A stretch of 64,000 bases of DNA from Pirellulales bacterium (lineage in GTDB: Bacteria; Planctomycetota; Planctomycetia; Pirellulales; Lacipirellulaceae): the NCBI GenBank assembly GCA_019636345.1, contig JAHBXQ010000002.1, positions 434,001 through 498,000 of the forward strand, in the 5' to 3' direction. How positions within the stretch are numbered: position 1 is the stretch's first letter; every line of letters starts with the position of its first letter. Positions 1-64,000 of the stretch are shown here, one piece after another. A program made the position numbers and the translations under genes. The notes under the pieces are model-generated. The model was not told the origin of the DNA and made no database searches. It was given only the letters and a program-made list of their open reading frames with translations.

Positions 1-17
1 CGTTGCGACCCCTCCTT

Positions 18-2891
18 ATGCGTGAAAACCATATCGCTTGTCCGGCGTGCTACGCCCCCCTGAAGTTCGTCGGGGAGCGAACGTCACTTGTCTGTCGGCA
101 CTGCGGGCATCAGTTCGAAGTCGCCGCGCCGGCCTCGGCGTCCGACGTTCCGGCGCCCGCTCCGCGCCGACCCCGCCGACCGCCGGTCGAACTCGTCGAC
201 CTGGCAGAAGAATCCCCGTCCGGCGGGATTCAGAACGTCGTCGTCGGAGCGGCGGTGGGCGTCATTGTCGCAGTGCTGGTCGTCGCAGCGGCGATCGCGC
301 TCAAGTCGGACAGTGCCCCGGCCGAGGCCCGCGTCGAGCCCGCGGCGACCGACGTCGAACCTCCGCATGTGGTCGGTTGGCTGAGCAATAAGGTGCCGCT
401 GATCGTCCTGGCCAAGCCTGAGGCCCGGAGTCCCGTAACGCACGAGGCTCCCCCGCCATCGTCCGCCGATTCGTCCGCCGAGCCAGCAACTGTCGCGGCT
501 TCGCCGGAGGAGTCCCCGGGAGTCGTGCCCCCGCTGCGTTCCGGCGCCCTGCCGCCGGTCGTTGCGCAGGTCGAGGAGTCGCCGTCGGGGCCAGCGGCGA
601 CTGCCCCCTCGCTCCCGACGGACCCCGGTCCTCCCTCGACCGATTCGCCCCGACTCGCTTCCTCCCGTCCCTGGCGCTATCACTGGCGGATCGGCGACGT
701 CCACGACTACGAGTTTGAACTCGAGGCCGGCCTCCCGGAAGATCGGCAGGAGATTTCCGGGACCTGGAACCTGCGCGTCGCGGGGGTGCATCGCGAGCCG
801 GAACCGGAACGCCTCTCCGCGCAAGGCACGGCGTTCGTCGTCGCGCCCGACGGGTATCTCGTGACGTGCGAGCACGTGGTGCGAGACGCGGCGCGGGTGA
901 TCGTCCACCTGGGCGATCGGCACTGGCCGGCCGAAGTGCTTGCCGTCGACGCCCTGCAGGACTTGGCCTTGGTGCGTGTCGCGGCCGACGATTTGCCCGT
1001 GCTGGCGATTTCGTCCGCTGAGGACGTCGATCTGGGCGCCGAGGTGCGGGTGATCGGGTTCCCCTTGGCGTCGCTGTTCGAGAGCCGCGGCATCAAGATG
1101 ACGACCGGCACGGTCACCGGCCTCACGGAGACGAACCGGCAGGGGGTGCGATTATTCCAAGTCGACGCGTCGGTCAATCCGGGCAACAGCGGCGGCCCCT
1201 TGCTGAACGACGTCGGCGAGGTCGTCGGGGTCGCCAGCAAGTACCTTGCGGCGGCCACTCTGTCCAACGTCGGGATGGCGGCGCCGGCGGCCGAGGTCCG
1301 GCGGTTCTTGCGCGACGCCGGGCTCGAGATTTCCGCCTCGACCGCCTCGACCAAACTCACCGGCACTGAAATCGCCAAACGGGCCGTCCCCTCGGTGGCG
1401 TACGTCGAGTTGGAACTCGACCCCGAGGTCGCCCGGGTCTACAAGATCGAGTTCCGCGCCGATCACCGCGGAACGACGGTCGCCCCGCGCCGCGCCCCGT
1501 TTCCTGGCTGGCACGACTCGGCGCGGGTCGTGCGCACGCCGACGTTCCGGTCCGAGCCGGGAAGCTTTCACGTCACGAGCGACGGCACGGTCGACGAGTA
1601 CGAAGGGGGATACAGCCTCCCGTACGTACTCGACCCCGCGGCTGCCGTCGTCGTCGAGTCCGTCGCGCATGGCGGCAAGAGCAAATGGCATAGCGTGCGG
1701 GAGTCGACGTTCAGCGTCCCTCGGCCTGGGGCGCGGATCGAGTTTCCCTCGGTCATGCCGCACGGGTTTCCCGCTCCCCGTTCGTTTGCCGGCCGGACTT
1801 CGGGGAGCTTGTTCGGAACGGATGAGCCCGAGGCGGACCTGTACGACGCCCTCGAAACGATCGACTACGAGGTGCAAAGCGAGACGGAGGACGAGGTCGT
1901 GATCGCTCGGCAGTACGAGTTCAAGACGACCGACGGCTCGCCCCCGCTTTACCGCCAGCAAGGGACCGGCACGATCCGCTTCAGCAAGCGACGCGGCGAA
2001 GTCGTCGACGCGGAGCACCAGATCGACCTGTCGGTTCGCGGCGACGACGGCGTCGTGCGCACCGTGCCGGCCAAGCTCGCATACCGGCTGCGCAACCCGA
2101 CGCTCGTCGCGGCCGAGCGCGGGGTTCGGTCCGCGCTCGAGGCGGGACGCCGGCTTCGTGATGCGACGACGGCTCGCCCGCCGCAAGACGAGCAGCCCTC
2201 CGAAACGCCGCTCGACGACCCTCGTCGAATCGACCAGTTGCTTCGCTCGCTCGACCCCCGCCGGGTGGCGCGCGAACAGTCGCAAGTCGTGGACGAGTTC
2301 ATCCTGGAGCATGCCCCTCCGGAATTCGTCGAGCAAGTGCGTCGCGCGACCAGCCCGTCGCATGCCGACGAGTTGCGCGAACTGGGGCGGCTGGCCGTCG
2401 TCCCCGACCGCCAGGATCGGGTCGTCGCCGTGCTGATCGCTCACGCCCGCGCGGGCCGTCCGTTCGACGTCGAACCGGCGATCCAATCGCTCAAGCGCTG
2501 GGCGAGCGACAAACACGTTCCCGACTTGCTGCGACTCTACGAGTTCATGGGCGGCGGAATGAACTGGCCGGAACGCGAGGCGATTCTGGAGATCCTCGTC
2601 GAGCTGAACGCCCCGGCGTCGATCGACGCCCTCGTCGGCCTGCTGGGAGACAAGCAAAACGGTCGGCGCGTCGTCGAGGCGCTCGTGAAGATTGGTCCGC
2701 CGGTCCAGGACGCGGTCGTCAAGGCGCTGAAGAATCCGCACGGGATGGTCCGGGCTGGCGCGGCCGACGTGCTTCGCGAAATGGACGCAAAGGAGGCCCT
2801 TCCCGCCTTGCGCGCCGCCTTGGCCGAGGAGACCAACTGGCAAGTCCAGATCCGTTTCGAGTCGGCAATCCGCCGTCTCGAACGCCAGTAG
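18..2891 (+). CDS. Zinc-ribbon / trypsin-like (HtrA-type) serine protease / HEAT-repeat fusion
   Basis: Predicted membrane-anchored serine protease of about 957 residues. The N-terminus has a CPAC...CRHCG zinc ribbon (residues 7-32). A hydrophobic, Val/Ala-rich membrane segment follows at about 71-95, then a long Pro/Ser-rich linker. The S1C-type protease domain carries a full triad: His286 (CEHVV), Asp315 (QDLAL) and Ser391 in GNSGGPL. A beta-rich middle region of unknown type follows, and the last ~125 residues look like HEAT/Armadillo repeats. No PDZ domain is seen, unlike DegP. The architecture suggests a cytoplasmic zinc ribbon, one membrane pass and an extracytoplasmic protease; the topology is inferred. 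I chose the ATG at 18. An in-frame TTG at 3 or a start left of the window cannot be excluded. Confidence 0.85.
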
Positions 2892-3108
2892 CGCGGCGCC
2901 TCCGCCGGCGGCTCGCCGCAGCCCTGCAAGCGTCGTCCCCCGGTTTGCATCGTCGGGGACGCCTTGGCGATGGCCAACTGCCCCGTTATCTGGCACGATC
3001 GAAGGGATGCCGCCCGCTGCCGGTCGGCGTCCTCCTCGCTTCTCCGTCCTCATCGCACGTGCTATGTCTGCACAGCGAGCCCGAATCCGTCCGGCGCACC
3101 GCCATGCC

Positions 3109-4035
3109 GTGAAGAGTCCGTTCCGGGCCTTTACGCTTGTGGAATTGCTCGTGGTGATTGCGATCATCGGGATTCTCGTCGGCCTGCTGCTGCCGGCGAT
3201 TCAGGCGGCGCGTGCTGCGGCGGTTCGCACCGACTGCGCCAGCAGGCTGCGGCAGTGGGGCCTCGCGATGCTCACCCATCACGACGTCAAGAAACGGTTC
3301 CCCGCCGGCGCCCAATCGAATCCCCGCGGGACCTGGGTGATGCACATGTGGGGCTATGTCGAGCAGGGGCCCCTCGCCGCGGGGACCGACTTGTCCCAGC
3401 ATTTTTTCCTCGCCCCCGCCACGCTCGACAACGGCTACTCGCTCCGCGGGCCGACCGGGCAGCACGTCCCTCTGTACGACTGCCCCGCCGATGGCGAGGG
3501 GAGCGATCAGATCCTCGGCCGGTACCAGCGGCGGCGCGGAAACTACGTGATCAACTGGGGCAACGCCCGTTACGGACAGGTGCTCGAGCCGGCGGGGATC
3601 GCCCCCTTTTCCCACGAATGGGGCAGCCGCAAGACGCCTCGCAAAACGCGGCTGGTCCACGTCACCGACGGCACGTCCGCGACGCTGCTGATGTCCGAAA
3701 CGCTCAAGGCCACGAGCCCGCGCGACAACGACTGGCGCGGCGACGTCCAGAACGACGATGGCGTCTTCCGATTCCACACGCTGCTCTCCCCCAACACCTC
3801 GGCGCCCGACGTCATCGAGTCGGGCTGGTTCGAACGGAACAACGACCCGCTGATGCCCGCGGTCGCCGGGGTCGCCAGCTCCCAGGTCGCCGCCGCCCGC
3901 AGCCGCCACCTCGGCGGGGTCAACGCCTTGCTGTGCGACGGTTCGGTCCGCTTCGTCAGCGACGAGATCTCGCTCGACGTCTGGCAGGCGTTGGGTTCGA
4001 TGAACGGCGCCGAAAACGTGGAGTTCGCCGACTGA
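3109..4035 (+). CDS. DUF1559 type II pseudopilin-like protein
   Basis: Pseudopilin-like secreted protein of the large planctomycete DUF1559 family. It has a class III signal, [20 protein letters not shown], preceded by a short basic leader, so a prepilin peptidase should cut just before the Phe. The middle carries [11 protein letters not shown]. The C-terminus has the family H-x9-DG signature ([12 protein letters not shown]) followed by SVRFV. The GTG at 3109 gives the usual short leader (VKSPFRA). In-frame ATGs at 3007 and 3064 would give atypically long leaders and are less likely, although no strong ribosome site settles it. The next gene overlaps by one base (TGATG), so the two are translationally coupled. 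The exact role of DUF1559 proteins is unknown. Confidence 0.85.
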
Positions 4036-4439
4036 TGCGTTCCCGCTTGCGAGGATTCGCCCTGGCGCTCGCGACGTCGGGATCGTTCTGGGGATGCTCC
4101 GAGCCGACCACGGGCACGGTCTTCGGGACGGTCGCGGTGGGCGGGGCGCCCGTCGAGACGGGGGCGATCACGTTCATCCCCGAGAACCTCAAAGGCCGCA
4201 CGACGGGGGCCGAAATTGCCGACGGCCGCTACCGCACGACGTCGTCGCTGGGGCGGATGCGGGTCGAAATCCGCGTCCCGCGGGTCGTCGGTCAGAAGAA
4301 GCTGTACGACGCCCCCGACAGCCCGATGAAGGCGATCCTCGAGGAAACGATCCCCGCTCGCTACCACGACGAGTCGACCCTGACGATCGAGGTCCTGCCC
4401 GGGAACAACGAGCGCGACTTCGAGTTGGAGTTGAAGTGA
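4035..4439 (+). CDS. Carboxypeptidase regulatory-like lipoprotein
   Basis: Small lipoprotein of 134 residues. The N-terminal signal ends in a lipobox-like GSFWGC, so lipidation at that Cys is likely. The remainder (GTVFGTVAVGGAPVETGAITF onward) resembles the carboxypeptidase regulatory-like or transthyretin-like beta sandwich that commonly follows DUF1559 genes in planctomycetes. The start ATG overlaps the stop of the preceding pseudopilin by one base, which implies an operon and coupled translation. A cell-surface or periplasmic structural role is inferred; no catalytic residues are visible. Confidence 0.75.
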   Translation: MRSRLRGFALALATSGSFWGCSEPTTGTVFGTVAVGGAPVETGAITFIPENLKGRTTGAEIADGRYRTTSSLGRMRVEIRVPRVVGQKKLYDAPDSPMKAILEETIPARYHDESTLTIEVLPGNNERDFELELK

Positions 4440-4461
4440 CGCGCCGCCGGCCCCGTGACGC

Positions 4462-5754
4462 TCACTTACCGCTCGGCCCCTTGGCCAGCACCAGCCGCTG
4501 GTTGCCGCGGAACAACACGCCTCCCGGAACGGGCACGGGCGTGGCCACGACGTGGTCGTCGAGCGCGTTCTCGGCGAGCTGCTCGAACCCCTCGTCGCTG
4601 ATCCGGCCGACGAACACTGTGCCGTCGATTCGCGTGGCGTACAGCAGGTCGCCCGTCACCAGCGGCGACGAATAGAACTTGTGTCGGCTCCGGGGGAGAT
4701 CGGCCTGCCAGAACACCTCGCCGGTCGCGACTGCCAGGCACACGAGCTTTCCTTGGTCCCCCAGCACGTAGGCCCGATCGCCGACGATTGCGGGGGTCGG
4801 CACGTCGGCCCCGATTCCTTCCTTCTGCCAAACTCGGTGGGTCGCCGTCACGTCTCCGCGGCCGTCGAGCTTGACTCCGGCGACGAAGTTGCCGCGGCCG
4901 TAGGGGACGACCGCCACTCCGTCGGCGATCGCGGCCGAAGCGATGACCCGCCACATGCCCTCGTTGTTCGGGTTGAACCCGCCGCAGTCCCAGACGAGCT
5001 CGCCGGTGGCGGCGTCGTGCCCGGTCAGGTGGTCGGCGCCCCAGGTGACGAGGATCGTTCTGTCCCCGCTGCGAATCGCTTGCGGGGTCGTGTACGCCTG
5101 GTCCGACTCGCGGGGGCGTTCGTACTTGCGCGCGGTTTTCCACATTTCGTCCCCGCTGGCAACGTCGAGGGCGACCAGAAACGAGTCCCCTTCCTGCATC
5201 ACCGCGACGACGACTTTGCCGTCGACCAGCACGGGCGAAGTGCCCAAATCCCACCACAGCGTGTTGTCGCCGTAGGTTTGCTGCAGGTTCTTTTCCCATA
5301 GCAGGTTGCCGTCAAGATCAAACGCCGCGAGGTCGCCGCTCTTGAAATAGGCGATCGCCCGCTCGCCGTCGATCGCGGGCGAGGGATTGGCCGGCGAGGC
5401 GTCGCGGTGCTTGGCGGGCGACTCTTGGCCGAGCTTGCGTTCCCACCGCGGCTGGCCGTCGAGGCCGTAACAAACGACCGCGTTCTTGCCGTCGATCGCG
5501 CAAGTCAGCACGATTGCATCGCCCCACACGGCGGGGGTCGAGGCCCCGAGCCCGGGCAGGTCGACCGTCCACGCCAAGCTGTCGGGGGCGCCGAACTCGA
5601 TCGGCCCGACAGCCGTCGCCACGGTCCCGGTGCCGGAGGGACCGCGCCAATTGGGCCAATTGTCGGCGACCGCCGCGCGGCTGGTCGCCAGCGCGTTCAA
5701 GGCGAGCAGGGCGACAACCGATCGCGCTGGCGACCATCCGGCAAACCTAGACAT
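4462..5754 (-). CDS. Secreted PQQ-binding-like beta-propeller protein
   Basis: Protein of 430 residues with a signal peptide (ALLALNALATSRAAVA) and then WPNWRGPSGTG, the typical opening of planctomycete BamB/PQQ-like propellers. Repeats of the type hAhDhxxGxxhW are spaced along the chain (for example ALDVASGDEMW, GHDAATGELVW and CLAVATGEVFW), each marking a propeller blade. No dehydrogenase active-site motif is seen, so a redox enzyme is not supported; binding or scaffolding in the periplasm is the cautious reading. The start ATG at 5754 was chosen because it places the signal peptide at the N-terminus. It converges on the lipoprotein gene at its left. A relative with the same fold lies at 26.1-27.5 kb. 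Confidence 0.85.
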   Translation of the reverse strand: MSRFAGWSPARSVVALLALNALATSRAAVADNWPNWRGPSGTGTVATAVGPIEFGAPDSLAWTVDLPGLGASTPAVWGDAIVLTCAIDGKNAVVCYGLDGQPRWERKLGQESPAKHRDASPANPSPAIDGERAIAYFKSGDLAAFDLDGNLLWEKNLQQTYGDNTLWWDLGTSPVLVDGKVVVAVMQEGDSFLVALDVASGDEMWKTARKYERPRESDQAYTTPQAIRSGDRTILVTWGADHLTGHDAATGELVWDCGGFNPNNEGMWRVIASAAIADGVAVVPYGRGNFVAGVKLDGRGDVTATHRVWQKEGIGADVPTPAIVGDRAYVLGDQGKLVCLAVATGEVFWQADLPRSRHKFYSSPLVTGDLLYATRIDGTVFVGRISDEGFEQLAENALDDHVVATPVPVPGGVLFRGNQRLVLAKGPSGK

Positions 5755-6260
5755 GGCAAGATCTCGCACACTGAGAAACTGAAAAGAGGAATTCACCCGC
5801 AGGCAGCGCGGGCCGTTCGAACGATCCGCGTCATCCTTGACGGCTCGACAACTAAGCAAGCGGATTCGCACCGAAGTTTAGCAAATCCGAAACGCATGCG
5901 TCTCGCAACGGGCGGCCGCGGGGGCAGGGGGGAGGCGCGGTATGGGGGGAAACACTTCGGGCGAGACTTCGAGGGCCCTGTTCGCGCTGCCGACCGGGGC
6001 CGATCGCGCCGCTGGCGCCGGAACGGACCCCGGGAATTTTGAGGATTTTCCGCAAAACGCGCGAAGTTCGCCCAATTTGACGCTGCCGGCGGCCGATGCG
6101 CTGAGTACACTTGCAGGATTCGCGAACCTCCGGCGGCCCCGACAGGGGGGATGCGTCGGGGGCTTTGGCCCGGTTCGCGACCTGCCTGACCTGACTGTCG
6201 ACTCGACCCGCCGGGCGAGTTTTCGTTTCCTAGCGACCTTGTATGTGGGGAATTTGCGCG
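5755..6260. other. Divergent intergenic region, 506 bases
   Basis: No convincing gene. The region separates a leftward propeller gene from a small rightward gene, so it should hold promoters for both, but I could not assign clear -35/-10 boxes. It contains GAGTACACTTGCAG near 6105, closely similar to GAGTATACTTGCAG near 41987, which also lies upstream of a rightward gene. This might be a shared regulatory or promoter motif. Confidence 0.4.
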
Positions 6261-6527
6261 ATGCACACGATGGAATCTCATTGGGAGGACGAAGAAAATA
6301 ATCGCCGCGTGGTCTACTCGATCGAGTACGCCAAGTGCGGCGATGCGATCGAGATCAAGGGCCTGACCCCCAAGCAAGTCACGTTCGTCTGCCCCACGTC
6401 GAAGTCGCCCGTTCGCACCATCGGCGTCTGGACCGACAAGGGACGCGACCTGCTGTCGCATCAGCTCCGCACCAGCGGGCATCTGGCCGAACTGCAGGAA
6501 CAACTTGAATCGGGCTTGGCCGTCTGA
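6261..6527 (+). CDS. Small hypothetical protein
   Basis: Predicted 88-residue soluble protein, not recognised. It is mixed charged and polar, with a beta-rich middle (RRVVYSIEYAKCGDAIEIKG, TFVCPTSKSPVRTIGVW) and an amphipathic C-terminal helix (HLAELQEQLESGLAV). There is no signal peptide. The start is uncertain: ATGs at 6243, 6261 and 6270 are in frame, and a GGGG about ten bases upstream favours 6261. It is followed by a strong 15-base-pair hairpin, which supports it being a real transcription unit. Confidence 0.55.
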   Translation: MHTMESHWEDEENNRRVVYSIEYAKCGDAIEIKGLTPKQVTFVCPTSKSPVRTIGVWTDKGRDLLSHQLRTSGHLAELQEQLESGLAV

Positions 6528-6558
6528 TCGGCCGGTCGTTGCGCCGGAATCGATGAAC

Positions 6559-6591
6559 AAGGGCCGCGACTTGCACCAAGTCGCGGCCCTT
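6559..6591. terminator. Perfect 15-bp hairpin between convergent genes
   Basis: AAGGGCCGCGACTTG, loop CAC, then its exact reverse complement. It lies between a rightward gene ending at 6527 and a leftward gene ending at 6692. There is no long T-run, so it is either a rho-independent terminator of the weak-tract kind or a stabilising 3' hairpin usable from both strands. Confidence 0.6.
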
Positions 6592-6676
6592 GTCGCGTTC
6601 AGACGCAGGAATCTGTCGCGTTCAGACGCAGGAATCTGTCGCGTTCAGACGCAGGAATCTGTCGCGTTCAGACGCG
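6591..6676. repeat. Tandem 23-bp repeat, 3 full copies plus a partial
   Basis: The unit TGTCGCGTTCAGACGCAGGAATC (broken here as TGTCGCGTTCAG + ACGCAGGAATC) occurs three times without a gap (6591-6659), then 16 more bases of a fourth copy. It abuts the hairpin at 6559-6591 and ends just before the stop of the PDZ gene. It lies between genes. The copies seem identical, which points to recent expansion. Confidence 0.9.
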
Positions 6677-6691
6677 GAAGATCGGCGTCGG

Positions 6692-7831
6692 CTACCGCGC
6701 CTTGGGCGCCGGCTGCTGCGGCGGGGGCACGACGATCGGCCCGGCGTTGTTCTGAATGATGATCCGCCCGTTGCCGCGGATGATCGTGCCGTTCATGTTC
6801 ACCTGGATCGAGCCGCCCCCCTGCGCGCTGAAATGCTTGGTGAAGTTCTCGTTCTCGCCCCAGCGGTCGAACGTGACCGGCAGTTCAAGTTCCTGCCCGG
6901 CGCGAATGATCTTCATCTGCACGCTTTCGCCCGGGTTGAACGTGGCGATCCGCGCGGTCAGCGCCTCGAAGTTGCCGACCTGCTCGCCGTTGATCTCCGC
7001 GATGACGTCCCCCGCGCGAATTCCGGCTCGCTCCGCCGCGGTGTCCGGGCCGACTTGTTGAACGTACGCCACGGGCTGATTCGGATCGCCCATGATTCCC
7101 AGCTGGGCCCCGCTGGAACGCACTGCCACGTCGAGTCCCGGCCGAGCGGCCCGCAGCGCCGCGAGAGTCGTCTCGGAGTGAGGCGTGCCGTACACCTCCA
7201 CCCGGGTCAGATTCGGCAATTGCTTCGCGAACAGCAACGCGTCGTCCCCCACCGGAGCGCTATGAAAGCTGAGCGTCTGCAACCGGCGGACGTCGACGAG
7301 GTGCTTGAGCCCCTCGTCGCCCCCGGTCCACTTCGGGCCGATGACGACTTGCACAGGCCCCTGGTTCCCGCGGCCGAAGGCGGTCCCGCGTTGGTCGTTG
7401 GCGATTCCTCCCAACTCGACAATCGCCGCCAGCGCCGCATCCTCGCGAACCGCCGCAAGCTGCTCGACCGCAAAGCTGGCCTCGGAGGGATGCGTGTCGG
7501 CCACGGCCGCCAAGGACTCGAGGATCGTCAGCCGCTTGTCGGGATCGCCGGTCTTGGACCACGACAGCAAAATCCGTACGGCGCGCGTCGCCCGTTCCAG
7601 CGAGGGGTCTTTCGCTGCGGCAGCCACGGTCGGCAGGGCCGCCGGGCCGAGGGCCTCGAGCCGGGATTGTGCGAGCTCGCGGACGGCGAATCGCTCGTCG
7701 TCGAGAGCCTCAATCCAGGCGGCGACGTCGGCATCAGCAGCGGGGGACGCAGTTTCTTCGCACCGAGCCCGCCCGCCGAGAAGGGCGGCGATCAGCCCCA
7801 GCGCCAGAAACGTGCGAATGGGGGCGAACAT
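6692..7831 (-). CDS. Secreted HEAT-like / PDZ domain protein
   Basis: Predicted exported protein of 379 residues. A signal peptide (FLALGLIAALLGGRARC) may be a lipobox variant. Helical HEAT-like repeats follow (residues ~35-130), including AVRELAQSRLEALGPAALPT. Next comes a short leucine-rich stretch (HLVDVRRLQTLSFHS, LPNLTRVEVYG), then a PDZ domain at about 230-320 with AGIRAGDVIAEINGEQV. The tail is Pro/Gln rich. There is no protease triad, so it is a PDZ protein without protease activity, probably a binding or scaffold factor in the periplasm. Function is not established. Confidence 0.75.
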   Translation of the reverse strand: MFAPIRTFLALGLIAALLGGRARCEETASPAADADVAAWIEALDDERFAVRELAQSRLEALGPAALPTVAAAAKDPSLERATRAVRILLSWSKTGDPDKRLTILESLAAVADTHPSEASFAVEQLAAVREDAALAAIVELGGIANDQRGTAFGRGNQGPVQVVIGPKWTGGDEGLKHLVDVRRLQTLSFHSAPVGDDALLFAKQLPNLTRVEVYGTPHSETTLAALRAARPGLDVAVRSSGAQLGIMGDPNQPVAYVQQVGPDTAAERAGIRAGDVIAEINGEQVGNFEALTARIATFNPGESVQMKIIRAGQELELPVTFDRWGENENFTKHFSAQGGGSIQVNMNGTIIRGNGRIIIQNNAGPIVVPPPQQPAPKAR

Positions 7832-8119
7832 CGTGAGGAGGACTCGCTGAAGTGACCGCGGCGGCGGGGGCGGCGACTCGTCGCGCCGTACAATTCATTG
7901 TCGACCAAACCGCGGCCGAGTAAAGAGCGACGCGGACGGTCGACCGGCGGCGATGGTTCAATCTCGAGCCCCGGAAGGCCGCGACCTCGACGCCGCATGG
8001 CGTGGCGGCGTGTCGCGAGATGATCGAGCCGCGGCCTCCCCTAGCCCTGCTCCGGCGGCTGGTTTACGCTCGAATCGATCCCCCCTGTCGTCCGTCGTCC
8101 CTCGTCCGCTTGCAGACTC

Positions 8120-9325
8120 ATGAAGTTCGCCCTCCTCGGCGCCGACGACGACACCCTCGCCCTGGCCGAGGCGGCCGTGGCGGCCGGGCATCGGCTGGTC
8201 TGGATCGGCGACTGTCAACCCTACGAACTGGCCGCCCGCGGTTGGGATTCGCTCCGGGCGCCCTCCGACGAGTGGGAGGACCTGCTCGACTCGGACTTGG
8301 CCGACGCCGTGCTCGTCGGCCGCGGCGCCGCCGACGCCGCAGTTCGCAGCCGACAGGTGCAAGAGTTGGTGAAACAGGGGCGACCGGTGCTCGCCAGCTT
8401 TCCGCTGTTCGACTCCGTGCTCAGTTACTTTGAGGTCGACATGGCCCGCGGCGAAAGCGGCGCGGTCGTGCGGCACTACAACCCGGTCGCCTCGTCGGGC
8501 GCCGCCGGCGTCGCGACGGACACGCTGCGCGAGGGCGCCGAGCTGGGGCCTGTTGAGCAAGTTGTTTGCGAGCGAACGATGGCGGACCGGTCGCGCGCCG
8601 CCGTGGTCCGACAGTTCGCCCGTGACGCCGAGTTGCTCGACGTGATCGCAGGCGGGCTCGATCGCGTCGGCGCCCATGCTGCGGCCGGGGCGGCCCCCGA
8701 CGAGCCGTCGGCGTACGCGGGGCTGAGCGTGCAGCTTTCGGGGCGCCAAGCCCTGCCCGTCAGGTGGAGCGTCAGTCCTTCCCACGCCGGCCCGCCGCTG
8801 CGCCTTACGCTGGTGTGCGCCCAGGGACGGCTCGTGATCGATCTCGATCAGCACAACGAGATGACTGCGATCGTGCGCACCCGCAACGGCGCCGACGCGG
8901 CCGAGGCGATGCGGCCGACCGGCGCCGCGGTGCGGGCGCTCGACGAGTTCGTCGCCGAGGTCGCGTCCGTCCCGCACGGTCGATCGGGCGGCTCGACGTG
9001 GCCGCAGGCGCTCCACGTCATGGAATTGGCTGATTCGATCGAGATCAGCCTGCGCCGCGGGCGGATGATCGACGTCCAGGGGCAGCAGCTCACCGAGCAG
9101 CTCGCCTTCCGTGGGACGATGGCCGCGGCCGGATGCGGGCTGCTGTTGGTGCTGCCGCCGCTGCTGTTGGTTGTCGGGTGGCTGGCGGGACTGGCGGGCA
9201 TTGACGCGGGACGGTTCTGGCCGCACGCCCTGCTGGCGCTGCTGGCGCTGTTCTTGGCCCTTCAGGTCCTGCCGAAATTCGTCTACCCCCCCGCCGACGG
9301 CGACAACAACAACAACAACAACTAG
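8120..9325 (+). CDS. Membrane-anchored Gfo/Idh/MocA-like protein
   Basis: Protein of 401 residues resembling Gfo/Idh/MocA oxidoreductases in layout: an N-terminal Rossmann-like fold (MKFALLGADDDTLALAEAAV) and a C-terminal alpha/beta part with GGSTWPQALHVMELADSIE. The nucleotide-binding turn reads GADDDT instead of GxGxxG and the family EKP is not evident, so cofactor binding may be lost. After the domain there are two hydrophobic segments (about 333-356 and 364-384) and a tail of six Asn encoded by six AAC codons. This looks like a membrane-tethered, possibly non-catalytic relative. ATG at 8120 chosen. Confidence 0.65.
   Translation: MKFALLGADDDTLALAEAAVAAGHRLVWIGDCQPYELAARGWDSLRAPSDEWEDLLDSDLADAVLVGRGAADAAVRSRQVQELVKQGRPVLASFPLFDSVLSYFEVDMARGESGAVVRHYNPVASSGAAGVATDTLREGAELGPVEQVVCERTMADRSRAAVVRQFARDAELLDVIAGGLDRVGAHAAAGAAPDEPSAYAGLSVQLSGRQALPVRWSVSPSHAGPPLRLTLVCAQGRLVIDLDQHNEMTAIVRTRNGADAAEAMRPTGAAVRALDEFVAEVASVPHGRSGGSTWPQALHVMELADSIEISLRRGRMIDVQGQQLTEQLAFRGTMAAAGCGLLLVLPPLLLVVGWLAGLAGIDAGRFWPHALLALLALFLALQVLPKFVYPPADGDNNNNNN
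9305..9322 (+). repeat. (AAC)6 microsatellite encoding a poly-Asn C-terminus
   Basis: Six consecutive AAC codons immediately before the TAG stop of the preceding gene. Perfect short tandem repeats of this kind are prone to slippage, so the length of the tail may vary between strains. Confidence 0.9.
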
Positions 9326-9350
9326 GCCAAGTGATCACCCAGCCAACAAC

Positions 9351-9395
9351 CGAGCCGCGAGGCGTAAGCACAAGCCCGAGCCGCGAGGCGTAAGC
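9351..9395. repeat. Two direct copies of a 19-bp element
   Basis: CGAGCCGCGAGGCGTAAGC occurs at 9351-9369 and 9377-9395, separated by seven bases. It lies between genes. It looks like a fragment of a dispersed repeat; I saw no further exact copy in this window. Confidence 0.8.
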
Positions 9396-9522
9396 CCGCG
9401 GAGCAAACCATCGATGGTCTGGGGCGACTGCGCCGACTTTGCGGATTTCGTGGATCCTGCGGCCGCAGGGGCCCGATATCTGGAAGGCACTGTGCTTCAC
9501 TTTTGGCCGAAGGTCCGCTTGG

Positions 9523-10212
9523 ATGAGCCCCTCCCTCCACCGCTGCTCGCTCGCCGTGGCGCTGGCCTGCGCAACGTTGGCCGGGGGCTGTGCATCGCTC
9601 GTACGACCGTATGACGAACTTGGCGTGTGGCTCGATCGGTACCCGTTCGAGACGTCGCCCGGCGCTGGCCCCCGACCGCGGCCTACGCAGCCATACGCTC
9701 AGCGGGCTCCGCGCCCGCAGCCGGCGGCGCAACACGTCCGGCTGGCGACGATGGAGGAGCCGCCGTTGCCGGACGCTGAGGGGGAACTTTCGCCAGAAAC
9801 AGGGCGGGAACCGATCGATGCAGGGCCGCGCTTCGCGGTCGAGTCCGAGGCTTCAGGCTATGAGCTTCCTGCAATCGCCCCGCCGGCGAATAAGGAGAGC
9901 TCAACGTCGCTCACGAAGAGTTCCGCCGGCGATTGCTGCTGCGACACTTGCGGCGGGGCTGTCTGCGAGGTTTGTCCTCTGGAAGGGGCGCTCTGCCACG
10001 CGTGCTCGACTGCCTGGGCCGCTTGCCCGTGCTTGCACAAACCGCCGAAGGGGCCGCCGCCGGTGCGGTATCTGCCCCCCATGCCCCCCAAGTTCTTGCC
10101 GGTCCCCACGTGTCCCGTCTACGGGCAGGGTCGCACAGGGCCCCTCGAACTGCCTCGCGGCAACGTCGAGCGGGGGTTCGGGCCCGTGCTGACGATCGCC
10201 GGAGGCGACTGA
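9523..10212 (+). CDS. Cysteine-rich lipoprotein, unknown function
   Basis: Predicted outer-membrane or periplasmic lipoprotein of 229 residues. The lipobox LAGGC puts the lipidated Cys at residue 23. A Pro-rich low-complexity stretch follows. Then comes a compact cysteine cluster at about residues 139-171 (CCCDTCGGAVCEVC, then CHACSTAWAACPC), with roughly a dozen Cys in 33 residues. The end is Pro/Gly rich. The cluster could bind metal or form disulphides. The ATG at 9523 is preceded by an AAGG about ten bases upstream. No family is recognised. Confidence 0.6.
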   Translation: MSPSLHRCSLAVALACATLAGGCASLVRPYDELGVWLDRYPFETSPGAGPRPRPTQPYAQRAPRPQPAAQHVRLATMEEPPLPDAEGELSPETGREPIDAGPRFAVESEASGYELPAIAPPANKESSTSLTKSSAGDCCCDTCGGAVCEVCPLEGALCHACSTAWAACPCLHKPPKGPPPVRYLPPMPPKFLPVPTCPVYGQGRTGPLELPRGNVERGFGPVLTIAGGD

Positions 10213-10607
10213 GCAGGCGAGCTGCCAGACCCCTTGGCTCACGCTTTACGGCGTTCCTCAGGGCTCAAGGCGAGTCGGTGAGCATCTGGAGACTCCCCGC
10301 GACTCGACGGAGCCCCTCCGGCGAGAGGCAGGGACAAGGACCCCTCTGGCTGCTAGCTGGGAAGTCGACGGCCAGAGGGTCTTCCGTCGGGACCGACCCT
10401 CGATCGCGCCGGTGCAAAACCAGATCTTTACCGGGCCATCACACTAGGCAACCTGTGCGGGCTGCGGGTTGTGACGCTTAAGCGTGTCGTAGGGGCGGGC
10501 CGATCAACGCGGGTGGAGGCGGCGTCGGTCGCCGCAATGCACTTGCCAGCCGTGCGCCCGCTTGCGGTCGTCACTGGCGTCCCCCCGCCTGCCTGGACGA
10601 CCCCGCG
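10213..10607. other. Intergenic region, 395 bases
   Basis: No gene supported. It contains an imperfect hairpin around 10344-10392 (CCTCTGGC pairing with GCCAGAGG) that may end transcription of the Cys-rich lipoprotein gene. The promoter of the downstream protease gene should lie here, but no convincing -35/-10 pair was found. Confidence 0.35.
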
Positions 10608-12008
10608 ATGCTCCATCCGCGCCCGCTGTCGTGCCTTCTCTCCGTCGGTTTGCTGGCAGCTGGCGCCGCCTTCGCCCCGCGGGCCGGGGCCGACGTGTCC
10701 GGCGAACGCCTGACCCCGGTGGTCCGCGCCGTTCGCGAGGCCGCCCCGGCGGTCGTCAACATCCAGGGGCAAAAGTCCGTTTCCGAAGGGGTCGAAGGGG
10801 TGCGCGGCGCCGCGATTCCTCGCCAAGTGAACGGCATGGGAACCGGCATCGTCATCGACCCGCGCGGGTACGTGCTCACCAATTTTCACGTCGTTGACGG
10901 CGTCCGGCAGATCAACGTCACGCTTCACGACGGGTCTGCCTACATCGCTCAGATTGTCGCCCACGACAAGGAGACTGATCTGGCGGTGATTCGCATCCGC
11001 CCGTCGCACTCGTTGCCGACGTTGCGAATCGGCACGTCAAGCGACCTCTTAGTGGCCGAGTCGGTGATTGCCGTCGGCAATGCGTTCGGGTACGAGAACA
11101 CGGTGACCACCGGCATCATCAGTGCACTGCATCGCAATGTGCAGGTGAATGAAACGCAGCAATATCTGGATCTGATTCAGACCGACGCCAGCATCAATCC
11201 CGGCAACAGCGGCGGGCCGTTGTTGAACGTCGCCGGCGAGATGATCGGCGTCAACGTGGCGGTCCGCGCAGGGGCGCAAGGGATCGGCTTCGCCATCCCC
11301 GTCGACAAGGCCCTTGAAGTCGCGACGCGGCTGATGAGCATCGAGCGGGTCGACAACAACTGGCACGGCATGACTTCGGTTTCGTCGGGCGGAGCGGTTT
11401 CGATTGCGCGGCTCGACAGCAAAGGTCCCGCGGCGGCAGGCGGCATCCAACGGGGCGATCAGATCAAACGAGTCGGTCCGTTGCCGATCCAGCGACCGCT
11501 GGACGTCGAGCGGGCGCTGCTCGGCCGACGCAGCGGCGATCGCGTGCCGATCGTCGTCGAGCGGGACGGCAGCGAGTTGGAACTCGAGCTTGTGCTCGCT
11601 CCCCGCGGTCGGACGCCGCAGGACGTCGCCGGGCCGAGCCTCGCCGCGGCGACGACCTCGACCTCGGGGCCGACGACTGAGTTCGATCGGCAGACGTGGG
11701 ACGCCTTCGGCATGACGCTCGAATCGGTGTCGGGCGCCGAGATGCGGCGGCGTAATCTTCCATATGACGGCGGCATGCGGGTCGTCTCGCTGCGGCCCGG
11801 CGGACCCGCCGAGAAGCAGCACGTGCAAACGGGCGACGTGCTGATCCGCGTCCACAAGTGGTACACGACCAGCGAAAACGACGTTCGCTACATCGTCGCC
11901 CGCGCCGACTCGCTCGGCCAGCAAGGCAAAGTGCGATTCGACATCATCCGCGGCACGGAACGCTTCTTCGGCGAAATCGCGCTCGGTTCGACGACGACGC
12001 GGCGGTAG
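10608..12008 (+). CDS. HtrA/DegP-type periplasmic serine protease with two PDZ domains
   Basis: Exported serine protease and chaperone-like protein of 466 residues. A signal peptide covers residues 1-28 (LLSVGLLAAGAAFAPRAGA). The trypsin-like domain has the complete triad His94 (TNFHVV), Asp124 (KETDLAV) and Ser201 (NPGNSGGPL). Two PDZ-like domains follow, at about 255-335 and 370-460. The second contains SLRPGGPAEKQHVQTGDVLI. This matches the usual HtrA layout, and quality control of envelope proteins is the expected role. It is not obviously co-transcribed with a stress sigma or anti-sigma gene. It is distinct from the HEAT-fused protease at the left end of the window. Confidence 0.9.
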   Translation: MLHPRPLSCLLSVGLLAAGAAFAPRAGADVSGERLTPVVRAVREAAPAVVNIQGQKSVSEGVEGVRGAAIPRQVNGMGTGIVIDPRGYVLTNFHVVDGVRQINVTLHDGSAYIAQIVAHDKETDLAVIRIRPSHSLPTLRIGTSSDLLVAESVIAVGNAFGYENTVTTGIISALHRNVQVNETQQYLDLIQTDASINPGNSGGPLLNVAGEMIGVNVAVRAGAQGIGFAIPVDKALEVATRLMSIERVDNNWHGMTSVSSGGAVSIARLDSKGPAAAGGIQRGDQIKRVGPLPIQRPLDVERALLGRRSGDRVPIVVERDGSELELELVLAPRGRTPQDVAGPSLAAATTSTSGPTTEFDRQTWDAFGMTLESVSGAEMRRRNLPYDGGMRVVSLRPGGPAEKQHVQTGDVLIRVHKWYTTSENDVRYIVARADSLGQQGKVRFDIIRGTERFFGEIALGSTTTRR

Positions 12009-12056
12009 GACGCGGAGCGCGCGGAAGAAGCAGGTCTTCGCGGCAGGGGCTCCGCC

Positions 12057-12623
12057 ATGGCGATCTTGCAGCGGGCGCTCTTCGCCATCGGCGCGTGCGG
12101 GACGGCTTGGCTGTTGATGCAAGCCGTCCATGAGTTCGGGCACGTCGTGGGGGCTTGGTCGACTGGGGCCCGTGTAGAACGAGTGGTGATCCATCCGCTC
12201 TCCATCGCGCGGACCGACGTCAGCGGCAACCAATCCCCGCTGGTTGTCACGTGGTGCGGCCCGATCTTGGGGAGTCTTCTGCCGCTGGCGGGCTGGGCCG
12301 CGCTGCGCGAGATGCCGAGCCCGAGTCCAGGGCTGGCCCAGTTCTTCGCTGGTTTTTGCCTGATAAACAACGGGTTGTATCTTGCCGTAGGCGCTTGGAG
12401 CGGCGTCGGCGACTGCGGCGAGCTGCTTCGGCACGGAGCCCCGGCGTGGTCGCTTGTCGCAGCGGGCGCCTTCGCGACTGCGGCCGGCTTGATGCTGTGG
12501 CATCGTTTGGGTTCGCCGTATGATGCCCTGACTGCGGGCCGGCAGCTTGGCTGGCCAGTCGTCGCGGTGAGTCTGGGCGCCTTTGTTTTGGTCGCGGGAG
12601 TCGCAAGCGTCGTCTCGGGATGA
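12057..12623 (+). CDS. M50-like (site-2 type) membrane metallopeptidase-like protein
   Basis: Multi-pass membrane protein of 188 residues. The first hydrophobic helix contains the zinc motif HEFGH (His25, Glu26, His29). A later helix has GVGDCGELL, where Asp118 could be the third zinc ligand (the place of NPDG in M50 proteases). The small size suggests a minimal intramembrane protease core without a PDZ domain. It lies 48 bases after the HtrA gene on the same strand, so a joint envelope-proteolysis unit is plausible. Catalysis is inferred from the motif only. Confidence 0.65.
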   Translation: MAILQRALFAIGACGTAWLLMQAVHEFGHVVGAWSTGARVERVVIHPLSIARTDVSGNQSPLVVTWCGPILGSLLPLAGWAALREMPSPSPGLAQFFAGFCLINNGLYLAVGAWSGVGDCGELLRHGAPAWSLVAAGAFATAAGLMLWHRLGSPYDALTAGRQLGWPVVAVSLGAFVLVAGVASVVSG

Positions 12624-12720
12624 CGAGTCCGCTGCGAGTTGGCGCTTGGGCCGTCGGCCACGGCGCCGCCCCTGGTTCGCGGTCTATGATGAGGCGACCG
12701 CCGACATGGCGACGGCGTGA

Positions 12721-13242
12721 ATGACGCTAGCCCGGACTGCCGCAATGTCTCGCTCTGTTGAACTCACCGACGCCGAGTTGATTGCGGCGTGCGACGTGCG
12801 CCGAACACGCGCTAGCGGGCCGGGGGGGCAACATCGCAACAAGGTCGAGACGGCCGTGGTCTTGACCCATCGAGAGTCGGGGATCGTCGCCGAGGCGAAC
12901 GAACGCCGCAGTCAGGCGGAAAACTTGGCCAGGGCCCTGTTCCGGCTGCGTTTGAAACTGGCCGTCGAGCTGCGCGACGCGAGTTGGTCGACGCCCTCGC
13001 TGCGGTGGCGGGGCCGAGTGCAGCAAGGCCGGATTCGCGTGAACCCCCAGCACCCGGATTTCCCGCCCTTGGCGGCCGAGGCGCTCGACGCCCTGGCTGC
13101 TCATGCGTGGGACGTCGCCGCGGCGGCCGAACGGCTTGGCGTCACCGCGAGCCAGTTGGTCAAGTTGCTCAAGCTGGAACGCGCGGCGCTTGAGCGGCTC
13201 AACGCCGCCCGAGCGGAGGCGGGACTGCATCCGCTGCGGTGA
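12721..13242 (+). CDS. Stand-alone GGQ-domain release factor-like protein (ArfB/YaeJ type)
   Basis: Cytoplasmic protein of up to 173 residues with the peptidyl-tRNA hydrolysis motif of class I release factors, SGPGGQHRNKVETAV (GGQ at 35-37). It lacks the codon-recognition domain. A basic C-terminal helix region (LVKLLKLERAALERLNAAR) follows, in the position where ArfB has its ribosome-entry tail. The family rescues stalled ribosomes or releases peptides. Which of ArfB, ICT1-like or an uncharacterised branch applies cannot be settled by eye. An ATG at 12745 (MSRSVEL) is an alternative start; neither start has a clear ribosome site. Confidence 0.8.
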   Translation: MTLARTAAMSRSVELTDAELIAACDVRRTRASGPGGQHRNKVETAVVLTHRESGIVAEANERRSQAENLARALFRLRLKLAVELRDASWSTPSLRWRGRVQQGRIRVNPQHPDFPPLAAEALDALAAHAWDVAAAAERLGVTASQLVKLLKLERAALERLNAARAEAGLHPLR

Positions 13243-13260
13243 GCGGGCGCCGCCCGCTCA
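13240..13260. terminator. Hairpin between convergent genes
   Basis: A 9-bp stem (TGAGCGGGC / GCCCGCTCA) with a three-base GCC loop begins at the TGA stop of the release-factor gene. It sits in the 35-base gap before the oppositely oriented DUF1598-like gene and could serve both strands. There is no T-run. Confidence 0.5.
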
Positions 13261-13277
13261 TGGTCGTGGGACAACGT

Positions 13278-14762
13278 CTAATCCCACCACCACTGATCGG
13301 CGGGAAGGTCCTTCAGATCGATCTCGTCGCGGGCCTTCGCCGCGGAGCCGTCGTCGCTGAGCATGTTGGCCGGGTCGATCGCTTGCTCGGCGCGGATCTC
13401 GACGCCCCCCCCGACGGGGGTCAGCAGGCGGTTGCCCTTCCACATCGCATTCACCGCAGTGGCGACGTGCTTGGGGGCGTTGTAGCTTTCGAGCTTGTAC
13501 TGCGATTCGTCGCCCAGGGCGCCTAGCGACAGCCCAGCCGCCTCGTAGTAGCCCTGGTGCTTGATGAACGCCGCGGCGATCAGCATGTCGATGCAGTTGC
13601 GCAACTGGCCGTAGACTGGCTCCATCTCGGCGAGCTGCGGATACCGCTCGGTAAAGCCGCGAGTGAACTTCTGGCTGGCTCCGCTCTGGCCTTGCGTTCC
13701 GGCGCGACCGCCGCTGGCGTCGACGACTTCGTCCTCGCCGACAAGCTTCACGCCGTTGCCGACGAACTCGGCGGCGTTCTTGTCTTCGCTGACCTTGATC
13801 CGTTGGTAATTGGGAACGAAGTACCACCGCTGCAGGGCGTTGCGGGCGATCGTCGCGGCGTTGGCCAGCGACACGAAGCTGGCGATCCGCACCGGCGGCC
13901 GTTCAAGCCCGATGCCGATCAGCTTCATCCGATAATCGGCCTCGACCATCACCTGGGCGAAATGGGTGTTCGCCGGGACCCCTCCGACGGTGATCGTCTG
14001 CATGCCGAGGCTGTCCTGCAGCCCCTCGACGATCATCTCCTCATCGTTGAAATTGATCGTGCGGCCGACTTGGCCGAGGAACTCCTGCATGCGGGCGAGC
14101 CCGTCCTGCGTGGGGTCGATCGAGCAGTAGACGAACGAGCTTCCCTGGCTCTCGGGGGCGAAGACGCGGAGCGCCGCCGCGAGGTCCTGCAGTTCCATCG
14201 TCGGGCGGCCGGTCTCCAGACCGATGACCCGACCCGCGGGGGTTTCGAACCAACCCTCGGCAGGACCGGCCAGGACGACGTCCTTCGTATCGGGGTAATA
14301 AAACACGTACTGGATGCGGGTCAGGCCGGCGAGGTGCTTCATCACGTCGTCGGGGCCATGGCCCTCGGCGATCGACTGATTGACGAGTCGCACGAGCCGC
14401 GTCAGCGAGACCTTGCGCAGTTGGCTGGGGCGAGCCAATTTGCCCTCGAGCTTGGCGACGGCCTGCTGGGCCCGCATGATCATGAGTTGGCCGGTGGGAT
14501 CGACGTCGGTGAGACTGCGCACGACGCCGTCGGCGTCGACCGCGACGCCGGACAAGGGGCCCGTGCCGATCGTGCCGCCGCCGGAGCCGAACTGACCGCC
14601 GCCGCTGCCGCCGGCGCCGCCGAACTGACCGCCGCCGCCGCCGCCGCCGCCGCCGGAGCCGAACTGGGCCCACGTCGCGGCAGGAGCCAGGGCGATCATC
14701 GCGGCAACCAGCGCTCCGCCGACAACCCGACCGAGAACCGACGAACGAACATACGACGACAT
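13278..14762 (-). CDS. Secreted Gly-rich DUF1598-like protein
   Basis: Exported protein of 494 residues. A signal peptide (GGALVAAMIALAPAATWA) is followed by a low-complexity Gly/Gln/Phe stretch encoded by runs of GCC on the plus strand (14580-14660), then a long globular part. Features include VVLAGPAEGWFETPAGRVIG, SIDPTQDGLARMQEFLGQVG and a C-terminal KDLPADQWWWD. The composition and layout match the planctomycete DUF1598 family as I remember it, but no biochemical function is known. The start at 14762 puts the signal peptide first. Confidence 0.7.
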   Translation of the reverse strand: MSSYVRSSVLGRVVGGALVAAMIALAPAATWAQFGSGGGGGGGGGQFGGAGGSGGGQFGSGGGTIGTGPLSGVAVDADGVVRSLTDVDPTGQLMIMRAQQAVAKLEGKLARPSQLRKVSLTRLVRLVNQSIAEGHGPDDVMKHLAGLTRIQYVFYYPDTKDVVLAGPAEGWFETPAGRVIGLETGRPTMELQDLAAALRVFAPESQGSSFVYCSIDPTQDGLARMQEFLGQVGRTINFNDEEMIVEGLQDSLGMQTITVGGVPANTHFAQVMVEADYRMKLIGIGLERPPVRIASFVSLANAATIARNALQRWYFVPNYQRIKVSEDKNAAEFVGNGVKLVGEDEVVDASGGRAGTQGQSGASQKFTRGFTERYPQLAEMEPVYGQLRNCIDMLIAAAFIKHQGYYEAAGLSLGALGDESQYKLESYNAPKHVATAVNAMWKGNRLLTPVGGGVEIRAEQAIDPANMLSDDGSAAKARDEIDLKDLPADQWWWD

Positions 14763-15246
14763 GATGACCTCAGGGCGAGTCGCGTGATGGAGCAGGGCGC
14801 GGCATTGCGCGATTGGCCCGAGGGACGAACCAGCGCGAACAGCGACCTGCCAAGGCGGCGAGAAACTCTGTTCCATTTTGGCCAGCGCCGCGGTCGCAGT
14901 CGTGCGATTGGGGAAGAGCGCCGTCGGGCGCGATCCGGGAATCGGCGCAAACTGGGCGGGGCTGGATACTTTCGATCTTAATTGCCCTCCGCCGGGGTCG
15001 CAAGAAAACGGCGGCCAAACCGGGCCTTTCTGGCCTTGGAACCGTACCACCGGCAGCGTTTGCCCGGGCGACCGCTACGGTCGGCGCCACCGGCAAGCTC
15101 GGGGGCCGGGGAGGGCGGATTTCCCGTGCCCGACGTTGCTTTTTGGCATCACCGCCCTTCCCAGGCGCTACATTTTAACAACCATCGGTCCGCGCCGCGG
15201 CGAACAGCCCGCTGCGCCGCACCGGGGCGCCCTCGCACTCCCCCCC

Positions 15247-17526
15247 ATGAACCTCTCGCTCCCCATCCGCGCCGTTCGCTTGGCGTTGGTCGGCTTCGTG
15301 CTGATCAGCGCGGGGGGAGGCTGCGCCGGGTTGCCGCGGATCGATCCCAGCGGGGAGCGGATCCTCCTCTGGCCCAAGGACCAGCCCCAGGCTGCGCTCC
15401 CGGCGTTTCCCACGAACCCCACGGCGCCCCCCGTCCTGACCGACGCCGCTTTCCCGACGTATCCCGCGACCGCGGTCGGGGGCGTCCCCGGGGCGCCGCA
15501 AGCCGTCACCGCGGCGCTGACGACTCCTCGCGACACGGTCACGATCACCCCCGAGCGGATCCTCGCCCCGGTCGGCAGCGAGGTGGTTCTCAAAAGCGGC
15601 ATTTGCACCGCCGACGGCTACACCCTGGCCGATCAGAAGGTCGAGTGGATGCTGGGCCGCAACGGCGTGGGGCAGTTCGTCGAAGTGAGCGGCAAGGGGT
15701 GGTTCCACCCGCCGCTGCTCCCCTGGAATCAGCCGAAGAAGGTCGACAACTATCTCGCCTACGGCTACACGGCCAATGGCCCCTTGTGCATCACGCGCGG
15801 CACGGACGACCCGAGCGACGACGTCGAGATTCTGCGCGGCGACGCCTGGATCAGCGTTCATTCGCCGGTCGAGGGGACCAGCTATGTCACGGCGTTCGCA
15901 CCTGGCGTCGAGGGCTGGGGCGAGCGCCGCAAGAGCGCGGTCATCTACTGGGTCGACGTCCAGTGGTTGTTCCCCCCCGTCGAAGTCGCCAGCAGCGGTC
16001 GGCCGGAAACGCTCACGACGACCGTCACGCGGCAGTCGGACGGGACGCCGGTCGAAGGGTGGATCGTCAAGTACGAGGTCGACGACGGCGGCGCCGCGGG
16101 CGCGGCGCAGGTGGCCGAAGTGCGCACCGGGGCCGACGGACGAGCGTCGGTCGAGGTCTCGCCCACCGCGGCGGGGGCCTCGACCAGCCGCATCCGCACG
16201 CAGCTCATTCGTCCGGCTCGTTACAGCGGCGGCGCCGAGCCGCAGTTGGTCGTCGCCAGCGGCGAGACCCTGATTCGTTGGACCGGCGACGCTCCTTATC
16301 TGCCGTCGACGCAACCGCCGCTGACCACGCCGTCGGCTCCCCCGACGACGCCGACGATCCCCAACATTCCGCCGGCCCCGGCGCGCAAGCCTCAGCTCGA
16401 CGTCGAGATCGTCCGGCTCGATGCGGGCGAGGTGCAGGCCGGGGGATTGGCCAAGTTCGAAATCGTGGTTCGCAACGTCGGCGACGCGACGGCGACCGAC
16501 GTGCGGCTCAACTGCAAGTTCACCCCCGGGTTGAGCCATGTCCGCGACACCGACAACGATCGGCAGATCGACACGGGCGACCTGGGACCGCTCGCTCCCG
16601 GCGCCTCGACGAGCGTGCCGCTCGAGTTCAACGTCCTGCAGGCGGGGCAATTGGCGCACGACGTGACGGTCACCTGCGCCGAGGCGGAGGCGGTGGCCGC
16701 GCGGGCGACGTTGACCGCTCGGCCCGCGCCGCGGCAGGCCCAGCCGGGGCTGCGCATCGAAAAGATCGGCCCGGCCCAGGCGACGGCCGGCCAGTCGGCG
16801 TTGTTCCGCGTGACGGTTCGCAACACGGGCGAGACGCCGCTGACGAACGTGGTCGTGGTCGACGAGTACCCGGCCGGCTTCCTGCAAGCCAAGCCGCGGC
16901 AAGCGGGCTACTCGCTCGTCGGAGGGAACATTCGTTGGGTCATCCCCGCGATGCAGCCGGGCGATCTGCAGCAGTTCGACGTCGATTGCCTCTGCCTGCA
17001 GCAGTCGCTGCGGGTGACGACCACCGCCACGGCCAGCGCCGAGACGGGGCCCGACTCGGCGCCGATTCGCAATTCGGCCGAACATCGGCTGGAGATCCTG
17101 CCGGCGCAGGGGGGGGCGGTCGGTCCGGGAGGCGGAGGCGCGGCGCCTGGGGCGGGCTCGCTGCGGATTCGCGTCGCCCCGACCGCGGCCGAGGTCCGGG
17201 CAGGAACGCGGACGACGGTCTTCGTCTACGTCGAGAACGCCTCGCAGGCGAGCGATCGAGACGTGCAGGTGCGGATTCAAGTGCCGACGTCGTTGACGAT
17301 CGACCCCAACGCCATTCAAGGCCCCTCGGGGGCGACGCCGCGGTTGCTTGGGAACGAAATTCAGTTCGCCGCGGTCAACGAAATCCGTCCGGCGGAGAGC
17401 TTTACCTACATGATCACGGTCACCGCGACGCAGGCCGGTTTCCCCGAGATCGTCGCTCAAGCGGCGAGCCGCAGCACTCCCGCGCCGGTCTTGCATCGGG
17501 CGACGATCGAGATCACCGGGCGATAG
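15247..17526 (+). CDS. Cell-surface lipoprotein with DUF11-type repeats
   Basis: Predicted lipoprotein of 759 residues. The signal ends in SAGGGC, a lipobox. The N-terminal half is Pro/Thr rich and beta-strand rich and may contain an Ig-like part (GTPVEGWIVKYEVDDGG). Three DUF11-like Ig-fold repeats follow at about 380-500, 505-610 and 640-755; each opens like LRIEKIGPAQATAGQ and contains FRVTVRNTGETPLTNVVV or a close variant. Such repeats are common in large planctomycete envelope proteins and are thought to be structural or adhesive. The ATG at 15247 gives the signal peptide directly. Confidence 0.8.
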   Translation: MNLSLPIRAVRLALVGFVLISAGGGCAGLPRIDPSGERILLWPKDQPQAALPAFPTNPTAPPVLTDAAFPTYPATAVGGVPGAPQAVTAALTTPRDTVTITPERILAPVGSEVVLKSGICTADGYTLADQKVEWMLGRNGVGQFVEVSGKGWFHPPLLPWNQPKKVDNYLAYGYTANGPLCITRGTDDPSDDVEILRGDAWISVHSPVEGTSYVTAFAPGVEGWGERRKSAVIYWVDVQWLFPPVEVASSGRPETLTTTVTRQSDGTPVEGWIVKYEVDDGGAAGAAQVAEVRTGADGRASVEVSPTAAGASTSRIRTQLIRPARYSGGAEPQLVVASGETLIRWTGDAPYLPSTQPPLTTPSAPPTTPTIPNIPPAPARKPQLDVEIVRLDAGEVQAGGLAKFEIVVRNVGDATATDVRLNCKFTPGLSHVRDTDNDRQIDTGDLGPLAPGASTSVPLEFNVLQAGQLAHDVTVTCAEAEAVAARATLTARPAPRQAQPGLRIEKIGPAQATAGQSALFRVTVRNTGETPLTNVVVVDEYPAGFLQAKPRQAGYSLVGGNIRWVIPAMQPGDLQQFDVDCLCLQQSLRVTTTATASAETGPDSAPIRNSAEHRLEILPAQGGAVGPGGGGAAPGAGSLRIRVAPTAAEVRAGTRTTVFVYVENASQASDRDVQVRIQVPTSLTIDPNAIQGPSGATPRLLGNEIQFAAVNEIRPAESFTYMITVTATQAGFPEIVAQAASRSTPAPVLHRATIEITGR

Positions 17527-17655
17527 CCTGGATGCGGTCGAATGCGCCGAGAAGCGCGGCGGATCGGGTTCCCGCCGCTCACGTGCTCACGCAAGCGATC
17601 CCGCGGCAAGCATGTGCCAGGATGACATCGATACCGAAGCTGCCGCAACAAGGCG

Positions 17656-17764
17656 CTCGTGCTTTGACACAGGCTATATCTTGGGTTGGGGACGACGCAA
17701 CCTGTCAACAGAGAGAGCCGGTGCGTCGTTCCCAACCCAAAAGCACGAGTTGACAAAGCACGAG
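17656..17764. repeat. Nested inverted-repeat element upstream of a LigD-like gene
   Basis: Outer arms CTCGTGCTTTGACA (17657-17670) and TGACAAAGCACGAG (17751-17764) pair with one mismatch. Inner arms TTGGGTTGGGGACGACGCA (17681-17699) and TGCGTCGTTCCCAACCCAA (17722-17740) pair over 19 bases with one G-T pair. The element occupies most of the 245-base gap before the next gene and ends seven bases before its start. It may be a MITE-like or REP-like remnant, or a structured 5' leader. Confidence 0.75.
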
Positions 17765-17771
17765 GTTCGCC

Positions 17772-18164
17772 ATGCCGCGATTCGTCTTGTTGCGTCACGT
17801 TACCCCTCCCGACTCGCCGCGTGCGAGTCATTGGGACTTTATGGTCGAGCGCGGCGCGGCTCTTGCGACGTGGGCCGTCGAGGAGTTGCCGTCGGCGTGG
17901 CGGCGCGGGCTCGGGGAGGACGCGACCGCCGAGGCGGAGGCGGTGAGGGCCTTGCGGTTGCCGGATCACCGGCTCGCTTACCTGGAGTACGAAGGCCCCG
18001 TGAGCGACGACCGCGGCGTCGTGTCCCGCACCGATGCGGGGGCGTGTACGGTCCTGCAGTGGAGCGAACGCAGCGTTCTGTTGCTGCTTGCCGGGGAGCG
18101 ACTCGTCGGGCGGGTTGCGCTGCAGCTTGCCGAGGACGGCCATTGGTCGTTGCGAGCGGAATAG
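17772..18164 (+). CDS. Stand-alone LigD N-terminal (3'-phosphoesterase-like) domain protein
   Basis: Small protein of 130 residues resembling the phosphoesterase domain found at the N-terminus of the repair ligase LigD. Residues 2-27 follow the pattern with His9 and HWDFMVE (His20, Asp22), equivalent to the H...HxDxRxE metal-binding motif. GACTVLQWSERSVLLLLAGERLVG matches the later strands, and WSLR lies at the end. In LigD this domain trims 3' ends during end joining. Here it stands alone with no Ku or ligase gene nearby, so a role in repair is inferred from fold only. Confidence 0.65.
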   Translation: MPRFVLLRHVTPPDSPRASHWDFMVERGAALATWAVEELPSAWRRGLGEDATAEAEAVRALRLPDHRLAYLEYEGPVSDDRGVVSRTDAGACTVLQWSERSVLLLLAGERLVGRVALQLAEDGHWSLRAE

Positions 18165-18188
18165 ACCAAGGCGACTGCCGCGCCGGAG

Positions 18189-18920
18189 TCAGCGTCGCGG
18201 GCGGCGCGGGGCGGCGGCCGTTTGCGGCGCGGGTTCGTCCCCCAAGCGTCCTGCGATTTGCATCGTGCCCTCCCCCAGCGACAGCGAGGTCAACTGCCGA
18301 CGCTCGCCGCCGCACACCTCGACGAGCCGGTCGAGCGGCACGTCCAGTTCGAGTCGGTCCGGCGCTTCGCGCCACGCGCCGACGACGTCGAGTTCCGTCA
18401 GCAGGGAGTCTGCGTGCGATCGCACGTAACTTGCCGGCAGCGCGATCGCTCCGGCGTGAGCGCGGACGAGGCGGAGCGTCGCGAGGTTCGGCGCACCGAT
18501 CGTCGCCTCGACCTCGATCGACACGATCGCCGCGAGGCGGGGCGCCGTGTAGCGAAATCCCAAGAGGCACCCGCCAGCCGTGAACGCGACGCGGACGTCC
18601 GTCACCGAGGGGGGAAGCAGCGGAGCTTCTTCGCCGGCCAGCGCGGCGGCGAGCCAGCCGTTGACCTCGTCGGCGGTGAATTCGGCCGTCCAGGTTGCTG
18701 CGGGGCGGGACTCCGCGGCGAGCCGGGCGACGCGGGCTTCAAGCTGGGCCTTCGCCGCGGCCAACTCCGCAGCGTCGGCGGCCAGGGCCCGCTCGTAAAA
18801 CGGCTGCGGTTGGACCAAGGCGGCCAGCGCAAGCAGATAGCTCGCTCCCGCCGCCGACAACAAAGCCGCCACGACGATCCCGGTGATGCGAAGCAAACGC
18901 GGCACGGCAAGCAGACTCAA
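18189..18920 (-). CDS. Hypothetical single-pass membrane protein
   Basis: Unrecognised protein of about 243 residues. It has one N-terminal transmembrane helix (ITGIVVAALLSAAGASYLLA), an Ala/Glu-rich coiled-coil-like stretch, and a beta-rich extracytoplasmic part with TAEFTADEVNGWLAAALAGE, FTAGGCLLGFRYTAP and SLSLGEGTMQIAGRLGD. The tail is basic and Pro rich. The start is unclear: TTG at 18920 and GTG at 18905 both sit just before the helix, and the open frame continues to an ATG at 19229, which would add an unlikely basic leader. No function can be assigned. Confidence 0.6.
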   Translation of the reverse strand: MSLLAVPRLLRITGIVVAALLSAAGASYLLALAALVQPQPFYERALAADAAELAAAKAQLEARVARLAAESRPAATWTAEFTADEVNGWLAAALAGEEAPLLPPSVTDVRVAFTAGGCLLGFRYTAPRLAAIVSIEVEATIGAPNLATLRLVRAHAGAIALPASYVRSHADSLLTELDVVGAWREAPDRLELDVPLDRLVEVCGGERRQLTSLSLGEGTMQIAGRLGDEPAPQTAAAPRRPRR

Positions 18921-19420
18921 GCGGCGACGGAGGGGAGACGCAGCGGGCAAGGAATCGTAGAAAGCCCCGCACCGGGCGTCAATTTCAGCCAAGTCCAAAT
19001 CGTTGCGGCGTTGCGGCGTCCCGCTGACGCTGATAGCGGCTATCGCTTCCGTAACGCACGGCACTGCGGAGAATCGTGGTTTTGCCACGGAGGCGCGCCG
19101 TGGCGTGCGAACAATCAGGAACCACGGATCGACGACGGCTTTCTGATAGCATGCCAACGGGCGTTGGGAGTCGGCCGTCACTTTTCGCTGAGGAACCTGA
19201 GTCGCTCCGTGCGAACCGCGGTTCCACACGTTTCGCCGTGCCGCCGTGGCGACACCGTGCTTGCCGGCAAGCGGCGGCGCGCCCCTGACATTGACCGCGC
19301 GGGGCGTTTCACTAAAATCTTTCCACTCTTGACCTTACTGCGCATCCTGCCTCCTTTGAGCATTGCCGGCACGGGCTGCGGCTCAGTGCGCCGTGGCGCC
19401 GCCGCCGGCTCTTGATCCCG
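18921..19420. other. Intergenic region upstream of lysS, 500 bases
   Basis: No convincing gene. It holds the likely lysS promoter (see separate entry) and an unexplained stretch at 18985-19280. No T-box or other tRNA-sensing leader was recognised ahead of lysS. Confidence 0.4.
19291..19318 (+). promoter_or_regulatory. Sigma-70-type promoter candidate for lysS
   Basis: -35 TTGACC (19291-19296), 16-base spacer, -10 TAAAAT (19313-19318). Each box matches five of six consensus bases. Transcription would start near 19325, giving a leader of just under 100 bases before the lysS ATG. Confidence 0.5.
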
Positions 19421-21088
19421 ATGACCCACTTGATGACCGACGCCCCCGACAGTTCCGACTCGCTCGCCCCCGACGCCTCGAAGCTCGAAGCGGCTCGCCG
19501 CGCGAAAATGGCCCGGCTGGTCGAACTGGGAGTCGACCCCTGGGGCGGCCGGTTCGACGATCGGCAACTCATCGGCGACATCCGCGCCCGGCTTGGCGAG
19601 GTCGTCTACAAGCTTGCGGACGGCGCGACGGTTCCGCTCCCCGACTTCGCCGCCGTGCCCGAGGGGTTCAACTTTCGGCAGTGGAAGGCCGACCAGGGCA
19701 AAGGCGAGATCGTCGGCCCGCAGGTCCGTGCTGCGGGGCGGATCGTGTTGCACCGCGACAAGGGGAAGCTGCAGTTCATCGATCTGCGCGACATGACGGG
19801 CGACATCCAGGCGATGGTCGGTCAAAGCCAGGTCGGCGGCGACTGGGACGTCGTTCAGCAATTGGACCTGGGCGACATCATCGGCGTCGAGGGGATGTTG
19901 GGGGTCAGCAACACGGGCGAGGTGTCGATCTTCGCCGAGCGGGTGACGTTTCTCACGAAGAGCATCGAGACGCCCCCCGAGAAGCACCACGGGTTGAGCG
20001 ACCCGGAGTTGCGCCAACGGCAGCGGTATCTCGACCTCGCCTACACGGCAGGGGTCATGCCGCGGTTCTTGGACCGCACGCGGATCGTCGCGTCGATTCG
20101 CCGGACGCTTGCCGACGAGGGATTTGTCGAGGTCGAGGGGCCGACGCTCCACTCGATCGCCGGCGGCGCCGCGGCGCGGCCGTTTGCGACGCATCACAAC
20201 GCGCTCGACATTCCGCTGTTCATGCGCATCGCGCTGGAACTGCACCTGAAGCGGCTCTTGGTCGGCGGGATCGAACGCGTGTACGAACTGGGCCGGGTTT
20301 ATCGCAACGAGGGGATCAGCCAGCGGCACAATCCCGAGTTCACGATGCTCGAGGTCTATCAGGCCCTGGGCGACTACCGCTCGATGATGGATCTCACCGA
20401 AGCGATCATCTGCAACGCGATTGCGGCGATCTCGGTTCCGGCGCGAGCCGGGGCGTCCCCGCCCCCGACGCACTCGTCTTCGACCGCGGGCGGGGACGCC
20501 GCGGCTCGCAACTATGTTTTGCCGTGGGGCGACAAAACAATCGACTTCACGCCCCCGTTTGCTCGCAAGACGTACGCCGAACTGTTCGCCGAACACGCGG
20601 GAGTCGACCCCGACGACGATGCCGCGGTCGCGAACCTCGCCCAGTCGCTGGGGATGGAAACCGCCGGTCGGCATCCCGACGTCGTGAAGAGCGACGTGTT
20701 CGAGGAGCGGGTCGAAGGGGCGCTCACGGGACCGATCTTCGTGATGGACTACCCGGCCAGCATCTGCCCGCTGACCAAACGCAAACGCGACAATCCGGCG
20801 GTGGCCGAGCGGTTCGAGCTGTTCGTCCACGGCATGGAGGTGGCCAACGCCTATACCGAGCTCAACGACCCCGACCTGCAGGAGCAACTCTTCAAGCAGC
20901 AACTGGCGGGGATGAGCGAAGAAGATTCGATGGCCAAGATGGACGACGATTTTATCCGCGCCCTGCGTCACGGCATGCCCCCCGCGGGGGGGCTGGGCGT
21001 GGGGATCGATCGGCTCGTGATGCTGCTCACCAACTCGCAGTCGATCCGCGACGTCATTCTGTTCCCGTTGTTGCGGCCTGAAAAGTAG
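19421..21088 (+). CDS. lysS: Lysyl-tRNA synthetase, class II, with an in-frame repeat-derived insert
   Basis: Charges tRNA-Lys with lysine in the cytoplasm. 555 residues. The N-terminal OB-fold anticodon domain is at about 60-180 (RAAGRIVLHRDKGKLQFIDL). The class II core carries motif 2 (YRNEGISQRHNPEFTMLE, about 293-312) and motif 3 (GLGVGIDRLVMLL, about 524-537). Between them, residues ~341-363 (ARAGASPPP...AAAR) have no counterpart that I know of in E. coli LysS and are encoded by a DNA palindrome (20443-20509). They fall in a surface loop before the GDKTIDF strand, so the enzyme is probably still active. An upstream in-frame TTG (19412) exists; the ATG at 19421 was preferred. The only other tRNA-related gene seen is the tRNA-Val at 26 kb. 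Confidence 0.95.
   Translation: MTHLMTDAPDSSDSLAPDASKLEAARRAKMARLVELGVDPWGGRFDDRQLIGDIRARLGEVVYKLADGATVPLPDFAAVPEGFNFRQWKADQGKGEIVGPQVRAAGRIVLHRDKGKLQFIDLRDMTGDIQAMVGQSQVGGDWDVVQQLDLGDIIGVEGMLGVSNTGEVSIFAERVTFLTKSIETPPEKHHGLSDPELRQRQRYLDLAYTAGVMPRFLDRTRIVASIRRTLADEGFVEVEGPTLHSIAGGAAARPFATHHNALDIPLFMRIALELHLKRLLVGGIERVYELGRVYRNEGISQRHNPEFTMLEVYQALGDYRSMMDLTEAIICNAIAAISVPARAGASPPPTHSSSTAGGDAAARNYVLPWGDKTIDFTPPFARKTYAELFAEHAGVDPDDDAAVANLAQSLGMETAGRHPDVVKSDVFEERVEGALTGPIFVMDYPASICPLTKRKRDNPAVAERFELFVHGMEVANAYTELNDPDLQEQLFKQQLAGMSEEDSMAKMDDDFIRALRHGMPPAGGLGVGIDRLVMLLTNSQSIRDVILFPLLRPEK
20443..20509. repeat. Palindromic element in frame inside lysS
   Basis: Left arm 20443-20464 and right arm 20488-20509, each 22 bases, are inverted copies with one mismatch around a 23-base loop. 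Bases 20484-20509 recur identically at 34354-34379, outside any gene. The element adds about 23 codons without breaking the frame. Confidence 0.85.
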
Positions 21089-21108
21089 GTGCAACGACCT
21101 CCACGTAA

Positions 21109-21129
21109 CCCCCGGTCATTGACCGGGGG
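21109..21129 (+). terminator. Hairpin after lysS
   Basis: CCCCCGGTCA, one base T, TGACCGGGGG: a perfect 10-bp inverted repeat 21 bases after the lysS stop. The same palindrome follows both Uma2 genes (21816 and 22442). It has no T-run, so termination or mRNA-end protection is inferred. Confidence 0.6.
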
Positions 21130-21255
21130 CTGAATCAGCGCGAACAGGAGGTTCACGATGCCTCATCTTATCTTTCTCGTGAATGGAGTTCTGTCCCCGG
21201 TGATTCAATATTGGGAATTTGGACGCGACCTCTGCGGAATGGTAGGATTTAGGCA

Positions 21256-21807
21256 ATGAGCACCGTCGCCCTCGTTACCGCCGAAGAACTTTGGGAGCGT
21301 TACGCTCACCAGCATCGCTGCGAACTCATCGCGGGGGAAGTCTCGATGATGTCACCCGCGGGATGGTATCACGGAAGCATCGGGGGACGAATTCAGGGAC
21401 TGCTCGCGCGGCACGTTCAACCCAAGCAGTTGGGAATGATCTTCCTGGCTGAGACGGGATTCCTCGTCGAACGCGCCCCCGATACCGTTCGAGCGCCCGA
21501 TGTCGCCTTCATTGCCAAGGAAAACCTGCCCGAGCAAATGCCCGAGTCGGCGTTTTGGCCCGGCGCCCCCGACCTGGTCGTCGAGGTGCTTTCCCCTGAC
21601 GATCGTGCAGCCGCGGTCGACAAGAAAATTCAAACTTGGCTTGCCGCGGGATCCAAGCTCGTGTGGGTCGTCGACCCGGAACTTGAGACAGTGACGATTT
21701 ATCGCTCGCCGACCGACGTCTCGATCGTCGCCCGCGGCGGCCGGATTGCGGGCCGTGATTCGATCGCCGGTTTTGAATGCAATGTGAGCGAGTTCTTCGA
21801 CGGATGA
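21256..21807 (+). CDS. Uma2 family endonuclease-like protein (copy 1)
   Basis: 183-residue member of the Uma2 (DUF820) family, which has a PD-(D/E)XK nuclease fold. Visible core: RAPDVAFI, then DLVVEVLSPDD with the metal-binding Asp/Glu pair, then DKKIQTWLAAGSKLVWVVDP with the Lys and the family's Val-rich strand, then TVTIYRS. The family is abundant in cyanobacteria and planctomycetes and its biological role is unclear. The gene is the left half of a 629-base tandem duplication; its partner begins 78 bases downstream. Confidence 0.85.
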   Translation: MSTVALVTAEELWERYAHQHRCELIAGEVSMMSPAGWYHGSIGGRIQGLLARHVQPKQLGMIFLAETGFLVERAPDTVRAPDVAFIAKENLPEQMPESAFWPGAPDLVVEVLSPDDRAAAVDKKIQTWLAAGSKLVWVVDPELETVTIYRSPTDVSIVARGGRIAGRDSIAGFECNVSEFFDG

Positions 21808-21815
21808 CGCATGAA

Positions 21816-21836
21816 CCCCCGGTCATTGACCGGGAG
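21816..21836 (+). terminator. Hairpin after Uma2 copy 1
   Basis: CCCCCGGTCA, T, TGACCGGGAG: the same palindrome as after lysS, with one mismatch in the right arm. It is part of the duplicated unit. Confidence 0.55.
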
Positions 21837-21884
21837 CTAAATGCGACTTTGGCACGGGCTCTGGCCCCGAATACAATCAATTCC

Positions 21885-22436
21885 ATGAGCACCGTCGCCC
21901 TCGTTACCGCCGAAGAGTTGCTGGAGCGTTACGCTTCTCAGCAGCGGTGCGAATTGATTGCCGGGGAGGTCGTCGTGATGTCGCCGGCGGGACACAACCA
22001 CGGGTTCGTAGTCAGCAATATCCATATTGCGTTCGGCGGTTACGCGCGATCGGGCAGGCTCGGGCGTACTTTTGGTGCAGAGACGGGCTTTCTCGTCGAA
22101 CGCGATCCGGACACGGTCCGAGCGCCCGATTTGGCGTTTATTGCGAAAGAGAACCTTCCGCAACGAATCCCCGAATCGGCGTTCTGGCCCGGGGCGCCGG
22201 ATTTCGTCGTCGAGGTCTTGTCGCCCGAAGATCGGACGGCGGCGGTCGATAAGAAAATTCGCACTTGGCTTGCCTCTGGGACTAGGCTCGTGTGGGTGGT
22301 CGATCCCGAATTAGAAACCGTGACGATCTACCGCTCGCCGACCGACGTGTCGATCCTCGCCCGCGACGGGCGGATCGCCGGGCGTGATTCGATCGCCGGT
22401 TTTGAATGCAACGTGAGCGAGTTCTTCGCCGGATGA
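21885..22436 (+). CDS. Uma2 family endonuclease-like protein (copy 2)
   Basis: 183 residues, same length and frame as copy 1 and offset by exactly 629 bases. The C-terminal half is nearly identical (TVTIYRSPTDVSI, GRDSIAGFECNVSEFF). Differences are concentrated in residues ~15-60 (for example VVVMSPAGHNHGFVVSNIHI in place of VSMMSPAGWYHGSIGGRIQG), the part likely to contribute the substrate-facing surface. The PD-(D/E)XK residues are kept: APDLAFI, DFVVEVLSPED and DKKIRTW. Both copies look intact, so this is a recent duplication under divergence rather than a decaying one. Confidence 0.85.
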   Translation: MSTVALVTAEELLERYASQQRCELIAGEVVVMSPAGHNHGFVVSNIHIAFGGYARSGRLGRTFGAETGFLVERDPDTVRAPDLAFIAKENLPQRIPESAFWPGAPDFVVEVLSPEDRTAAVDKKIRTWLASGTRLVWVVDPELETVTIYRSPTDVSILARDGRIAGRDSIAGFECNVSEFFAG

Positions 22437-22441
22437 CGCAT

Positions 22442-22468
22442 GAACCCCCGGTCATTGACCGGGGGTTC
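22442..22468 (+). terminator. Perfect 13-bp hairpin after Uma2 copy 2
   Basis: GAACCCCCGGTCA, T, TGACCGGGGGTTC. Third copy of the palindrome seen after lysS and after Uma2 copy 1, here with longer perfect arms. It lies 38 bases before the ABC permease gene. Confidence 0.6.
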
Positions 22469-22506
22469 AATGCGACGAACGCAACCATCCCACGGACGGG
22501 ATCCTT

Positions 22507-24072
22507 ATGTACAAACTGCTTCTCTGCTGGCGTTATCTCCGCACCCGCTACATCGCGCTGGTGTGCATCGTCAGCGTCATGCTCGGCGTGGCGACGATGA
22601 TCGTCGTCAACAGCGTCATGGCCGGGTTCGCCCATGAGATGCAGGTGCGACTCAACGGCATGCTGGGCGATCTGGTGCTCGAGGCCCGCAGCATGGACGG
22701 AGCCCCCGACGCCGACGCCGCGATGGCGATGATCCGCCAAGTCGCCGGCGACGACGTTGCCGGGATGAGTCCCACGGTCAGCGTCCCCGCGCTGATGTAC
22801 ATCACCATTCAGGGGCAGACGATCACTCGACAGATCACGATCGTCGGGATCGACCCCGCGACGTACCACACGGTCAGCCAGTCGGGACAGTACTTGCAGC
22901 ACCCGGAGAATCGCAAACAGCTCGAGTTCACGCTGCGCGACGGCGGGTACGACGTCGTCGACAGCCAAGCCGAAGGGCCGGCCAAGGCCAAGCCGCGGGA
23001 GATCATGAAGATCGCCGGCTGGCAACGGCGGCGCGAGCAGGCCCGCGAGGCGGCTCGCTATCGGGAGTATCAGCGGCAACTGGAACTGGCCCGCGGTCCG
23101 GCCGCGGCCGGAGCGTCCGGCGCCGACGGGGCGCCCTCCTTCAACGACCCCTTCGCGACGGTCGCGACCGCAGCGGCCGACGCCACCGAGGGTCGCGATT
23201 TCGACCCGGCGGTCGAAATCCACACCGGCATGGTCGCCGGACTGGGGTTGTGCAGCTACCGCGACTCGAACGGGGTGGACCACTTTCAGGCTCTCCCCGG
23301 CGACGACGTGAAGGTCGCCTACACCAAGGCGACGATGCCGCCGCAGATTCTCGGCAACGTCTACACGATCGTCGATTTCTACGAGAGCAAGATGCAGGAG
23401 TACGACTCGAATCTCGTGTTCGTGCCGCTCAGGTCGCTCCAGGAAAACCGGGGGATGATCGACCCCACGACCAAGGTGGCCAACTTCACGACGATCCAGA
23501 TCAAGCTGGCGCCTGGCGCCGACGCCGACGTGGTGCGCGACAAGCTGCAGGACGCCTTCCCCATCCAACAGTTTTACGTGAGCACCTGGCGCGACAAGCA
23601 GGGGGCGTTGCTCGCCGCCGTGCAGATGGAGACGGCCGTGCTCAACGTGCTGCTGTTCATGATCATCGCCGTTGCGGGGTTCGGCATCTTGGCGATCTTC
23701 ACGATGATCGTCGTCGAGAAGACCCGCGACATCGGCATCCTCAAGTCGCTGGGCGCCTCGGCGGGGGGGGTGATGGGGATCTTCCTCGGCTACGGACTGA
23801 GCCTGGGGACGGTGGGCGCCGGGGTGGGGGTTGCCATCGGATTGACGTTTACGCACTATATCAACGAGATCGCCGATCTGTTGAGTCGTCTCACCGGCCA
23901 GCCGGTCTTCGATCCGGCGGTGTATTACTTTTACGAGATTCCGACGATCGTCAATCCGCTGACCGTGGCGTGGATCGCCGCGGGGGCGGTGGCGATCGCC
24001 GTGCTGGCGAGCATCCTGCCGGCGCGGCGGGCCGCGAAGCTCCATCCCGTGAGGGCGTTGCGCTATGAGTGA
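22507..24072 (+). CDS. ABC transporter permease (FtsX/LolC-E type)
   Basis: Inner-membrane permease of 521 residues. The N-terminal helix is YIALVCIVSVMLGVATMIVV, followed by a large extracytoplasmic domain with an Ala/Glu/Arg-rich insert at about 180-235. Three C-terminal helices make up the FtsX core, beginning with LLFMIIAVAGFGILAIFTMI and then EKTRDIGILKSLGAS, the cytoplasmic coupling loop typical of LolC/E and MacB. The ATPase gene follows with an 8-base overlap, so the pair forms one transporter. Lipoprotein release from the inner membrane (Lol-like) is the most likely role, but MacB-type export is possible. Confidence 0.85.
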   Translation: MYKLLLCWRYLRTRYIALVCIVSVMLGVATMIVVNSVMAGFAHEMQVRLNGMLGDLVLEARSMDGAPDADAAMAMIRQVAGDDVAGMSPTVSVPALMYITIQGQTITRQITIVGIDPATYHTVSQSGQYLQHPENRKQLEFTLRDGGYDVVDSQAEGPAKAKPREIMKIAGWQRRREQAREAARYREYQRQLELARGPAAAGASGADGAPSFNDPFATVATAAADATEGRDFDPAVEIHTGMVAGLGLCSYRDSNGVDHFQALPGDDVKVAYTKATMPPQILGNVYTIVDFYESKMQEYDSNLVFVPLRSLQENRGMIDPTTKVANFTTIQIKLAPGADADVVRDKLQDAFPIQQFYVSTWRDKQGALLAAVQMETAVLNVLLFMIIAVAGFGILAIFTMIVVEKTRDIGILKSLGASAGGVMGIFLGYGLSLGTVGAGVGVAIGLTFTHYINEIADLLSRLTGQPVFDPAVYYFYEIPTIVNPLTVAWIAAGAVAIAVLASILPARRAAKLHPVRALRYE

Positions 24073-24892
24073 ACTTCACGCCGACTTGGCTTCCAGCGGC
24101 GGCGGGCGCGCTGCGCTCGCTCCGACGTCCGCCGCGGCGACCGCCGAGCGAATCGACGGGCCGTTGCGGCTGCGCGGCACGGCGCCGCTGCCGACCGCCG
24201 CGGGGCCGACCCTCCTCGGCTGTCGGGGGTTGGTGAAGAGTTACCAAAAAGGGCCGCTCAAGATCCCCGTGTTGCAGGGGATTGATCTCGCGGTGCGCCC
24301 CGGCGAGTTCCTGGCGATTGTCGGTCAAAGCGGCAGCGGCAAGAGCACGCTGCTCCACCTGCTGGGGACGCTCGATCGCCCCGACGAGGGAGAGGTGAGC
24401 TTCGACGGCGCCCGGATCGACAACCTGCCGGCGGCGGCGCACGACCTGTTGCGGAATCGCTATTTCGGGATGATCTTCCAGTTCTACCACCTGCTTCCCG
24501 AGCTCACGACGCTGGCCAACGTGCTGGCTCCGGCGATGGTGGCCGAGACGACGCTGGGATATTGGAGGCGTCGGGGCGAGCACCGTCGCCGGGCGGCCGA
24601 GTTGTTGGAACTGGTCGGCCTGAGCCACCGGCTGAAGCACAAGCCGCGCGAATTGTCCGGCGGCGAGATGCAACGGACCGCGATCGCCCGGGCGCTGTTG
24701 ATGCAACCCCGCGTGCTGCTGGCCGACGAACCGACCGGCAATCTCGACCGCTCGACCGGCGCCGCGATCATGAAAACCCTGGTCGAGTTGAACCGCCGCG
24801 AGGGGCTCACTATAGTCATGGTGACGCACGACCAGTGGATCGCCGAGCAGGCCGACCGCACGGTCCACCTCGTCGAAGGGCGGATTGCGTAA
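24065..24892 (+). CDS. ABC transporter ATP-binding protein (LolD/MacB type)
   Basis: 275-residue ATPase. Walker A GQSGSGKST (residues 87-95), Q-loop in FGMIFQFYHLLPELT, signature LSGGEMQRTAIARALL, Walker B VLLADEPTGNLD, and H-loop VMVTHDQW. The spacing and the FxFYHLLPELT wording match the MJ0796/LolD subfamily. It has an extra N-terminal extension of about 55 Ala/Pro-rich residues. The ATG overlaps the permease gene by 8 bases, so it is translationally coupled and forms a complex with that permease. Confidence 0.9.
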   Translation: MSELHADLASSGGGRAALAPTSAAATAERIDGPLRLRGTAPLPTAAGPTLLGCRGLVKSYQKGPLKIPVLQGIDLAVRPGEFLAIVGQSGSGKSTLLHLLGTLDRPDEGEVSFDGARIDNLPAAAHDLLRNRYFGMIFQFYHLLPELTTLANVLAPAMVAETTLGYWRRRGEHRRRAAELLELVGLSHRLKHKPRELSGGEMQRTAIARALLMQPRVLLADEPTGNLDRSTGAAIMKTLVELNRREGLTIVMVTHDQWIAEQADRTVHLVEGRIA

Positions 24893-25089
24893 CGCTCGCG
24901 CGAGGTTCCGCCGCCGGGGTCGCGGAGCGGGAAGCGGAATCGGTCTGGGCGCGAACCCAGTCGGGGACGCCCCCCTCTGAACTCTTGCGGATTCCCTTGC
25001 GAACCCGGCGCTTGTCGAGATGTGTGCCGCGAGTCGGTCGCTGCGTCGTCGTCGCGCCTTCCGTGTCCTCTGTGGTGAAGAACTCTCGC

Positions 25090-25947
25090 ATGTCCCGTCA
25101 AGTTTACCTCTCCGGCAAGCTCGTCCCCGCCGAGCAGGCGACCGTCAGCGTGTTCGATCACGGCTTGCTCTACGGCGACGGCGTGTTCGAGGGGCTGCGC
25201 AGCTACGGGGGCAACGTGTTCCGACTCAAGGAGCACGTGGATCGGCTGTACGAATCGGCCCTGGCGATCTGTTTGACGATTCCCATGACGCGCGAGGAGA
25301 TGGCCGCGGCGGTCAACGACACGGTTGCGGCGAACGGGATCAAGGACGGCTACATTCGCGCGCTGGTGACCCGCGGCGCCGGGACGTTGGGGCTCGACCC
25401 CAACCGCTGCAGCGACCCGCGGGTGATCATCATCGCCGACGCGATCAAGCTCTATCCGCAGGAGTTCTACGACAACGGGCTCGAACTGATCACCTCGAGC
25501 GTCATTCGCAATCATCCCGCGGCCCTCAGCCCGCGGATCAAGTCGCTCAACTACCTCAACAACATCCTGGCGAAGATCGAGGGGCTCAAGGCGGGCTGCA
25601 TCGAGACCCTCATGCTGAATCACAAGGGGGAGGTCGCCGAGTGCACGGGGGACAACATCTTCCTCGTGAAGCACGGCCGAGTGCTGACGCCGTCGCTTGA
25701 CGCCGGGATCCTGGAAGGGGTGACCCGAAACGCGGTCATCGAACTGGCCCGCGAAGCGAACCTCGCCGTCGCCGAGTGCGCGATCACCAAGCACGACGTC
25801 TATGTCGCCGACGAGTGCTTCCTCACGGGCACCGCGGCCGAGGTGATTCCCGTCGTGAAGGTCGACGACCGCGTCATCGGCGGCGGCAAGCCGGGGCCGA
25901 TCACCAAGGACCTCACCGAGAGGTTCCACGCCCTGGTCCGGGCGTAG
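25090..25947 (+). CDS. ilvE: Branched-chain amino acid aminotransferase (class IV, PLP)
   Basis: Transfers amino groups between branched-chain amino acids and 2-oxoglutarate; cytoplasmic and PLP dependent. 285 residues, fold type IV. Conserved features: FDHGLLYGDGVFEGLRSYGG at 19-38, RGAGTLGLDP, the PLP Lys in RIKSLNYLNNILAKIEG, CTGDNIFLV, and FLTGTAAEVIPV near the end. A D-amino acid aminotransferase is less likely given the EGLR and NYLNN pattern. It stands alone, with no ilv operon partners in the window. Confidence 0.9.
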   Translation: MSRQVYLSGKLVPAEQATVSVFDHGLLYGDGVFEGLRSYGGNVFRLKEHVDRLYESALAICLTIPMTREEMAAAVNDTVAANGIKDGYIRALVTRGAGTLGLDPNRCSDPRVIIIADAIKLYPQEFYDNGLELITSSVIRNHPAALSPRIKSLNYLNNILAKIEGLKAGCIETLMLNHKGEVAECTGDNIFLVKHGRVLTPSLDAGILEGVTRNAVIELAREANLAVAECAITKHDVYVADECFLTGTAAEVIPVVKVDDRVIGGGKPGPITKDLTERFHALVRA

Positions 25948-26022
25948 AGAAACTCCCGGTCCGCTCGCCGCTTGCGGATGAGCGCTCCTCGACGACCGCG
26001 GCACACGCCCGGCGGCTCGTCG

Positions 26023-26052
26023 TTGACACCTCCCGCCGCGGCGACTTACGAT
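26023..26052 (+). promoter_or_regulatory. Promoter of tRNA-Val
   Basis: Perfect -35 TTGACA (26023-26028), 18-base spacer, -10 TACGAT (26047-26052, four of six), placed 11 bases ahead of the first tRNA base. This supports an individually transcribed tRNA. Confidence 0.6.
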
Positions 26053-26063
26053 TGTCCTGACCC

Positions 26064-26137
26064 GGGCGATTAGCTCAGTTGGCTAGAGCGCCGCCCTTAC
26101 AAGGCGGATGTCGGGGGTTCGAGCCCCTCATCGCCCA
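26064..26137 (+). tRNA. tRNA-Val (anticodon TAC)
   Basis: 74 bases folding into a cloverleaf. Acceptor GGGCGAT/ATCGCCC, D stem GCTC/GAGC, anticodon stem CCGCC/GGCGG with loop CTTACAA (anticodon TAC, 26098-26100), and T stem GGGGG/CCCTC (one G-T pair) with loop TTCGAGC. The discriminator is A, and CCA is not encoded. Its 3' half (from 26097) overlaps the end of an oppositely oriented protein gene. Confidence 0.95.
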
Positions 26138-27509
26138 CTTCGTTCCGCGCCTGATCGTCGCCGATCCGATATAGGTGCGTCTCGGTGCGCAGCAGCAGAT
26201 CCTCGTGGACGACGGCGGGCGAGGCCATGATCGCCCCGTCGAGTTCGTTCTTGGCCAGCACGCGAAACTCGGGCCCCCCGTCGAGCACGGTCGTCGTCCC
26301 CTCGCGATTGCAGAAGTAAACCCGCCCTGCCGCGACCAGCGGCGAAGCGGAGTAGTTGCCCGCGATCCGCTTTCGCCAGATCTGCTCGCCGGTCGCGGCG
26401 TCGATGCATGTGGCCACGCCGTTGTCGCTGACCATCAGCAGCCGCCCGTCGATCAGCACGGGAGAAGGTTGCGTCGGCACCTGGCCCGCGAATCGCCACT
26501 CGACGTGGGTGCAGGTCACGTCGCCGCTGCCGTCGGGCCGCACTGCCAGCAGCTCCGGCCGCACGAACCCCGTGGTCAAGTACGCCCGGCGGCCGTCGTA
26601 CACCGGTCGCGGCACGTTCGAGAACCCCGACCCGTGATCGACGCGCCATAATTCCTTCCCCGTGGCGGGGTCGTAGGCCGCGAACCACTGCGCTCCCGGG
26701 ATGACCAATTGCGTCCGGCCGGCGACCTCGATCGCCAGCGGGGTGCTGAACGCCTTGCGCATGTCCCCCTCGGCGGTTCGCAGCGGCGGGCGCGACGTTT
26801 CCCACCGGCTTTCGCCGGTCGCCGCGTCGAGCGCCGCGATGAATTGCCGATCGCCCCCGTCGCAGGTCAGGATCAAGAGCCCCTCGTGCAGCACGGGCGA
26901 ACTGCCGGGCCCGACCATGTGGTCGAGCTTGAGCGTTCGCTGCCACAGGATTTCGCCCGAGCTCGCGTCGAGGCACGCCGTTCCCCACGTGCCGAAATGG
27001 CAGTAGCACCGACCCTCGTGCAGCACGGACGTGGGCGAGGCGTAGCTGTTGAGCCCGTGGATCGGCTCCGGATCATCGACATGGAACAACGGGATCGTGC
27101 GAAGCAATTCTCCTGTGGTTGCGGAAAGCTTGACGGCGACCAACTCGACCGACCCCGCGGCGGCGAGGCCCGCCCCCCCGGGCTTGCCGGCCAGCTCCTT
27201 GAGACGGGCAAGCTGCTCCGCGGTCGCCGGCTGCTCGATCGCCGACGTCAGCCATACCGAACCGTCGGCGACGACCGGCGACGACCAGCCGCGACCCGGG
27301 ACGGGCGTCTTCCAGCGGAGGCCGCTCGATTCCGACCAGACAAGCGGGGCTGCCGCGGCGTGCCCCTGACCCGTTGGCCCGCGGAACTGCGGCCATTCGT
27401 CGCCGTCTCGGGCGATTTCGCTTGCGGCATCGGCGGCGACGGACCGAGCCCCGAAACCGAACCCCGTCGCCAGGGCGGCAGCCAATAGGATCGCAAGCGG
27501 ACGAGGCAT
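26097..27509 (-). CDS. Secreted PQQ-binding-like beta-propeller protein ending inside tRNA-Val
   Basis: 470-residue exported protein. Signal peptide (LAILLAAALATGFGFGARSVAA), then EWPQFRGPTGQG and repeated blade motifs such as CLDASSGEILWQ, AYDPATGKELW and CIDAATGEQIW. This is the same family type as the protein at 4.5 kb. The propeller appears complete by HLYRIG, but the frame has no stop there and continues through 13 codons antisense to the tRNA (GDEGLEPPTSAL) before stopping at 26097. That tail is therefore fixed by tRNA sequence, not by protein selection. The start at 27509 gives the signal peptide directly; the open frame extends further upstream without a better start. Confidence 0.85.
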   Translation of the reverse strand: MPRPLAILLAAALATGFGFGARSVAADAASEIARDGDEWPQFRGPTGQGHAAAAPLVWSESSGLRWKTPVPGRGWSSPVVADGSVWLTSAIEQPATAEQLARLKELAGKPGGAGLAAAGSVELVAVKLSATTGELLRTIPLFHVDDPEPIHGLNSYASPTSVLHEGRCYCHFGTWGTACLDASSGEILWQRTLKLDHMVGPGSSPVLHEGLLILTCDGGDRQFIAALDAATGESRWETSRPPLRTAEGDMRKAFSTPLAIEVAGRTQLVIPGAQWFAAYDPATGKELWRVDHGSGFSNVPRPVYDGRRAYLTTGFVRPELLAVRPDGSGDVTCTHVEWRFAGQVPTQPSPVLIDGRLLMVSDNGVATCIDAATGEQIWRKRIAGNYSASPLVAAGRVYFCNREGTTTVLDGGPEFRVLAKNELDGAIMASPAVVHEDLLLRTETHLYRIGDDQARNEVGDEGLEPPTSAL

Positions 27510-27646
27510 AGCGGCGAGCCCCCAAACCCTCTGGGCGAATTGGCGACGGTCGTCCCGTCGCGGCCGCTTGGTTATAGCACACGCCGCCAAGCACACGCCG
27601 CTTGGGCTCAGCGGCCCCCGGAACTCCCGTTGCCTGCGCAGCAGAA

Positions 27647-27672
27647 AGCCGCCCCCGAATTCGGGGGCGGCT
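27647..27672 (-). terminator. 26-bp perfect palindrome downstream of the RHH gene
   Basis: AGCCGCCCCCGAA and its exact reverse complement adjoin with no spacer. On the minus strand it lies 37 bases beyond the stop of the gene at 27709-28275 and is followed by TTTCTG. It is the probable terminator of that gene. Confidence 0.6.
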
Positions 27673-27708
27673 CGCTGAACGCGGAAGCCGGAACGGCCGC
27701 CGTCGGTG

Positions 27709-28275
27709 CTAGAACCGCGGCTGAGCCGGCTTGAACGGCGGGGGGGTCTGCGGTTGGGAGCCCGCCGGGGCCTGGGAGTAGGCGTACGGCGATGGCGTTC
27801 CCGTCGAGCCCAGCGACCCGTTGCCGCCGGCCGGCGTCGTCCCGCCGAGGCGGTTTTGGGCCGGCTTGGTCGGGGGGATGCTGGTCCGCTCGTTAGGAAT
27901 TTGGTCCTCCCCGATTACCTGCAGCAGCTTCGAGATGCACAGCTTGTTCATGCTGGTCCGCAGGTCGTGGGCCTCGCTCTTGAGGTACTCGTGCATGCTC
28001 GCGGGGAGCCGCACGGTGATGACCCGGGTCGGCTCGCTCTCGCTCTCGGCCGTGGGCCGCTTCTCGCGGAGCTTGACGACCATCTTCTGGATCTTGGCGA
28101 ATTCCTCGCTTTGCTCGAAGGCGGTCAAATCGTCGAACGAGGAAAACTGCCGACGGACGACGCCGTCGATCCCGAGGACCTCGCGAAAGAATGTGACCCA
28201 ATCAGGATCCTGGCGGAACAGGCGTTCGGCCGCTTGAAGGACTTCCTGATACTTCTCCGTTGATTGGGTGAGCAC
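27709..28275 (-). CDS. Ribbon-helix-helix domain protein with Pro-rich tail
   Basis: 188-residue cytoplasmic protein. The N-terminal helical region (FFREVLGIDGVVRRQF, FEQSEEFAKIQKMVVKLREK) is followed by a ribbon-helix-helix unit at about 83-120: a beta strand RVITVRLPASM, then HEYLKSEAHDLRTSMNKLCI. This resembles HicB/Arc-like DNA-binding folds that recognise DNA with the beta strand. A disordered Gly/Pro/Gln-rich tail of about 65 residues follows. GTG start with AAGGAG nine bases upstream. No HicA toxin gene is adjacent, so toxin-antitoxin function is not supported; a transcription factor is the better guess. Confidence 0.7.
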   Translation of the reverse strand: MLTQSTEKYQEVLQAAERLFRQDPDWVTFFREVLGIDGVVRRQFSSFDDLTAFEQSEEFAKIQKMVVKLREKRPTAESESEPTRVITVRLPASMHEYLKSEAHDLRTSMNKLCISKLLQVIGEDQIPNERTSIPPTKPAQNRLGGTTPAGGNGSLGSTGTPSPYAYSQAPAGSQPQTPPPFKPAQPRF

Positions 28276-28700
28276 GGCTGTCGTCTCCTTCCGATTCAGC
28301 TGGGGGGGAGGGCGGAACGGGCCCGGGTGTCGCCCCCGGACCAGTTTTGGATGCCTCAGTATGTACTAGCAGGGAAATGCTTCACATAGATCCTTGCAGT
28401 GCTTGCACTTACGGCGATTCGTGCGGCGTGCCTATTCTGCGGCACGCGGCGCCGTGAATCGAGGCACGTCGATTTGCCCAAAAATGAGGCAGTCGGTTTG
28501 TTCCCGCTGGCGGGAGTGTCTAGCTCGCGAAAATTTTTTTCTCGGGGCCGCTTGCGCGGCGCAACTTCCTGCGGCGCAACAAAAAAGGGCGGCCCGCAGG
28601 CCGCCCCGATTTGGGTGACGATTCTTTCAAGTTTTCGCGGCCTCAGGCCGCAGGGCCAAAGCCCCCGGGCCGTTGTCCCCGACGCCTCAGCCCCCGCACT
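28276..28700. other. Intergenic region, 425 bases
   Basis: No gene supported. It holds the terminator at 28581-28606 for the isomerase gene and should hold the promoter for the leftward RHH gene. An AT-rich patch around 28357-28390 is the most likely site, though I could not fix its boxes. A short run of T (28535-28543) is unexplained. Confidence 0.35.
28581..28606 (-). terminator. Rho-independent terminator of the isomerase gene
   Basis: On the minus strand: GGGCGGCC, loop TGCG, GGCCGCCC, then six T (AAAAAA at 28581-28586 on the plus strand). It lies about 95 bases past the stop of the leftward isomerase gene at 28701. A textbook intrinsic terminator. Confidence 0.8.
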
Positions 28701-29639
28701 TTATCCATCCAGCTTCGCCACGGCGCGCTCGATCAGACGCTTCGTCAGCAGGATTCCCGACAGCTCGTCGGGGGTCTTCCCCTCCCACTCGATTCCGATC
28801 CAACCTTTGTAGCCGGCGTCGGCGACGATCTTCATCATCCGGAAGTAGTCAATCTCGGTCTCGATCCCGTGGATGTCGAAGACGTGGCTCTTGGCGCTGA
28901 CCGCCTTGGCGAACGGCATCAGGTCGGTCACCCCCTGATAGCGGTCGTATTCGTAGAAGTTGCCGAAGTCGGGCAGCGACCCGCAGTTCGGCTTGCCGAC
29001 CGCCGCCAGCACGCCCGACAGCCACGCACCGTCGGAGGAGAGCCCCCCGTGGTTTTCGACGATGACGTTGATGCCCAACCCCGCGGCGAACTCGGACAAT
29101 CGGGCCAGGCCGTCGGCTGCTAGCTTGGCTTGCTCCTCCCGCGAGCCGCTCGATTGGGCGTTCACCCGGATCGAGTGGCAGCCCAAGTATTTGGCCGCCT
29201 CGACCCATTTCTTGTGATTTTCCACCGTCTGGGTCCGCTTGGCGTCGTCAGGGTCGCCGAGCTGTCCCTCGGCGTCGCACATGATCAGCAGGCTCTCGAC
29301 CCCGTGGTCCGAGCACCGCTTTTTCAGCTCGGCGAGGTACTTCTCGTCCTGGGCCTTGTCCTTGAAAAAGGCGTTGACGTACTCGATCCCGTCGACGTCG
29401 CAGACCTCGCGGGCGTAGGCGGGAAAATCGAGGTTGTCGAGCTCCTTCTTGAACAGGGCGTTGTGAATCGACCACTCGGCCAGTGAGATGCGAAACCGGG
29501 GCGACGCCGCGGGCGCTGCGGGGGCCGCCGCGTCTGCGGCATGGGCGCGCGGGGCGGCGCTCGCGGCGAGGCCGGCCGCGGCGACGGCGCCGCTCGCCAG
29601 GAAACTGCGGCGATCGGCCGCGGAGGGGTGGGCTGGCAT
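28701..29639 (-). CDS. Tat-exported sugar phosphate isomerase/epimerase-like TIM barrel
   Basis: 312 residues. The N-terminal twin-arginine signal [20 protein letters not shown] points to folded export. The rest is an AP-endonuclease-2-type TIM barrel (hydroxypyruvate isomerase or xylose isomerase-like) with metal-ligand candidates in VIVENHGG (Glu), SLPDFGNF (Asp), FDIHGIE (Asp, His) and IGIEWEG (Glu). This family is greatly expanded in planctomycetes and often secreted; the substrate is not predictable. The start at 29639 puts the Tat motif at the front. Confidence 0.8.
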
Positions 29640-29972
29640 CGGTGCGGAGGCTCCTGAGCGAAAGGGAAGGGGGAGGTCGGCTTTGCAGAAACGCTCGACC
29701 CGAAGAGGCGACCCGCGAGTTCGCGGCGGGGGACGTTGTCCCGTCGAGTCTAAGAGTCCGCGCGGCACGTCGCAAGTTTCTCCGCATCTCGCGAACGCGC
29801 AGGAGGTACGTCGCGATACGCGTTCCGCGTCCCGGCCCGGGCCATTGACCCTCCCGGTCCCGGCGCCGAGAATCGCGGTTCCCTGTCGCCCCGCGAGCCA
29901 AGGCAGCTGTTTTCCGCTCCCTGACCTCCGACCTCTCTCCCCTGACCTCTCTCCCGCTAGGAGCCCCCTGCC

Positions 29973-31214
29973 ATGACCGCCCCAGGACAGCCGATCACGA
30001 TGACCAACGGGCGGCTCTCGGTCCCCGATGCGCCGATCATCCCCTTCATCGAGGGGGACGGCACCGGGCCGGATATCTGGCGGGCGAGCCAACTCGTGTT
30101 CGACGCTGCGGTCGAGAAGGCCTACGGCGGCAAGCGAAAGATCATTTGGCAGGAGGTCCTGGCCGGCGAGAAGGCGTTCAACAAGACGGGCGACTGGCTC
30201 CCCGACGAGACGCTCGACGCCTTCCGCAGCCTGCTGGTGGGGATCAAGGGTCCGCTCACCACCCCGGTCGGCGGGGGGATCCGTTCGCTCAACGTCGCAC
30301 TGCGGCAAATCCTCGACCTGTACGTCTGCCTCCGCCCGGTTCAGTACTTCACCGGCGTCCCCTCGCCCGTGAAGCAGCCCGAGCTGACCGACATGGTCAT
30401 CTTCCGCGAGAACACCGAGGACATCTACGCGGGGATCGAGTTCCAGGAGGGGACTGAGGACTGTGCGAAGTTCGCCAAGCTGTTCAGCGAGGCGTTTCCC
30501 GACCGGTGGAAGAAGGTTCGCTTCCCGGGTTCGGCCGGCTTCGGCATCAAGCCGGTCAGTCGCGAGGGAACCGCCCGGCTGGTCGCCGCGGCGCTGCAGT
30601 ACGCGGTCGACAACGATCGCGACTCGGTGACGCTCGTCCACAAGGGGAACATCATGAAGTTCACCGAGGGGGGCTTCCGCGACTGGGGCTATCAGTGCGC
30701 GCAGGACGAGTTCGGCGCCAAGGAGATCGACGGCGGGCCGTGGTGCTCGTTCACGTCCCCCAAGACCGGCAAGGAAATCGTCGTCAAGGACGTGATCGCC
30801 GACGCCTTCCTCCAGCAAATCCTCACCCGCCCGGCCGACTACAGCGTGGTGGCCACGCTCAACCTCAACGGCGACTACGTCAGCGACGCCTTGGCCGCGT
30901 GCGTGGGCGGCATCGGCATCGCCCCGGGGGGCAACATCAACTACGCCACGGGGCACGCCATCTTCGAAGCGACCCACGGCACGGCCCCCAAGTACGCCGG
31001 CCAGGACAAGGTGAACCCGGGGAGCGTCATCCTCTCAGGCGAGATGATGTTCCGCTACCTGGGCTGGACCGAGGCGGCCGACCTGATCATCAAGGGCCTC
31101 AACGGCGCGATCGGCGCGAAGACGGTTACCTACGACTTCGAACGGCTGATGGCCGGCGCCACGCTGGTGAAGTGCAGCGAGTTCGGCGCGGCGGTGGCGA
31201 AGCACATGAACTGA
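29973..31214 (+). CDS. icd: Isocitrate dehydrogenase, NADP-dependent
   Basis: Converts isocitrate to 2-oxoglutarate and CO2 in the TCA cycle. 413 residues, the usual length of the dimeric bacterial enzyme. Signatures: [12 protein letters not shown] at the N-terminus; [10 protein letters not shown] carrying the substrate- and kinase-phosphorylated-type Ser; [26 protein letters not shown] with the catalytic Lys; [20 protein letters not shown] with metal-binding Asp residues; and [18 protein letters not shown]. It is free standing, with the leftward hpt gene converging at its right. Confidence 0.95.
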
Positions 31215-31459
31215 GTCGGGCCGCCGTGGGGCGCCCCGGGGGATCGAACGCGGGCCGCCGCGATCGTCTTTAGGGCCCGGAGGGCCGGCATGTTGTGGCC
31301 AGGGGCGACAACTGAAGGAACCGGGCCGCCATGCCCAGGTCTGACTCCAGGCGTACGCACGTTGAACCATTAAGTCGTGCCCGCAGCGCAAGTCCGCCGC
31401 GGACAAGACGCTCGGCTCGGGGCTGTCGCAGTCTGCCTGCAAACAAGCGTACGAGCGCC

Positions 31460-31481
31460 GGTCAGGCCGGAGATCCTGACC
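31460..31481. terminator. Hairpin abutting the hpt stop codon
   Basis: GGTCAGG, eight-base loop, CCTGACC. It begins immediately after the hpt coding frame on the minus strand and touches the stop codon. It lies between convergent icd and hpt. It may end hpt transcription or be a copy of a dispersed palindrome. Confidence 0.45.
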
Positions 31482-32038
31482 TACAGCATTTGATCCTGTC
31501 GTTCGAGCAGGCGGTGGCGGGCGAGGTCCTCGTCTTCGAGTGCGGCTAGGTACGGCAGGTTGCGGTACATGTCTTCGTAGTCGAGGCCGTAGCCGACGAC
31601 GAACTCGTCGGGGATTTCGAACGCCACGAAGTCGGGGACGTACTCGACTTCCTGCCGGCCGTGCTTGCGGAGCAGGACCGACGAGCGGACGCTCGCCGGC
31701 TTGAAGTCCTGCAGCTTCTCGACGACCTGCTCGAGCGTGTGACCCGTGTCGAAGATGTCGTCGACCAACAGCACGTCGCGGCCGGTGATGTCCAGCATCA
31801 GCTCGCTGTTGATGATCAGATCGCCGCGGGTGGTCGTAGCGCCGCGATAGCTCGAGGCCTGGATCACGCCGACCCGCATCGGCTGGTCGATGTGGCGGAT
31901 CAGATCGGCCAGCAAGACGACGCTGCCAGTCAAGACGCCGACGATGGTAAGCTGCCGGCCTTCATAGGTTTGCTCGATCTCGCGGGCCATCGCGGCGACG
32001 CCGTCGTGAAGTTCTTCTTTGCTGAGGAGAGTTTTCAT
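31481..32038 (-). CDS. hpt: Hypoxanthine phosphoribosyltransferase
   Basis: Converts hypoxanthine and guanine to IMP and GMP using PRPP. 185 residues, type I PRTase. PRPP-binding loop VLLVDDIFDTGHTL, flexible-loop region IQASSYRGATTTRGD, and FEIPDEFVVGYGLDYEDMYRNLPYL near the end, which is characteristic of HPRT. It opens the salvage island and sits with the CNT transporter and upp on the same strand, about 110 bases downstream of the transporter. The ATG at 32038 was chosen because the family starts MKTLLSKEEL-like. Confidence 0.95.
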   Translation of the reverse strand: MKTLLSKEELHDGVAAMAREIEQTYEGRQLTIVGVLTGSVVLLADLIRHIDQPMRVGVIQASSYRGATTTRGDLIINSELMLDITGRDVLLVDDIFDTGHTLEQVVEKLQDFKPASVRSSVLLRKHGRQEVEYVPDFVAFEIPDEFVVGYGLDYEDMYRNLPYLAALEDEDLARHRLLERQDQML

Positions 32039-32151
32039 GGGGGCGTCCTGGAGTGGCTTTCGCCGCAGAGGGGCGGAGGTCGCAGAGCAGAGAAGCCGAA
32101 TATGGTAACAGACACAGGTTCGCCGTCGTACCCCTGCATCGTCGAGGCTGG

Positions 32152-33375
32152 CTACAGCATGATGTTCGCGACGCAGGCGTTGATGAACGCCACGAGCGTG
32201 CCGCCGAGCATGGCGCGGAGACCTAATCGCGCCAAGTCGCCGCGTCGTTCGGGGGCGATGCCGCCGATGCCGCCCAATTGAATTCCGATCGAGCTGAAAT
32301 TCGCGAACCCGCACAGGGCGTAGGTCATCAACTGACGGCTGCGATCCGACATTTCGGCGGAAGGAAGTCGGCCGTACGCGACAAACTCGTTCGCGGCCAT
32401 CTTGAGCCCCAGCAACTCGCCGGCGGCACGGCAATCTTCCCATGCGACGCCGATGAGCCAGGCGATCGGCTGGAACAGCCAGCCGAGAGCCGCTTCGAGC
32501 GACCAGAGGGGCTTCGCCTCGTCCCCCGTGCCTGTGACAAAACCGAATTGCGCGCCGGTCCAGCCCACCAGGAGATTGACCAGCGAAATGAGCGCCAGAA
32601 ACACCAAGAGCATGGCGCCGACGTTAAGCGCGAGTTGCAAGCCGCCCGTCGTGCCGTTGGCGATCGCCTCGAGGACGTTGGTGCTGGAGTCCTTGATGTC
32701 GATCTTCACCTTGCCGAGGGTCTTGGGCTCGTCGACTTCGGGCTGGAGGATCTTGGCGACCATCAGCCCGGCAGGGGCGGCCATCACCGAGGCGCCCAGA
32801 AGGTGCTTGGCGCTGACCCCCATGTCGACGAACGCCGCCAGCACCCCGCCGGCCATTGTCGCAAACCCGCCGACCATGATCGCATTGAGCTCAGACGTGG
32901 TCATGCTGCCGATGTAGGGGCGGATGACCAGCGGGGCCTCGGTCTGTCCGACGAAGACGTTCGCCGCGGCGGAGAGGGTCTCGGCGCCGCTCGTGCCGAG
33001 GGTCGCCTGCATGACCTTGGCGAACTGGCTGACGACCCACTGCATGACGCCGTAGTAGTAAAAGATCGACATGAACGCCGAGAAGAAGATGATCGTCGGC
33101 AGGATTTTGAACGCGAAGAAGTGCTCGGCGTAGTCGGCTCCGAAGACGAAGCTCGACCCCGCTTCGACGCAGCCCAACAGCTTGTTGAAAACGAAGTCGA
33201 CGCCGTCGAACACGGCGCTCCCCCAGGCCGTGCGGAGGATGATCAACGCAAAGAGAAATTGCAGCGCCAGCCCGCCCAAGATCGTGCGCGGGTTGACCCG
33301 CCGCTTGTGACTGCTCATCAACCAGGCCAAGGCGATGAATGCAACGATCCCCAGGACGCTGGTCAGACGATACAT
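32152..33375 (-). CDS. Concentrative nucleoside transporter (NupC/CNT family)
   Basis: Inner-membrane symporter of 407 residues that imports nucleosides with H+ or Na+. Hydrophobic segments run the whole length. Family motifs: NVFVGQTEAPLVIRPYI (the QTEAP loop), MTTSELNAIMVGGFATMAGG, ANGTTGGLQLALNVGAMLLVF, and YALCGFANFSSIGIQLGG in the last third. The placement between hpt and upp, on the same strand, supports uptake of nucleosides as feedstock for the island. Confidence 0.9.
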   Translation of the reverse strand: MYRLTSVLGIVAFIALAWLMSSHKRRVNPRTILGGLALQFLFALIILRTAWGSAVFDGVDFVFNKLLGCVEAGSSFVFGADYAEHFFAFKILPTIIFFSAFMSIFYYYGVMQWVVSQFAKVMQATLGTSGAETLSAAANVFVGQTEAPLVIRPYIGSMTTSELNAIMVGGFATMAGGVLAAFVDMGVSAKHLLGASVMAAPAGLMVAKILQPEVDEPKTLGKVKIDIKDSSTNVLEAIANGTTGGLQLALNVGAMLLVFLALISLVNLLVGWTGAQFGFVTGTGDEAKPLWSLEAALGWLFQPIAWLIGVAWEDCRAAGELLGLKMAANEFVAYGRLPSAEMSDRSRQLMTYALCGFANFSSIGIQLGGIGGIAPERRGDLARLGLRAMLGGTLVAFINACVANIML

Positions 33376-33484
33376 GGCAAGTCGCTCGGGGCGAGGGGAC
33401 GATCGGACAATCGGACGATGGCACGGAAACGATTTGCCTGGGGGACCCGCTCACAAGCCCCATCGTCCGGCCCGCGCTGGGGCG

Positions 33485-34168
33485 TCACTCTTCGACGGTG
33501 TTGAAGATTCGGTCGCCGGCGTCGCCCAGGCCGGGGACGATGAATTTGCGGCTGTTCAGGTCGGGGTCGACCTGACAGACGTAAATCTGCGCCTCGGGAA
33601 ACTGCAGGGAGACCATGTCGACCCCTTCCTGCGAGGCGATCAGCGACAGGACTTTCACCTGCGGCACGCCCCAGTCGCGGAGCGTCATCAACGCCGCAGC
33701 GACGGAGCCCCCTGTGGCGAGCATCGGATCGACGATCAACGCCACGTCGACCGGACGCTCGGCAGGCAGCTTGTCGTAGTACCGGACCGGCTGGGCCGTG
33801 TCTTCGTCGCGATAGAGCCCCAGGTGCCAGACCTCGGCCATGGGGAGCAGATCGAGGACCGGGTCGACCATCCCCAAACCGGCGCGCAAGATCGGCACCA
33901 GCCCAATGCGGCCGACGACCTGCGACCCCTCGGCGGTCGTCAACGGCGTCTCGACCGAGTGGGGGCGAACGTCGAGGTCCTTGGTCGCCTCGTACGCCAT
34001 GAGCACGGCAAGTTTGCGGACTAGGGCGCGGAACTCGCTGGGGCGGGTTTCCTTATTCCGCAGGCGGGTGACATGGTGGGCGACCAGCGGGTGGCGAATC
34101 TGAATCACGCCGCACTGCCGCGTTCGGGCTTGACCGTCTTGCGCTTCGATCGCTGCACTGCCGGCCAT
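33485..34168 (-). CDS. upp: Uracil phosphoribosyltransferase
   Basis: Makes UMP from uracil and PRPP. 227 residues, with a ~15-residue N-terminal extension relative to E. coli Upp. Motifs: VGRIGLVPILRAGLGMVDPVL, DPMLATGGSVAAALMTLRD (PRPP loop), VLSLIASQEGVDMV, and the C-terminal YVCQVDPDLNSRKFIVPGLGDAGDR that binds uracil. First gene of the leftward upp-CNT-hpt run. It would recover the uracil made by the cytosine deaminase encoded next door. Confidence 0.95.
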   Translation of the reverse strand: MAGSAAIEAQDGQARTRQCGVIQIRHPLVAHHVTRLRNKETRPSEFRALVRKLAVLMAYEATKDLDVRPHSVETPLTTAEGSQVVGRIGLVPILRAGLGMVDPVLDLLPMAEVWHLGLYRDEDTAQPVRYYDKLPAERPVDVALIVDPMLATGGSVAAALMTLRDWGVPQVKVLSLIASQEGVDMVSLQFPEAQIYVCQVDPDLNSRKFIVPGLGDAGDRIFNTVEE

Positions 34169-34353
34169 GGTCGCTACCTCGCGAGGGGGGGAAGTTAGAA
34201 TTGCCGCGCCGCCGCAGGCCCATTCTAATGAGCGGGAAGGTCCCTTGGAAGAAACCGCCCCGGATCGCGACGGACGGCGACGATTGTTTTTTGGCTCGTG
34301 TGCGAAGGCTTGCGCGATTTGACGGTTTTGCGGCGCGGTGCTGTCGCGGGGCG

Positions 34354-34379
34354 CCGCGGGCGGGGACGCCGCGGCTCGC
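34354..34379. repeat. Half copy of the lysS palindromic element
   Basis: 26 bases identical to the right arm and flank at 20484-20509. Here it is intergenic, with no left arm, between divergent upp and the cytosine deaminase gene. Confidence 0.85.
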
Positions 34380-34446
34380 TTTATTGGCTGATGGAAATCG
34401 ATCGTCCGCTTACTGAATCTCCGACCGCTTGCTCCTGACCTCTCCC

Positions 34447-34887
34447 ATGCTCGATCCGTTTCTGCAAGCCGCGATTGACGAGGCCCGCCTGGGGCTGGCC
34501 GAGGGGGGCATCCCCATCGGCTCGGTCCTGGTGATTGACGGGGCGATCGTCGGCCGCGGGCATAATCGTCGTGTCCAGCGGGGGAGCGCCATCCTGCACG
34601 CCGAAATGGACTGCCTGGAAAACGCCGGCCGGCTCAAAGCGGCCGACTACCGTCGGGCCGTGCTCTACTCGACCCTGTCCCCCTGCGACATGTGCAGCGG
34701 CACGGCGTTGTTGTACGGGATTCCGCGGATCGTGATCGGCGAGAACCGCACGTTTCAGGGCCCCGAGGAGTACGTTCGCAGCCGCGGGGTGACGCTTGAG
34801 ATCGTCGACGACCCCGAGTGCGTTCGCCTGATGGAGGAGTTCATCGCCGCCCGACCGGAGTTGTGGAACGAGGATATCGGGGAGTAG
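34447..34887 (+). CDS. Cytosine deaminase, fungal (Fcy1) type
   Basis: 146-residue zinc hydrolase that should convert cytosine to uracil. It follows yeast cytosine deaminase almost residue by residue: GHNRRVQRGSAILHAE (His51 zinc ligand, Glu53 proton shuttle), SPCDMCSGTALLYGIPR (Cys80 and Cys83 zinc ligands), VVGEN-like VIGENRTFQG, and a C-terminal RPELWNEDIGE matching the fungal RPQDWFEDIGE. It is not the CodA amidohydrolase nor a TadA tRNA deaminase. It lies head to head with upp, which uses its product. Short upstream ORF space leaves ATG 34447 as the best start. Confidence 0.9.
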   Translation: MLDPFLQAAIDEARLGLAEGGIPIGSVLVIDGAIVGRGHNRRVQRGSAILHAEMDCLENAGRLKAADYRRAVLYSTLSPCDMCSGTALLYGIPRIVIGENRTFQGPEEYVRSRGVTLEIVDDPECVRLMEEFIAARPELWNEDIGE

Positions 34888-34979
34888 CGAGGGACGTTGC
34901 CGCCGGTTGATACAGTTTCCCAGCAGCTTGATTGACACTTGCAGATCCTGACCGCCCCCTTCTCGCCGTCCCTCCCCCT

Positions 34980-36020
34980 ATGTTCTTTTCCCCCCGCATT
35001 CGTTTGAAGCCGCTTGCCCAGTTGTGCCATCGACTGGCGACGGCGACCGCGGCGGGGCTGGAGGACCGGCGAATCTGGCAGAGCGAATCCGAGCGCGGGG
35101 GCTCCGCCCAGCAAGCGCGCGTGGCCGCCGTGGCCGAACGACTGGCCCGCGGGCAGGCGATTCCCGAGGCGCTCGCCGCCGCGGGCGATTATTTCCCGCC
35201 GCTGTTTCGCCAGATGGTCGCCGTGGGGGAAACGAGCGGCAATCTCGACCGCACTTACAAGCAGCTTGCCGAGCACTACGACCGCACGCTTGCCGCTCGC
35301 CGCGAGTTGCTGCAGCGGCTCGCCTGGCCGGCGTTTCAGCTCGGCATGGCCCTGTTCGTCGTGGGGCTGTTGATCTGGATCATGGGAATCCTGCCGGTCA
35401 ACAAGACAAGTTCGGGGACGCAGTTCGACATGCTCGGCCTGGGGCTCGTGGGGAACTCGGGACTGATCGTATATCTGAACATTCTGATGGTCACGGGCAT
35501 CGCGGCGCTCCTGATCCTCGAGTCGGCGCGGCGAGGCATGCTCTGGACCCGCGGCGTGCAGCAATGGGCCCTGCGGCTGCCTGTCATCGGCGGGGCGCTC
35601 AAGACGCTCGCCCTGGCGCGGCTGACCTGGGCGCTGCAGTTGTTGTTCGACACCCCGATGGATCTCCGCAGCGCGCTGCCGTTGGCGCTCGATGCGACGG
35701 GAAACGAGTACTACGCCAAACACGGCTCGGACGTGACCCGTAGCGTTCAGGGCGGAGCGACGCTTCATCAGGCGTTCTCCCGGACCGGCGTCCTGCCCCG
35801 CGATTTGTTGGACGCGATCGCCGTGGGCGAGGAGTCGGGTTCGCTTGTCGAGACGATGCGCCGCCAGTCGCGCGAGTACCAAGAGCGGGCCGCCGCGGCG
35901 CTGGGCCTGCTGGCCCAACTGTTCGGCTACGCGCTGTGGTTGGGCGTGGCCATACTGATCATCGTGCTGATCTTCCGGATCTACTCGCAGTACATGGGCG
36001 TGATCAACAGCGTGATGTAG
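34980..36020 (+). CDS. Type II secretion/pilus inner-membrane platform protein (GspF-like)
   Basis: 346-residue inner-membrane protein with two T2SSF domains. The first (about 30-120) includes FPPLFRQMVAVGETSGNLDRT. A transmembrane helix (LGMALFVVGLLIWIMGIL) and a second membrane pair (GLIVYLNILMVTGIAALLIL) follow. The second domain has LPRDLLDAIAVGEESGSLVETM and ends in the helix LWLGVAILIIVLIFRIY. The repeated hGExSGxL signature identifies the family. Isolated inside the salvage island with no GspE or GspG beside it; the secretin is 8 kb away. It would support assembly of DUF1559-type pseudopili. Confidence 0.85.
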   Translation: MFFSPRIRLKPLAQLCHRLATATAAGLEDRRIWQSESERGGSAQQARVAAVAERLARGQAIPEALAAAGDYFPPLFRQMVAVGETSGNLDRTYKQLAEHYDRTLAARRELLQRLAWPAFQLGMALFVVGLLIWIMGILPVNKTSSGTQFDMLGLGLVGNSGLIVYLNILMVTGIAALLILESARRGMLWTRGVQQWALRLPVIGGALKTLALARLTWALQLLFDTPMDLRSALPLALDATGNEYYAKHGSDVTRSVQGGATLHQAFSRTGVLPRDLLDAIAVGEESGSLVETMRRQSREYQERAAAALGLLAQLFGYALWLGVAILIIVLIFRIYSQYMGVINSVM

Positions 36021-36117
36021 GCAATGCCGCAGTTCGCAGAGTTCGCCGCGGCGACCGGAGCCGGGGCTTGCGAATACCCTGCTCCGCTTGTCGTTGCTGC
36101 CGGTCCAGCGGCTCTCT

Positions 36118-36954
36118 TCACGGCCCCAACGACCGGAGGTGCTCGACGACCGCCGCGTCCGGGCGCCCCAGGCGGCGGGCAAGGTGATCGCTCAGCGGCA
36201 GCGGGGTTCCGCTCATTTGCAGTTCGGCGAGGTAGTCGGTCAGCACGGCCGACTTGTTCCCCTCCGACTCCAACAGGAAGTGGACCCACAGCCACGACTC
36301 GGCGTAGTCGAGCCGCGACATCTCCGCGGCCGAGTCGAGCGTTTCGAGACGAGCCAGCCGCGGGCGCCAGCCCCCCGCGTCGAGCTGCCCCAACAGGTAA
36401 TCGACGTGCGGTTGGTTGAGCCCTCGCCGCGCGGCGCCGACCTCGAAGAACTCGGCGAGCCCCTCGTCGAGCCACAACGGCAAGTTCGGCACGGCGGCGT
36501 GGAGATGCCCGTGGGCGACTTCGTGGCGCAGGTCGTCGGCCACAAGCTCGCTCCAGTGGGCGTAGACGGCCAGCTCGCGACGATCGTCGACGAAGATCGC
36601 TCGGCGGTCCTGGAAGTCGGGGAACCGCGCCTTCATCTCGCGGCGATAGGTCTCCTCATCGGCGTACAGGTAGACGTGCACCCGGCGATCGACCATCGGG
36701 AGCGCGAGCCGATCGGCGATCACGGTCCGCTGAGCGGCCAACTCATCGAGCAACCGTCGGCCGCGATCGAGCGGCGCGTCGCCGAAGAAAACGAGCTGTC
36801 CAGCGGTGGCGATCGGCCGGGGCCCCGTCGCGGTTTCCCGCCAGGGGGGCTTGCGTGCCAGCAGCTTGCCGCCGCAGCCGACGAGCGCAATCGCAACCGC
36901 CGCAAAGAGCGCAGCGCGGCGCCGGGGCGAGCGAATTGATCGCGAAAGCGGCAT
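36118..36954 (-). CDS. DUF1570-like lipoprotein with a zinc metallopeptidase motif
   Basis: 278-residue predicted lipoprotein; the lipobox ALVGC puts lipidation at Cys27. The globular part has HEVAHGHLH (His144, Glu145, His148) and WLDEGLAEFFE with Glu164 as third ligand, the gluzincin arrangement. RVHVYLYADEETYRREM and DYAESWLWVHFLLESEG are typical of the planctomycete DUF1570 family. Peptidase activity is inferred; the substrate is unknown. It is unrelated in function to the neighbouring salvage genes. The start at 36954 yields the signal peptide. Confidence 0.75.
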   Translation of the reverse strand: MPLSRSIRSPRRRAALFAAVAIALVGCGGKLLARKPPWRETATGPRPIATAGQLVFFGDAPLDRGRRLLDELAAQRTVIADRLALPMVDRRVHVYLYADEETYRREMKARFPDFQDRRAIFVDDRRELAVYAHWSELVADDLRHEVAHGHLHAAVPNLPLWLDEGLAEFFEVGAARRGLNQPHVDYLLGQLDAGGWRPRLARLETLDSAAEMSRLDYAESWLWVHFLLESEGNKSAVLTDYLAELQMSGTPLPLSDHLARRLGRPDAAVVEHLRSLGP

Positions 36955-37082
36955 CGGGACCACGCGCGGGGCGAGCGGGAAGTCGCGAATCGTAGGGCCC
37001 GGCCACAGCCCGGCGAAGCCCAATCCCGATCGGCTAGCCAGCGGCGCCAGCACGCGCGATGTTGCGAGGCCGCGAGCGTCGA

Positions 37083-37469
37083 CTACTCGCCGGTGAACAC
37101 GAACTGATCGGGGAGCAGCTTGTCGAGCGTCGTGGTACGGACTCGGGCGACGTCGTCGGCGTCGGCGAGGATCACCTCCATCGCGGGGCCGAATTCGGCG
37201 AGGACCTGCCGGCAGGCCCCGCAGGGAGAGGGCGCCCCGGGGGCGACGACGGCCACCCGCTTGATCTGCGTCGCCCCGGCGGCGACTGCGGAGCAGATCG
37301 CTCCGCGCTCGGCGCAGATCGTCAGGCCGTACGAAGCGTTCTCGACATTGCAGCCGACGAACACGCGTCCGTCGGCCGTTTCGACCGCGGCGCCGACGTG
37401 AAAGTGCGAGTACGGGGCGTGGGCGTGAGCGCCCGCGGCGCGGGCGGCGTCGATCAGTTCCTGCGACAC
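37083..37469 (-). CDS. cdd: Cytidine deaminase
   Basis: Deaminates cytidine and deoxycytidine to uridine and deoxyuridine. 128 residues, the usual length of the tetrameric Cdd. Motifs: APYSHFHVGAA, CNVENASYGLTICAERGAI (zinc Cys and catalytic Glu in CAE) and SPCGACRQVLAEFG (two zinc Cys). The GTG start (VSQELIDAAR) was chosen because GAGGAGG lies seven bases upstream at 37477-37483; the upstream ATG at 37505 has no ribosome site and would add a non-homologous leader. It is the last gene of the leftward deoC-pnp-pnp-deoA-cdd series and supplies uridine to DeoA. Confidence 0.95.
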   Translation of the reverse strand: MSQELIDAARAAGAHAHAPYSHFHVGAAVETADGRVFVGCNVENASYGLTICAERGAICSAVAAGATQIKRVAVVAPGAPSPCGACRQVLAEFGPAMEVILADADDVARVRTTTLDKLLPDQFVFTGE

Positions 37470-37476
37470 GGCGGAG

Positions 37477-37483
37477 CCTCCTC
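37477..37483 (-). promoter_or_regulatory. Strong ribosome-binding site deciding the cdd start
   Basis: GAGGAGG on the minus strand, seven bases before the GTG at 37469. It selects GTG over the in-frame ATG 36 bases upstream. Confidence 0.75.
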
Positions 37484-37587
37484 GTAAGACGACGACATCA
37501 GTCAAGCCGCAATCAATCGAACCTGCTCTCTCTCGAGCCGGACGGCCATGCCGTTCCCGACACGAGAGACTCGATCTTATCGAAGTC

Positions 37588-38868
37588 CTAGCCGATTCGC
37601 TCCAGGATCAGCGGAAGCGGCGCTACGGGGGCGTCGCTCAGCGTGATCGCTGCGGCGAGCATCGCGGCGACGGACTCGCGCTGGTGATCGTGGCAGAACA
37701 ACTTCGCCAGCGGTTGCCCGGCGTCGACGCGGTCGCCGATTCGCACGAGCATCTCGAACCCGGTGGAAAAGTCGAGCGTCTCGCCCTGAACCTGCCTGCC
37801 TCCCTTCATCGCAATCACGGCCCGGCCGAGCTGTTCGGCGTTCGTCGCAGCGACGTAGCCGGCGTGCGGGGCGAGCACGTCTTCCGCCGGGGCGATTGGC
37901 CGCGGGGCGTCGAGATTTCCCCCCTGGGCCGCGACCATCTCGGCGAACTTCTCCCGCGCGGCGCCGGAGTCGATCGTCGCCTGCAGTCGGGCGAGCGCCG
38001 CAGCGCGGTCGGCCGTCCCGGTCGAGACCAGCAGGTCGGCGCCCAGTTCGAGCGTCGCGGTCATCAAATCGGCCGGCCCCCGGCCCTCGAGCGCCGCAAC
38101 GGACTCGTCGACCTCGACCGCGTTGCCCGCCATCCGGCCCAGGGGCTGGTTCATGTCGGTGACGATCGCCGTCGTGGCTACGCCCATGCGCTGGCCGGTG
38201 TTGACCAGCGACTGGGCGAGTTCTCGGGCCAGCTCCGGGGTCTTCATGAACGCCCCGCTGCCGCACTTCACGTCGAGCACCAGGGCGGCGAGCCCCTCGG
38301 CGAGCTTTTTGCTCATGATGCTCGCGGTGATCAGCGGGATCGACGGCACGGCGCCGGTCACGTCGCGCAGGGCGTACAGTTTGCGATCCGCGGGGACCAG
38401 ATCCACGGTGGCGCCGCTGATGACGCAACCGACCTCGCGCACCACGCGGCGCATCTCGTCCATCGACAGATCCGTACGGAATCCGGGGATCGCCTCGAGC
38501 TTGTCGAGCGTGCCGCCCGTGGCGCCCAGGCCGCGGCCGGAGATCATCGGCACGCCCAGTCCGCAGCAAGCGAGCATCGGGGCGAGCGGCAGCGACACTT
38601 TGTCGCCGATCCCGCCGGTCGAATGTTTGTCGACCATGGGGGCGTCGCCGTCGGTCCACTCGAATCGGGCGCCGGAAGCGAGCATGTGATCGGTCAGGCT
38701 GGCGATTTCGTCGGTCGTCATCCCCCGCAGAAAGACGGCCATCGCGAACGCCGCCATCTGGTAGTCGGGAACGTCCCCCCGCGCAAACCCGGCGACGATC
38801 GCCGCGATCTCCTCGGACGAAAGTTCGTGCCCATCGCGTTTCTTCTCGATGATCCAAACCGGGTTCAT
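37588..38868 (-). CDS. deoA: Thymidine / pyrimidine-nucleoside phosphorylase
   Basis: Phosphorolysis of thymidine, deoxyuridine or uridine to base plus (deoxy)ribose 1-phosphate. 426 residues. Signatures: VDKHSTGGIGDKVSLPLAP (residues 79-97, phosphate and nucleoside site), SGRGLGATGGTLDKLEAIPG, and LDVKCGSGAFMKT. The C-terminal domain has STGFEMLVRIGDRVDAGQPLA. The length and the dual-use motif fit either thymidine phosphorylase or the broader pyrimidine-nucleoside phosphorylase (Pdp) of Gram-positives; substrate range cannot be read off safely. About 120 bases upstream of cdd on the same strand. Confidence 0.9.
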   Translation of the reverse strand: MNPVWIIEKKRDGHELSSEEIAAIVAGFARGDVPDYQMAAFAMAVFLRGMTTDEIASLTDHMLASGARFEWTDGDAPMVDKHSTGGIGDKVSLPLAPMLACCGLGVPMISGRGLGATGGTLDKLEAIPGFRTDLSMDEMRRVVREVGCVISGATVDLVPADRKLYALRDVTGAVPSIPLITASIMSKKLAEGLAALVLDVKCGSGAFMKTPELARELAQSLVNTGQRMGVATTAIVTDMNQPLGRMAGNAVEVDESVAALEGRGPADLMTATLELGADLLVSTGTADRAAALARLQATIDSGAAREKFAEMVAAQGGNLDAPRPIAPAEDVLAPHAGYVAATNAEQLGRAVIAMKGGRQVQGETLDFSTGFEMLVRIGDRVDAGQPLAKLFCHDHQRESVAAMLAAAITLSDAPVAPLPLILERIG

Positions 38869-39015
38869 CGCGTACTCGTCTTGCTGGCGGAAAACAGGAA
38901 TCTCGCGTCAAGGACGTGAAGCGACGTATCGTTCTTGCCGTCACACGCTCCGTCGCGAGGGGACTGTGCGAGGCGCCTCATTGCGTCTTGGCGCCCTTGC
39001 GCGAGGAAATCGAAG

Positions 39016-39837
39016 TCAGAGCGATCGAACCACGCCCCGGACGATCGCGGCGAGCTTGTCGGCGGCGGTCGCCGCCGCGTTCAACACGTCGTGGGCGGTC
39101 GTTTCGCCCAGGGCGTCGGGGGAGCCGACGTTGGTGATCGTCGAGATCCCCAGCACGCGCATCCCGGCGTGGATGGCGGCGACCACCTCGGGAACGGTCG
39201 ACATGCCCACCGCGTCGCCGCCGATCGTGCGGCACATGCGGTACTCGCTCCGCGTCTCGTATGTGGGGCCCAGCATGCCGACGTACACGCCGCGGCGGAG
39301 CGGGAACTTGTGTTCGAGAGCCACTGTCGCCGCAACTTCCTGCAACAGCGGATCGTACGGCGCACACATGTCGGGGAACCGCGGCCCGAGGGCGTCGTCG
39401 TTCACTCCCACCAACGGGTTGGCGAACATCAAGTTGATTTGGTCGTCGATCAGCATCACGTCTCCGACGCGAAACTGCGGATTGAGCCCCCCCGCCGCAT
39501 TGCTGACCACCAGCGCCTCGGCGCCGAGGGCCTTCATCAGCCGCACCGGCAGCGACGCCTGCTCGGCCGACCACCCTTCGTACAGGTGGAATCGCCCCTG
39601 GAATGCGACGACCGGCTTCCCTGCGAGCATGCCGCAGACCAGCCGGCCGGCGTGTCCCACGGCGGTCGATTTGGGGAAGTGGGGAATGTCGCCGTAGGCG
39701 ATCGTCGCTGCCGCGTCGATCTCGCTCGCGAGCCCCCCCAGCCCGCTTCCCAGGATGATCCCGGCCACGGGGGTCGCGTCCCAGTGCCGACGGACGGCCG
39801 AGGCCGATTCAGCGATCGTTGCAGCTAAGCGGATCAT
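39016..39837 (-). CDS. Purine nucleoside phosphorylase, Asn236 paralogue
   Basis: 273-residue trimeric-type PNP. Motifs: GSGLGGLASEI (phosphate), VVSNAAGGLNP (residues 111-120, canonical base pocket), QGRFHLYEG (His84), VGMSTVPEVVAAIHAGM (Glu217), and TITNVGSP with Asn236. In mammalian PNP the equivalent Asn (N243) favours the 6-oxopurines inosine and guanosine, so that is the predicted specificity. The ATG overlaps the stop of the upstream paralogue by four bases (ATGA), so the two are co-translated. Compare the upstream copy, which carries Asp at the same position. Confidence 0.9.
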   Translation of the reverse strand: MIRLAATIAESASAVRRHWDATPVAGIILGSGLGGLASEIDAAATIAYGDIPHFPKSTAVGHAGRLVCGMLAGKPVVAFQGRFHLYEGWSAEQASLPVRLMKALGAEALVVSNAAGGLNPQFRVGDVMLIDDQINLMFANPLVGVNDDALGPRFPDMCAPYDPLLQEVAATVALEHKFPLRRGVYVGMLGPTYETRSEYRMCRTIGGDAVGMSTVPEVVAAIHAGMRVLGISTITNVGSPDALGETTAHDVLNAAATAADKLAAIVRGVVRSL

Positions 39838-40667
39838 GACCGGGCGGCCTCGTACTCGAGGATCCCCAACACCAAGGCGCGCAGCTTCGGCTCGGCGCCG
39901 TTGGCCACGGCGATAATCTCGGCGACGTCGGCCGGCTTGAGGGCGTCGGGCAGACACATGTCGGTGATCACCGACAAGCCGAAGATCCGCATGCCGCTGT
40001 GGACGGCGACGATCGCCTCGGGGACGGTCGACATGCCGACGACATCGGCGCCGATCGCCCGCAGGAAGCGGTACTCGGCTCGGGTCTCCAGGTTCGGTCC
40101 GGTGACGGCGACCGTCACGCCGCGGTGGGCGACGAAGTCCTCGCGCCGCGCGATCGCCAATCCCGCCTCGATCAACTCGGGGGCGTAGGGGACGCTCATG
40201 TCGGGGAACCGCGGACCGAGCCGATCGTCGTTGATCCCCACCAGCGGGTTGTCCCCCATCAGGTTGATGTGATCGTCGATGATCATCACGTCGCCGGCGC
40301 GGTACTGCGGATTCATCCCTCCCACCGCCTGCGACACGACCAGCAGGTTTGCCCCCAGCGCTTTGAACACGCGCACCGGCAAGGTGATCTGGCTCAGGGG
40401 GTAACCTTCGTACTGGTGAAAACGCCCTTCCATCGCCACGACCGGGCGCCCCCCCAGCGTGCCGCACACGAGCCGGCCGCGGTGGCTGGTCGCCGTCGAG
40501 CGCGGGAAGTGGGGAATATCGCCGTAGTCGATCGTGACGGCGTTCTGCACCTCGCTGGCGAGATTGCCCAGCCCGGTTCCCAGGATCACCCCGGCCAAGG
40601 GCTTGTGGGGCCAGAGTTCGCGAATCTTGGCGGTCGCGGCGGCGATTTGGTCGTACAACTCGAGCAT
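39834..40667 (-). CDS. Purine nucleoside phosphorylase, Asp236 paralogue
   Basis: 277-residue PNP collinear with the neighbour over at least the first 240 residues (position 236 matches without gaps). Shared motifs: GTGLGNLASEV, EGRFHQYEG, VGMSTVPEAIVAVHSGM. Two pocket differences stand out: VVSQAVGGMNP replaces the canonical SNAAGGLNP, and VITDMCLP puts Asp at 236 where PNP has Asn. Methylthioadenosine phosphorylases, which use adenine nucleosides, also have Asp there. I infer activity on 6-aminopurine nucleosides or methylthioadenosine, or a broad range. Start ATG at 40667 chosen over an upstream ATG at 40754 to match the neighbour's N-terminus. Confidence 0.85.
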   Translation of the reverse strand: MLELYDQIAAATAKIRELWPHKPLAGVILGTGLGNLASEVQNAVTIDYGDIPHFPRSTATSHRGRLVCGTLGGRPVVAMEGRFHQYEGYPLSQITLPVRVFKALGANLLVVSQAVGGMNPQYRAGDVMIIDDHINLMGDNPLVGINDDRLGPRFPDMSVPYAPELIEAGLAIARREDFVAHRGVTVAVTGPNLETRAEYRFLRAIGADVVGMSTVPEAIVAVHSGMRIFGLSVITDMCLPDALKPADVAEIIAVANGAEPKLRALVLGILEYEAARS

Positions 40668-40796
40668 GGCGGCGGATGAAAGGGGCAGGCGGAGAGGGGA
40701 AGGTAGGATAAAAACTCCAGCGCAATATCGGCCGAACTCGCAACCGGCCCGCACGTCTCACGCATGCGGCTTAGCGGGGCGTCGGCGCTGCAAGAT

Positions 40797-41519
40797 TCAG
40801 TAACTGCTCTGCGAGGTCGCCCCCGCGTCGCCGGTGCGCTCGGCGTCGGCGATCACTTGGGTGGCGCTGGTGCCCAATCGCGTGGCGCCCAGGGCGACGA
40901 ACCGCTGGGCGTCGGCCAGCGAGCGAATCCCCCCCGAGGCCTTCACCTGGACCCGCTCGCTGCAGTGGGCCCGCATCAGCGCGATGTCGTGCTCGGTGGC
41001 GCCGGTGGCGTACATCGCGCCCCCTTCGCCCTTGATCATTCCGAACCCGGTCGAAGTCTTCACGAACGCGGCGCCGGCCCGCTCGCTCGCCTCGCACAGC
41101 TTGATCTTGAGATCGTCGGTCGGCAGCAACCCGGTTTCGAAGATCACCTTGGTGATCGCCCCGCCGGCGCGAGCCGCTTCGACCACGGCGCGAATGTCCG
41201 CCTCGACGAACGTCCAATCGCCAGCCAGTGCCCGGCCGAGGTTGACGACCATGTCGACTTCCTTGGCGCCTTCGGCGACGGCGATCTCCGTCTCGCGCAC
41301 CTTGGCGCCGGTGCTCGTGCCGCCGTGGGGAAATCCGATGACCGTGCTGGGGACGACCCGCGACCCGGCGAGCAACTCGGCGGCCAGCGGCGCCATCGAC
41401 GGCTTCACGCAGACGCTCGCCGCGCCGACCTCGACGCACATGGCGCAGGCGGCCCGGAGATCGTCGTCGGTCTGGGTCGGATGCAGGACGGCATGGTCGA
41501 TCAGGGCGACGACGCTCAT
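40797..41519 (-). CDS. deoC: Deoxyribose-phosphate aldolase
   Basis: Splits 2-deoxyribose 5-phosphate into acetaldehyde and glyceraldehyde 3-phosphate, feeding nucleoside sugar into glycolysis. 240 residues, class I aldolase TIM barrel. EVDMVVNLG carries Asp89; AAFVKTSTGFG carries the Schiff-base Lys154; VQVKASGGIRS carries the second Lys193. First gene of the leftward run; the gap to the next gene is 129 bases. A phosphopentomutase (deoB), needed to turn deoxyribose 1-phosphate into the DeoC substrate, was not found in the window. Confidence 0.95.
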   Translation of the reverse strand: MSVVALIDHAVLHPTQTDDDLRAACAMCVEVGAASVCVKPSMAPLAAELLAGSRVVPSTVIGFPHGGTSTGAKVRETEIAVAEGAKEVDMVVNLGRALAGDWTFVEADIRAVVEAARAGGAITKVIFETGLLPTDDLKIKLCEASERAGAAFVKTSTGFGMIKGEGGAMYATGATEHDIALMRAHCSERVQVKASGGIRSLADAQRFVALGATRLGTSATQVIADAERTGDAGATSQSSY

Positions 41520-41658
41520 AACGCAACGCTCGCGGGGGAATTCGGCAAGTCGACGCTCTCGCCGGGCGGCTTGGCGAGAGGGTGCGAGTTTAGCGAATCA
41601 CGAGGCGAAAGTCGACCAGCGAGGAGGACGGGTCGTGATACCGTTTGCGCCCTTGGTA

Positions 41659-41734
41659 GGGTGGCTGGGGTCGCAGCGCAGCGGAGCCCCCAGGGAATCC
41701 GCTGGGGGCTCACTTCGTTCGACCCCAGCCACCC
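41659..41734. repeat. Nested inverted-repeat element (copy A of a dispersed family)
   Basis: Outer 15-bp arms GGGTGGCTGGGGTCG (41659-41673) and CGACCCCAGCCACCC (41720-41734) match perfectly. Inner 9-bp arms AGCCCCCAG and CTGGGGGCT (41685-41693, 41702-41710) also match perfectly. Bases 41663-41700 recur reverse-complemented at 53351-53388 with 35 of 38 identical. Confidence 0.85.
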
Positions 41735-41853
41735 GTCAATTTGGCAAATGGGATCTCTACCGGAGAACGCTCACGCAGCGGCGCGGAGATCGCATCAGGA
41801 TGCGGAGGGGATCGTCGTTGCGTCGAGTCGACTGCGCCCGTGCGGCGCCGCTC

Positions 41854-41903
41854 GCCCGTTTCGGAGAAACGGGCCTACGTAGGGCAGTTTCTCCGAAACT
41901 GCC
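41854..41903. repeat. Two adjacent hairpins with opposed cores
   Basis: GCCCGTTTC-GGA-GAAACGGGC (41854-41874) and GGCAGTTTC-TCC-GAAACTGCC (41883-41903) are each perfect 9-bp hairpins. The core GTTTCGGAGAAAC of the first is the reverse complement of the core of the second, so they are an inverted pair of one element. Confidence 0.85.
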
Positions 41904-42065
41904 TTCTGGCGGCGGAGACCTGGACGAGCGGGATGCCGATTTCCCTTGGATTGACTGCCGATGGCGGCATTTGGCGAGGCGTCGAGTATACTTGCAGATG
42001 CGGACCCGCGCGAGCGGTTCGGGCCGCTTCGAGTCGGTTCGCGTGGCCGTCAGGGGAGTTTCGTG

Positions 42066-42764
42066 ATGCAACGTTTGCTTAGAGTGCGCCTGTTGGTCGT
42101 CGCGTTGGTCGCGTGCGGCGGGTCGGTGCTCACGTCTCCGGCGAGCGCTCAGGTCCGCGCCCCCTTGGGCGGAAACAATCTCAACAGCCAGTTCAACCAA
42201 CAGGGCTTCGGCATCGGGCAGAACAACTCTGGCGGCGGGTTTGGCGCGGGGCAACAGCAACCCGGGATGCAACAGGGAGGACTCCAACAAGGGGGGCTCC
42301 AGCAAGGGGGCCTGCAGCAGGGGCCCGGCGGACAACGCGGGTTTGTGGGGAACGACGCCCAGGACGCCCAGGGGATGTTCCAGAACCTTAGCGGCGGCGA
42401 TCGGCGCCGAGCGATGTTTGACTTCGCCCTCGACAGCCTGAACGAGATGCGCGATCAGCGCCGTCGCTGGCAGGAGCGGCAACGTCAGCCGCCGCCGGCG
42501 CGGGTGGCGCTCGTGCCGGAGATCGACGTCGCCTCGCCGTCCCCGGCGATCACCGCGGGGGCGGTCGACCGGCGATTGACCGACGTGTTGTCGCGCCGCG
42601 GCGTGGCGACCCCTGAGATCGAGATCGTCGGCCGCACGGTGACATTGCGCGGCACGGTCGCCACGGAGCATGACAAACTGCTCGTCGGGAAGCTCGCGTC
42701 GATCGAGCCGGGAGTCTCGGAGGTCGAGAACCTGCTTAGTGTGCAGGACGATTTGTCGCCGTAG
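42066..42764 (+). CDS. Secreted BON-domain protein with Gln/Gly repeats
   Basis: 232-residue exported protein. A signal peptide ending in SPASA precedes a low-complexity Asn/Gln/Gly region that includes three tandem LQQGG-type units (~75-90), then a charged helical stretch (DQRRRWQERQRQPP). The C-terminal BON domain (~159-232) contains VGRTVTLRGTVATEHDKLLV and GVSEVENLLSV. BON domains bind membranes or lipids and are common in OsmY-like envelope proteins. The 3' end overlaps the stop of the leftward lipoprotein gene by 29 bases. GGGAG lies eight bases before the ATG. Confidence 0.8.
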   Translation: MQRLLRVRLLVVALVACGGSVLTSPASAQVRAPLGGNNLNSQFNQQGFGIGQNNSGGGFGAGQQQPGMQQGGLQQGGLQQGGLQQGPGGQRGFVGNDAQDAQGMFQNLSGGDRRRAMFDFALDSLNEMRDQRRRWQERQRQPPPARVALVPEIDVASPSPAITAGAVDRRLTDVLSRRGVATPEIEIVGRTVTLRGTVATEHDKLLVGKLASIEPGVSEVENLLSVQDDLSP

Positions 42765-43725
42765 TCGGCAGTCCCGACGGCCAGGCCCACGCCTCGGCCA
42801 CCGGCGCCCCCGCGGGGCCCACCTGCGGTCGCTCGGCTGGGGACGAAGGCGATTTCGCCGTTGCGGCGCTTGTCGCGGGCGGAGCGGTTGTCGACTGAGG
42901 CGATGTCGAACCGGCCAGCCCCGTATTGGTCGCGGCGCGGATGCGAGCAAGCCGTTCACGCTGGCTGTTCTGCTGCGCGGTCGCTAGCCGTTCGGTCATC
43001 TTCTCCGGCAGGGCGATCGTCGTGGCGCGCCGCCGGTTGAGCGGCTCGATCTGCTTGCCCCCGGCGAGGGCCGCCTCGTCCTCTCCTTGGAAGCTGGCCT
43101 GCGTCACCCCGGCCGCGACCGTCGGCGGCGGATTGTATCGCCCTGGTGCGTCAGCCATCGCCCGTTCCGGCCGCACGATGCCGGGGAGCAGATGGTTGGT
43201 CTGCTCGCTCACGATCATCGGGCCCCCCTGCGGCTCGAAACGGGCGATCAGGCTGACGCGTCGTTGGTCGCCGCCGACTTCGTCCCAGGGAAGCCAGACG
43301 CTGTACGACGGCCCGAATCGCGACGGGCTCTCGTGCTTGGCGAATTGCTCGACGGGGAAGATGTAGCGACGGGTCGGTTGCGTTTCATGCGGCTCGCGCT
43401 CGGTCTCGTCGAAGGCGTAGACGACGAGCTCTCCCTCGACGCGGACCGAGTCTTCCCCCTGCGGTCCGAAAAACACGATCCGGCCGCCGAACCCGCGTTG
43501 GGGCTTCTGCCCCGCAGTGTGGAGGGTCGTGTCGACCCAGGTGGCGATCAACCGCTGGGGAACCTGCGGCGCGGGGGGCTTGTCCGATTTCATGCCGAGC
43601 GAGCGCTTCACGTCCCAGGAGGCGAACTTCCACTTGCCGTTCTGCTTTGTCGCGCAGCCGACGGCCGAGCACGCCAGGAGCCCGGCGACAGCGAGCGTAA
43701 GCAGCGATCGTGGAGTGCGGTTCAT
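42736..43725 (-). CDS. Lipoprotein of unknown function, secretin operon
   Basis: 329-residue lipoprotein; the lipobox is in LLACSAVGC. A conserved-looking beta-rich domain (LIATWVDTTLHTAGQKPQRG, GRIVFFGPQG, LVVYAFDETEREPHE, RYIFPVEQFAKHESPSRFG) is followed by a disordered Ala/Pro/Thr tail. It lies 70 bases downstream of the secretin gene on the same strand, so it may be a pilotin or accessory lipoprotein of that channel; this is inferred from context. The ATG at 43725 gives the signal peptide. Its stop lies inside the convergent BON gene. Confidence 0.65.
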   Translation of the reverse strand: MNRTPRSLLTLAVAGLLACSAVGCATKQNGKWKFASWDVKRSLGMKSDKPPAPQVPQRLIATWVDTTLHTAGQKPQRGFGGRIVFFGPQGEDSVRVEGELVVYAFDETEREPHETQPTRRYIFPVEQFAKHESPSRFGPSYSVWLPWDEVGGDQRRVSLIARFEPQGGPMIVSEQTNHLLPGIVRPERAMADAPGRYNPPPTVAAGVTQASFQGEDEAALAGGKQIEPLNRRRATTIALPEKMTERLATAQQNSQRERLARIRAATNTGLAGSTSPQSTTAPPATSAATAKSPSSPAERPQVGPAGAPVAEAWAWPSGLPTTATNRPAH

Positions 43726-43795
43726 GGACTTGTCGGGGCTGGATCTGGTGCGCGCTTGGTTAACCGCTGCAGTGGACGCGGAGGAATCGTTCATC

Positions 43796-46700
43796 TCACC
43801 GCGGCGGCGGCATTTGTTCCTGGGGGACGACGTACTCGTCCGGCTGCGGGGCCAGTTCGGGCGCGACGAACCCGTCGGTCGCCCCGGGCATTCCCGGGTA
43901 GACGGCCTGCGCCTCGGCGGCGCCCAGCGGGTCGAGCCGGCTCCGCAATCCCGCGGGGCCGTGCATGTCGACCACGTCCGACAGGCACCAACTCATCCGA
44001 GCCGACTCGGTCTGTTTGAGCATTTCCGATTCGTACCGCGAGCGGACAATGTGCGGAGTGAGGATGATCAACAGCTCGGTCCGGCGGGTGGTGCTGAGGT
44101 CGTACCGGAACAGGTTGCCCAACAGCGGAATGTCGGCCAGCAGCGGTACGCGGCGGTGGATCGCCTCGTCGCGCTTGGTGAGCAGCCCGCTGAGGACCAC
44201 GGTCTGGCCGCTCACGGCGCTGACCACGGTTTGCGCTTGCGTCGCGTTGACTCGGGGAACGTTGATCGGATCGCCGTTTTGGGCGAACCCCACCGGCACG
44301 CCGTCGGCAATTCGGCCCAGTTCGCTCTTTTCGGCGAAGACCTCCATGACCACGAGCCCGTCGGGGCTGATGCGCGGCCGCACTTCCAATCGCAGGCCGA
44401 CCGGTTCGCGCGTGATTTGGTTGATTGGAAACGAACCGACCACCGGCACGGTTTGCCCGGTGACGAAGGGGACGATCTCGCCGACGAACGCCCGGCCGAT
44501 CTGGTTGTTGAGGGCCATGATCTGCGGGCGGCTGAGCACCTCAAGCCGCCGCGACTCCTGCAGAGCCCGCAACAGCATGCTCACGCTTTCGCTGCTGGCC
44601 GAGAGGACCAAGCCGCCGAAGCCGAGGTCCGGATTGAGCCGATTGACGGCGAAGTTGGAGAGCCCCTGGGCCGCGACGATGCCCGACGTGGCGAGCGAGC
44701 GATCGCTTCCCGAGTTGGGGATTCCCTGCTGGGGATTGCCGAAGTTGTACCCGGGATTCAGCGACGCGTTTTGGATCGATTGCTGCGTGACGGAGGTCAC
44801 GGCCCCGCCGGCGCTGGTCGTTTGCGTCGTCGTGGTGATGTTCGAGATGTCCCCCAGCAGGCTGCGGTCGAACAGGGCCGAGTCCTGCAACCCCAACTCG
44901 ACGCCGAATTCGTCGGCGTCCCCCAACCGAACCTCTCCGATGAGGACCTGGATGAGGACCATCGGCGCCTGTTCGTCGAGTTGTTCGATGATCCGCGCGA
45001 TCTCGTCGTAGTACCGCGGCGTGGCCGACACGATGAGGCTGTTCGAACCGATGTCGGGGACGACGACCACCTCGCGCTCAAGCTGCGTGAAGGGGCTCAC
45101 GACGCCGGGGCCGGTCTCGCGGACGTCCCGTTCCTGCTGCAACCACTGCTGCAGGGAGAGGGCGACGTCCTCGGCGCTGGCGTTCTTGAGTTTGTAGACC
45201 TGATTGCGGCGCTGGCGAGCTTCCTCGCTGTCGAGCCGCAGGAGGATCGTCTCGACCACGAGCAGTTCTTCCTGGCTCCCCGCGGCGATGATGCTGTTGG
45301 TCCGTTCGTCGACGCTGAGGCGCAGTTGGAAGACCCCGGCCTGGGCGTTGTCCCCCTGATCGACGGCCCCGAACAGCGATTCCAGCGTGTCGACCAACGC
45401 GACTGCGTCGCCGTTCTCGACCGGAAACACCTTGAGCACGGCCGAGGCCGCCGAGACTTGATCAAGCTCGCGGATCAACCGGCGCGCCTCTTCCATCGCC
45501 CGCGGAGCGGCCCGCACCAGGACCGAGTTCGACCGGGCGTCGGCAAAGACCAAGGCTTTGACCCCCAACGTGGCCGTCTCGTCGTCGTCAAGCGCCAGCA
45601 GATCCTCGAGCACGTTCTCAATGTCCTCGGCCGAGGCCCGTTCGAGGCGGAAGATCTCGAACTGCGACCCGGCTTCGGTTTGCTGCTGGTCGAGTTCGCG
45701 GATGACTTCCATCACCCGATCGAACGTCAGCGGCGCGGCGGCGACGAACACCGCGTTGGGATTGCTCAGCGGCAGCACCAGCGGCGTGCCGTAGTACGAA
45801 GCCAGCGTCGGCCCCGTGGTCGGCGGACCGAACGCTCGATTCAGCAGTGCAGCCATGGCGACGCCATCGGCGTTCTTGAGGGAGACGACGGCCACCTTGG
45901 GGGGCTCGACCTGCGACATGGCCTCGATCTGGCGGATCACTTCGCGCACCTTCTCGGTGTCGCGGGGATTGCCGCGGATGATGAAGATGTCGGTCCCCTC
46001 GATGTTTTCGACCTGCACGGGACCCAACAGCGCCCCGGCCAAGTTGGTGAGCGCCGCCGCGCCCTCGGCGTCGGCCGACGGGGCCTGCCCCGCGCCGCCG
46101 GTCGTGTTCTGAGCCAGCAGCATCGCGACTGATTGGCGCACCTGAGGCGCTGCGCGGGGGCCGACGGCCACGTACGCGGGATTCGCCTGCGGGTCGTTCG
46201 GCGCGTCGAGCGCCTCGACGATTCGACGCCACGCGGCAAGTTGCTCGGGCCGGCCGTCGAGCCGCACCGTTCCGGTCTGGCGATCCACCGCCGCCATGAC
46301 CGCCGGTTCGCCGGGCAGTTCGATTGCGAACCGCAGCCACTGGCTCCGCGGTTCCGAGAGCAGCGGGAGCGGCCGATTGAACGTCGTCTGGAGCCGGGCG
46401 TGGAAGTCCTCGGCAGAGATTTGCGTGAGGCGCAACGTTGCGCTTTGAGCCGCGGACTTCGCCTCGGGAGCGGCAGACGCCGGAGCCGCCGCTGGCGCCC
46501 CGTTGGCCGGGGGGGGACTGGCTGGTTGCCGGGCGTCAAGCTGGGCGACGCGCACCGGAGGATTTGCAGGAGCGGGGGCGGCCTGGGCGAGTTCGCGCAG
46601 CGCCCCCGCCACCGCTGCATGGAGTCGCTCGTCTCCCCGCACGACCAGTCGGTTATTGCGCGCGTCGAGGGTCGCTTGGACGGGTCGGCCCCCTGTGGCC

Positions 46701-46885
46701 GCACGGATTCGCGCCTCGAGGGCCGCAGGATCGACTTCGCCCAAGTAGTACGCCCGCGCATCCGGCTGCGGGGCTTGAGGTTCTTCCGCACGAGCGGCCG
46801 TGACCGCGCCCGCGACGAGCACGGCGATCACGAGGCCCCGGCGGCGCTGGGCCCCGTAGGTTCGGGTTCGTGGCTGGCAAACCAT
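43796..46885 (-). CDS. gspD: Type II secretion system secretin (GspD-like)
   Basis: Outer-membrane channel of the type II secretion or type IV pilus-like system, 1029 residues, longer than GspD (~650). Signal-type N-terminus, then a long planctomycete-specific region (~30-330). N-domains at about 331-600 carry VVSLKNADGVAMAALLNRAF, RLERASAEDIENVLEDLL and KLKNASAEDVALSLQQWL. The secretin domain is at ~640-935, ending in RVPLLADIPLLGNLFRYD. A ~95-residue tail follows. Likely partners are DUF1559 pseudopilins and the GspF-like protein at 35 kb; no GspE is encoded here. Downstream lipoprotein probably in the same operon. Confidence 0.9.
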   Translation of the reverse strand: MVCQPRTRTYGAQRRRGLVIAVLVAGAVTAARAEEPQAPQPDARAYYLGEVDPAALEARIRAATGGRPVQATLDARNNRLVVRGDERLHAAVAGALRELAQAAPAPANPPVRVAQLDARQPASPPPANGAPAAAPASAAPEAKSAAQSATLRLTQISAEDFHARLQTTFNRPLPLLSEPRSQWLRFAIELPGEPAVMAAVDRQTGTVRLDGRPEQLAAWRRIVEALDAPNDPQANPAYVAVGPRAAPQVRQSVAMLLAQNTTGGAGQAPSADAEGAAALTNLAGALLGPVQVENIEGTDIFIIRGNPRDTEKVREVIRQIEAMSQVEPPKVAVVSLKNADGVAMAALLNRAFGPPTTGPTLASYYGTPLVLPLSNPNAVFVAAAPLTFDRVMEVIRELDQQQTEAGSQFEIFRLERASAEDIENVLEDLLALDDDETATLGVKALVFADARSNSVLVRAAPRAMEEARRLIRELDQVSAASAVLKVFPVENGDAVALVDTLESLFGAVDQGDNAQAGVFQLRLSVDERTNSIIAAGSQEELLVVETILLRLDSEEARQRRNQVYKLKNASAEDVALSLQQWLQQERDVRETGPGVVSPFTQLEREVVVVPDIGSNSLIVSATPRYYDEIARIIEQLDEQAPMVLIQVLIGEVRLGDADEFGVELGLQDSALFDRSLLGDISNITTTTQTTSAGGAVTSVTQQSIQNASLNPGYNFGNPQQGIPNSGSDRSLATSGIVAAQGLSNFAVNRLNPDLGFGGLVLSASSESVSMLLRALQESRRLEVLSRPQIMALNNQIGRAFVGEIVPFVTGQTVPVVGSFPINQITREPVGLRLEVRPRISPDGLVVMEVFAEKSELGRIADGVPVGFAQNGDPINVPRVNATQAQTVVSAVSGQTVVLSGLLTKRDEAIHRRVPLLADIPLLGNLFRYDLSTTRRTELLIILTPHIVRSRYESEMLKQTESARMSWCLSDVVDMHGPAGLRSRLDPLGAAEAQAVYPGMPGATDGFVAPELAPQPDEYVVPQEQMPPPR

Positions 46886-47262
46886 AGCGAGTCAGGCGAG
46901 CAAGTCCGGTCGACGAAGCGGCTCGCCCCGCGCTGGCGCGCAGGGACCGTCCGTACAACCGGAATAATCGACAAACTTCGCCCAGAGCGCCAGCCAATCC
47001 GAACCGACGGCCAGAAGTTCAGTGAGATAGCCGGGCGTTGCTAGCAGCGAGCCGAGGACCGGCCCCCCCGCGAGCGGGAGATCGCCCCTCTTCTGGGGAA
47101 GGTAAGAGCCAGTTCGCATGAAAGCCGTGTGAGCTCACTTGAGTACGACGCAAAGGGAGCACGACGGGGCAGGAAAGCTGCGAAGACGCATTAGCTGATG
47201 AATGCTTCGCTTCACGCGGAAGCGCAGCGGTCGCAGAGCATGCAGAGCGGGCGGGCAGGAAC
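46886..47262. other. Intergenic region, 377 bases
   Basis: Between the secretin start and the end of the histidine kinase gene, both leftward. No gene and no clean promoter identified. It contains CGCGGAAGCGCAGCGG-type low-complexity sequence near 47216. A promoter for the secretin operon is expected here. Confidence 0.35.
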
Positions 47263-49041
47263 TTACTCCCCCTCGTCTTCGTTCGGGATCGACTGAGTCG
47301 CGCGGAGGCGCGGGTCGATTTCCGCGTCGTCGTCGACCAGAGTGGCAGGGAGTTCCAGGGTGAAACAACTGCCGTGGCCCAGCGTGCTGGCGACGGCGAT
47401 CTGGCCGCCGTGCTCTTCGACGATTTTGCGCGACACCGGCAGGCCGAGTCCCGTGCCGCGGCCTCCCTTGCGCGAGACGAAGGCGGTGAAGATCGCCTCG
47501 ACGTCGTCGGGGGCGATCCCGGCGCCGTTGTCTTGGACCACGACGAACGCCTTTGCGAGCGGTTCGTCGTACCGGGTCGAGACCGAGACCCGGCCCGACT
47601 CGGCTTCGTCGCACGCGTCGATCGCGTTGGTGACGATGTTGAGCACCGCCCGGTGAAGCCCCTCGGGGTCGAACATGAGCTGCGGCATTCGCTCGTCCGG
47701 CTGATAGATCAGTTCCACCCCCAAGTCGGCGGCGCGCGATTGCATTAGCTCGACGACGTCGGCCGCGACCTCGTTGAGATTCGCCGGCTGCGGCTCGGGC
47801 TCGCGCTCTTTGCTGAACGTGAGCATGTCGAGCACCAGCGCGGAGATCCGCTCTTGATTGCGTTCGACGATCCCCCAGCCCTTGCGGATCGTGTCGACGG
47901 CGCTCACCGCGTCGCCGTCGTCGGCTTCGCCCTCCTCGGTCGTCGCTCGGTCGTGGGCGTTGAGGCCCAATTCGATGAGGTAGCTGCCGCCGCGGACCCC
48001 TTGCAGGATGTTCTTGATATGGTGCGACAGCGACGCGATCGCCTGTCCCACCGCCGCCAGTCGTTCCGCCTGGACAAGGGCCTTGTAGTAGGAGGTGTCC
48101 TCGACCGCCAGCGCCGCCTGATGGGCGATGGCGATCATCAACCGCAGGTGCTCCTCGGTGAACTGGTTGGCCGACTTGTTGGCGAGAACCCGTTGGGGGG
48201 TCGAGGTCGTGTCGATGTAGATCACGCCCACCACGTCGTAGCGACCCTGCATCGGCACGCAAATCGCTTCGCGAACGCCGAGATTGACGATGCTTTGGGC
48301 CGGATCCCAGCGGGCGTCGTCGCGGGCGTTGCTGGTGAGGACCCCCTCGCGACGGTCCTGCACGTAGTCGAGGATCGTCTTGCTGATCGTGATCTTTTCT
48401 TCCTGCGAACCGCGTCGATGGCGGCGCACTTTCGGATCGAGGCGGCCCGTCTCGAGATTCTTCATCATGATGCAGCCGCGGTCGGCGTCGACCCAGTCGA
48501 AGATCAGGTCCATGATCCGCTTGAGCAACTGGTCGATGTCGAGCGTGTGGCTCACGGCCAGCGCCGTGCGATACATGATTTGCAGGTTGCTGCGGGCCTG
48601 CGAAATGAACGGGTTCGACGACCCGCGAGCGTCGGGCATCAGCCACTCGCTGCCGCCGGTCTGGCTCAGCGAGGCGACGATCCGCGAGCCGCCGTGGTCG
48701 CCCGCCAGCGGCACGATGTCCACCAGATCGGCCAAGTCCTCGGGGGCATCGTCGTGGAACCCGGTGTAGAGGAGCAGCGAACTGCCGACCTGGATCTGAT
48801 CGCCCGTCAGCAGGGCCCGCTCGGCGACCATTTGGCCGTTGACGTACGTGCCGTTGCTGCTGCCAGTGTCGCGAAGGACGTAGGAATCGCCGCGGCGGAT
48901 CAATTCGGCGTGGTTGCGCGACACCTCGGTGTCATGCAAGCGGATCGTATTGGTCTGAGTCCGACCAATCGAGTGGATAGACTCCTCCAACGGGAACCGC
49001 GACCCTTGGTCGCGGCCCTGGATGACGAACAACGATGCCAC
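47263..49041 (-). CDS. FHA-GAF sensor histidine kinase
   Basis: 592-residue soluble sensor kinase. The FHA domain is at 1-95 (GRTQTNTIRL, SRNHAELIRR, TGSSNGTYVNGQ), which binds phosphothreonine. The GAF domain is at about 150-320 (DADRGCIMM, ICVPMQGRYDVVGVIYID). The dimerisation and phosphoacceptor helix is AIASLSHHIKNILQGVRGG (His340). The ATPase domain has NIVTNAIDA, DNGAGI and GRGTGLGLPVSRKI. No membrane segment and no receiver are encoded, so its response regulator must lie elsewhere. It would couple Ser/Thr-kinase signalling to two-component output. The GTG at 49041 places the FHA at the N-terminus as in related kinases. Confidence 0.85.
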   Translation of the reverse strand: MASLFVIQGRDQGSRFPLEESIHSIGRTQTNTIRLHDTEVSRNHAELIRRGDSYVLRDTGSSNGTYVNGQMVAERALLTGDQIQVGSSLLLYTGFHDDAPEDLADLVDIVPLAGDHGGSRIVASLSQTGGSEWLMPDARGSSNPFISQARSNLQIMYRTALAVSHTLDIDQLLKRIMDLIFDWVDADRGCIMMKNLETGRLDPKVRRHRRGSQEEKITISKTILDYVQDRREGVLTSNARDDARWDPAQSIVNLGVREAICVPMQGRYDVVGVIYIDTTSTPQRVLANKSANQFTEEHLRLMIAIAHQAALAVEDTSYYKALVQAERLAAVGQAIASLSHHIKNILQGVRGGSYLIELGLNAHDRATTEEGEADDGDAVSAVDTIRKGWGIVERNQERISALVLDMLTFSKEREPEPQPANLNEVAADVVELMQSRAADLGVELIYQPDERMPQLMFDPEGLHRAVLNIVTNAIDACDEAESGRVSVSTRYDEPLAKAFVVVQDNGAGIAPDDVEAIFTAFVSRKGGRGTGLGLPVSRKIVEEHGGQIAVASTLGHGSCFTLELPATLVDDDAEIDPRLRATQSIPNEDEGE

Positions 49042-49546
49042 GCGGGTAGGTACTTTCGCTCGACAAGGAGGAACGGAATGCTGCCCTTGATCGCCGCGGC
49101 GGCGAGGCGCGCGCAGCGACGAAACGTTCCAGAAGGACCGCTGATTGTAGCGCCGCAACGGCTAGCAGAACAGTCCCTGTCGCCCTAGGCGCCGACAGGC
49201 GAACGACTTAGGACGCCTTGGGGGGGCGGAACACGACGGTTAGGCAAAGAAGTGGGGCCGCGCCGCCCTGCACGTTGTTCGCAAGCTTGAACATGGCCGG
49301 CAGCTTGGAGACGGCGGAATCTGCCGCGGCGATTTCCCCGTCGCAAGGGGGGGATCGTCGCGGTTTCGGCAGCGACGGCTGGGACGATTCAATTGGCCTT
49401 GCCGGGTTCGGGGACGGTTTGCACAATACGCCCCGCTTCCAACCCCGTCGTCCGGCTGCTCGTCCCCGCGGAACGCCGCCGACAGCGCGGACGGGAATCC
49501 ACAACGTTTGGTCAAGGACGACCAATCTTCAGCAAGGAGTGCTGAC
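49042..49546. other. Divergent intergenic region, 505 bases
   Basis: Separates the leftward kinase from rightward ompH. A weak -35/-10 pair (TTGCCG, 17-base spacer, CACAAT at 49399-49427) could drive ompH. No gene supported. Confidence 0.35.
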
Positions 49547-50182
49547 GTGAAAAAGCTGCTCGTATCGGCCGTCGCCTGCACCGTCGCCCTCACCGGGGCG
49601 AGCTTCTCTCAGGCCCAGAACCCCCACGGCGCCAACGCCGCCAAGTACGGCATCGCGGTGGTCGACGTCACTTACATCTTCAAAGAGTATCCCAAGTTCA
49701 AAGGGATCATGGACGGGATGAAGAAGGAGATGGAGGGCGCCGAGGCCCAACTCAAGGCCGATCGCGACCGGATTCAGCAAATGGAAGAGCGTCGCGACAC
49801 GCTGCAGCCCAGCAGCGACGAGTTCAAGAAGCTCGACGAAAACCTGGCCCGGCAGAAGGCCGACTTCAACATCAAGGCGGGTACGATCCGCCGCGACTTC
49901 ATGGAGCGCGAGGCCGAGGTCTACATGCAGACCTACCGCGAGGTGGCCAACGCCGTCCGCGTCTACGCCACGAGCAACAACATCGGCCTTGTGATCCGCT
50001 ACAACGGCGACGATGTCGCTGCGACCGAGAATCGCCAGGACGTCCTGCGTGCGATCAACCAGCCGATCGTGTATCAGAACAGCATCGACATCACGCCCGA
50101 CGTGATCGGCCTGCTGAGCCGCGGCGCCGTCCCGGCGGGCGGTCCGACCGCTCAGGCGCCTGGCGCCCGGACTGTTCGCTAG
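49547..50182 (+). CDS. OmpH/Skp family periplasmic chaperone
   Basis: 211-residue exported protein. The signal peptide ends in FSQAQ. A globular start (YGIAVVDVTYIFKEYPKFKG) is followed by a long charged coiled coil (MKKEMEGAEAQLKADRDRIQ, FKKLDENLARQKADF) and a return strand (NNIGLVIRYNGDDV), the Skp tentacle layout. Skp chaperones unfolded outer-membrane proteins. GTG start chosen for the AAGGAG eight bases upstream; the frame's earlier ATG at 49508 lacks a signal. First of a block with lpxC and lpxA, echoing the skp-lpx linkage of proteobacteria. Confidence 0.85.
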   Translation: MKKLLVSAVACTVALTGASFSQAQNPHGANAAKYGIAVVDVTYIFKEYPKFKGIMDGMKKEMEGAEAQLKADRDRIQQMEERRDTLQPSSDEFKKLDENLARQKADFNIKAGTIRRDFMEREAEVYMQTYREVANAVRVYATSNNIGLVIRYNGDDVAATENRQDVLRAINQPIVYQNSIDITPDVIGLLSRGAVPAGGPTAQAPGARTVR

Positions 50183-50297
50183 TCGCTTGTGCGGTAACCG
50201 AATCGCGAGCGTCGACGCCGCCCCTGGCGTCGATGCCTCGCCGCCGCGCCGTTGTTTGCGGTCGTCTTGAGTTCCATCTGGTTGAAAGTGCGCGACG

Positions 50298-51167
50298 ATG
50301 TCCGCCGTGAGTCTGCAACAAACGCTCGCCTGCCCCGCGGTCGTCTACGGGTTCGGGTACTGGTCGGGAGCCGACGTGCGGCTCGAATTCCGACCCGCCC
50401 CGGTCGACAGCGGGATTGTCTTCGTCCGGCCAGACTTGGGAGGACACGCGCGAATCGCGGTTCGCCCCGAGCACCGCGTCGACGTTCCCCGCCGCACCAA
50501 CCTGCGGCAGAACGGCGCCGAGGCGGCCATGGTCGAGCACGTGCTTGCCACGCTGGCCGGGCTGCAGATCGACAACTGCGAGGTGTGGGTCGACCAAGCC
50601 GAGATGCCGGGCTGCGACGGTTCGGCTGCGGGGTTCGCCGAGGCGATTCTCGGCTCGGGAATCGTCGCCCAGAACAAACCGGCCCGCAAGTTCGAGGTGG
50701 TGCGCCCCGTGCGGATCGAACACGGCAATTGCTGGATCGAAGCGAGTCCCAATCGTCAGGGACGGCTCTGCATCGAGTATCGACTCGATTATCCGCACGA
50801 TCTGGCGATCGGCCGGCAGACGGCCTCGATCCACGTGACTCCCGAATCGTTCTTCCGCGAACTGGCTCCCTGCCGAACTTTTTTGCGGATCCGAGAAGCG
50901 GAAGAATTGCGGGCACAGGGGCTGGGGCTGCGGGTCACGCCCCGCGACCTGTTGCTGTTCGACGACGAGCGGCCGGTGCAAAACAAACTGCGATTTCCCA
51001 ACGAGTGCGCGCGGCACAAGGCGCTCGACGTGCTGGGCGACTTGGCGCTCATGGGGCGGCGGATCGTCGGAAACTTCGTGGCCTATCGCAGCGGGCACCG
51101 GCTCAACGCGGAGCTGGCGGCCCGACTGCTGCAAACCGAGAGCGTCCGACACCGGGCGATCGCGTGA
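50298..51167 (+). CDS. lpxC: UDP-3-O-acyl-N-acetylglucosamine deacetylase
   Basis: First committed step of lipid A synthesis; zinc amidase. 289 residues. AAMVEHVLATLAGL gives zinc ligand His81, ECARHKALDVLGDLALMG gives His240 and Asp244, and YRSGHRLNAELA gives His267 as the catalytic His. FVRPDLGG early on matches the LpxC N-terminal fold. Slightly shorter than E. coli LpxC (305). The presence of LpxC and LpxA implies that this planctomycete makes lipid A. Cytoplasmic; about 115 bases downstream of ompH. Confidence 0.9.
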   Translation: MSAVSLQQTLACPAVVYGFGYWSGADVRLEFRPAPVDSGIVFVRPDLGGHARIAVRPEHRVDVPRRTNLRQNGAEAAMVEHVLATLAGLQIDNCEVWVDQAEMPGCDGSAAGFAEAILGSGIVAQNKPARKFEVVRPVRIEHGNCWIEASPNRQGRLCIEYRLDYPHDLAIGRQTASIHVTPESFFRELAPCRTFLRIREAEELRAQGLGLRVTPRDLLLFDDERPVQNKLRFPNECARHKALDVLGDLALMGRRIVGNFVAYRSGHRLNAELAARLLQTESVRHRAIA

Positions 51168-51372
51168 CAAGAGCAGAGAATGCATCGAGCCGAAGGCGCC
51201 AGCCTCGGCGACGGACCGTCGCAGCAACGGCCGGGGCTGGCGCGTTCGGCTCATCAGGCGGCAACCGTGATTGACTGAACCGGCGAGCTAAAGCTCGACC
51301 GCACGACGACGCGACCCGCGCGGCAGGCATGTCCAACGCCGAGCAGTCGCCCCATGCAGGATTGCAAACAAC

Positions 51373-52179
51373 ATGGCCACGAGCATTGCCGCGAACGCGT
51401 GGGTCGACCCGCGCGCCGAGCTGGACGAGGGGGTCGAGATCGGACCGTTCTCGATGGTCGGCCCGGAGGTGCGAATCGGGGCCGGCACGCGCCTGGTGGG
51501 GCATGTGACCCTCATGGGCCAAGTCGAACTGGGCCGCGACAACATTCTCTACCCCCACGCCGTGATCGGCGGCGAGCCGCAAGACCTCTCGTGTCAAGGC
51601 GCCGAAGCCCGAGTCGTCCTCGGCGACGGCAACGTCGTCCGTGAAGGGGTCACGATCAATCGCGGCAGCGAAAAAGACGCCGGGGTCACGCGGATCGGCA
51701 ATCGCAACTTCCTGATGGCCAACTGCCACGTCGCCCACGACTGCCAGATCGGCGACCATGTGACGATCGCCAACGGCACGCTGCTGGCCGGGCACGTACA
51801 CATCCACGACCATGCGTCGATCTCCGGCGGGGTCGGGGTGCATCACTTCGTCACCGTCGGCAGCTACAGCTTCATCGGCGCATTGAGCCGTGCGCTCCAC
51901 GACATCCCGCCGTTCATGCTGTGCGAAGGGCTGCCGGCCCGGCCGCGCTGCATCAACATCGTTGCGCTGCGACGCGAGAACTTCTCGCGCGAGGTGATCG
52001 ACAAGCTCGCCGCGGCTCACAAGCTGCTGTATCGCTCGAAGGTCGGGCTGGGGCACGCGCTGGAAATCATGCGTACCAAGGGCATGCTCTGCCCCGAGGT
52101 TGAAAGCCTGCTGGCGTTCATTTCGGGTCAGCAGGAAGGCAAGCACGGCCGCGGCCGGGAATTGAGGAGGGCGGCGTGA
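51373..52179 (+). CDS. lpxA: UDP-N-acetylglucosamine O-acyltransferase
   Basis: Transfers the first acyl chain to the 3-position of UDP-GlcNAc in lipid A synthesis. 268 residues. Left-handed beta helix from hexapeptide repeats (GVEIGPFSMVGPEVRIGAGT, VELGRDNILYPHAVIG). Catalytic His122 lies in the AHDCQIGD motif and corresponds to E. coli His125. C-terminal helical domain (RENFSREVIDKLAAAHKLLY). The usual fabZ and lpxD are absent beside it. The stop overlaps the next gene's GTG start by four bases. Confidence 0.95.
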   Translation: MATSIAANAWVDPRAELDEGVEIGPFSMVGPEVRIGAGTRLVGHVTLMGQVELGRDNILYPHAVIGGEPQDLSCQGAEARVVLGDGNVVREGVTINRGSEKDAGVTRIGNRNFLMANCHVAHDCQIGDHVTIANGTLLAGHVHIHDHASISGGVGVHHFVTVGSYSFIGALSRALHDIPPFMLCEGLPARPRCINIVALRRENFSREVIDKLAAAHKLLYRSKVGLGHALEIMRTKGMLCPEVESLLAFISGQQEGKHGRGRELRRAA

Positions 52180-53291
52180 AACGCGTTCGTTTGGCCGTCG
52201 TCGGCGCCGGGCACTTGGGGAAGATTCACGCCCGCCTCGCGGCCGGCATGTCCGACGTCGAACTGGTCGCCGTCGTCGACGCGGCAGAAGCGGCCCGCAA
52301 CGCCGCCGCCGCGGAAACGGGCGCTCGCCCCGTGGCCGACCTCGTCGACCTCGTCGGCGAGATCGACGCCGCGGTCGTCGCGACTCCGACGTTCACTCAT
52401 TGCGACGTTGCCGGCCAACTGATCGCCGCCGGCATCCATGTCCTGGTCGAGAAGCCGCTCGCACCGACGGCCGAGGAGGCGGAGCGGCTGGTCCAACTCG
52501 CTCGCCGCGCTCACGTGGTGCTGCAAACCGGGCACGTCGAACGCTTCAATCCCGCGTGGGAAGCCGTCCGCCCGCTGCTGGCCGAGCCGAAGTACATCGA
52601 GGCCCGCCGGCAGAGCACTTACACGTTCCGCTCGACCGACGTCGGGGCGGTGCTCGATCTCATGATCCACGACATCGACTTGGCCCTGTCGATCGCCCGA
52701 TCGCCGGTCGTGCACGTCGACGCCGTCGGAATCTCGGTCCTTGGCGGCCACGAGGACATGGTCAGCGCCCGCTTGCACTTCGAGTGCGGAGCCGTGGCCA
52801 ATCTCACCGCCTCGCGCACCAGTTACGCCCCCGCACGCGAAATGCACGTCGTCACGCCGCGGGCGAGCGTCGCGATCGACTTTGCGACGCGGCAAGCGAC
52901 GATCGTCGAGCCGCGAGAGGAGATCCTGCGCCGCGGCCTCGACGTCGAGTCGCTCCCCGGCGAGGCGAAGACCGCGATGCGCGAGCGGTTGTTCGACGAC
53001 TGGCTCGTCAAACGCACGATCGAGGTCCCTGCGGCCAACGCAATCGAAAACGAACTGCGAGATTTCGCTGCGGCAATCCGCAGCGGGACGGCCCCCCGCG
53101 TCACCGGCGCCGCGGGGCGCGACGCGGTCGTCGTCGCCAGCCGGATCCTTGAAAGCGTCGCCGCCCACAACTGGGACGGCCGCGAAGGGCGCCGCACCGG
53201 CCCGCTGGCCGCGCCTTATCTTCCCGCCGCACCGGCAGCCATCCCGCAGCCCGCCGGCGACGACACGGTCGTCTGGCGCAAGGCGGGCTAA
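52176..53291 (+). CDS. Gfo/Idh/MocA oxidoreductase coupled to lpxA
   Basis: 371-residue NAD(P)-dependent oxidoreductase. The Rossmann fold has a proper VVGAGHLGKIHARLAAGM (GxGxxG), then HVLVEKPLAPTAEEAERLV with the EKP motif, and a C-terminal alpha/beta domain with LMIHDIDLALSIARSP (His and Asp typical of the active site). GTG start, four-base overlap with lpxA, so it is translationally coupled to lipid A synthesis. Some lineages use a Gfo/Idh enzyme (GnnA) next to lpxA to make GlcNAc3N lipid A. That activity is an inference here because its aminotransferase partner GnnB is not present. Confidence 0.85.
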   Translation: MKRVRLAVVGAGHLGKIHARLAAGMSDVELVAVVDAAEAARNAAAAETGARPVADLVDLVGEIDAAVVATPTFTHCDVAGQLIAAGIHVLVEKPLAPTAEEAERLVQLARRAHVVLQTGHVERFNPAWEAVRPLLAEPKYIEARRQSTYTFRSTDVGAVLDLMIHDIDLALSIARSPVVHVDAVGISVLGGHEDMVSARLHFECGAVANLTASRTSYAPAREMHVVTPRASVAIDFATRQATIVEPREEILRRGLDVESLPGEAKTAMRERLFDDWLVKRTIEVPAANAIENELRDFAAAIRSGTAPRVTGAAGRDAVVVASRILESVAAHNWDGREGRRTGPLAAPYLPAAPAAIPQPAGDDTVVWRKAG

Positions 53292-53350
53292 GGGATCGTT
53301 CCCCGACGAACCTTGCCTTTCTTTGAACGTCTCAGCGATTTCCCCGGGAA

Positions 53351-53388
53351 GGATTCCCTGGGGGCTTCGCTGCGCTGCGGTCCCAGCC
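53351..53388. repeat. Copy B of the 38-bp dispersed element
   Basis: Reverse complement of 41663-41700 with three differences in 38 bases. Intergenic, between the oxidoreductase and the SGNH hydrolase genes. Confidence 0.85.
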
Positions 53389-53472
53389 GTCCTCTTTCCG
53401 CTCGTTGAGCGCGCAATTCAACGACATTATACTCGCTCCCGGACCTGCACTTCATTCAGGGAGCGACATCGC

Positions 53473-54258
53473 ATGCCCGCACGCGCAAACCTTTCCGGCG
53501 CCGCCCCCCTCCTGACGCGCCGCGACGCCTTCGCGACCGGCGCGGCAATCGTCGGCGCTGCAGGGGCGTGGGGACCGGCCCTGCCGGCCTCGGCCGCCCA
53601 ATCGCTTGGCGAATCGCTCGTCCGCCCGGGTGACGTCGTGTTGTTCCAGGGGGACTCGATCACCGACGCGGGGCGCGACCGAACCCGCAACGAGCCCAAC
53701 GATCAGCGCGCAGCCGGCGCCGGCTACGCTTGGCTCGCCGCGGCTCACCTTCTGATCAACCGCCCGGACGATCGCCTCGCGATCCACAATCGCGGCATCA
53801 GCGGCAACAAGGTCCACCAACTCGCCGAGCGCTGGCAGACTGACTGCCTCGATCTCAAGCCAGACGTGCTCAGCATCTTGATTGGCGTAAACGACGTTTG
53901 GCATCGCGTCAACGGCCAGTACGACGGGACGCTCGCCACCTATCGCGACGATTATCGGGCACTGTTGGAGCGAACGAAGAAGGCGCTGCCGAGCGTGAAG
54001 CTGGTGATCTGCGAACCGTTCGTCCTGCGGTGCGGCTCGGTGACCGACGCTTTCTTCCCGGCGATCGACGAGTTTCGCGGGGTTGCGAAGGAGATCTGCG
54101 ACGAGTTCGACGGGCGGTTCGTCGCGTTTCAAACCTTGCTGGACGCCGCGGCAGAACTGGCCGCCAAGGAATTCTGGCTCCGCGACGGAGTCCACCCCAC
54201 CGACCACGGCGCGGCGCTGATGGCCGGGGCGTGGCTCCAGGCGACCGGGACGGCGTGA
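53473..54258 (+). CDS. Tat-exported SGNH/GDSL hydrolase
   Basis: 261-residue esterase or lipase-like enzyme. Twin-arginine signal (LTRRDAFATGAAIVGAAG). The four SGNH blocks are present: VVLFQGDSITDAG (Ser nucleophile), NRGISGNKVHQ (Gly), LIGVNDVWHR (Asn) and DGVHPTDHGAALM (Asp and His). The natural substrate may be a carbohydrate ester or lipid; planctomycetes use many such exported hydrolases on polysaccharides. ATG at 53473 chosen; it is separate from the oxidoreductase by 181 bases. Confidence 0.85.
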   Translation: MPARANLSGAAPLLTRRDAFATGAAIVGAAGAWGPALPASAAQSLGESLVRPGDVVLFQGDSITDAGRDRTRNEPNDQRAAGAGYAWLAAAHLLINRPDDRLAIHNRGISGNKVHQLAERWQTDCLDLKPDVLSILIGVNDVWHRVNGQYDGTLATYRDDYRALLERTKKALPSVKLVICEPFVLRCGSVTDAFFPAIDEFRGVAKEICDEFDGRFVAFQTLLDAAAELAAKEFWLRDGVHPTDHGAALMAGAWLQATGTA

Positions 54259-54269
54259 CTTTGACTCGA

Positions 54270-54285
54270 GAGCGGCGCCCCGCTC
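54270..54285. terminator. Short hairpin between convergent genes
   Basis: GAGCGG, loop CGCC, CCGCTC. It lies in the 27-base gap between the SGNH hydrolase and the ppc stop. It could work on either strand; there is no T-run. Confidence 0.4.
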
Positions 54286-57048
54286 CTAGCCCGTCGTCCG
54301 CATCCCCGCCGAGACCCCTTTGATCGTGATGTTCATGATGTGTTCCGACTCGTCGGGAAGCGCGTCGGCGCTCGACACGGGACGTCGGGCCGTGCGGTCC
54401 AACAGCGCGGCTTGCACGACGTTGAGCGGGTCGACGTAGCCGTTGCGGACTTGGATCGATCGCTTGAGCCAAGGGACGTCGTCCAACAGTTCGCTGCCGC
54501 CGGCGATGGCGACGACCGCCCGCTCGGAACGTTCGAACTCGGCGATGATTGCTGCCGTCAGTTCGTTCGCCCCGGGGATCTCGGAACCCAGGCGGGCGTA
54601 TAGGCGAAAGACCGGCATGTTCGCCTTGGCGAGGGCGAGGGCCGCGTTGCTGATCGTCGCCTCGAAGAACGGCCAATCGCGGTACATCGTGCGCAGGGCG
54701 TCCATCGCGGTCGGGTCGTCTGCGACCGATTCGACGGCCGACCCTAAGCCGTACCAGGCAGGCAACAGCGCGCGGCATTGCGTCCACGAGAAGACCCACG
54801 GGATCGCTCGCAGGTCTTCGATGCGGTTGCTTGCCTTGCGTTTCGAGGGGCGCGAGCCGATGGGGAGCCGCTCGATCTCGTCGATCGGCGTGACGGCGCG
54901 ATAGTAGTCGGCGAACGCCGGGGCGTCGACCAGTTTGCGGTACGCCGTGAACGACCGCTCGGCGAGCTGCGTCATGAGCGTCGACCACTCGGTCGGCGGC
55001 GGCGTCGGGCGGCGCGACGCGGCCACCAGCGCCGACCAGCTCACCTGCTCCAAATGGCGGTAGGCGATCTCGGGGGTGTCGTACCGCTCGGCGAGCACTT
55101 CCCCTTGCTCGGTCAGCCGCAGCGAGCCGGAGAACGCGACAGTCGGCAGCGACAAAATGCTCCGTGCCGCGGGGCCCCCGCCGCGGCCCAGCGAACCGCC
55201 GCGGCCATGGAAGAACGTCAGCGAGACTCCGAACTCGTCGGCGACCTGCTGCATCTCGATCTGCGATTGCTGCAGCGCCCACTGGGCGGCGAGATATCCG
55301 CCGTCCTTGGTGCTGTCGGAGTAACCGACCATGACCATCTGGTCGTTCCCCTGAGCGGCCAGATACTCGCGATACTCCGGCACGGAGAACAGCATTCGCA
55401 GCGTGTCGGGCGCCGCGTGCAAATCGCCGATCGTCTCGAACAGCGGGGCGACCGGCAGACGCAACTCGGCGTCTCCGGGCCGGCAGCCGTCGACTCGCTC
55501 CGACCACCGCCACAACCACAGCATCGCCAGGACGTCGCTGGCGGTTTTGGTCATGCTGAGGATGTGGGCTCCCAGCGGCTCCATCCCGCCATGGCGTGCC
55601 GTGCGCCGCAAGAGCGCGAACAAGGCGAGCGACTCGCGAGCCGTCTCCGATCCGGCGAAATCGAGCCCCGGCAAGCGTCCGTCTCCCATCGTCTCGACGA
55701 GCAACTTCTCGCGGGAGATCTCGTTCAGCGCGCCGGGATCCGCGCATAGACCGGCTGAGCGCCACAATTCGTCGACCGTCGCATGATACGCCGAAGAATG
55801 CTGCCGCACGTCGAGCCGCGCACAGTGGAGCCCGAACACCTCGATCTGATCGAGCCACGGTTCGACTTCGTTCCGGACGACCAATTCGTCGCCGGCGGAG
55901 CGGAGGCAGTCGGCCACCAGGCGCACGTCGGCGGCCAGTTCGGCGGCAGTGCGGTAGCCGGGGGCTTCGGGGTCGAGCGGCGCATCAACCGGCGCGTCGA
56001 GCGTGTGTTGCAATCGCCAGACAATGGCGTGCAACCAGCGGCGATACGTCTCCAGCGGAGGCATCTTGGTCAGCAGTTCGCCCAGCGCGGACCAGCGGTC
56101 GGCGGCATGCTCGAGCGCCGCTTCCAGTCGCGCGGGGCGCGCGGCCAGCCGGTCGGAGATGCTCAGCGACTGCGACAACCGCCGCGCCGCCGAGCGATGC
56201 GCCGTCACGGCATGCCGCCGCAGCAAGGTGAGCGTTTGCGCGGTCACCTCCGCGGTGACGAACGGGTTGCCGTCGCGATCTCCGCCGATCCACGAGCCGT
56301 ACCGCACCAGCGGCGTGGCAGGGACGGCCACCTTGGGGTAGTACTGGTGAATCGCGGCCCGCAGGTCGGCCAACAGCGCGGGGGCCTCGCTCCACAGCAC
56401 GGGCATGATCGACAGCCCCCGTTCGACCTCCTGCAGCACGGTGGGGCGCCAGGGCCGCACGAAGTCGGTCTGCCATAGCTTGAACAGCTCGCCTCGCAAC
56501 CGATCAGTCACGCGTTCGCGTTCGACGGGAAGCAGCCCGGGGGCGTCGCCGGTCGACAGGACTTCGCGAATCCGCCGCAGCAGCCGGCGCACCGAACGGC
56601 GTTTCGCCTCGGTCGGGTGGGCGGTCAGCACCAGTTCGATCCGCACCCGATCGACCAACCGCTGCACCTCCTCGGTCGACAGCCCTCGATCCTGAAAGGC
56701 CGCCAGCGCGGCGCGAACCGATTCGCGCCGCGGCTCGGGATACGACTCCCGCTCGCGTTGCCGCAGGACCCGCACGCGTTGGCGATCCTCGGCCAGATTC
56801 GCCAGTTCCAGAAAGATGCTGAAGCTGCGGACGATCGCCTTGAGTTGACTGTCGGAGAGCGCCGCAACCCGCTGGTAGAGTTGCTCGCCCGCCTGCTCGT
56901 CCCCCGCGTGGAGTCGTCGGGCCAAGCCGCGAACGTGTTCGACCAAGTCGAAACCCGCTTCGCCGGCGAAGCGTTTGATGACGTCGCCGAACAATCGGCC
57001 GAGGAAGTCGATCTCGCGGCGCAGCTCCGATTGGCGATCTTCGCTCAT
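54286..57048 (-). CDS. ppc: Phosphoenolpyruvate carboxylase
   Basis: Fixes bicarbonate onto PEP to give oxaloacetate, replenishing the TCA cycle. 920 residues, full length for the bacterial enzyme. Catalytic His144 in VLTAHPTEAKRRS; the Gly-rich loop FFHGRGGSLGRGGGPAARSI (His614); PIDEIERLPIGSRPSKRK for substrate and allosteric contacts. The C-terminus reads IKGVSAGMRTTG, with Thr replacing the Asn of the usual (R/Q)NTG end. Start ATG at 57048 chosen. Free standing. Confidence 0.95.
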   Translation of the reverse strand: MSEDRQSELRREIDFLGRLFGDVIKRFAGEAGFDLVEHVRGLARRLHAGDEQAGEQLYQRVAALSDSQLKAIVRSFSIFLELANLAEDRQRVRVLRQRERESYPEPRRESVRAALAAFQDRGLSTEEVQRLVDRVRIELVLTAHPTEAKRRSVRRLLRRIREVLSTGDAPGLLPVERERVTDRLRGELFKLWQTDFVRPWRPTVLQEVERGLSIMPVLWSEAPALLADLRAAIHQYYPKVAVPATPLVRYGSWIGGDRDGNPFVTAEVTAQTLTLLRRHAVTAHRSAARRLSQSLSISDRLAARPARLEAALEHAADRWSALGELLTKMPPLETYRRWLHAIVWRLQHTLDAPVDAPLDPEAPGYRTAAELAADVRLVADCLRSAGDELVVRNEVEPWLDQIEVFGLHCARLDVRQHSSAYHATVDELWRSAGLCADPGALNEISREKLLVETMGDGRLPGLDFAGSETARESLALFALLRRTARHGGMEPLGAHILSMTKTASDVLAMLWLWRWSERVDGCRPGDAELRLPVAPLFETIGDLHAAPDTLRMLFSVPEYREYLAAQGNDQMVMVGYSDSTKDGGYLAAQWALQQSQIEMQQVADEFGVSLTFFHGRGGSLGRGGGPAARSILSLPTVAFSGSLRLTEQGEVLAERYDTPEIAYRHLEQVSWSALVAASRRPTPPPTEWSTLMTQLAERSFTAYRKLVDAPAFADYYRAVTPIDEIERLPIGSRPSKRKASNRIEDLRAIPWVFSWTQCRALLPAWYGLGSAVESVADDPTAMDALRTMYRDWPFFEATISNAALALAKANMPVFRLYARLGSEIPGANELTAAIIAEFERSERAVVAIAGGSELLDDVPWLKRSIQVRNGYVDPLNVVQAALLDRTARRPVSSADALPDESEHIMNITIKGVSAGMRTTG

Positions 57049-57349
57049 GGGGACTCGCGGGAGGCGGGCGGGGCGGGAGGCGGGCGGGGCGTCGCCCGGC
57101 GGGACCGGCATTATCGCCGATCCGATGGCGTGCGCCGACTCCCTTCCGAACCTTGGCGTGATCTCGCGCGTGCGTACTGAAAGGACCGGCTGGGATCGTC
57201 ACCGTGCCTCCGTGGTGACAACGTCCCCGCCCGAGCGGCCTCAAAACGGCGTTTCACGGGGTCGGCGCGCGTGCTAGGCTTGCCTGTGGGTTTTGCGTGG
57301 GTTCGGACTTTGTCCGGGTGGTCGTCGTGCCTTCCCTGGCGGGCAAATT

Positions 57350-57925
57350 ATGGCGTGCGTCATGCAGATGGAAGAGATCTCTCCCGAGGCGGTCGAGCAC
57401 GGGCAGTTGCTCGCGGCGGCGGAGTTGCTGTGCCGAGTGTGGCCCAAGCCGGGGCGAACCCCCGAGTCGCGGGTCGAGGCGGCCCTGTCCGAGTTGCGCG
57501 CCTATGACGGCCCGCACAACCAACGACCCCGGTCGTTTCTCCTCCGCGAGCAAGGCAAGGCGATCGCCCATGCCTCGATCGTCTCTCGCGAAATCATCTT
57601 GGGGAGCGAACGGGTCGTCGTCGCCGGCCTCGCGCGGGTCTGTACGGCCCCCGAGCAGCGGGGCCGGGGGCTGGGGGAACTGGTCGTCCGCGCGGCATTC
57701 GAAACGATCGACCGCGACGACTTCCCGTGGGCCCTGTTTCAGACCAACACCTCGGTCCGCCCGTTCTACGAACGGCTCGGGTCCGCGCTCGTCGAGAACC
57801 GGATCGTCAACTCCCGCGGCGACGACTCCGAGGCGAATCCTTTCTGGGACGAAGTGGTGATGCGCTACCCGAATCGCCCCGACTGGCCCGCGGGGACGAT
57901 CGATCTCCTGGGCCCCGGGTACTGA
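57350..57925 (+). CDS. GNAT family N-acetyltransferase
   Basis: 191-residue protein with a GNAT fold. Acetyl-CoA-binding motif RVCTAPEQRGRGLGELVVRA (V/I-x-P-x-x-R-G-x-G), preceded by a long strand (RVVVAGLARV) and followed by WALFQTNTSVRPFYERLGS, which is typical of the C-terminal part. Substrate unknown. The start is ambiguous among ATGs at 57293, 57350 and 57362; a GGCGGG six bases before 57350 was favoured. It converges on the sigma factor gene 46 bases downstream. Confidence 0.75.
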   Translation: MACVMQMEEISPEAVEHGQLLAAAELLCRVWPKPGRTPESRVEAALSELRAYDGPHNQRPRSFLLREQGKAIAHASIVSREIILGSERVVVAGLARVCTAPEQRGRGLGELVVRAAFETIDRDDFPWALFQTNTSVRPFYERLGSALVENRIVNSRGDDSEANPFWDEVVMRYPNRPDWPAGTIDLLGPGY

Positions 57926-57971
57926 GCGGACCACGGACCGCCGAACCGAGGCCCGCGAATCGCCCCGAATG

Positions 57972-58532
57972 TCAGATGGCGTGGCGCGTGCCGCGCAGCC
58001 GGGCGCGAGCTCGGGTGAGGACCGGGCCGACGCTCCCCACCGGGACGCCGACCACGCGGCTGATCTCCTGGTAGGTCTTCCCCTCAAGGTGATACATCCG
58101 CACCACCTGAGCGTCGGGGCCGTCGAGTTGCTCGAGCATGCGGTCGACTTCCTCGCGGTCGCTGATCCGCTCTTCGACCGCAGCGGCTTGGTCGGCCGGG
58201 TCGAGGGCTCCAACCGTGGTTGCGGGGGATCGCTGAGCGAGCAACCGCCGGACGACAATCCGCCGGGCGATGACGGTGAGGTACGTCGCCAAGCTGCTGC
58301 GACCCTGGAACCGCCGGAGAACCGCAAAATCGTCGTCGACGATGGCCAAAAACACGTCGCTGGCCAGATCCTCGCGATCGGCTGCCGAGAGGACCATCGA
58401 CCGGCTGCGGGCCGAGTGGTTGATCACGTGGATCACCAGCCCCGAGAAGCGGTCGACGAAGGACTCCCAGGCGCGTTCCTTTTGCGCCAAGCAGTTTTCG
58501 AGCAGGGTGCGGTCGACTTCCGAAAGCGCCAC
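57972..58532 (-). CDS. ECF-type RNA polymerase sigma factor
   Basis: Likely sigma factor of 186 residues. Region 2 is at about 21-100 (ADREDLASDVFLAIVDDDFA, RFQGRSSLATYLTVIARRIV; the GRSSLxTWL-like segment binds the -10 DNA). Region 4 is at about 130-182 (MYHLEGKTYQEISRVVGVPV, then GSVGPVLTRARARLR, helix-turn-helix). No anti-sigma gene adjoins. The GTG at 58532 (VALSEVDRTLLENC) gives an N-terminus that starts at region 2; the open frame extends to 58847 but only as a basic, low-complexity leader. Signal and regulon unknown. Confidence 0.8.
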   Translation of the reverse strand: MALSEVDRTLLENCLAQKERAWESFVDRFSGLVIHVINHSARSRSMVLSAADREDLASDVFLAIVDDDFAVLRRFQGRSSLATYLTVIARRIVVRRLLAQRSPATTVGALDPADQAAAVEERISDREEVDRMLEQLDGPDAQVVRMYHLEGKTYQEISRVVGVPVGSVGPVLTRARARLRGTRHAI

Positions 58533-59116
58533 GTCGCGACTCCACGGTCGGTCGCAGGCTGAGGCTGCGAGCAGTACTTGGCCCCTGATTGCCGTCCGGC
58601 GCCGTACCCCTGCTCGGCGGGGTCGGTCCAACGACGCGCGCACCGCGAAGCGAGGCGGCTGACGAACGGATCCCTCCCCTGTCCTCTCAATTCTAGATAG
58701 CCGGCGGCGGCGGAGCAAGCCAACGGCGATTTCGGCCGGGGAATGCCGCGAGTCGTCGCGGAGAGAGCACAGGAGAGCCTGGGCGAGGACGAGCCCGGGT
58801 GTTGAGACGAGAATGCCAACAGGGGGCCTATGCCGTCCGCTCGCCATGGCCGTTGGCGACGGCTTGCGGGGGGACCATAGCCGGGGCGGCTGCGGTCGTC
58901 GTCGGACGTTCGCTTGAGCGAAATCGATCTCGACGGCCCTGCGGCAATTTCCGAAACTCCGCTCGCGGCAACACTTGCCGGCGATTCGCCGATACGGTTA
59001 TCATCGCCCGGAGACGGCGGTATTGCAGGCGGCGCCAGCCTTTGGCCGCGACGAGCGCGGCTCGGCGTGTCGGAGCGCCGCCCGGACTCGATGCGAATTC
59101 CAAGGAGAGAGTAGAT
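58533..59116. other. Divergent intergenic region, 584 bases
   Basis: Between the sigma factor and fdxA. If the sigma factor starts at 58847 this gap is shorter. TTATCATC near 58998 lies about 110 bases before fdxA and might include a -10 box, but no -35 was identified. A ribosome site AAGGAG lies nine bases before the fdxA ATG. No other gene supported. Confidence 0.4.
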
Positions 59117-59395
59117 ATGGCCCACGTTGTGTGCGAACCGTGCTTCGGCTGCAAGTACACCGATTGCGTGGTCGTTTGCCCGGTGGAGTGCTTCTACGAG
59201 GGCGAGCAGATCCTGTACATCCACCCGGACGAGTGCATCGACTGCGAAGCGTGCGTTCCCGAGTGCCCGGTCGAGGCGATCTTCCACGAGGACAACGTCC
59301 CGGAGGAGTGGAAGGGCTTCATCGAACTGAACGCCGAAATGGCGCCGCAGTGCCCCGGGATCACCGAGAAGAAGGCCCCGCTGGCCGACCAATAG
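59117..59395 (+). CDS. fdxA: 7Fe ferredoxin (FdxA type)
   Basis: Small cytoplasmic electron carrier of 92 residues with one [3Fe-4S] and one [4Fe-4S] cluster. Cys at 9, 17, 21, 25 and 40, 43, 46, 50 reproduce the Azotobacter FdxA spacing shifted by one, in [18 protein letters not shown] and [12 protein letters not shown]. It then has the FdxA-type extension [20 protein letters not shown] ribosome site nine bases upstream and a strong terminator downstream, so it is a single-gene unit. The reductase partner is not in the window. Confidence 0.95.
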
Positions 59396-59769
59396 ATCCG
59401 GCGCGGTTGGGTCGCCTCGCGGCAAGATCGCTGCGGTGTGCTCCCGACAGCTGCGGATTTGACTTGCGAATCCTTAGCCGTCGCTCGCGATTACGCGAGC
59501 GGCGGCTTTTTTCATGCGCCGAACGTGACTCGCTGTTCTCGGGCTTGAGTTCGGCGACGGAGTCGGCGTCTAGGCCGGGCGAGTCGCCAGCGCCGGTCCT
59601 GCCGAATGCGCCGGCTGCGCACGGTGCGGAAAACCTCTTGTTGCTGCGGCGCAGGGCGGGTCCAGGAGCGATCCTCGACATAGGTTTGTGTTGAAGATAG
59701 CCCCGCTCCCGAGGCGACGGTCGCAAGCCGTCGCGCCGTGGATCGTCGTCTCGCCTCAGGACACGCGCT
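59396..59769. other. Intergenic region, 374 bases
   Basis: Begins with the fdxA terminator. The rest (59513-59769) has a GCGACGG...CCGTCGC hairpin near 59720 but no gene. I compared it with cyclic-di-GMP riboswitch signatures and found no match. Confidence 0.35.
59476..59512 (+). terminator. Rho-independent terminator of fdxA
   Basis: Stem AGCCGTCGCTCGCG / CGCGAGCGGCGGCT (one G-T pair) with loop ATTA, followed by a run of T (59508-59512). It lies about 80 bases after the stop of fdxA. Confidence 0.9.
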
Positions 59770-60201
59770 GTGAGTCGTTCTCGCCCGGCAATCCGACGTC
59801 CCGCTCGCGCCTGTCTCGGCAGCCGCCGCGGCTTGGCCGCAACCGAACTGGCGGTCTGTCTGCCGCTGCTGGTGCTGATCGTCTTCGGCTCGATCCAGGC
59901 GTGCAATCTCATCTACCTGCGACACGGGCTGGTGACCGCTGCGTACGAGGGGACGCTCGAACTGGCCAAACCGAACGCCTCGAACGCTTCGATCCGCGTC
60001 CGGGCCGAACAAGTCCTGGCGGCCCGCGGCATTCGTAACGCACAACTGCAGATCCTCCCCGCCGGTACGGAGGCGTCCTCCTCGATGCGGGGGACGCCGC
60101 TGACGATCGACATTCGGGCCGAGGTGAAGCCGAACATCGCCTTGTCAGGTTTCTTCCCGTTGCCGAACGAAGTCCGCGTTCGGCTGGCAGGCACGCGCTG
60201 A
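59770..60201 (+). CDS. TadE-like pilus assembly protein (first)
   Basis: 143-residue protein with a basic N-terminus, then the TadE-type helix RRGLAATELAVCLPLLVLIV (the Glu in TEL is the conserved residue at position +5 of pseudopilin-like processing), then an extracytoplasmic part. Similar proteins are minor pilin-like components of Tad pili. GTG start. First of three co-directional Tad-like genes (59770-62088), separated from the VWA gene by 13 bases. Confidence 0.75.
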   Translation: MSRSRPAIRRPARACLGSRRGLAATELAVCLPLLVLIVFGSIQACNLIYLRHGLVTAAYEGTLELAKPNASNASIRVRAEQVLAARGIRNAQLQILPAGTEASSSMRGTPLTIDIRAEVKPNIALSGFFPLPNEVRVRLAGTR

Positions 60202-60214
60202 ACACGAGGGGACG

Positions 60215-61396
60215 ATGACCGCTCTGCACGCTGCGACAGACACGTTCCATCGGCGCCGCCGCCGACCGCGGGGCGCCGACCGACGCGGGGCGATGCTGGC
60301 CCTGATCGCGCTGCTGTTGCCGGTCGTGTTGCTGTTCATGGGATTCGCCGTCGATCTGGCGTACATGCAGACGACGCGCATGGAACTGCGGGCCGCCGCC
60401 GACGCCGCGGCCCGCGCCGGGGCGACCGCGTTGTCGCAGACAGGCGACGAAGCCGCAGCGCGGAGGGTCGCCAGTCAGATCGCCCAACGCAACGAAGTCG
60501 CCGGTCAGGCGATGCTGCTGCGCGACAGCGACATCGAGATCGGCCGGTCGACGCTGCAGTCCTCGGGAAAGTGGGCGTTCACCCCTGGGAGAGCTCCGTC
60601 AAACGCGGTTCGCGTCACGGCCCCGCGCAACGCATCGTCGCGGGGAGGGAGCGTCTCGCTGTTTTTCGGCGGGCTGATCGGACGCAAGTCGTTTGACCCG
60701 GTCATGCAGGCGACGGCCAGCTTCCTAAGCTGCGACATCTGCGTGGTTCTCGATCGTTCGACCTCGATGAAGCTGAACGTCACGGGCCAGACCGGCGGCA
60801 TGTACACCTCGGATCCCCGGTTCTGCGCTCCCCCCGTGGCGACCAGCCGCTGGATTGCGCTGGACGCCGCGATGCAAGTCTTCACCGACGAACTTCGCCA
60901 AAGCGGCGGCGAACACCAAGTCGCCTTGGCCAGCTACAGCAGCGACATTGTCAGCATGTACGGCAATCTGTGCGGGGCCAGCAAGACGCCGGCCACGCTC
61001 GACGCCCGCCTGAGCACGAATCTCAAGGCGATTGACGACGCGGTCGGCAAGCTCTCGACCGGCGTTTGGAACGGCAACACCCACATCGAAGCCGGCATGC
61101 GCGTCGGCATCGACGCCTTGCTGGACAAACGGTACGCCCGCACCACGGCGACGAAGATCATGATCGTCATGACCGACGGCAACGAAAACGTGGGAAGCGC
61201 GATGTCGGCGGCCCAGGTCGCCGCCGCGGCGAACGTCATCGTCCACACGATCACCTTCAGCGACGACGTCAATCAGACGCTGATGCGGAACGTCGCCTCG
61301 GTCGGCGGGGGAACGCATTATCACGCCAACACTGCCGAACAGTTGCGGGCGATCTTCAAAGAGATGGCCGCGACGGTCGCGGGTCTGACCCAGTGA
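60215..61396 (+). CDS. TadG-like protein with von Willebrand factor A domain
   Basis: 393 residues. A TadG-type N-terminus (RRGAMLALIALLLPVVLLFM, single helix) and the typical TRMELRAAADAAARAGATAL stretch are followed by a VWA domain at about 175-390. The MIDAS metal site is DRSTSM (DxSxS), with TDGNENVG carrying the later Asp, and FSDDVNQTLMRNVASVGGG near the end. It may hold Tad pilus components by metal-dependent adhesion. GAGGGG ribosome site before the ATG. Middle gene of the trio. Confidence 0.8.
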   Translation: MTALHAATDTFHRRRRRPRGADRRGAMLALIALLLPVVLLFMGFAVDLAYMQTTRMELRAAADAAARAGATALSQTGDEAAARRVASQIAQRNEVAGQAMLLRDSDIEIGRSTLQSSGKWAFTPGRAPSNAVRVTAPRNASSRGGSVSLFFGGLIGRKSFDPVMQATASFLSCDICVVLDRSTSMKLNVTGQTGGMYTSDPRFCAPPVATSRWIALDAAMQVFTDELRQSGGEHQVALASYSSDIVSMYGNLCGASKTPATLDARLSTNLKAIDDAVGKLSTGVWNGNTHIEAGMRVGIDALLDKRYARTTATKIMIVMTDGNENVGSAMSAAQVAAAANVIVHTITFSDDVNQTLMRNVASVGGGTHYHANTAEQLRAIFKEMAATVAGLTQ

Positions 61397-61482
61397 TCCG
61401 CGGCGAGCCGCCGACCGCGGATCGTCACGCATTCCTACGGCGATGTCGCTCGGTTTCAAATCTGCATTCAACGAGTTGCGAC

Positions 61483-62088
61483 ATGAATCGCTTGAGCGTT
61501 CCGAAGAACGTCGCCGGGAGACGCCGATCTCGTCGTCGCGGGGCGACGACCGTCGAATTCGCGTTGACGGCGCCGCTGCTGTTCATGATGGTGCTGGGAG
61601 CGATCGAATTCAGCCGTGCGAACATGCTGCTTCACACGAGCTCGATCGCCGCGACCGAGGCGGCCCGGGCCAGCATCATCCCCGGCGCCACCGTCGCGGA
61701 AGTCCGCGCAGCCGGGCAGCAGCAACTCAACTTGATCGGCGTGACCGAGGCGACCTTTACGATCGAGCCGGCCGAGATTCTGCCTGACACGAAGCAGGTG
61801 ACGGTCAATCTCTCCGTCCCGGTGAACCTGCGGAACGGCTACCTCCTGCCGCGGGTGTTCCTCGGGCGAAGCGTATTCAAGTCGGTCACCCTGCAGCGCG
61901 AAGGAGCGACTGCAGAGACGGGAAGCGAATCGGCGCCAAAGACCGGCATCGTCGGCGAGATGCAAGGCGACGGCTACAGCGGGTTCACAACGGCCTCCAG
62001 CGCCAAGACCAACGGGGCGTCCAACGCCAGCGCGACAGGAACGGCCAACGCTAACGCCAAGAACGCGGCAAGCTCGAGTGGGTCGTAG
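61483..62088 (+). CDS. TadE-like pilus assembly protein (second)
   Basis: 201 residues. Basic N-terminus ([20 protein letters not shown]), then helix LLFMMVLGAIEFSRAN. TVEFAL shows the conserved Glu. The extracytoplasmic domain contains TEAARASIIPGATVAEVRAA and ends in an Ala/Ser/Thr/Asn-rich low-complexity tail (SNASATGTANANAKNAA), which is longer and less ordered than in the first TadE. Last of the three-gene Tad-like unit. No TadA ATPase, TadB/C or RcpA secretin is encoded here. Confidence 0.75.
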   Translation: MNRLSVPKNVAGRRRSRRRGATTVEFALTAPLLFMMVLGAIEFSRANMLLHTSSIAATEAARASIIPGATVAEVRAAGQQQLNLIGVTEATFTIEPAEILPDTKQVTVNLSVPVNLRNGYLLPRVFLGRSVFKSVTLQREGATAETGSESAPKTGIVGEMQGDGYSGFTTASSAKTNGASNASATGTANANAKNAASSSGS

Positions 62089-62139
62089 CCCCAGTTCGAG
62101 CGGCGCCCGAGAGACGCACCCTGTCGGATTCGCGGCGCG

Positions 62140-62778
62140 TCACCGCAAGTCGACCGACCAGTACGCCGCGTCGAGGAAGGTCTTCCAACTGGCGTACTTG
62201 GGATTGCCCAGCTTCATCGCCAACAGCGGACTGCGCTTCGGCTTCACCGGCGGACGGATCAGCTTCATGTGCGCTTCCTTGGGGGTGCGGCCCCCTTTGC
62301 GAACGTTGCACTTGACGCACGCGCAGACGAGGTTCTCCCAGCTTGCCTCCCCGCCGCGACAGGTGGGGACGATGTGGTCGAGGCTCAGTTCGCTCGTGGG
62401 GAAGTGCAGGCCGCAGTACTGGCACTGGTTGGCGTCCCGGGCGAAGATGTTTCGCCGATTCAGCCGCACCCGCTGTCGCGGCACGCGATCGTAGTTGAGC
62501 AGCCGCAGGACCCGCGGCACGCACACCTCAAAATTGACGCTGCGGATCCAGTCCTCGTCGGGCGCCTTTTCCTTGAACGCGGCGCGCAGCTCGCTGATCT
62601 CGCGCCACGACTGAAAGTCGTAGTTGGCGTATTGGCCGTTTTCGATGTGAATGACCTCGGCCAGGCAATTCACCAGCAGGCTGAAGGCGCGCCGCACGTT
62701 GACCACGTGCACCGCCATGTACTGGCGATTGAGCACGAGTACGCTGGCGCTCAAGGCGCTTGGTTCGGCTGTCGACAT
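62140..62778 (-). CDS. HNH endonuclease family protein
   Basis: 212 residues. The C-terminal HNH domain has a zinc Cys pair CQYCG, the metal-binding motif LSLDHIVPTCRGG (His), and NLVCACVKCNVRKG with a second Cys pair and the Asn. The N-terminal ~100 residues (ASVLVLNRQYMAVHVVNVRR and SLLVNCLAEV) match a conserved planctomycete/actinobacterial HNH family of unknown role. No DNA methylase is adjacent, so restriction is not supported. ATG at 62778 chosen because it starts the conserved part. Confidence 0.8.
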   Translation of the reverse strand: MSTAEPSALSASVLVLNRQYMAVHVVNVRRAFSLLVNCLAEVIHIENGQYANYDFQSWREISELRAAFKEKAPDEDWIRSVNFEVCVPRVLRLLNYDRVPRQRVRLNRRNIFARDANQCQYCGLHFPTSELSLDHIVPTCRGGEASWENLVCACVKCNVRKGGRTPKEAHMKLIRPPVKPKRSPLLAMKLGNPKYASWKTFLDAAYWSVDLR

Positions 62779-63201
62779 CCGCGGTCGTCCTCCCGGAGAG
62801 AAGCTGTGCGTCGTCAATGCTGCCTGTTCGCCATGCACCGGCAGCGGGCAAGTCGCAGCGGGGCGAAGATCGCCCCGGCGCGGCCGCAAGCGCGGGTGCA
62901 GCAGCGGAACGCATGTCATTCTAAGCGGGGTTCGTCCGCCAAGCCAGCGCAGGCACGTTGACAATTCTCCCTACTGGTCCGCGGACCGACCGGGAGTCGA
63001 CGAGGTTCGCGATGCGGCGTTCCTTCAAAGCTCGGGCATGCCATTTGCTCTTGCGGCGGGGACGCGATGCCGACGGACCGCCGCCGCGGGATTCTCTTGC
63101 GAACGGCGCAGGGGGCTCGTTACGATAAGTCAAGAGCCCAGGCCGATCGCGGCAAGACGCCGCCGGGGCCGCGGCCATTTCCACGCGGGGGCGCTTCATC
63201 G
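62779..63201. other. Divergent intergenic region, 423 bases
   Basis: Between the HNH gene and the zinc-ribbon gene. A TTGACA occurs at 62958-62963, but the -10 expected 16-18 bases on is GC rich, so no promoter is called. No gene supported. Confidence 0.35.
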
Positions 63202-63507
63202 ATGATCCACTACACCTGCGACGGTTGCGGACGAACGATCGACTCGTCCAGTGAAATGCGCCACATTGTTCGCGTCGAAGTTTACGCGGCGATCGAGCCG
63301 AACGACGAACAACTCGACGACGACCGCGACCACCTGCAGGAAATCCAGGATCTGCTGGAACAACTCGACGAAGCGGACGAGGCCGAACTGGGCGACGAGG
63401 TCTATTGCCAGCGTCGTTTCGACCTGTGCAACGAGTGCCGCCGCCGATTCGTGAAGAATCCGTTAGGGCGCATGACGAGCGAACAGTTGGGTTTCAGCCA
63501 GAACTGA
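63202..63507 (+). CDS. Small zinc-ribbon protein
   Basis: 101-residue protein. An N-terminal CDGCG and a C-terminal CQRRFDLCNECRRRF supply two Cys pairs for a zinc knuckle or ribbon. The middle is acidic and helical (DRDHLQEIQDLLEQLDEADE). Not recognised beyond this. It could be a regulatory or RNA/protein-binding factor. Close upstream of the thermonuclease gene on the same strand (67 bases). Confidence 0.65.
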   Translation: MIHYTCDGCGRTIDSSSEMRHIVRVEVYAAIEPNDEQLDDDRDHLQEIQDLLEQLDEADEAELGDEVYCQRRFDLCNECRRRFVKNPLGRMTSEQLGFSQN

Positions 63508-63574
63508 CGGCTCCTTCCCTCCCGCAGCTCCGGCCGGCTCTCTCTGCGTTTGCCGCCATTGGTTTTCTCGCGCC

Positions 63575-64000
63575 ATGCCCGCCTACCAGCGATCGCGCAC
63601 GCATCAGATTCTGGCGATCGTCTTGGTGGTTGCGATCGCGCTGCTCAACTGGTGGCTGGAGCGGCAGGAGCAGATCGCCGACCCCGCCGGGCCGCGGGAC
63701 AGCGTCCGCGTCGAGCGGGTCGTCGACGGCGACACGTTGCTGTTGGGACCCGACGGGACACGGGCCCGGTTGCAAGGAATCGACACCCCCGAGACGGTCA
63801 AGGAAGACTCCCCCGTCGAACCCTGGGGGCCCGAGGCGACGCAGTTCACACGCGATTTCGTCCGCGCGGCGGGCAACCGCGTCGAGATCGAGGTCGACGG
63901 CGAGCGCCAGGATCAGTACGGCCGGCGACTGGTCTTCGTTTGGGCGGGCGAGCGGTTGCTGAACGAGGAACTTGTCCGCGCGGGGCTCGCCCGACCGAAG
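63575..64000 (+). CDS. Thermonuclease family protein (SNase-like), partial at the window end
   Basis: First 142 residues of a membrane-anchored nuclease that runs off the right edge. An N-terminal helix (ILAIVLVVAIALLNWWL) is followed by the staphylococcal nuclease fold: RVERVVDGDTLLL, ARLQGIDTPET (calcium and active-site loop), and DQYGRRLVFVWAGERLLNEE with the catalytic Arg region. The stop codon is beyond position 64000. It would degrade DNA or RNA outside the cytoplasmic membrane or at the envelope. Confidence 0.85.
   Translation, partial: MPAYQRSRTHQILAIVLVVAIALLNWWLERQEQIADPAGPRDSVRVERVVDGDTLLLGPDGTRARLQGIDTPETVKEDSPVEPWGPEATQFTRDFVRAAGNRVEIEVDGERQDQYGRRLVFVWAGERLLNEELVRAGLARPK

Follow-up and report, generated by a model that had tools for sequence, protein, structure and literature searches.

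Adjacent Asp-type and Asn-type purine nucleoside phosphorylases in a planctomycete nucleoside-breakdown cluster: a putative adenine-nucleoside enzyme beside a putative 6-oxopurine enzyme

The window, a stretch of 64,000 nucleotides from the genome of a Pirellulales bacterium, carries a minus-strand cluster of five genes in the order deoC-A-B-deoA-cdd, where A and B are two adjacent purine nucleoside phosphorylase (PNP) genes. Its features are as follows.

40797..41519, minus strand: deoC, deoxyribose-phosphate aldolase, upstream of A (TIGR00126, 197.8 bits, above the cut-off)
39834..40667, minus strand: PNP copy A, Asp type (277 aa, intact open reading frame)
39834..39837, minus strand: ATGA overlap of the stop of A with the start of B (read from the sequence)
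39016..39837, minus strand: PNP copy B, Asn type (273 aa, intact open reading frame)
37588..38868, minus strand: deoA-type pyrimidine/thymidine phosphorylase, downstream of B (NF004490 and TIGR02644, above the cut-offs)
37083..37505, minus strand: cdd, cytidine deaminase (TIGR01354 and NF004064, above the cut-offs)

An earlier sequence-only reading of this DNA had described the ATGA overlap of two collinear PNP genes and a difference at residue 236, Asp in A (VITDMCLP) and Asn in B (TITNVGSP). Both were borne out: the overlap lies at 39834-39837 between two intact reading frames, and the differing residue bears the same number in both proteins, which share 56% identity. Type II secretion-like parts, namely a T2SSF protein and a secretin, were identified on either side of the nucleoside cluster (window positions 34932-36020, plus strand, and 43796-46885, minus strand).

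Both proteins score above the cut-offs of the trimeric PNP models NF006054 (A 343.8 and B 356.5 bits; cut-off 218) and TIGR01697 (285 and 311.5 bits; cut-off 197.1), and of the inosine/guanosine-specific PNP I model TIGR01700 (301.6 bits, narrowly, and 320.3 bits; cut-off 293.35). Asn at human position 243 is a feature of inosine/guanosine-specific PNP I; it is present in B, whereas A has Asp. A shows the combination typical of methylthioadenosine phosphorylase (MTAP), in which Asp occupies the base site and the 5' site lacks His (Asp236, Val248). Descent of A from MTAP was rejected, with 75.4 bits on TIGR01694 against a cut-off of 274.85, and by sequence A is a PNP. Its AlphaFold2 model (mean pLDDT 95.3) shows the trimeric PNP fold, the nearest solved structure being 4m1e (Z 43.0), with human and bovine PNP at Z about 38-40.

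Residues at the positions that we take to be human Arg84, His86, Tyr88, Glu201, Met219 and Ser220 are retained in both copies. A possesses Asp236, Leu193, Glu194, Val248 and Gln113/Val115, and B possesses Asn236, Tyr193, a Glu matching Glu194 of A, and Ala248 followed by His249. Human residue numbers were transferred by motif and from an excerpt of PMC2799393, such that positions 236, 193 and 194 of A equate to Asn243, Phe200 and Glu201; we infer that position 248 equates to His257. Two differences had been missed by the sequence-only reading, one at position 193, which is Leu in A and Tyr in B, and one at position 248, where A has Val and classic PNPs carry His. The motif that it had singled out, SQAVGGMNP in A replacing the SNAAGGLNP seen in B, is indeed present, but its importance did not hold: Gln113 occurs in 4 of 245 aligned rows, these being four genomes of A's own family, and Val115 in 21 of 189 Asp+Leu rows, so that with both residues uncommon the motif is not the key feature of A. 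Glu194 is retained in 206 of 207 Asp rows, the sole exception being an MTAP-type outgroup row. Position 248 is hydrophobic in 186 of the 189 Asp+Leu rows and His in all 15 Asp+Phe rows of the same related-loci scan, as it is in six of seven Asn-type outgroup rows. A non-His 5' site fails to discriminate A from B, as only 5 of 30 planctomycete Asn copies have His at 248. Asp and Asn have interchanged only five times on the tree described below, which gives four to five independent pairs for the linkage of Leu193 with Asp236.

The distribution of these types was assessed among 108 genomes from the class of the source genome, 107 of which encode a PNP (P0001) homologue. Asp+Leu+Glu was identified in 104 of the 106 genomes for which at least one PNP sequence was read; the other two, G325 and G369, are the only class genomes with Asn-type copies alone among the sequences read. 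G351 has no P0001 match, and G371, with a weak match, falls outside the 106. In many class genomes the single P0001 match is of the Asp type. A is therefore the usual type in its class and is not the odd copy, and its residues place it in an existing large subfamily defined by Asp, Leu193 and a hydrophobic residue at 248. The Asp+Leu+Glu signature was also seen in Bacteroidota, Gemmatimonadota, Balneolota, Ignavibacteriota, Chlorobiota, Hydrogenedentota, Sumerlaeota and others, in a scan limited to the 80 loci most similar to an Asp-type sequence, which thus shows the breadth of the signature and not its frequency. Frequent neighbours of Asp-type PNP genes in other phyla were YggS (36), DivIVA (22), DksA-like (13) and LspA (9) among 114 Asp+Leu-only loci, each group being named from one member (L147 1587-2642, L125 1782-2645, L163 7454-8476 and L123 6852-7577, respectively).

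A maximum-likelihood tree was built from 112 rows with 17 trait positions removed; at a correlation of 0.961 its bootstrap stopped short of full convergence. It retains 26 of the 80 loci of the related-loci scan and 9 of 10 plasmid outgroup loci. Fourteen planctomycete loci were thinned from it (L044, L045, L048, L049, L051, L052, L053, L077, L082, L087, L088, L101, L104 and L110), and the alignment omits one fragment shorter than 200 aa, which is the second copy of L053. Nineteen planctomycete Asn rows, B included, form a supported clade (99/91) nested in a planctomycete clade of 41 rows (99/93). The remaining 22 rows of the latter comprise 21 of the Asp type and one Asn row (L057, at an open fork), and a wider planctomycete Asp background surrounds the whole. 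With the Asn clade of B lying inside an Asp background, a return from Asp is its simplest origin. The Asn of B thus looks derived from an Asp ancestor, Asp being the inherited state, which reverses the polarity implied by the sequence-only reading. Acquisition of B from the classic Asn-type PNPs was rejected, given its place among the 19 Asn rows within the 41-row clade. Forcing 30 Asn rows into one clade (Asn rows L159_1664 and L207 excluded) costs 66 log units, a modest rejection (p-AU 0.037). The two rows annotated as MTAP family, which were used as outgroup, join each other on the tree.

The shared tandem duplication that had been proposed for A and B fits this tree, but as an old event near the base of the order, and the exact sister relation of the two copies (support 82/92) is not settled. 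Within the class sample, two adjacent PNP genes were identified in all four genomes of A's own family and in all 13 of family f2, a count that includes G379, whose second copy is cut by a contig end. This recurrence, together with that of Asp+Leu+Glu in the class, speaks against a chance pattern. Asp and Asn types lie on separate contigs in G337, G344 and G375. Three genomes of family f3 have one match each, of the Asp type, and the one PNP match of G325 is of the Asn type. Outside the clade of B, four Asn copies from family f98 join the classic PNPs; at these family f98 loci (L079, L081, L083 and L085) a classic-looking Asn-type PNP has a deoA-type match nearby.

Among planctomycete loci, a deoC, deoA or cdd match occurs in 9 of the 29 that carry an Asn-type copy and in none of the 50 without one; both types are present in three of these nine, and the other six are among the 14 loci with an Asn-type copy alone. 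These counts refer to stretches of 4 to 11 kb, exclude the window, and score L053 as Asp-only despite its second-copy fragment.

The assembly of the window's genome is 95.9% complete. Three members of PF01048 were identified in it: A, B and an AMP-nucleosidase-like protein (NF005500; L003 1366-2139), which might be an alternative source of adenine. No match was found in this genome for adenosine deaminase (PF00962), MTAP (E<=1e-40), MTA nucleosidase (E<=1e-15) or Apt, and AhcY, mtnA and adenine deaminase are present. AhcY produces adenosine, and the substrate of mtnA derives from MTA. The gene content fits an adenine-nucleoside role of A. Adenosine deaminase was found in 12 of the 108 class genomes. 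Apt scores above its cut-off in 99 and adenine deaminase in 8: deaminase alone occurs in seven genomes (among them all four of A's own family), both in one, neither in two and Apt alone in 98 (Fisher 1e-8, kinship ignored). This near-exclusion suggests production of adenine. The Asn-type PNP gene of G344 adjoins a gene assigned by Pfam to adenine deaminase (L057 4331-6962).

In the reading that we favour, at a probability of about 0.57, A phosphorolyses adenine nucleosides in an MTAP-like pocket and B is a 6-oxopurine PNP, both acting in a cluster for nucleoside breakdown; its substrates, hydrogen bonds and pathway flow are deduced from the sequences, residues, tree, gene content and neighbourhoods observed here. 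The five-gene cluster would degrade nucleosides. A, a PNP of the trimeric fold, would accept adenosine and 2'-deoxyadenosine. With Val in place of the His that contacts the 5'-OH, it would probably take 5'-deoxy and 5'-methylthio adenosines as well. Asp236 of A is predicted to bond the 6-amino group and N7, and B, with Asn236, would cleave inosine, guanosine and their deoxy forms. Released adenine would pass to adenine deaminase, as no Apt was found in the family of the source genome. The division between 6-amino and 6-oxo nucleosides foreseen by the sequence-only reading gains indirect support from the Asp of MTAP, the human double mutant and Thermus enzyme discussed below, and the gene content; its strict exclusivity does not, as Glu194 is kept. 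Counting against the favoured reading are the following: Glu194 is retained in A, whereas the human double mutant and 6tk9 are without it; the inosine/guanosine-specific model TIGR01700 accepts A; the Bacteroides fragilis PNP and the single Asp-type matches discussed below point to possible use of 6-oxo nucleosides; the AMP-nucleosidase-like protein may be another source of adenine; and L207, a row that bears the MTAP-family annotation, shows Asn and Arg at sites 236 and 248.

Acceptance of both A and B by this NCBIfam model agrees with a further explanation, that both are 6-oxopurine PNPs differing in sugar preference, affinity or regulation, with Asp236 tolerated and the base unswitched. We regard this as very improbable: human PNP mutant data (from an excerpt of PMC2799393) and the Asp of solved MTAPs argue otherwise, and AhcY and adenine deaminase are present, yet the genome has no further PF01048 enzyme except the AMP-nucleosidase-like protein.

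Retention of Glu194 makes dual specificity conceivable, and the Asp type, as the only PNP match in many class genomes, may also serve 6-oxo nucleosides. Both points speak for A being a broad-range PNP that uses 6-amino and 6-oxo nucleosides alike, to which B adds 6-oxo capacity for deoxynucleoside breakdown. Human PNP with Asn243Asp alone reportedly uses adenosine and inosine to a comparable extent, which counts in the same direction. So does 8swt, a Bacteroides fragilis PNP that, from the entry title, was crystallised with the 6-oxo analogue Immucillin H; judging from other Bacteroidales rows, this enzyme is of the Asp+Phe+His type. A broad-range A by itself leaves unexplained both the Asn of B in a separate supported clade and the tendency of Asn copies to lie near deo genes, and we consider it unlikely.

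An excerpt each of PMC8102628 and PMC10986504 describes MtnN or MtnP as disposing of 5'-deoxyadenosine and MTA. In the class sample, mtnA was identified in 90 of 108 genomes, MTAP in two at E<=1e-40 (none above the curated cut-off) and MTA nucleosidase in one at E<=1e-15. This imbalance would suit A being primarily an MTAP analogue, with MTA and 5'-deoxyadenosine as main substrates and adenosine as a secondary one. The same may be said of G325, which has no Asp-type copy and encodes an MTAP-like gene (L211) that matches A at positions 236 (Asp), 193 (Leu) and 248 (Val), of the prevalence of a hydrophobic residue at 248 in Asp+Leu rows, and of the Asp+Leu type in arsenosugar clusters. A in the window, however, adjoins deo genes and not mtnA; G369 (Asn type only), G351 (no P0001 match) and G371 (PNP not read) keep mtnA without an MTAP or MTA nucleosidase match; G372 carries an MTAP-like gene in addition to the Asp type; and in 18 class genomes an Asp-type copy occurs without mtnA, all of which leaves a primarily MTAP-like role of A doubtful. 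An amidohydrolase of the window's genome (L261) scores below every NCBIfam cut-off shown, aminofutalosine deaminase ranking first, so a route by MTA deaminase is also a possibility.

An excerpt of PMC12159101 names ArsS as the radical SAM enzyme that serves arsenosugar synthesis, in which arsenic is adenosylated. Of 159 loci, 8 have ArsS in the stretch examined, and each of these 8 carries an Asp+Leu+Ile PNP. In L145, from Winogradskyella, three open reading frames (a TIGR04282 arsenosugar glycosyltransferase, the PNP and an arsenosugar ArsM) touch end to end or share a few bases, their starts being provisional. This locus (1470-5783) is closely packed, with a TIGR04169 peroxidase-like protein, ArsS (named by likeness to L073 2348-3457), a rhodanese, the TIGR04282 glycosyltransferase, the Asp-type PNP and ArsM. 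The logical substrate of its PNP would be an adenine nucleoside in which an arsenic group replaces the 5'-OH and from which adenine is lost. The arsenosugar neighbours offer an independent hint of a wider role on 5'-substituted adenosines. No paper linking arsenosugar and PNP was found in a search that needed three terms, from which papers with two of them could escape.

A broader scenario, which we put forward tentatively, is that, in a class where MTAP and MTA nucleosidase are almost lacking, a PNP lineage with an MTAP-like site clears adenosine, MTA and 5'-deoxyadenosine, which arise as side products of S-adenosylmethionine chemistry, that one duplicate returned to Asn to handle 6-oxopurines, and that the subfamily was recruited to arsenosugar clusters, there to strip adenine from an arsenic-bearing 5'-deoxyadenosine. 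If true, a PNP subfamily found across many phyla passes NCBI models as inosine/guanosine-specific wrongly, and would be a candidate for the missing MTA/5'-deoxyadenosine enzyme in this class of Planctomycetota. The tandem pair would be a natural experiment on one residue, with an Asp enzyme and a relative apparently back to Asn in the same cluster.

Among known enzymes, PNP I of Planctomyces limnophilus (4m1e; name per entry title) has the fold and Asp/Leu signature of A (TDLCLPD and GPNLET) at 58% identity, and PNP I of Spirosoma linguale (4lna) has them (TDLCFPD and GPQLET) at 52-53%. The sequence of G283, near-identical to 4m1e by eye, is that genome's one PNP match and has no tandem partner, unlike A and B. 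Literature searches, outside which most subscription papers lie, found no paper naming 4M1E together with the enzyme, none naming 6TK9, and none joining Planctomycetes, purine nucleoside phosphorylase and adenosine.

MTAP resembles A in its Asp at the base site, which the sequence-only reading had claimed and which was confirmed in solved members (VTDYD, VTDFD). In two of three MTAP-type rows a hydrophobic residue replaces the PNP His, like Val248 of A, sites 236/248 being Asp/Val in L211 (which also has Leu193), Asp/Leu in L204 and Asn/Arg in L207. The human PNP double mutant Glu201Gln:Asn243Asp, said to retain Phe200 and His257, has Asp at the site of A, but it is engineered and lacks Glu201. 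It cleaves adenosine prodrugs and is weak on guanosine, according to an excerpt of PMC2799393.

The Thermus thermophilus PNP of 6tk9 is a 271-aa chain with a trimeric-family sequence and Asp at the base site; it has Ala at human position 201, in contrast to Glu194 in A. From subunit size, it is probably TthPNP II, for which a partial text of PMC8073115 gives a subunit of ~30 kDa and a mass of 179 kDa, taken as a hexamer, as against 153 kDa and a smaller subunit for PNP I. TthPNP II acts only on 6-aminopurines, as stated in an excerpt of PMC11430614.
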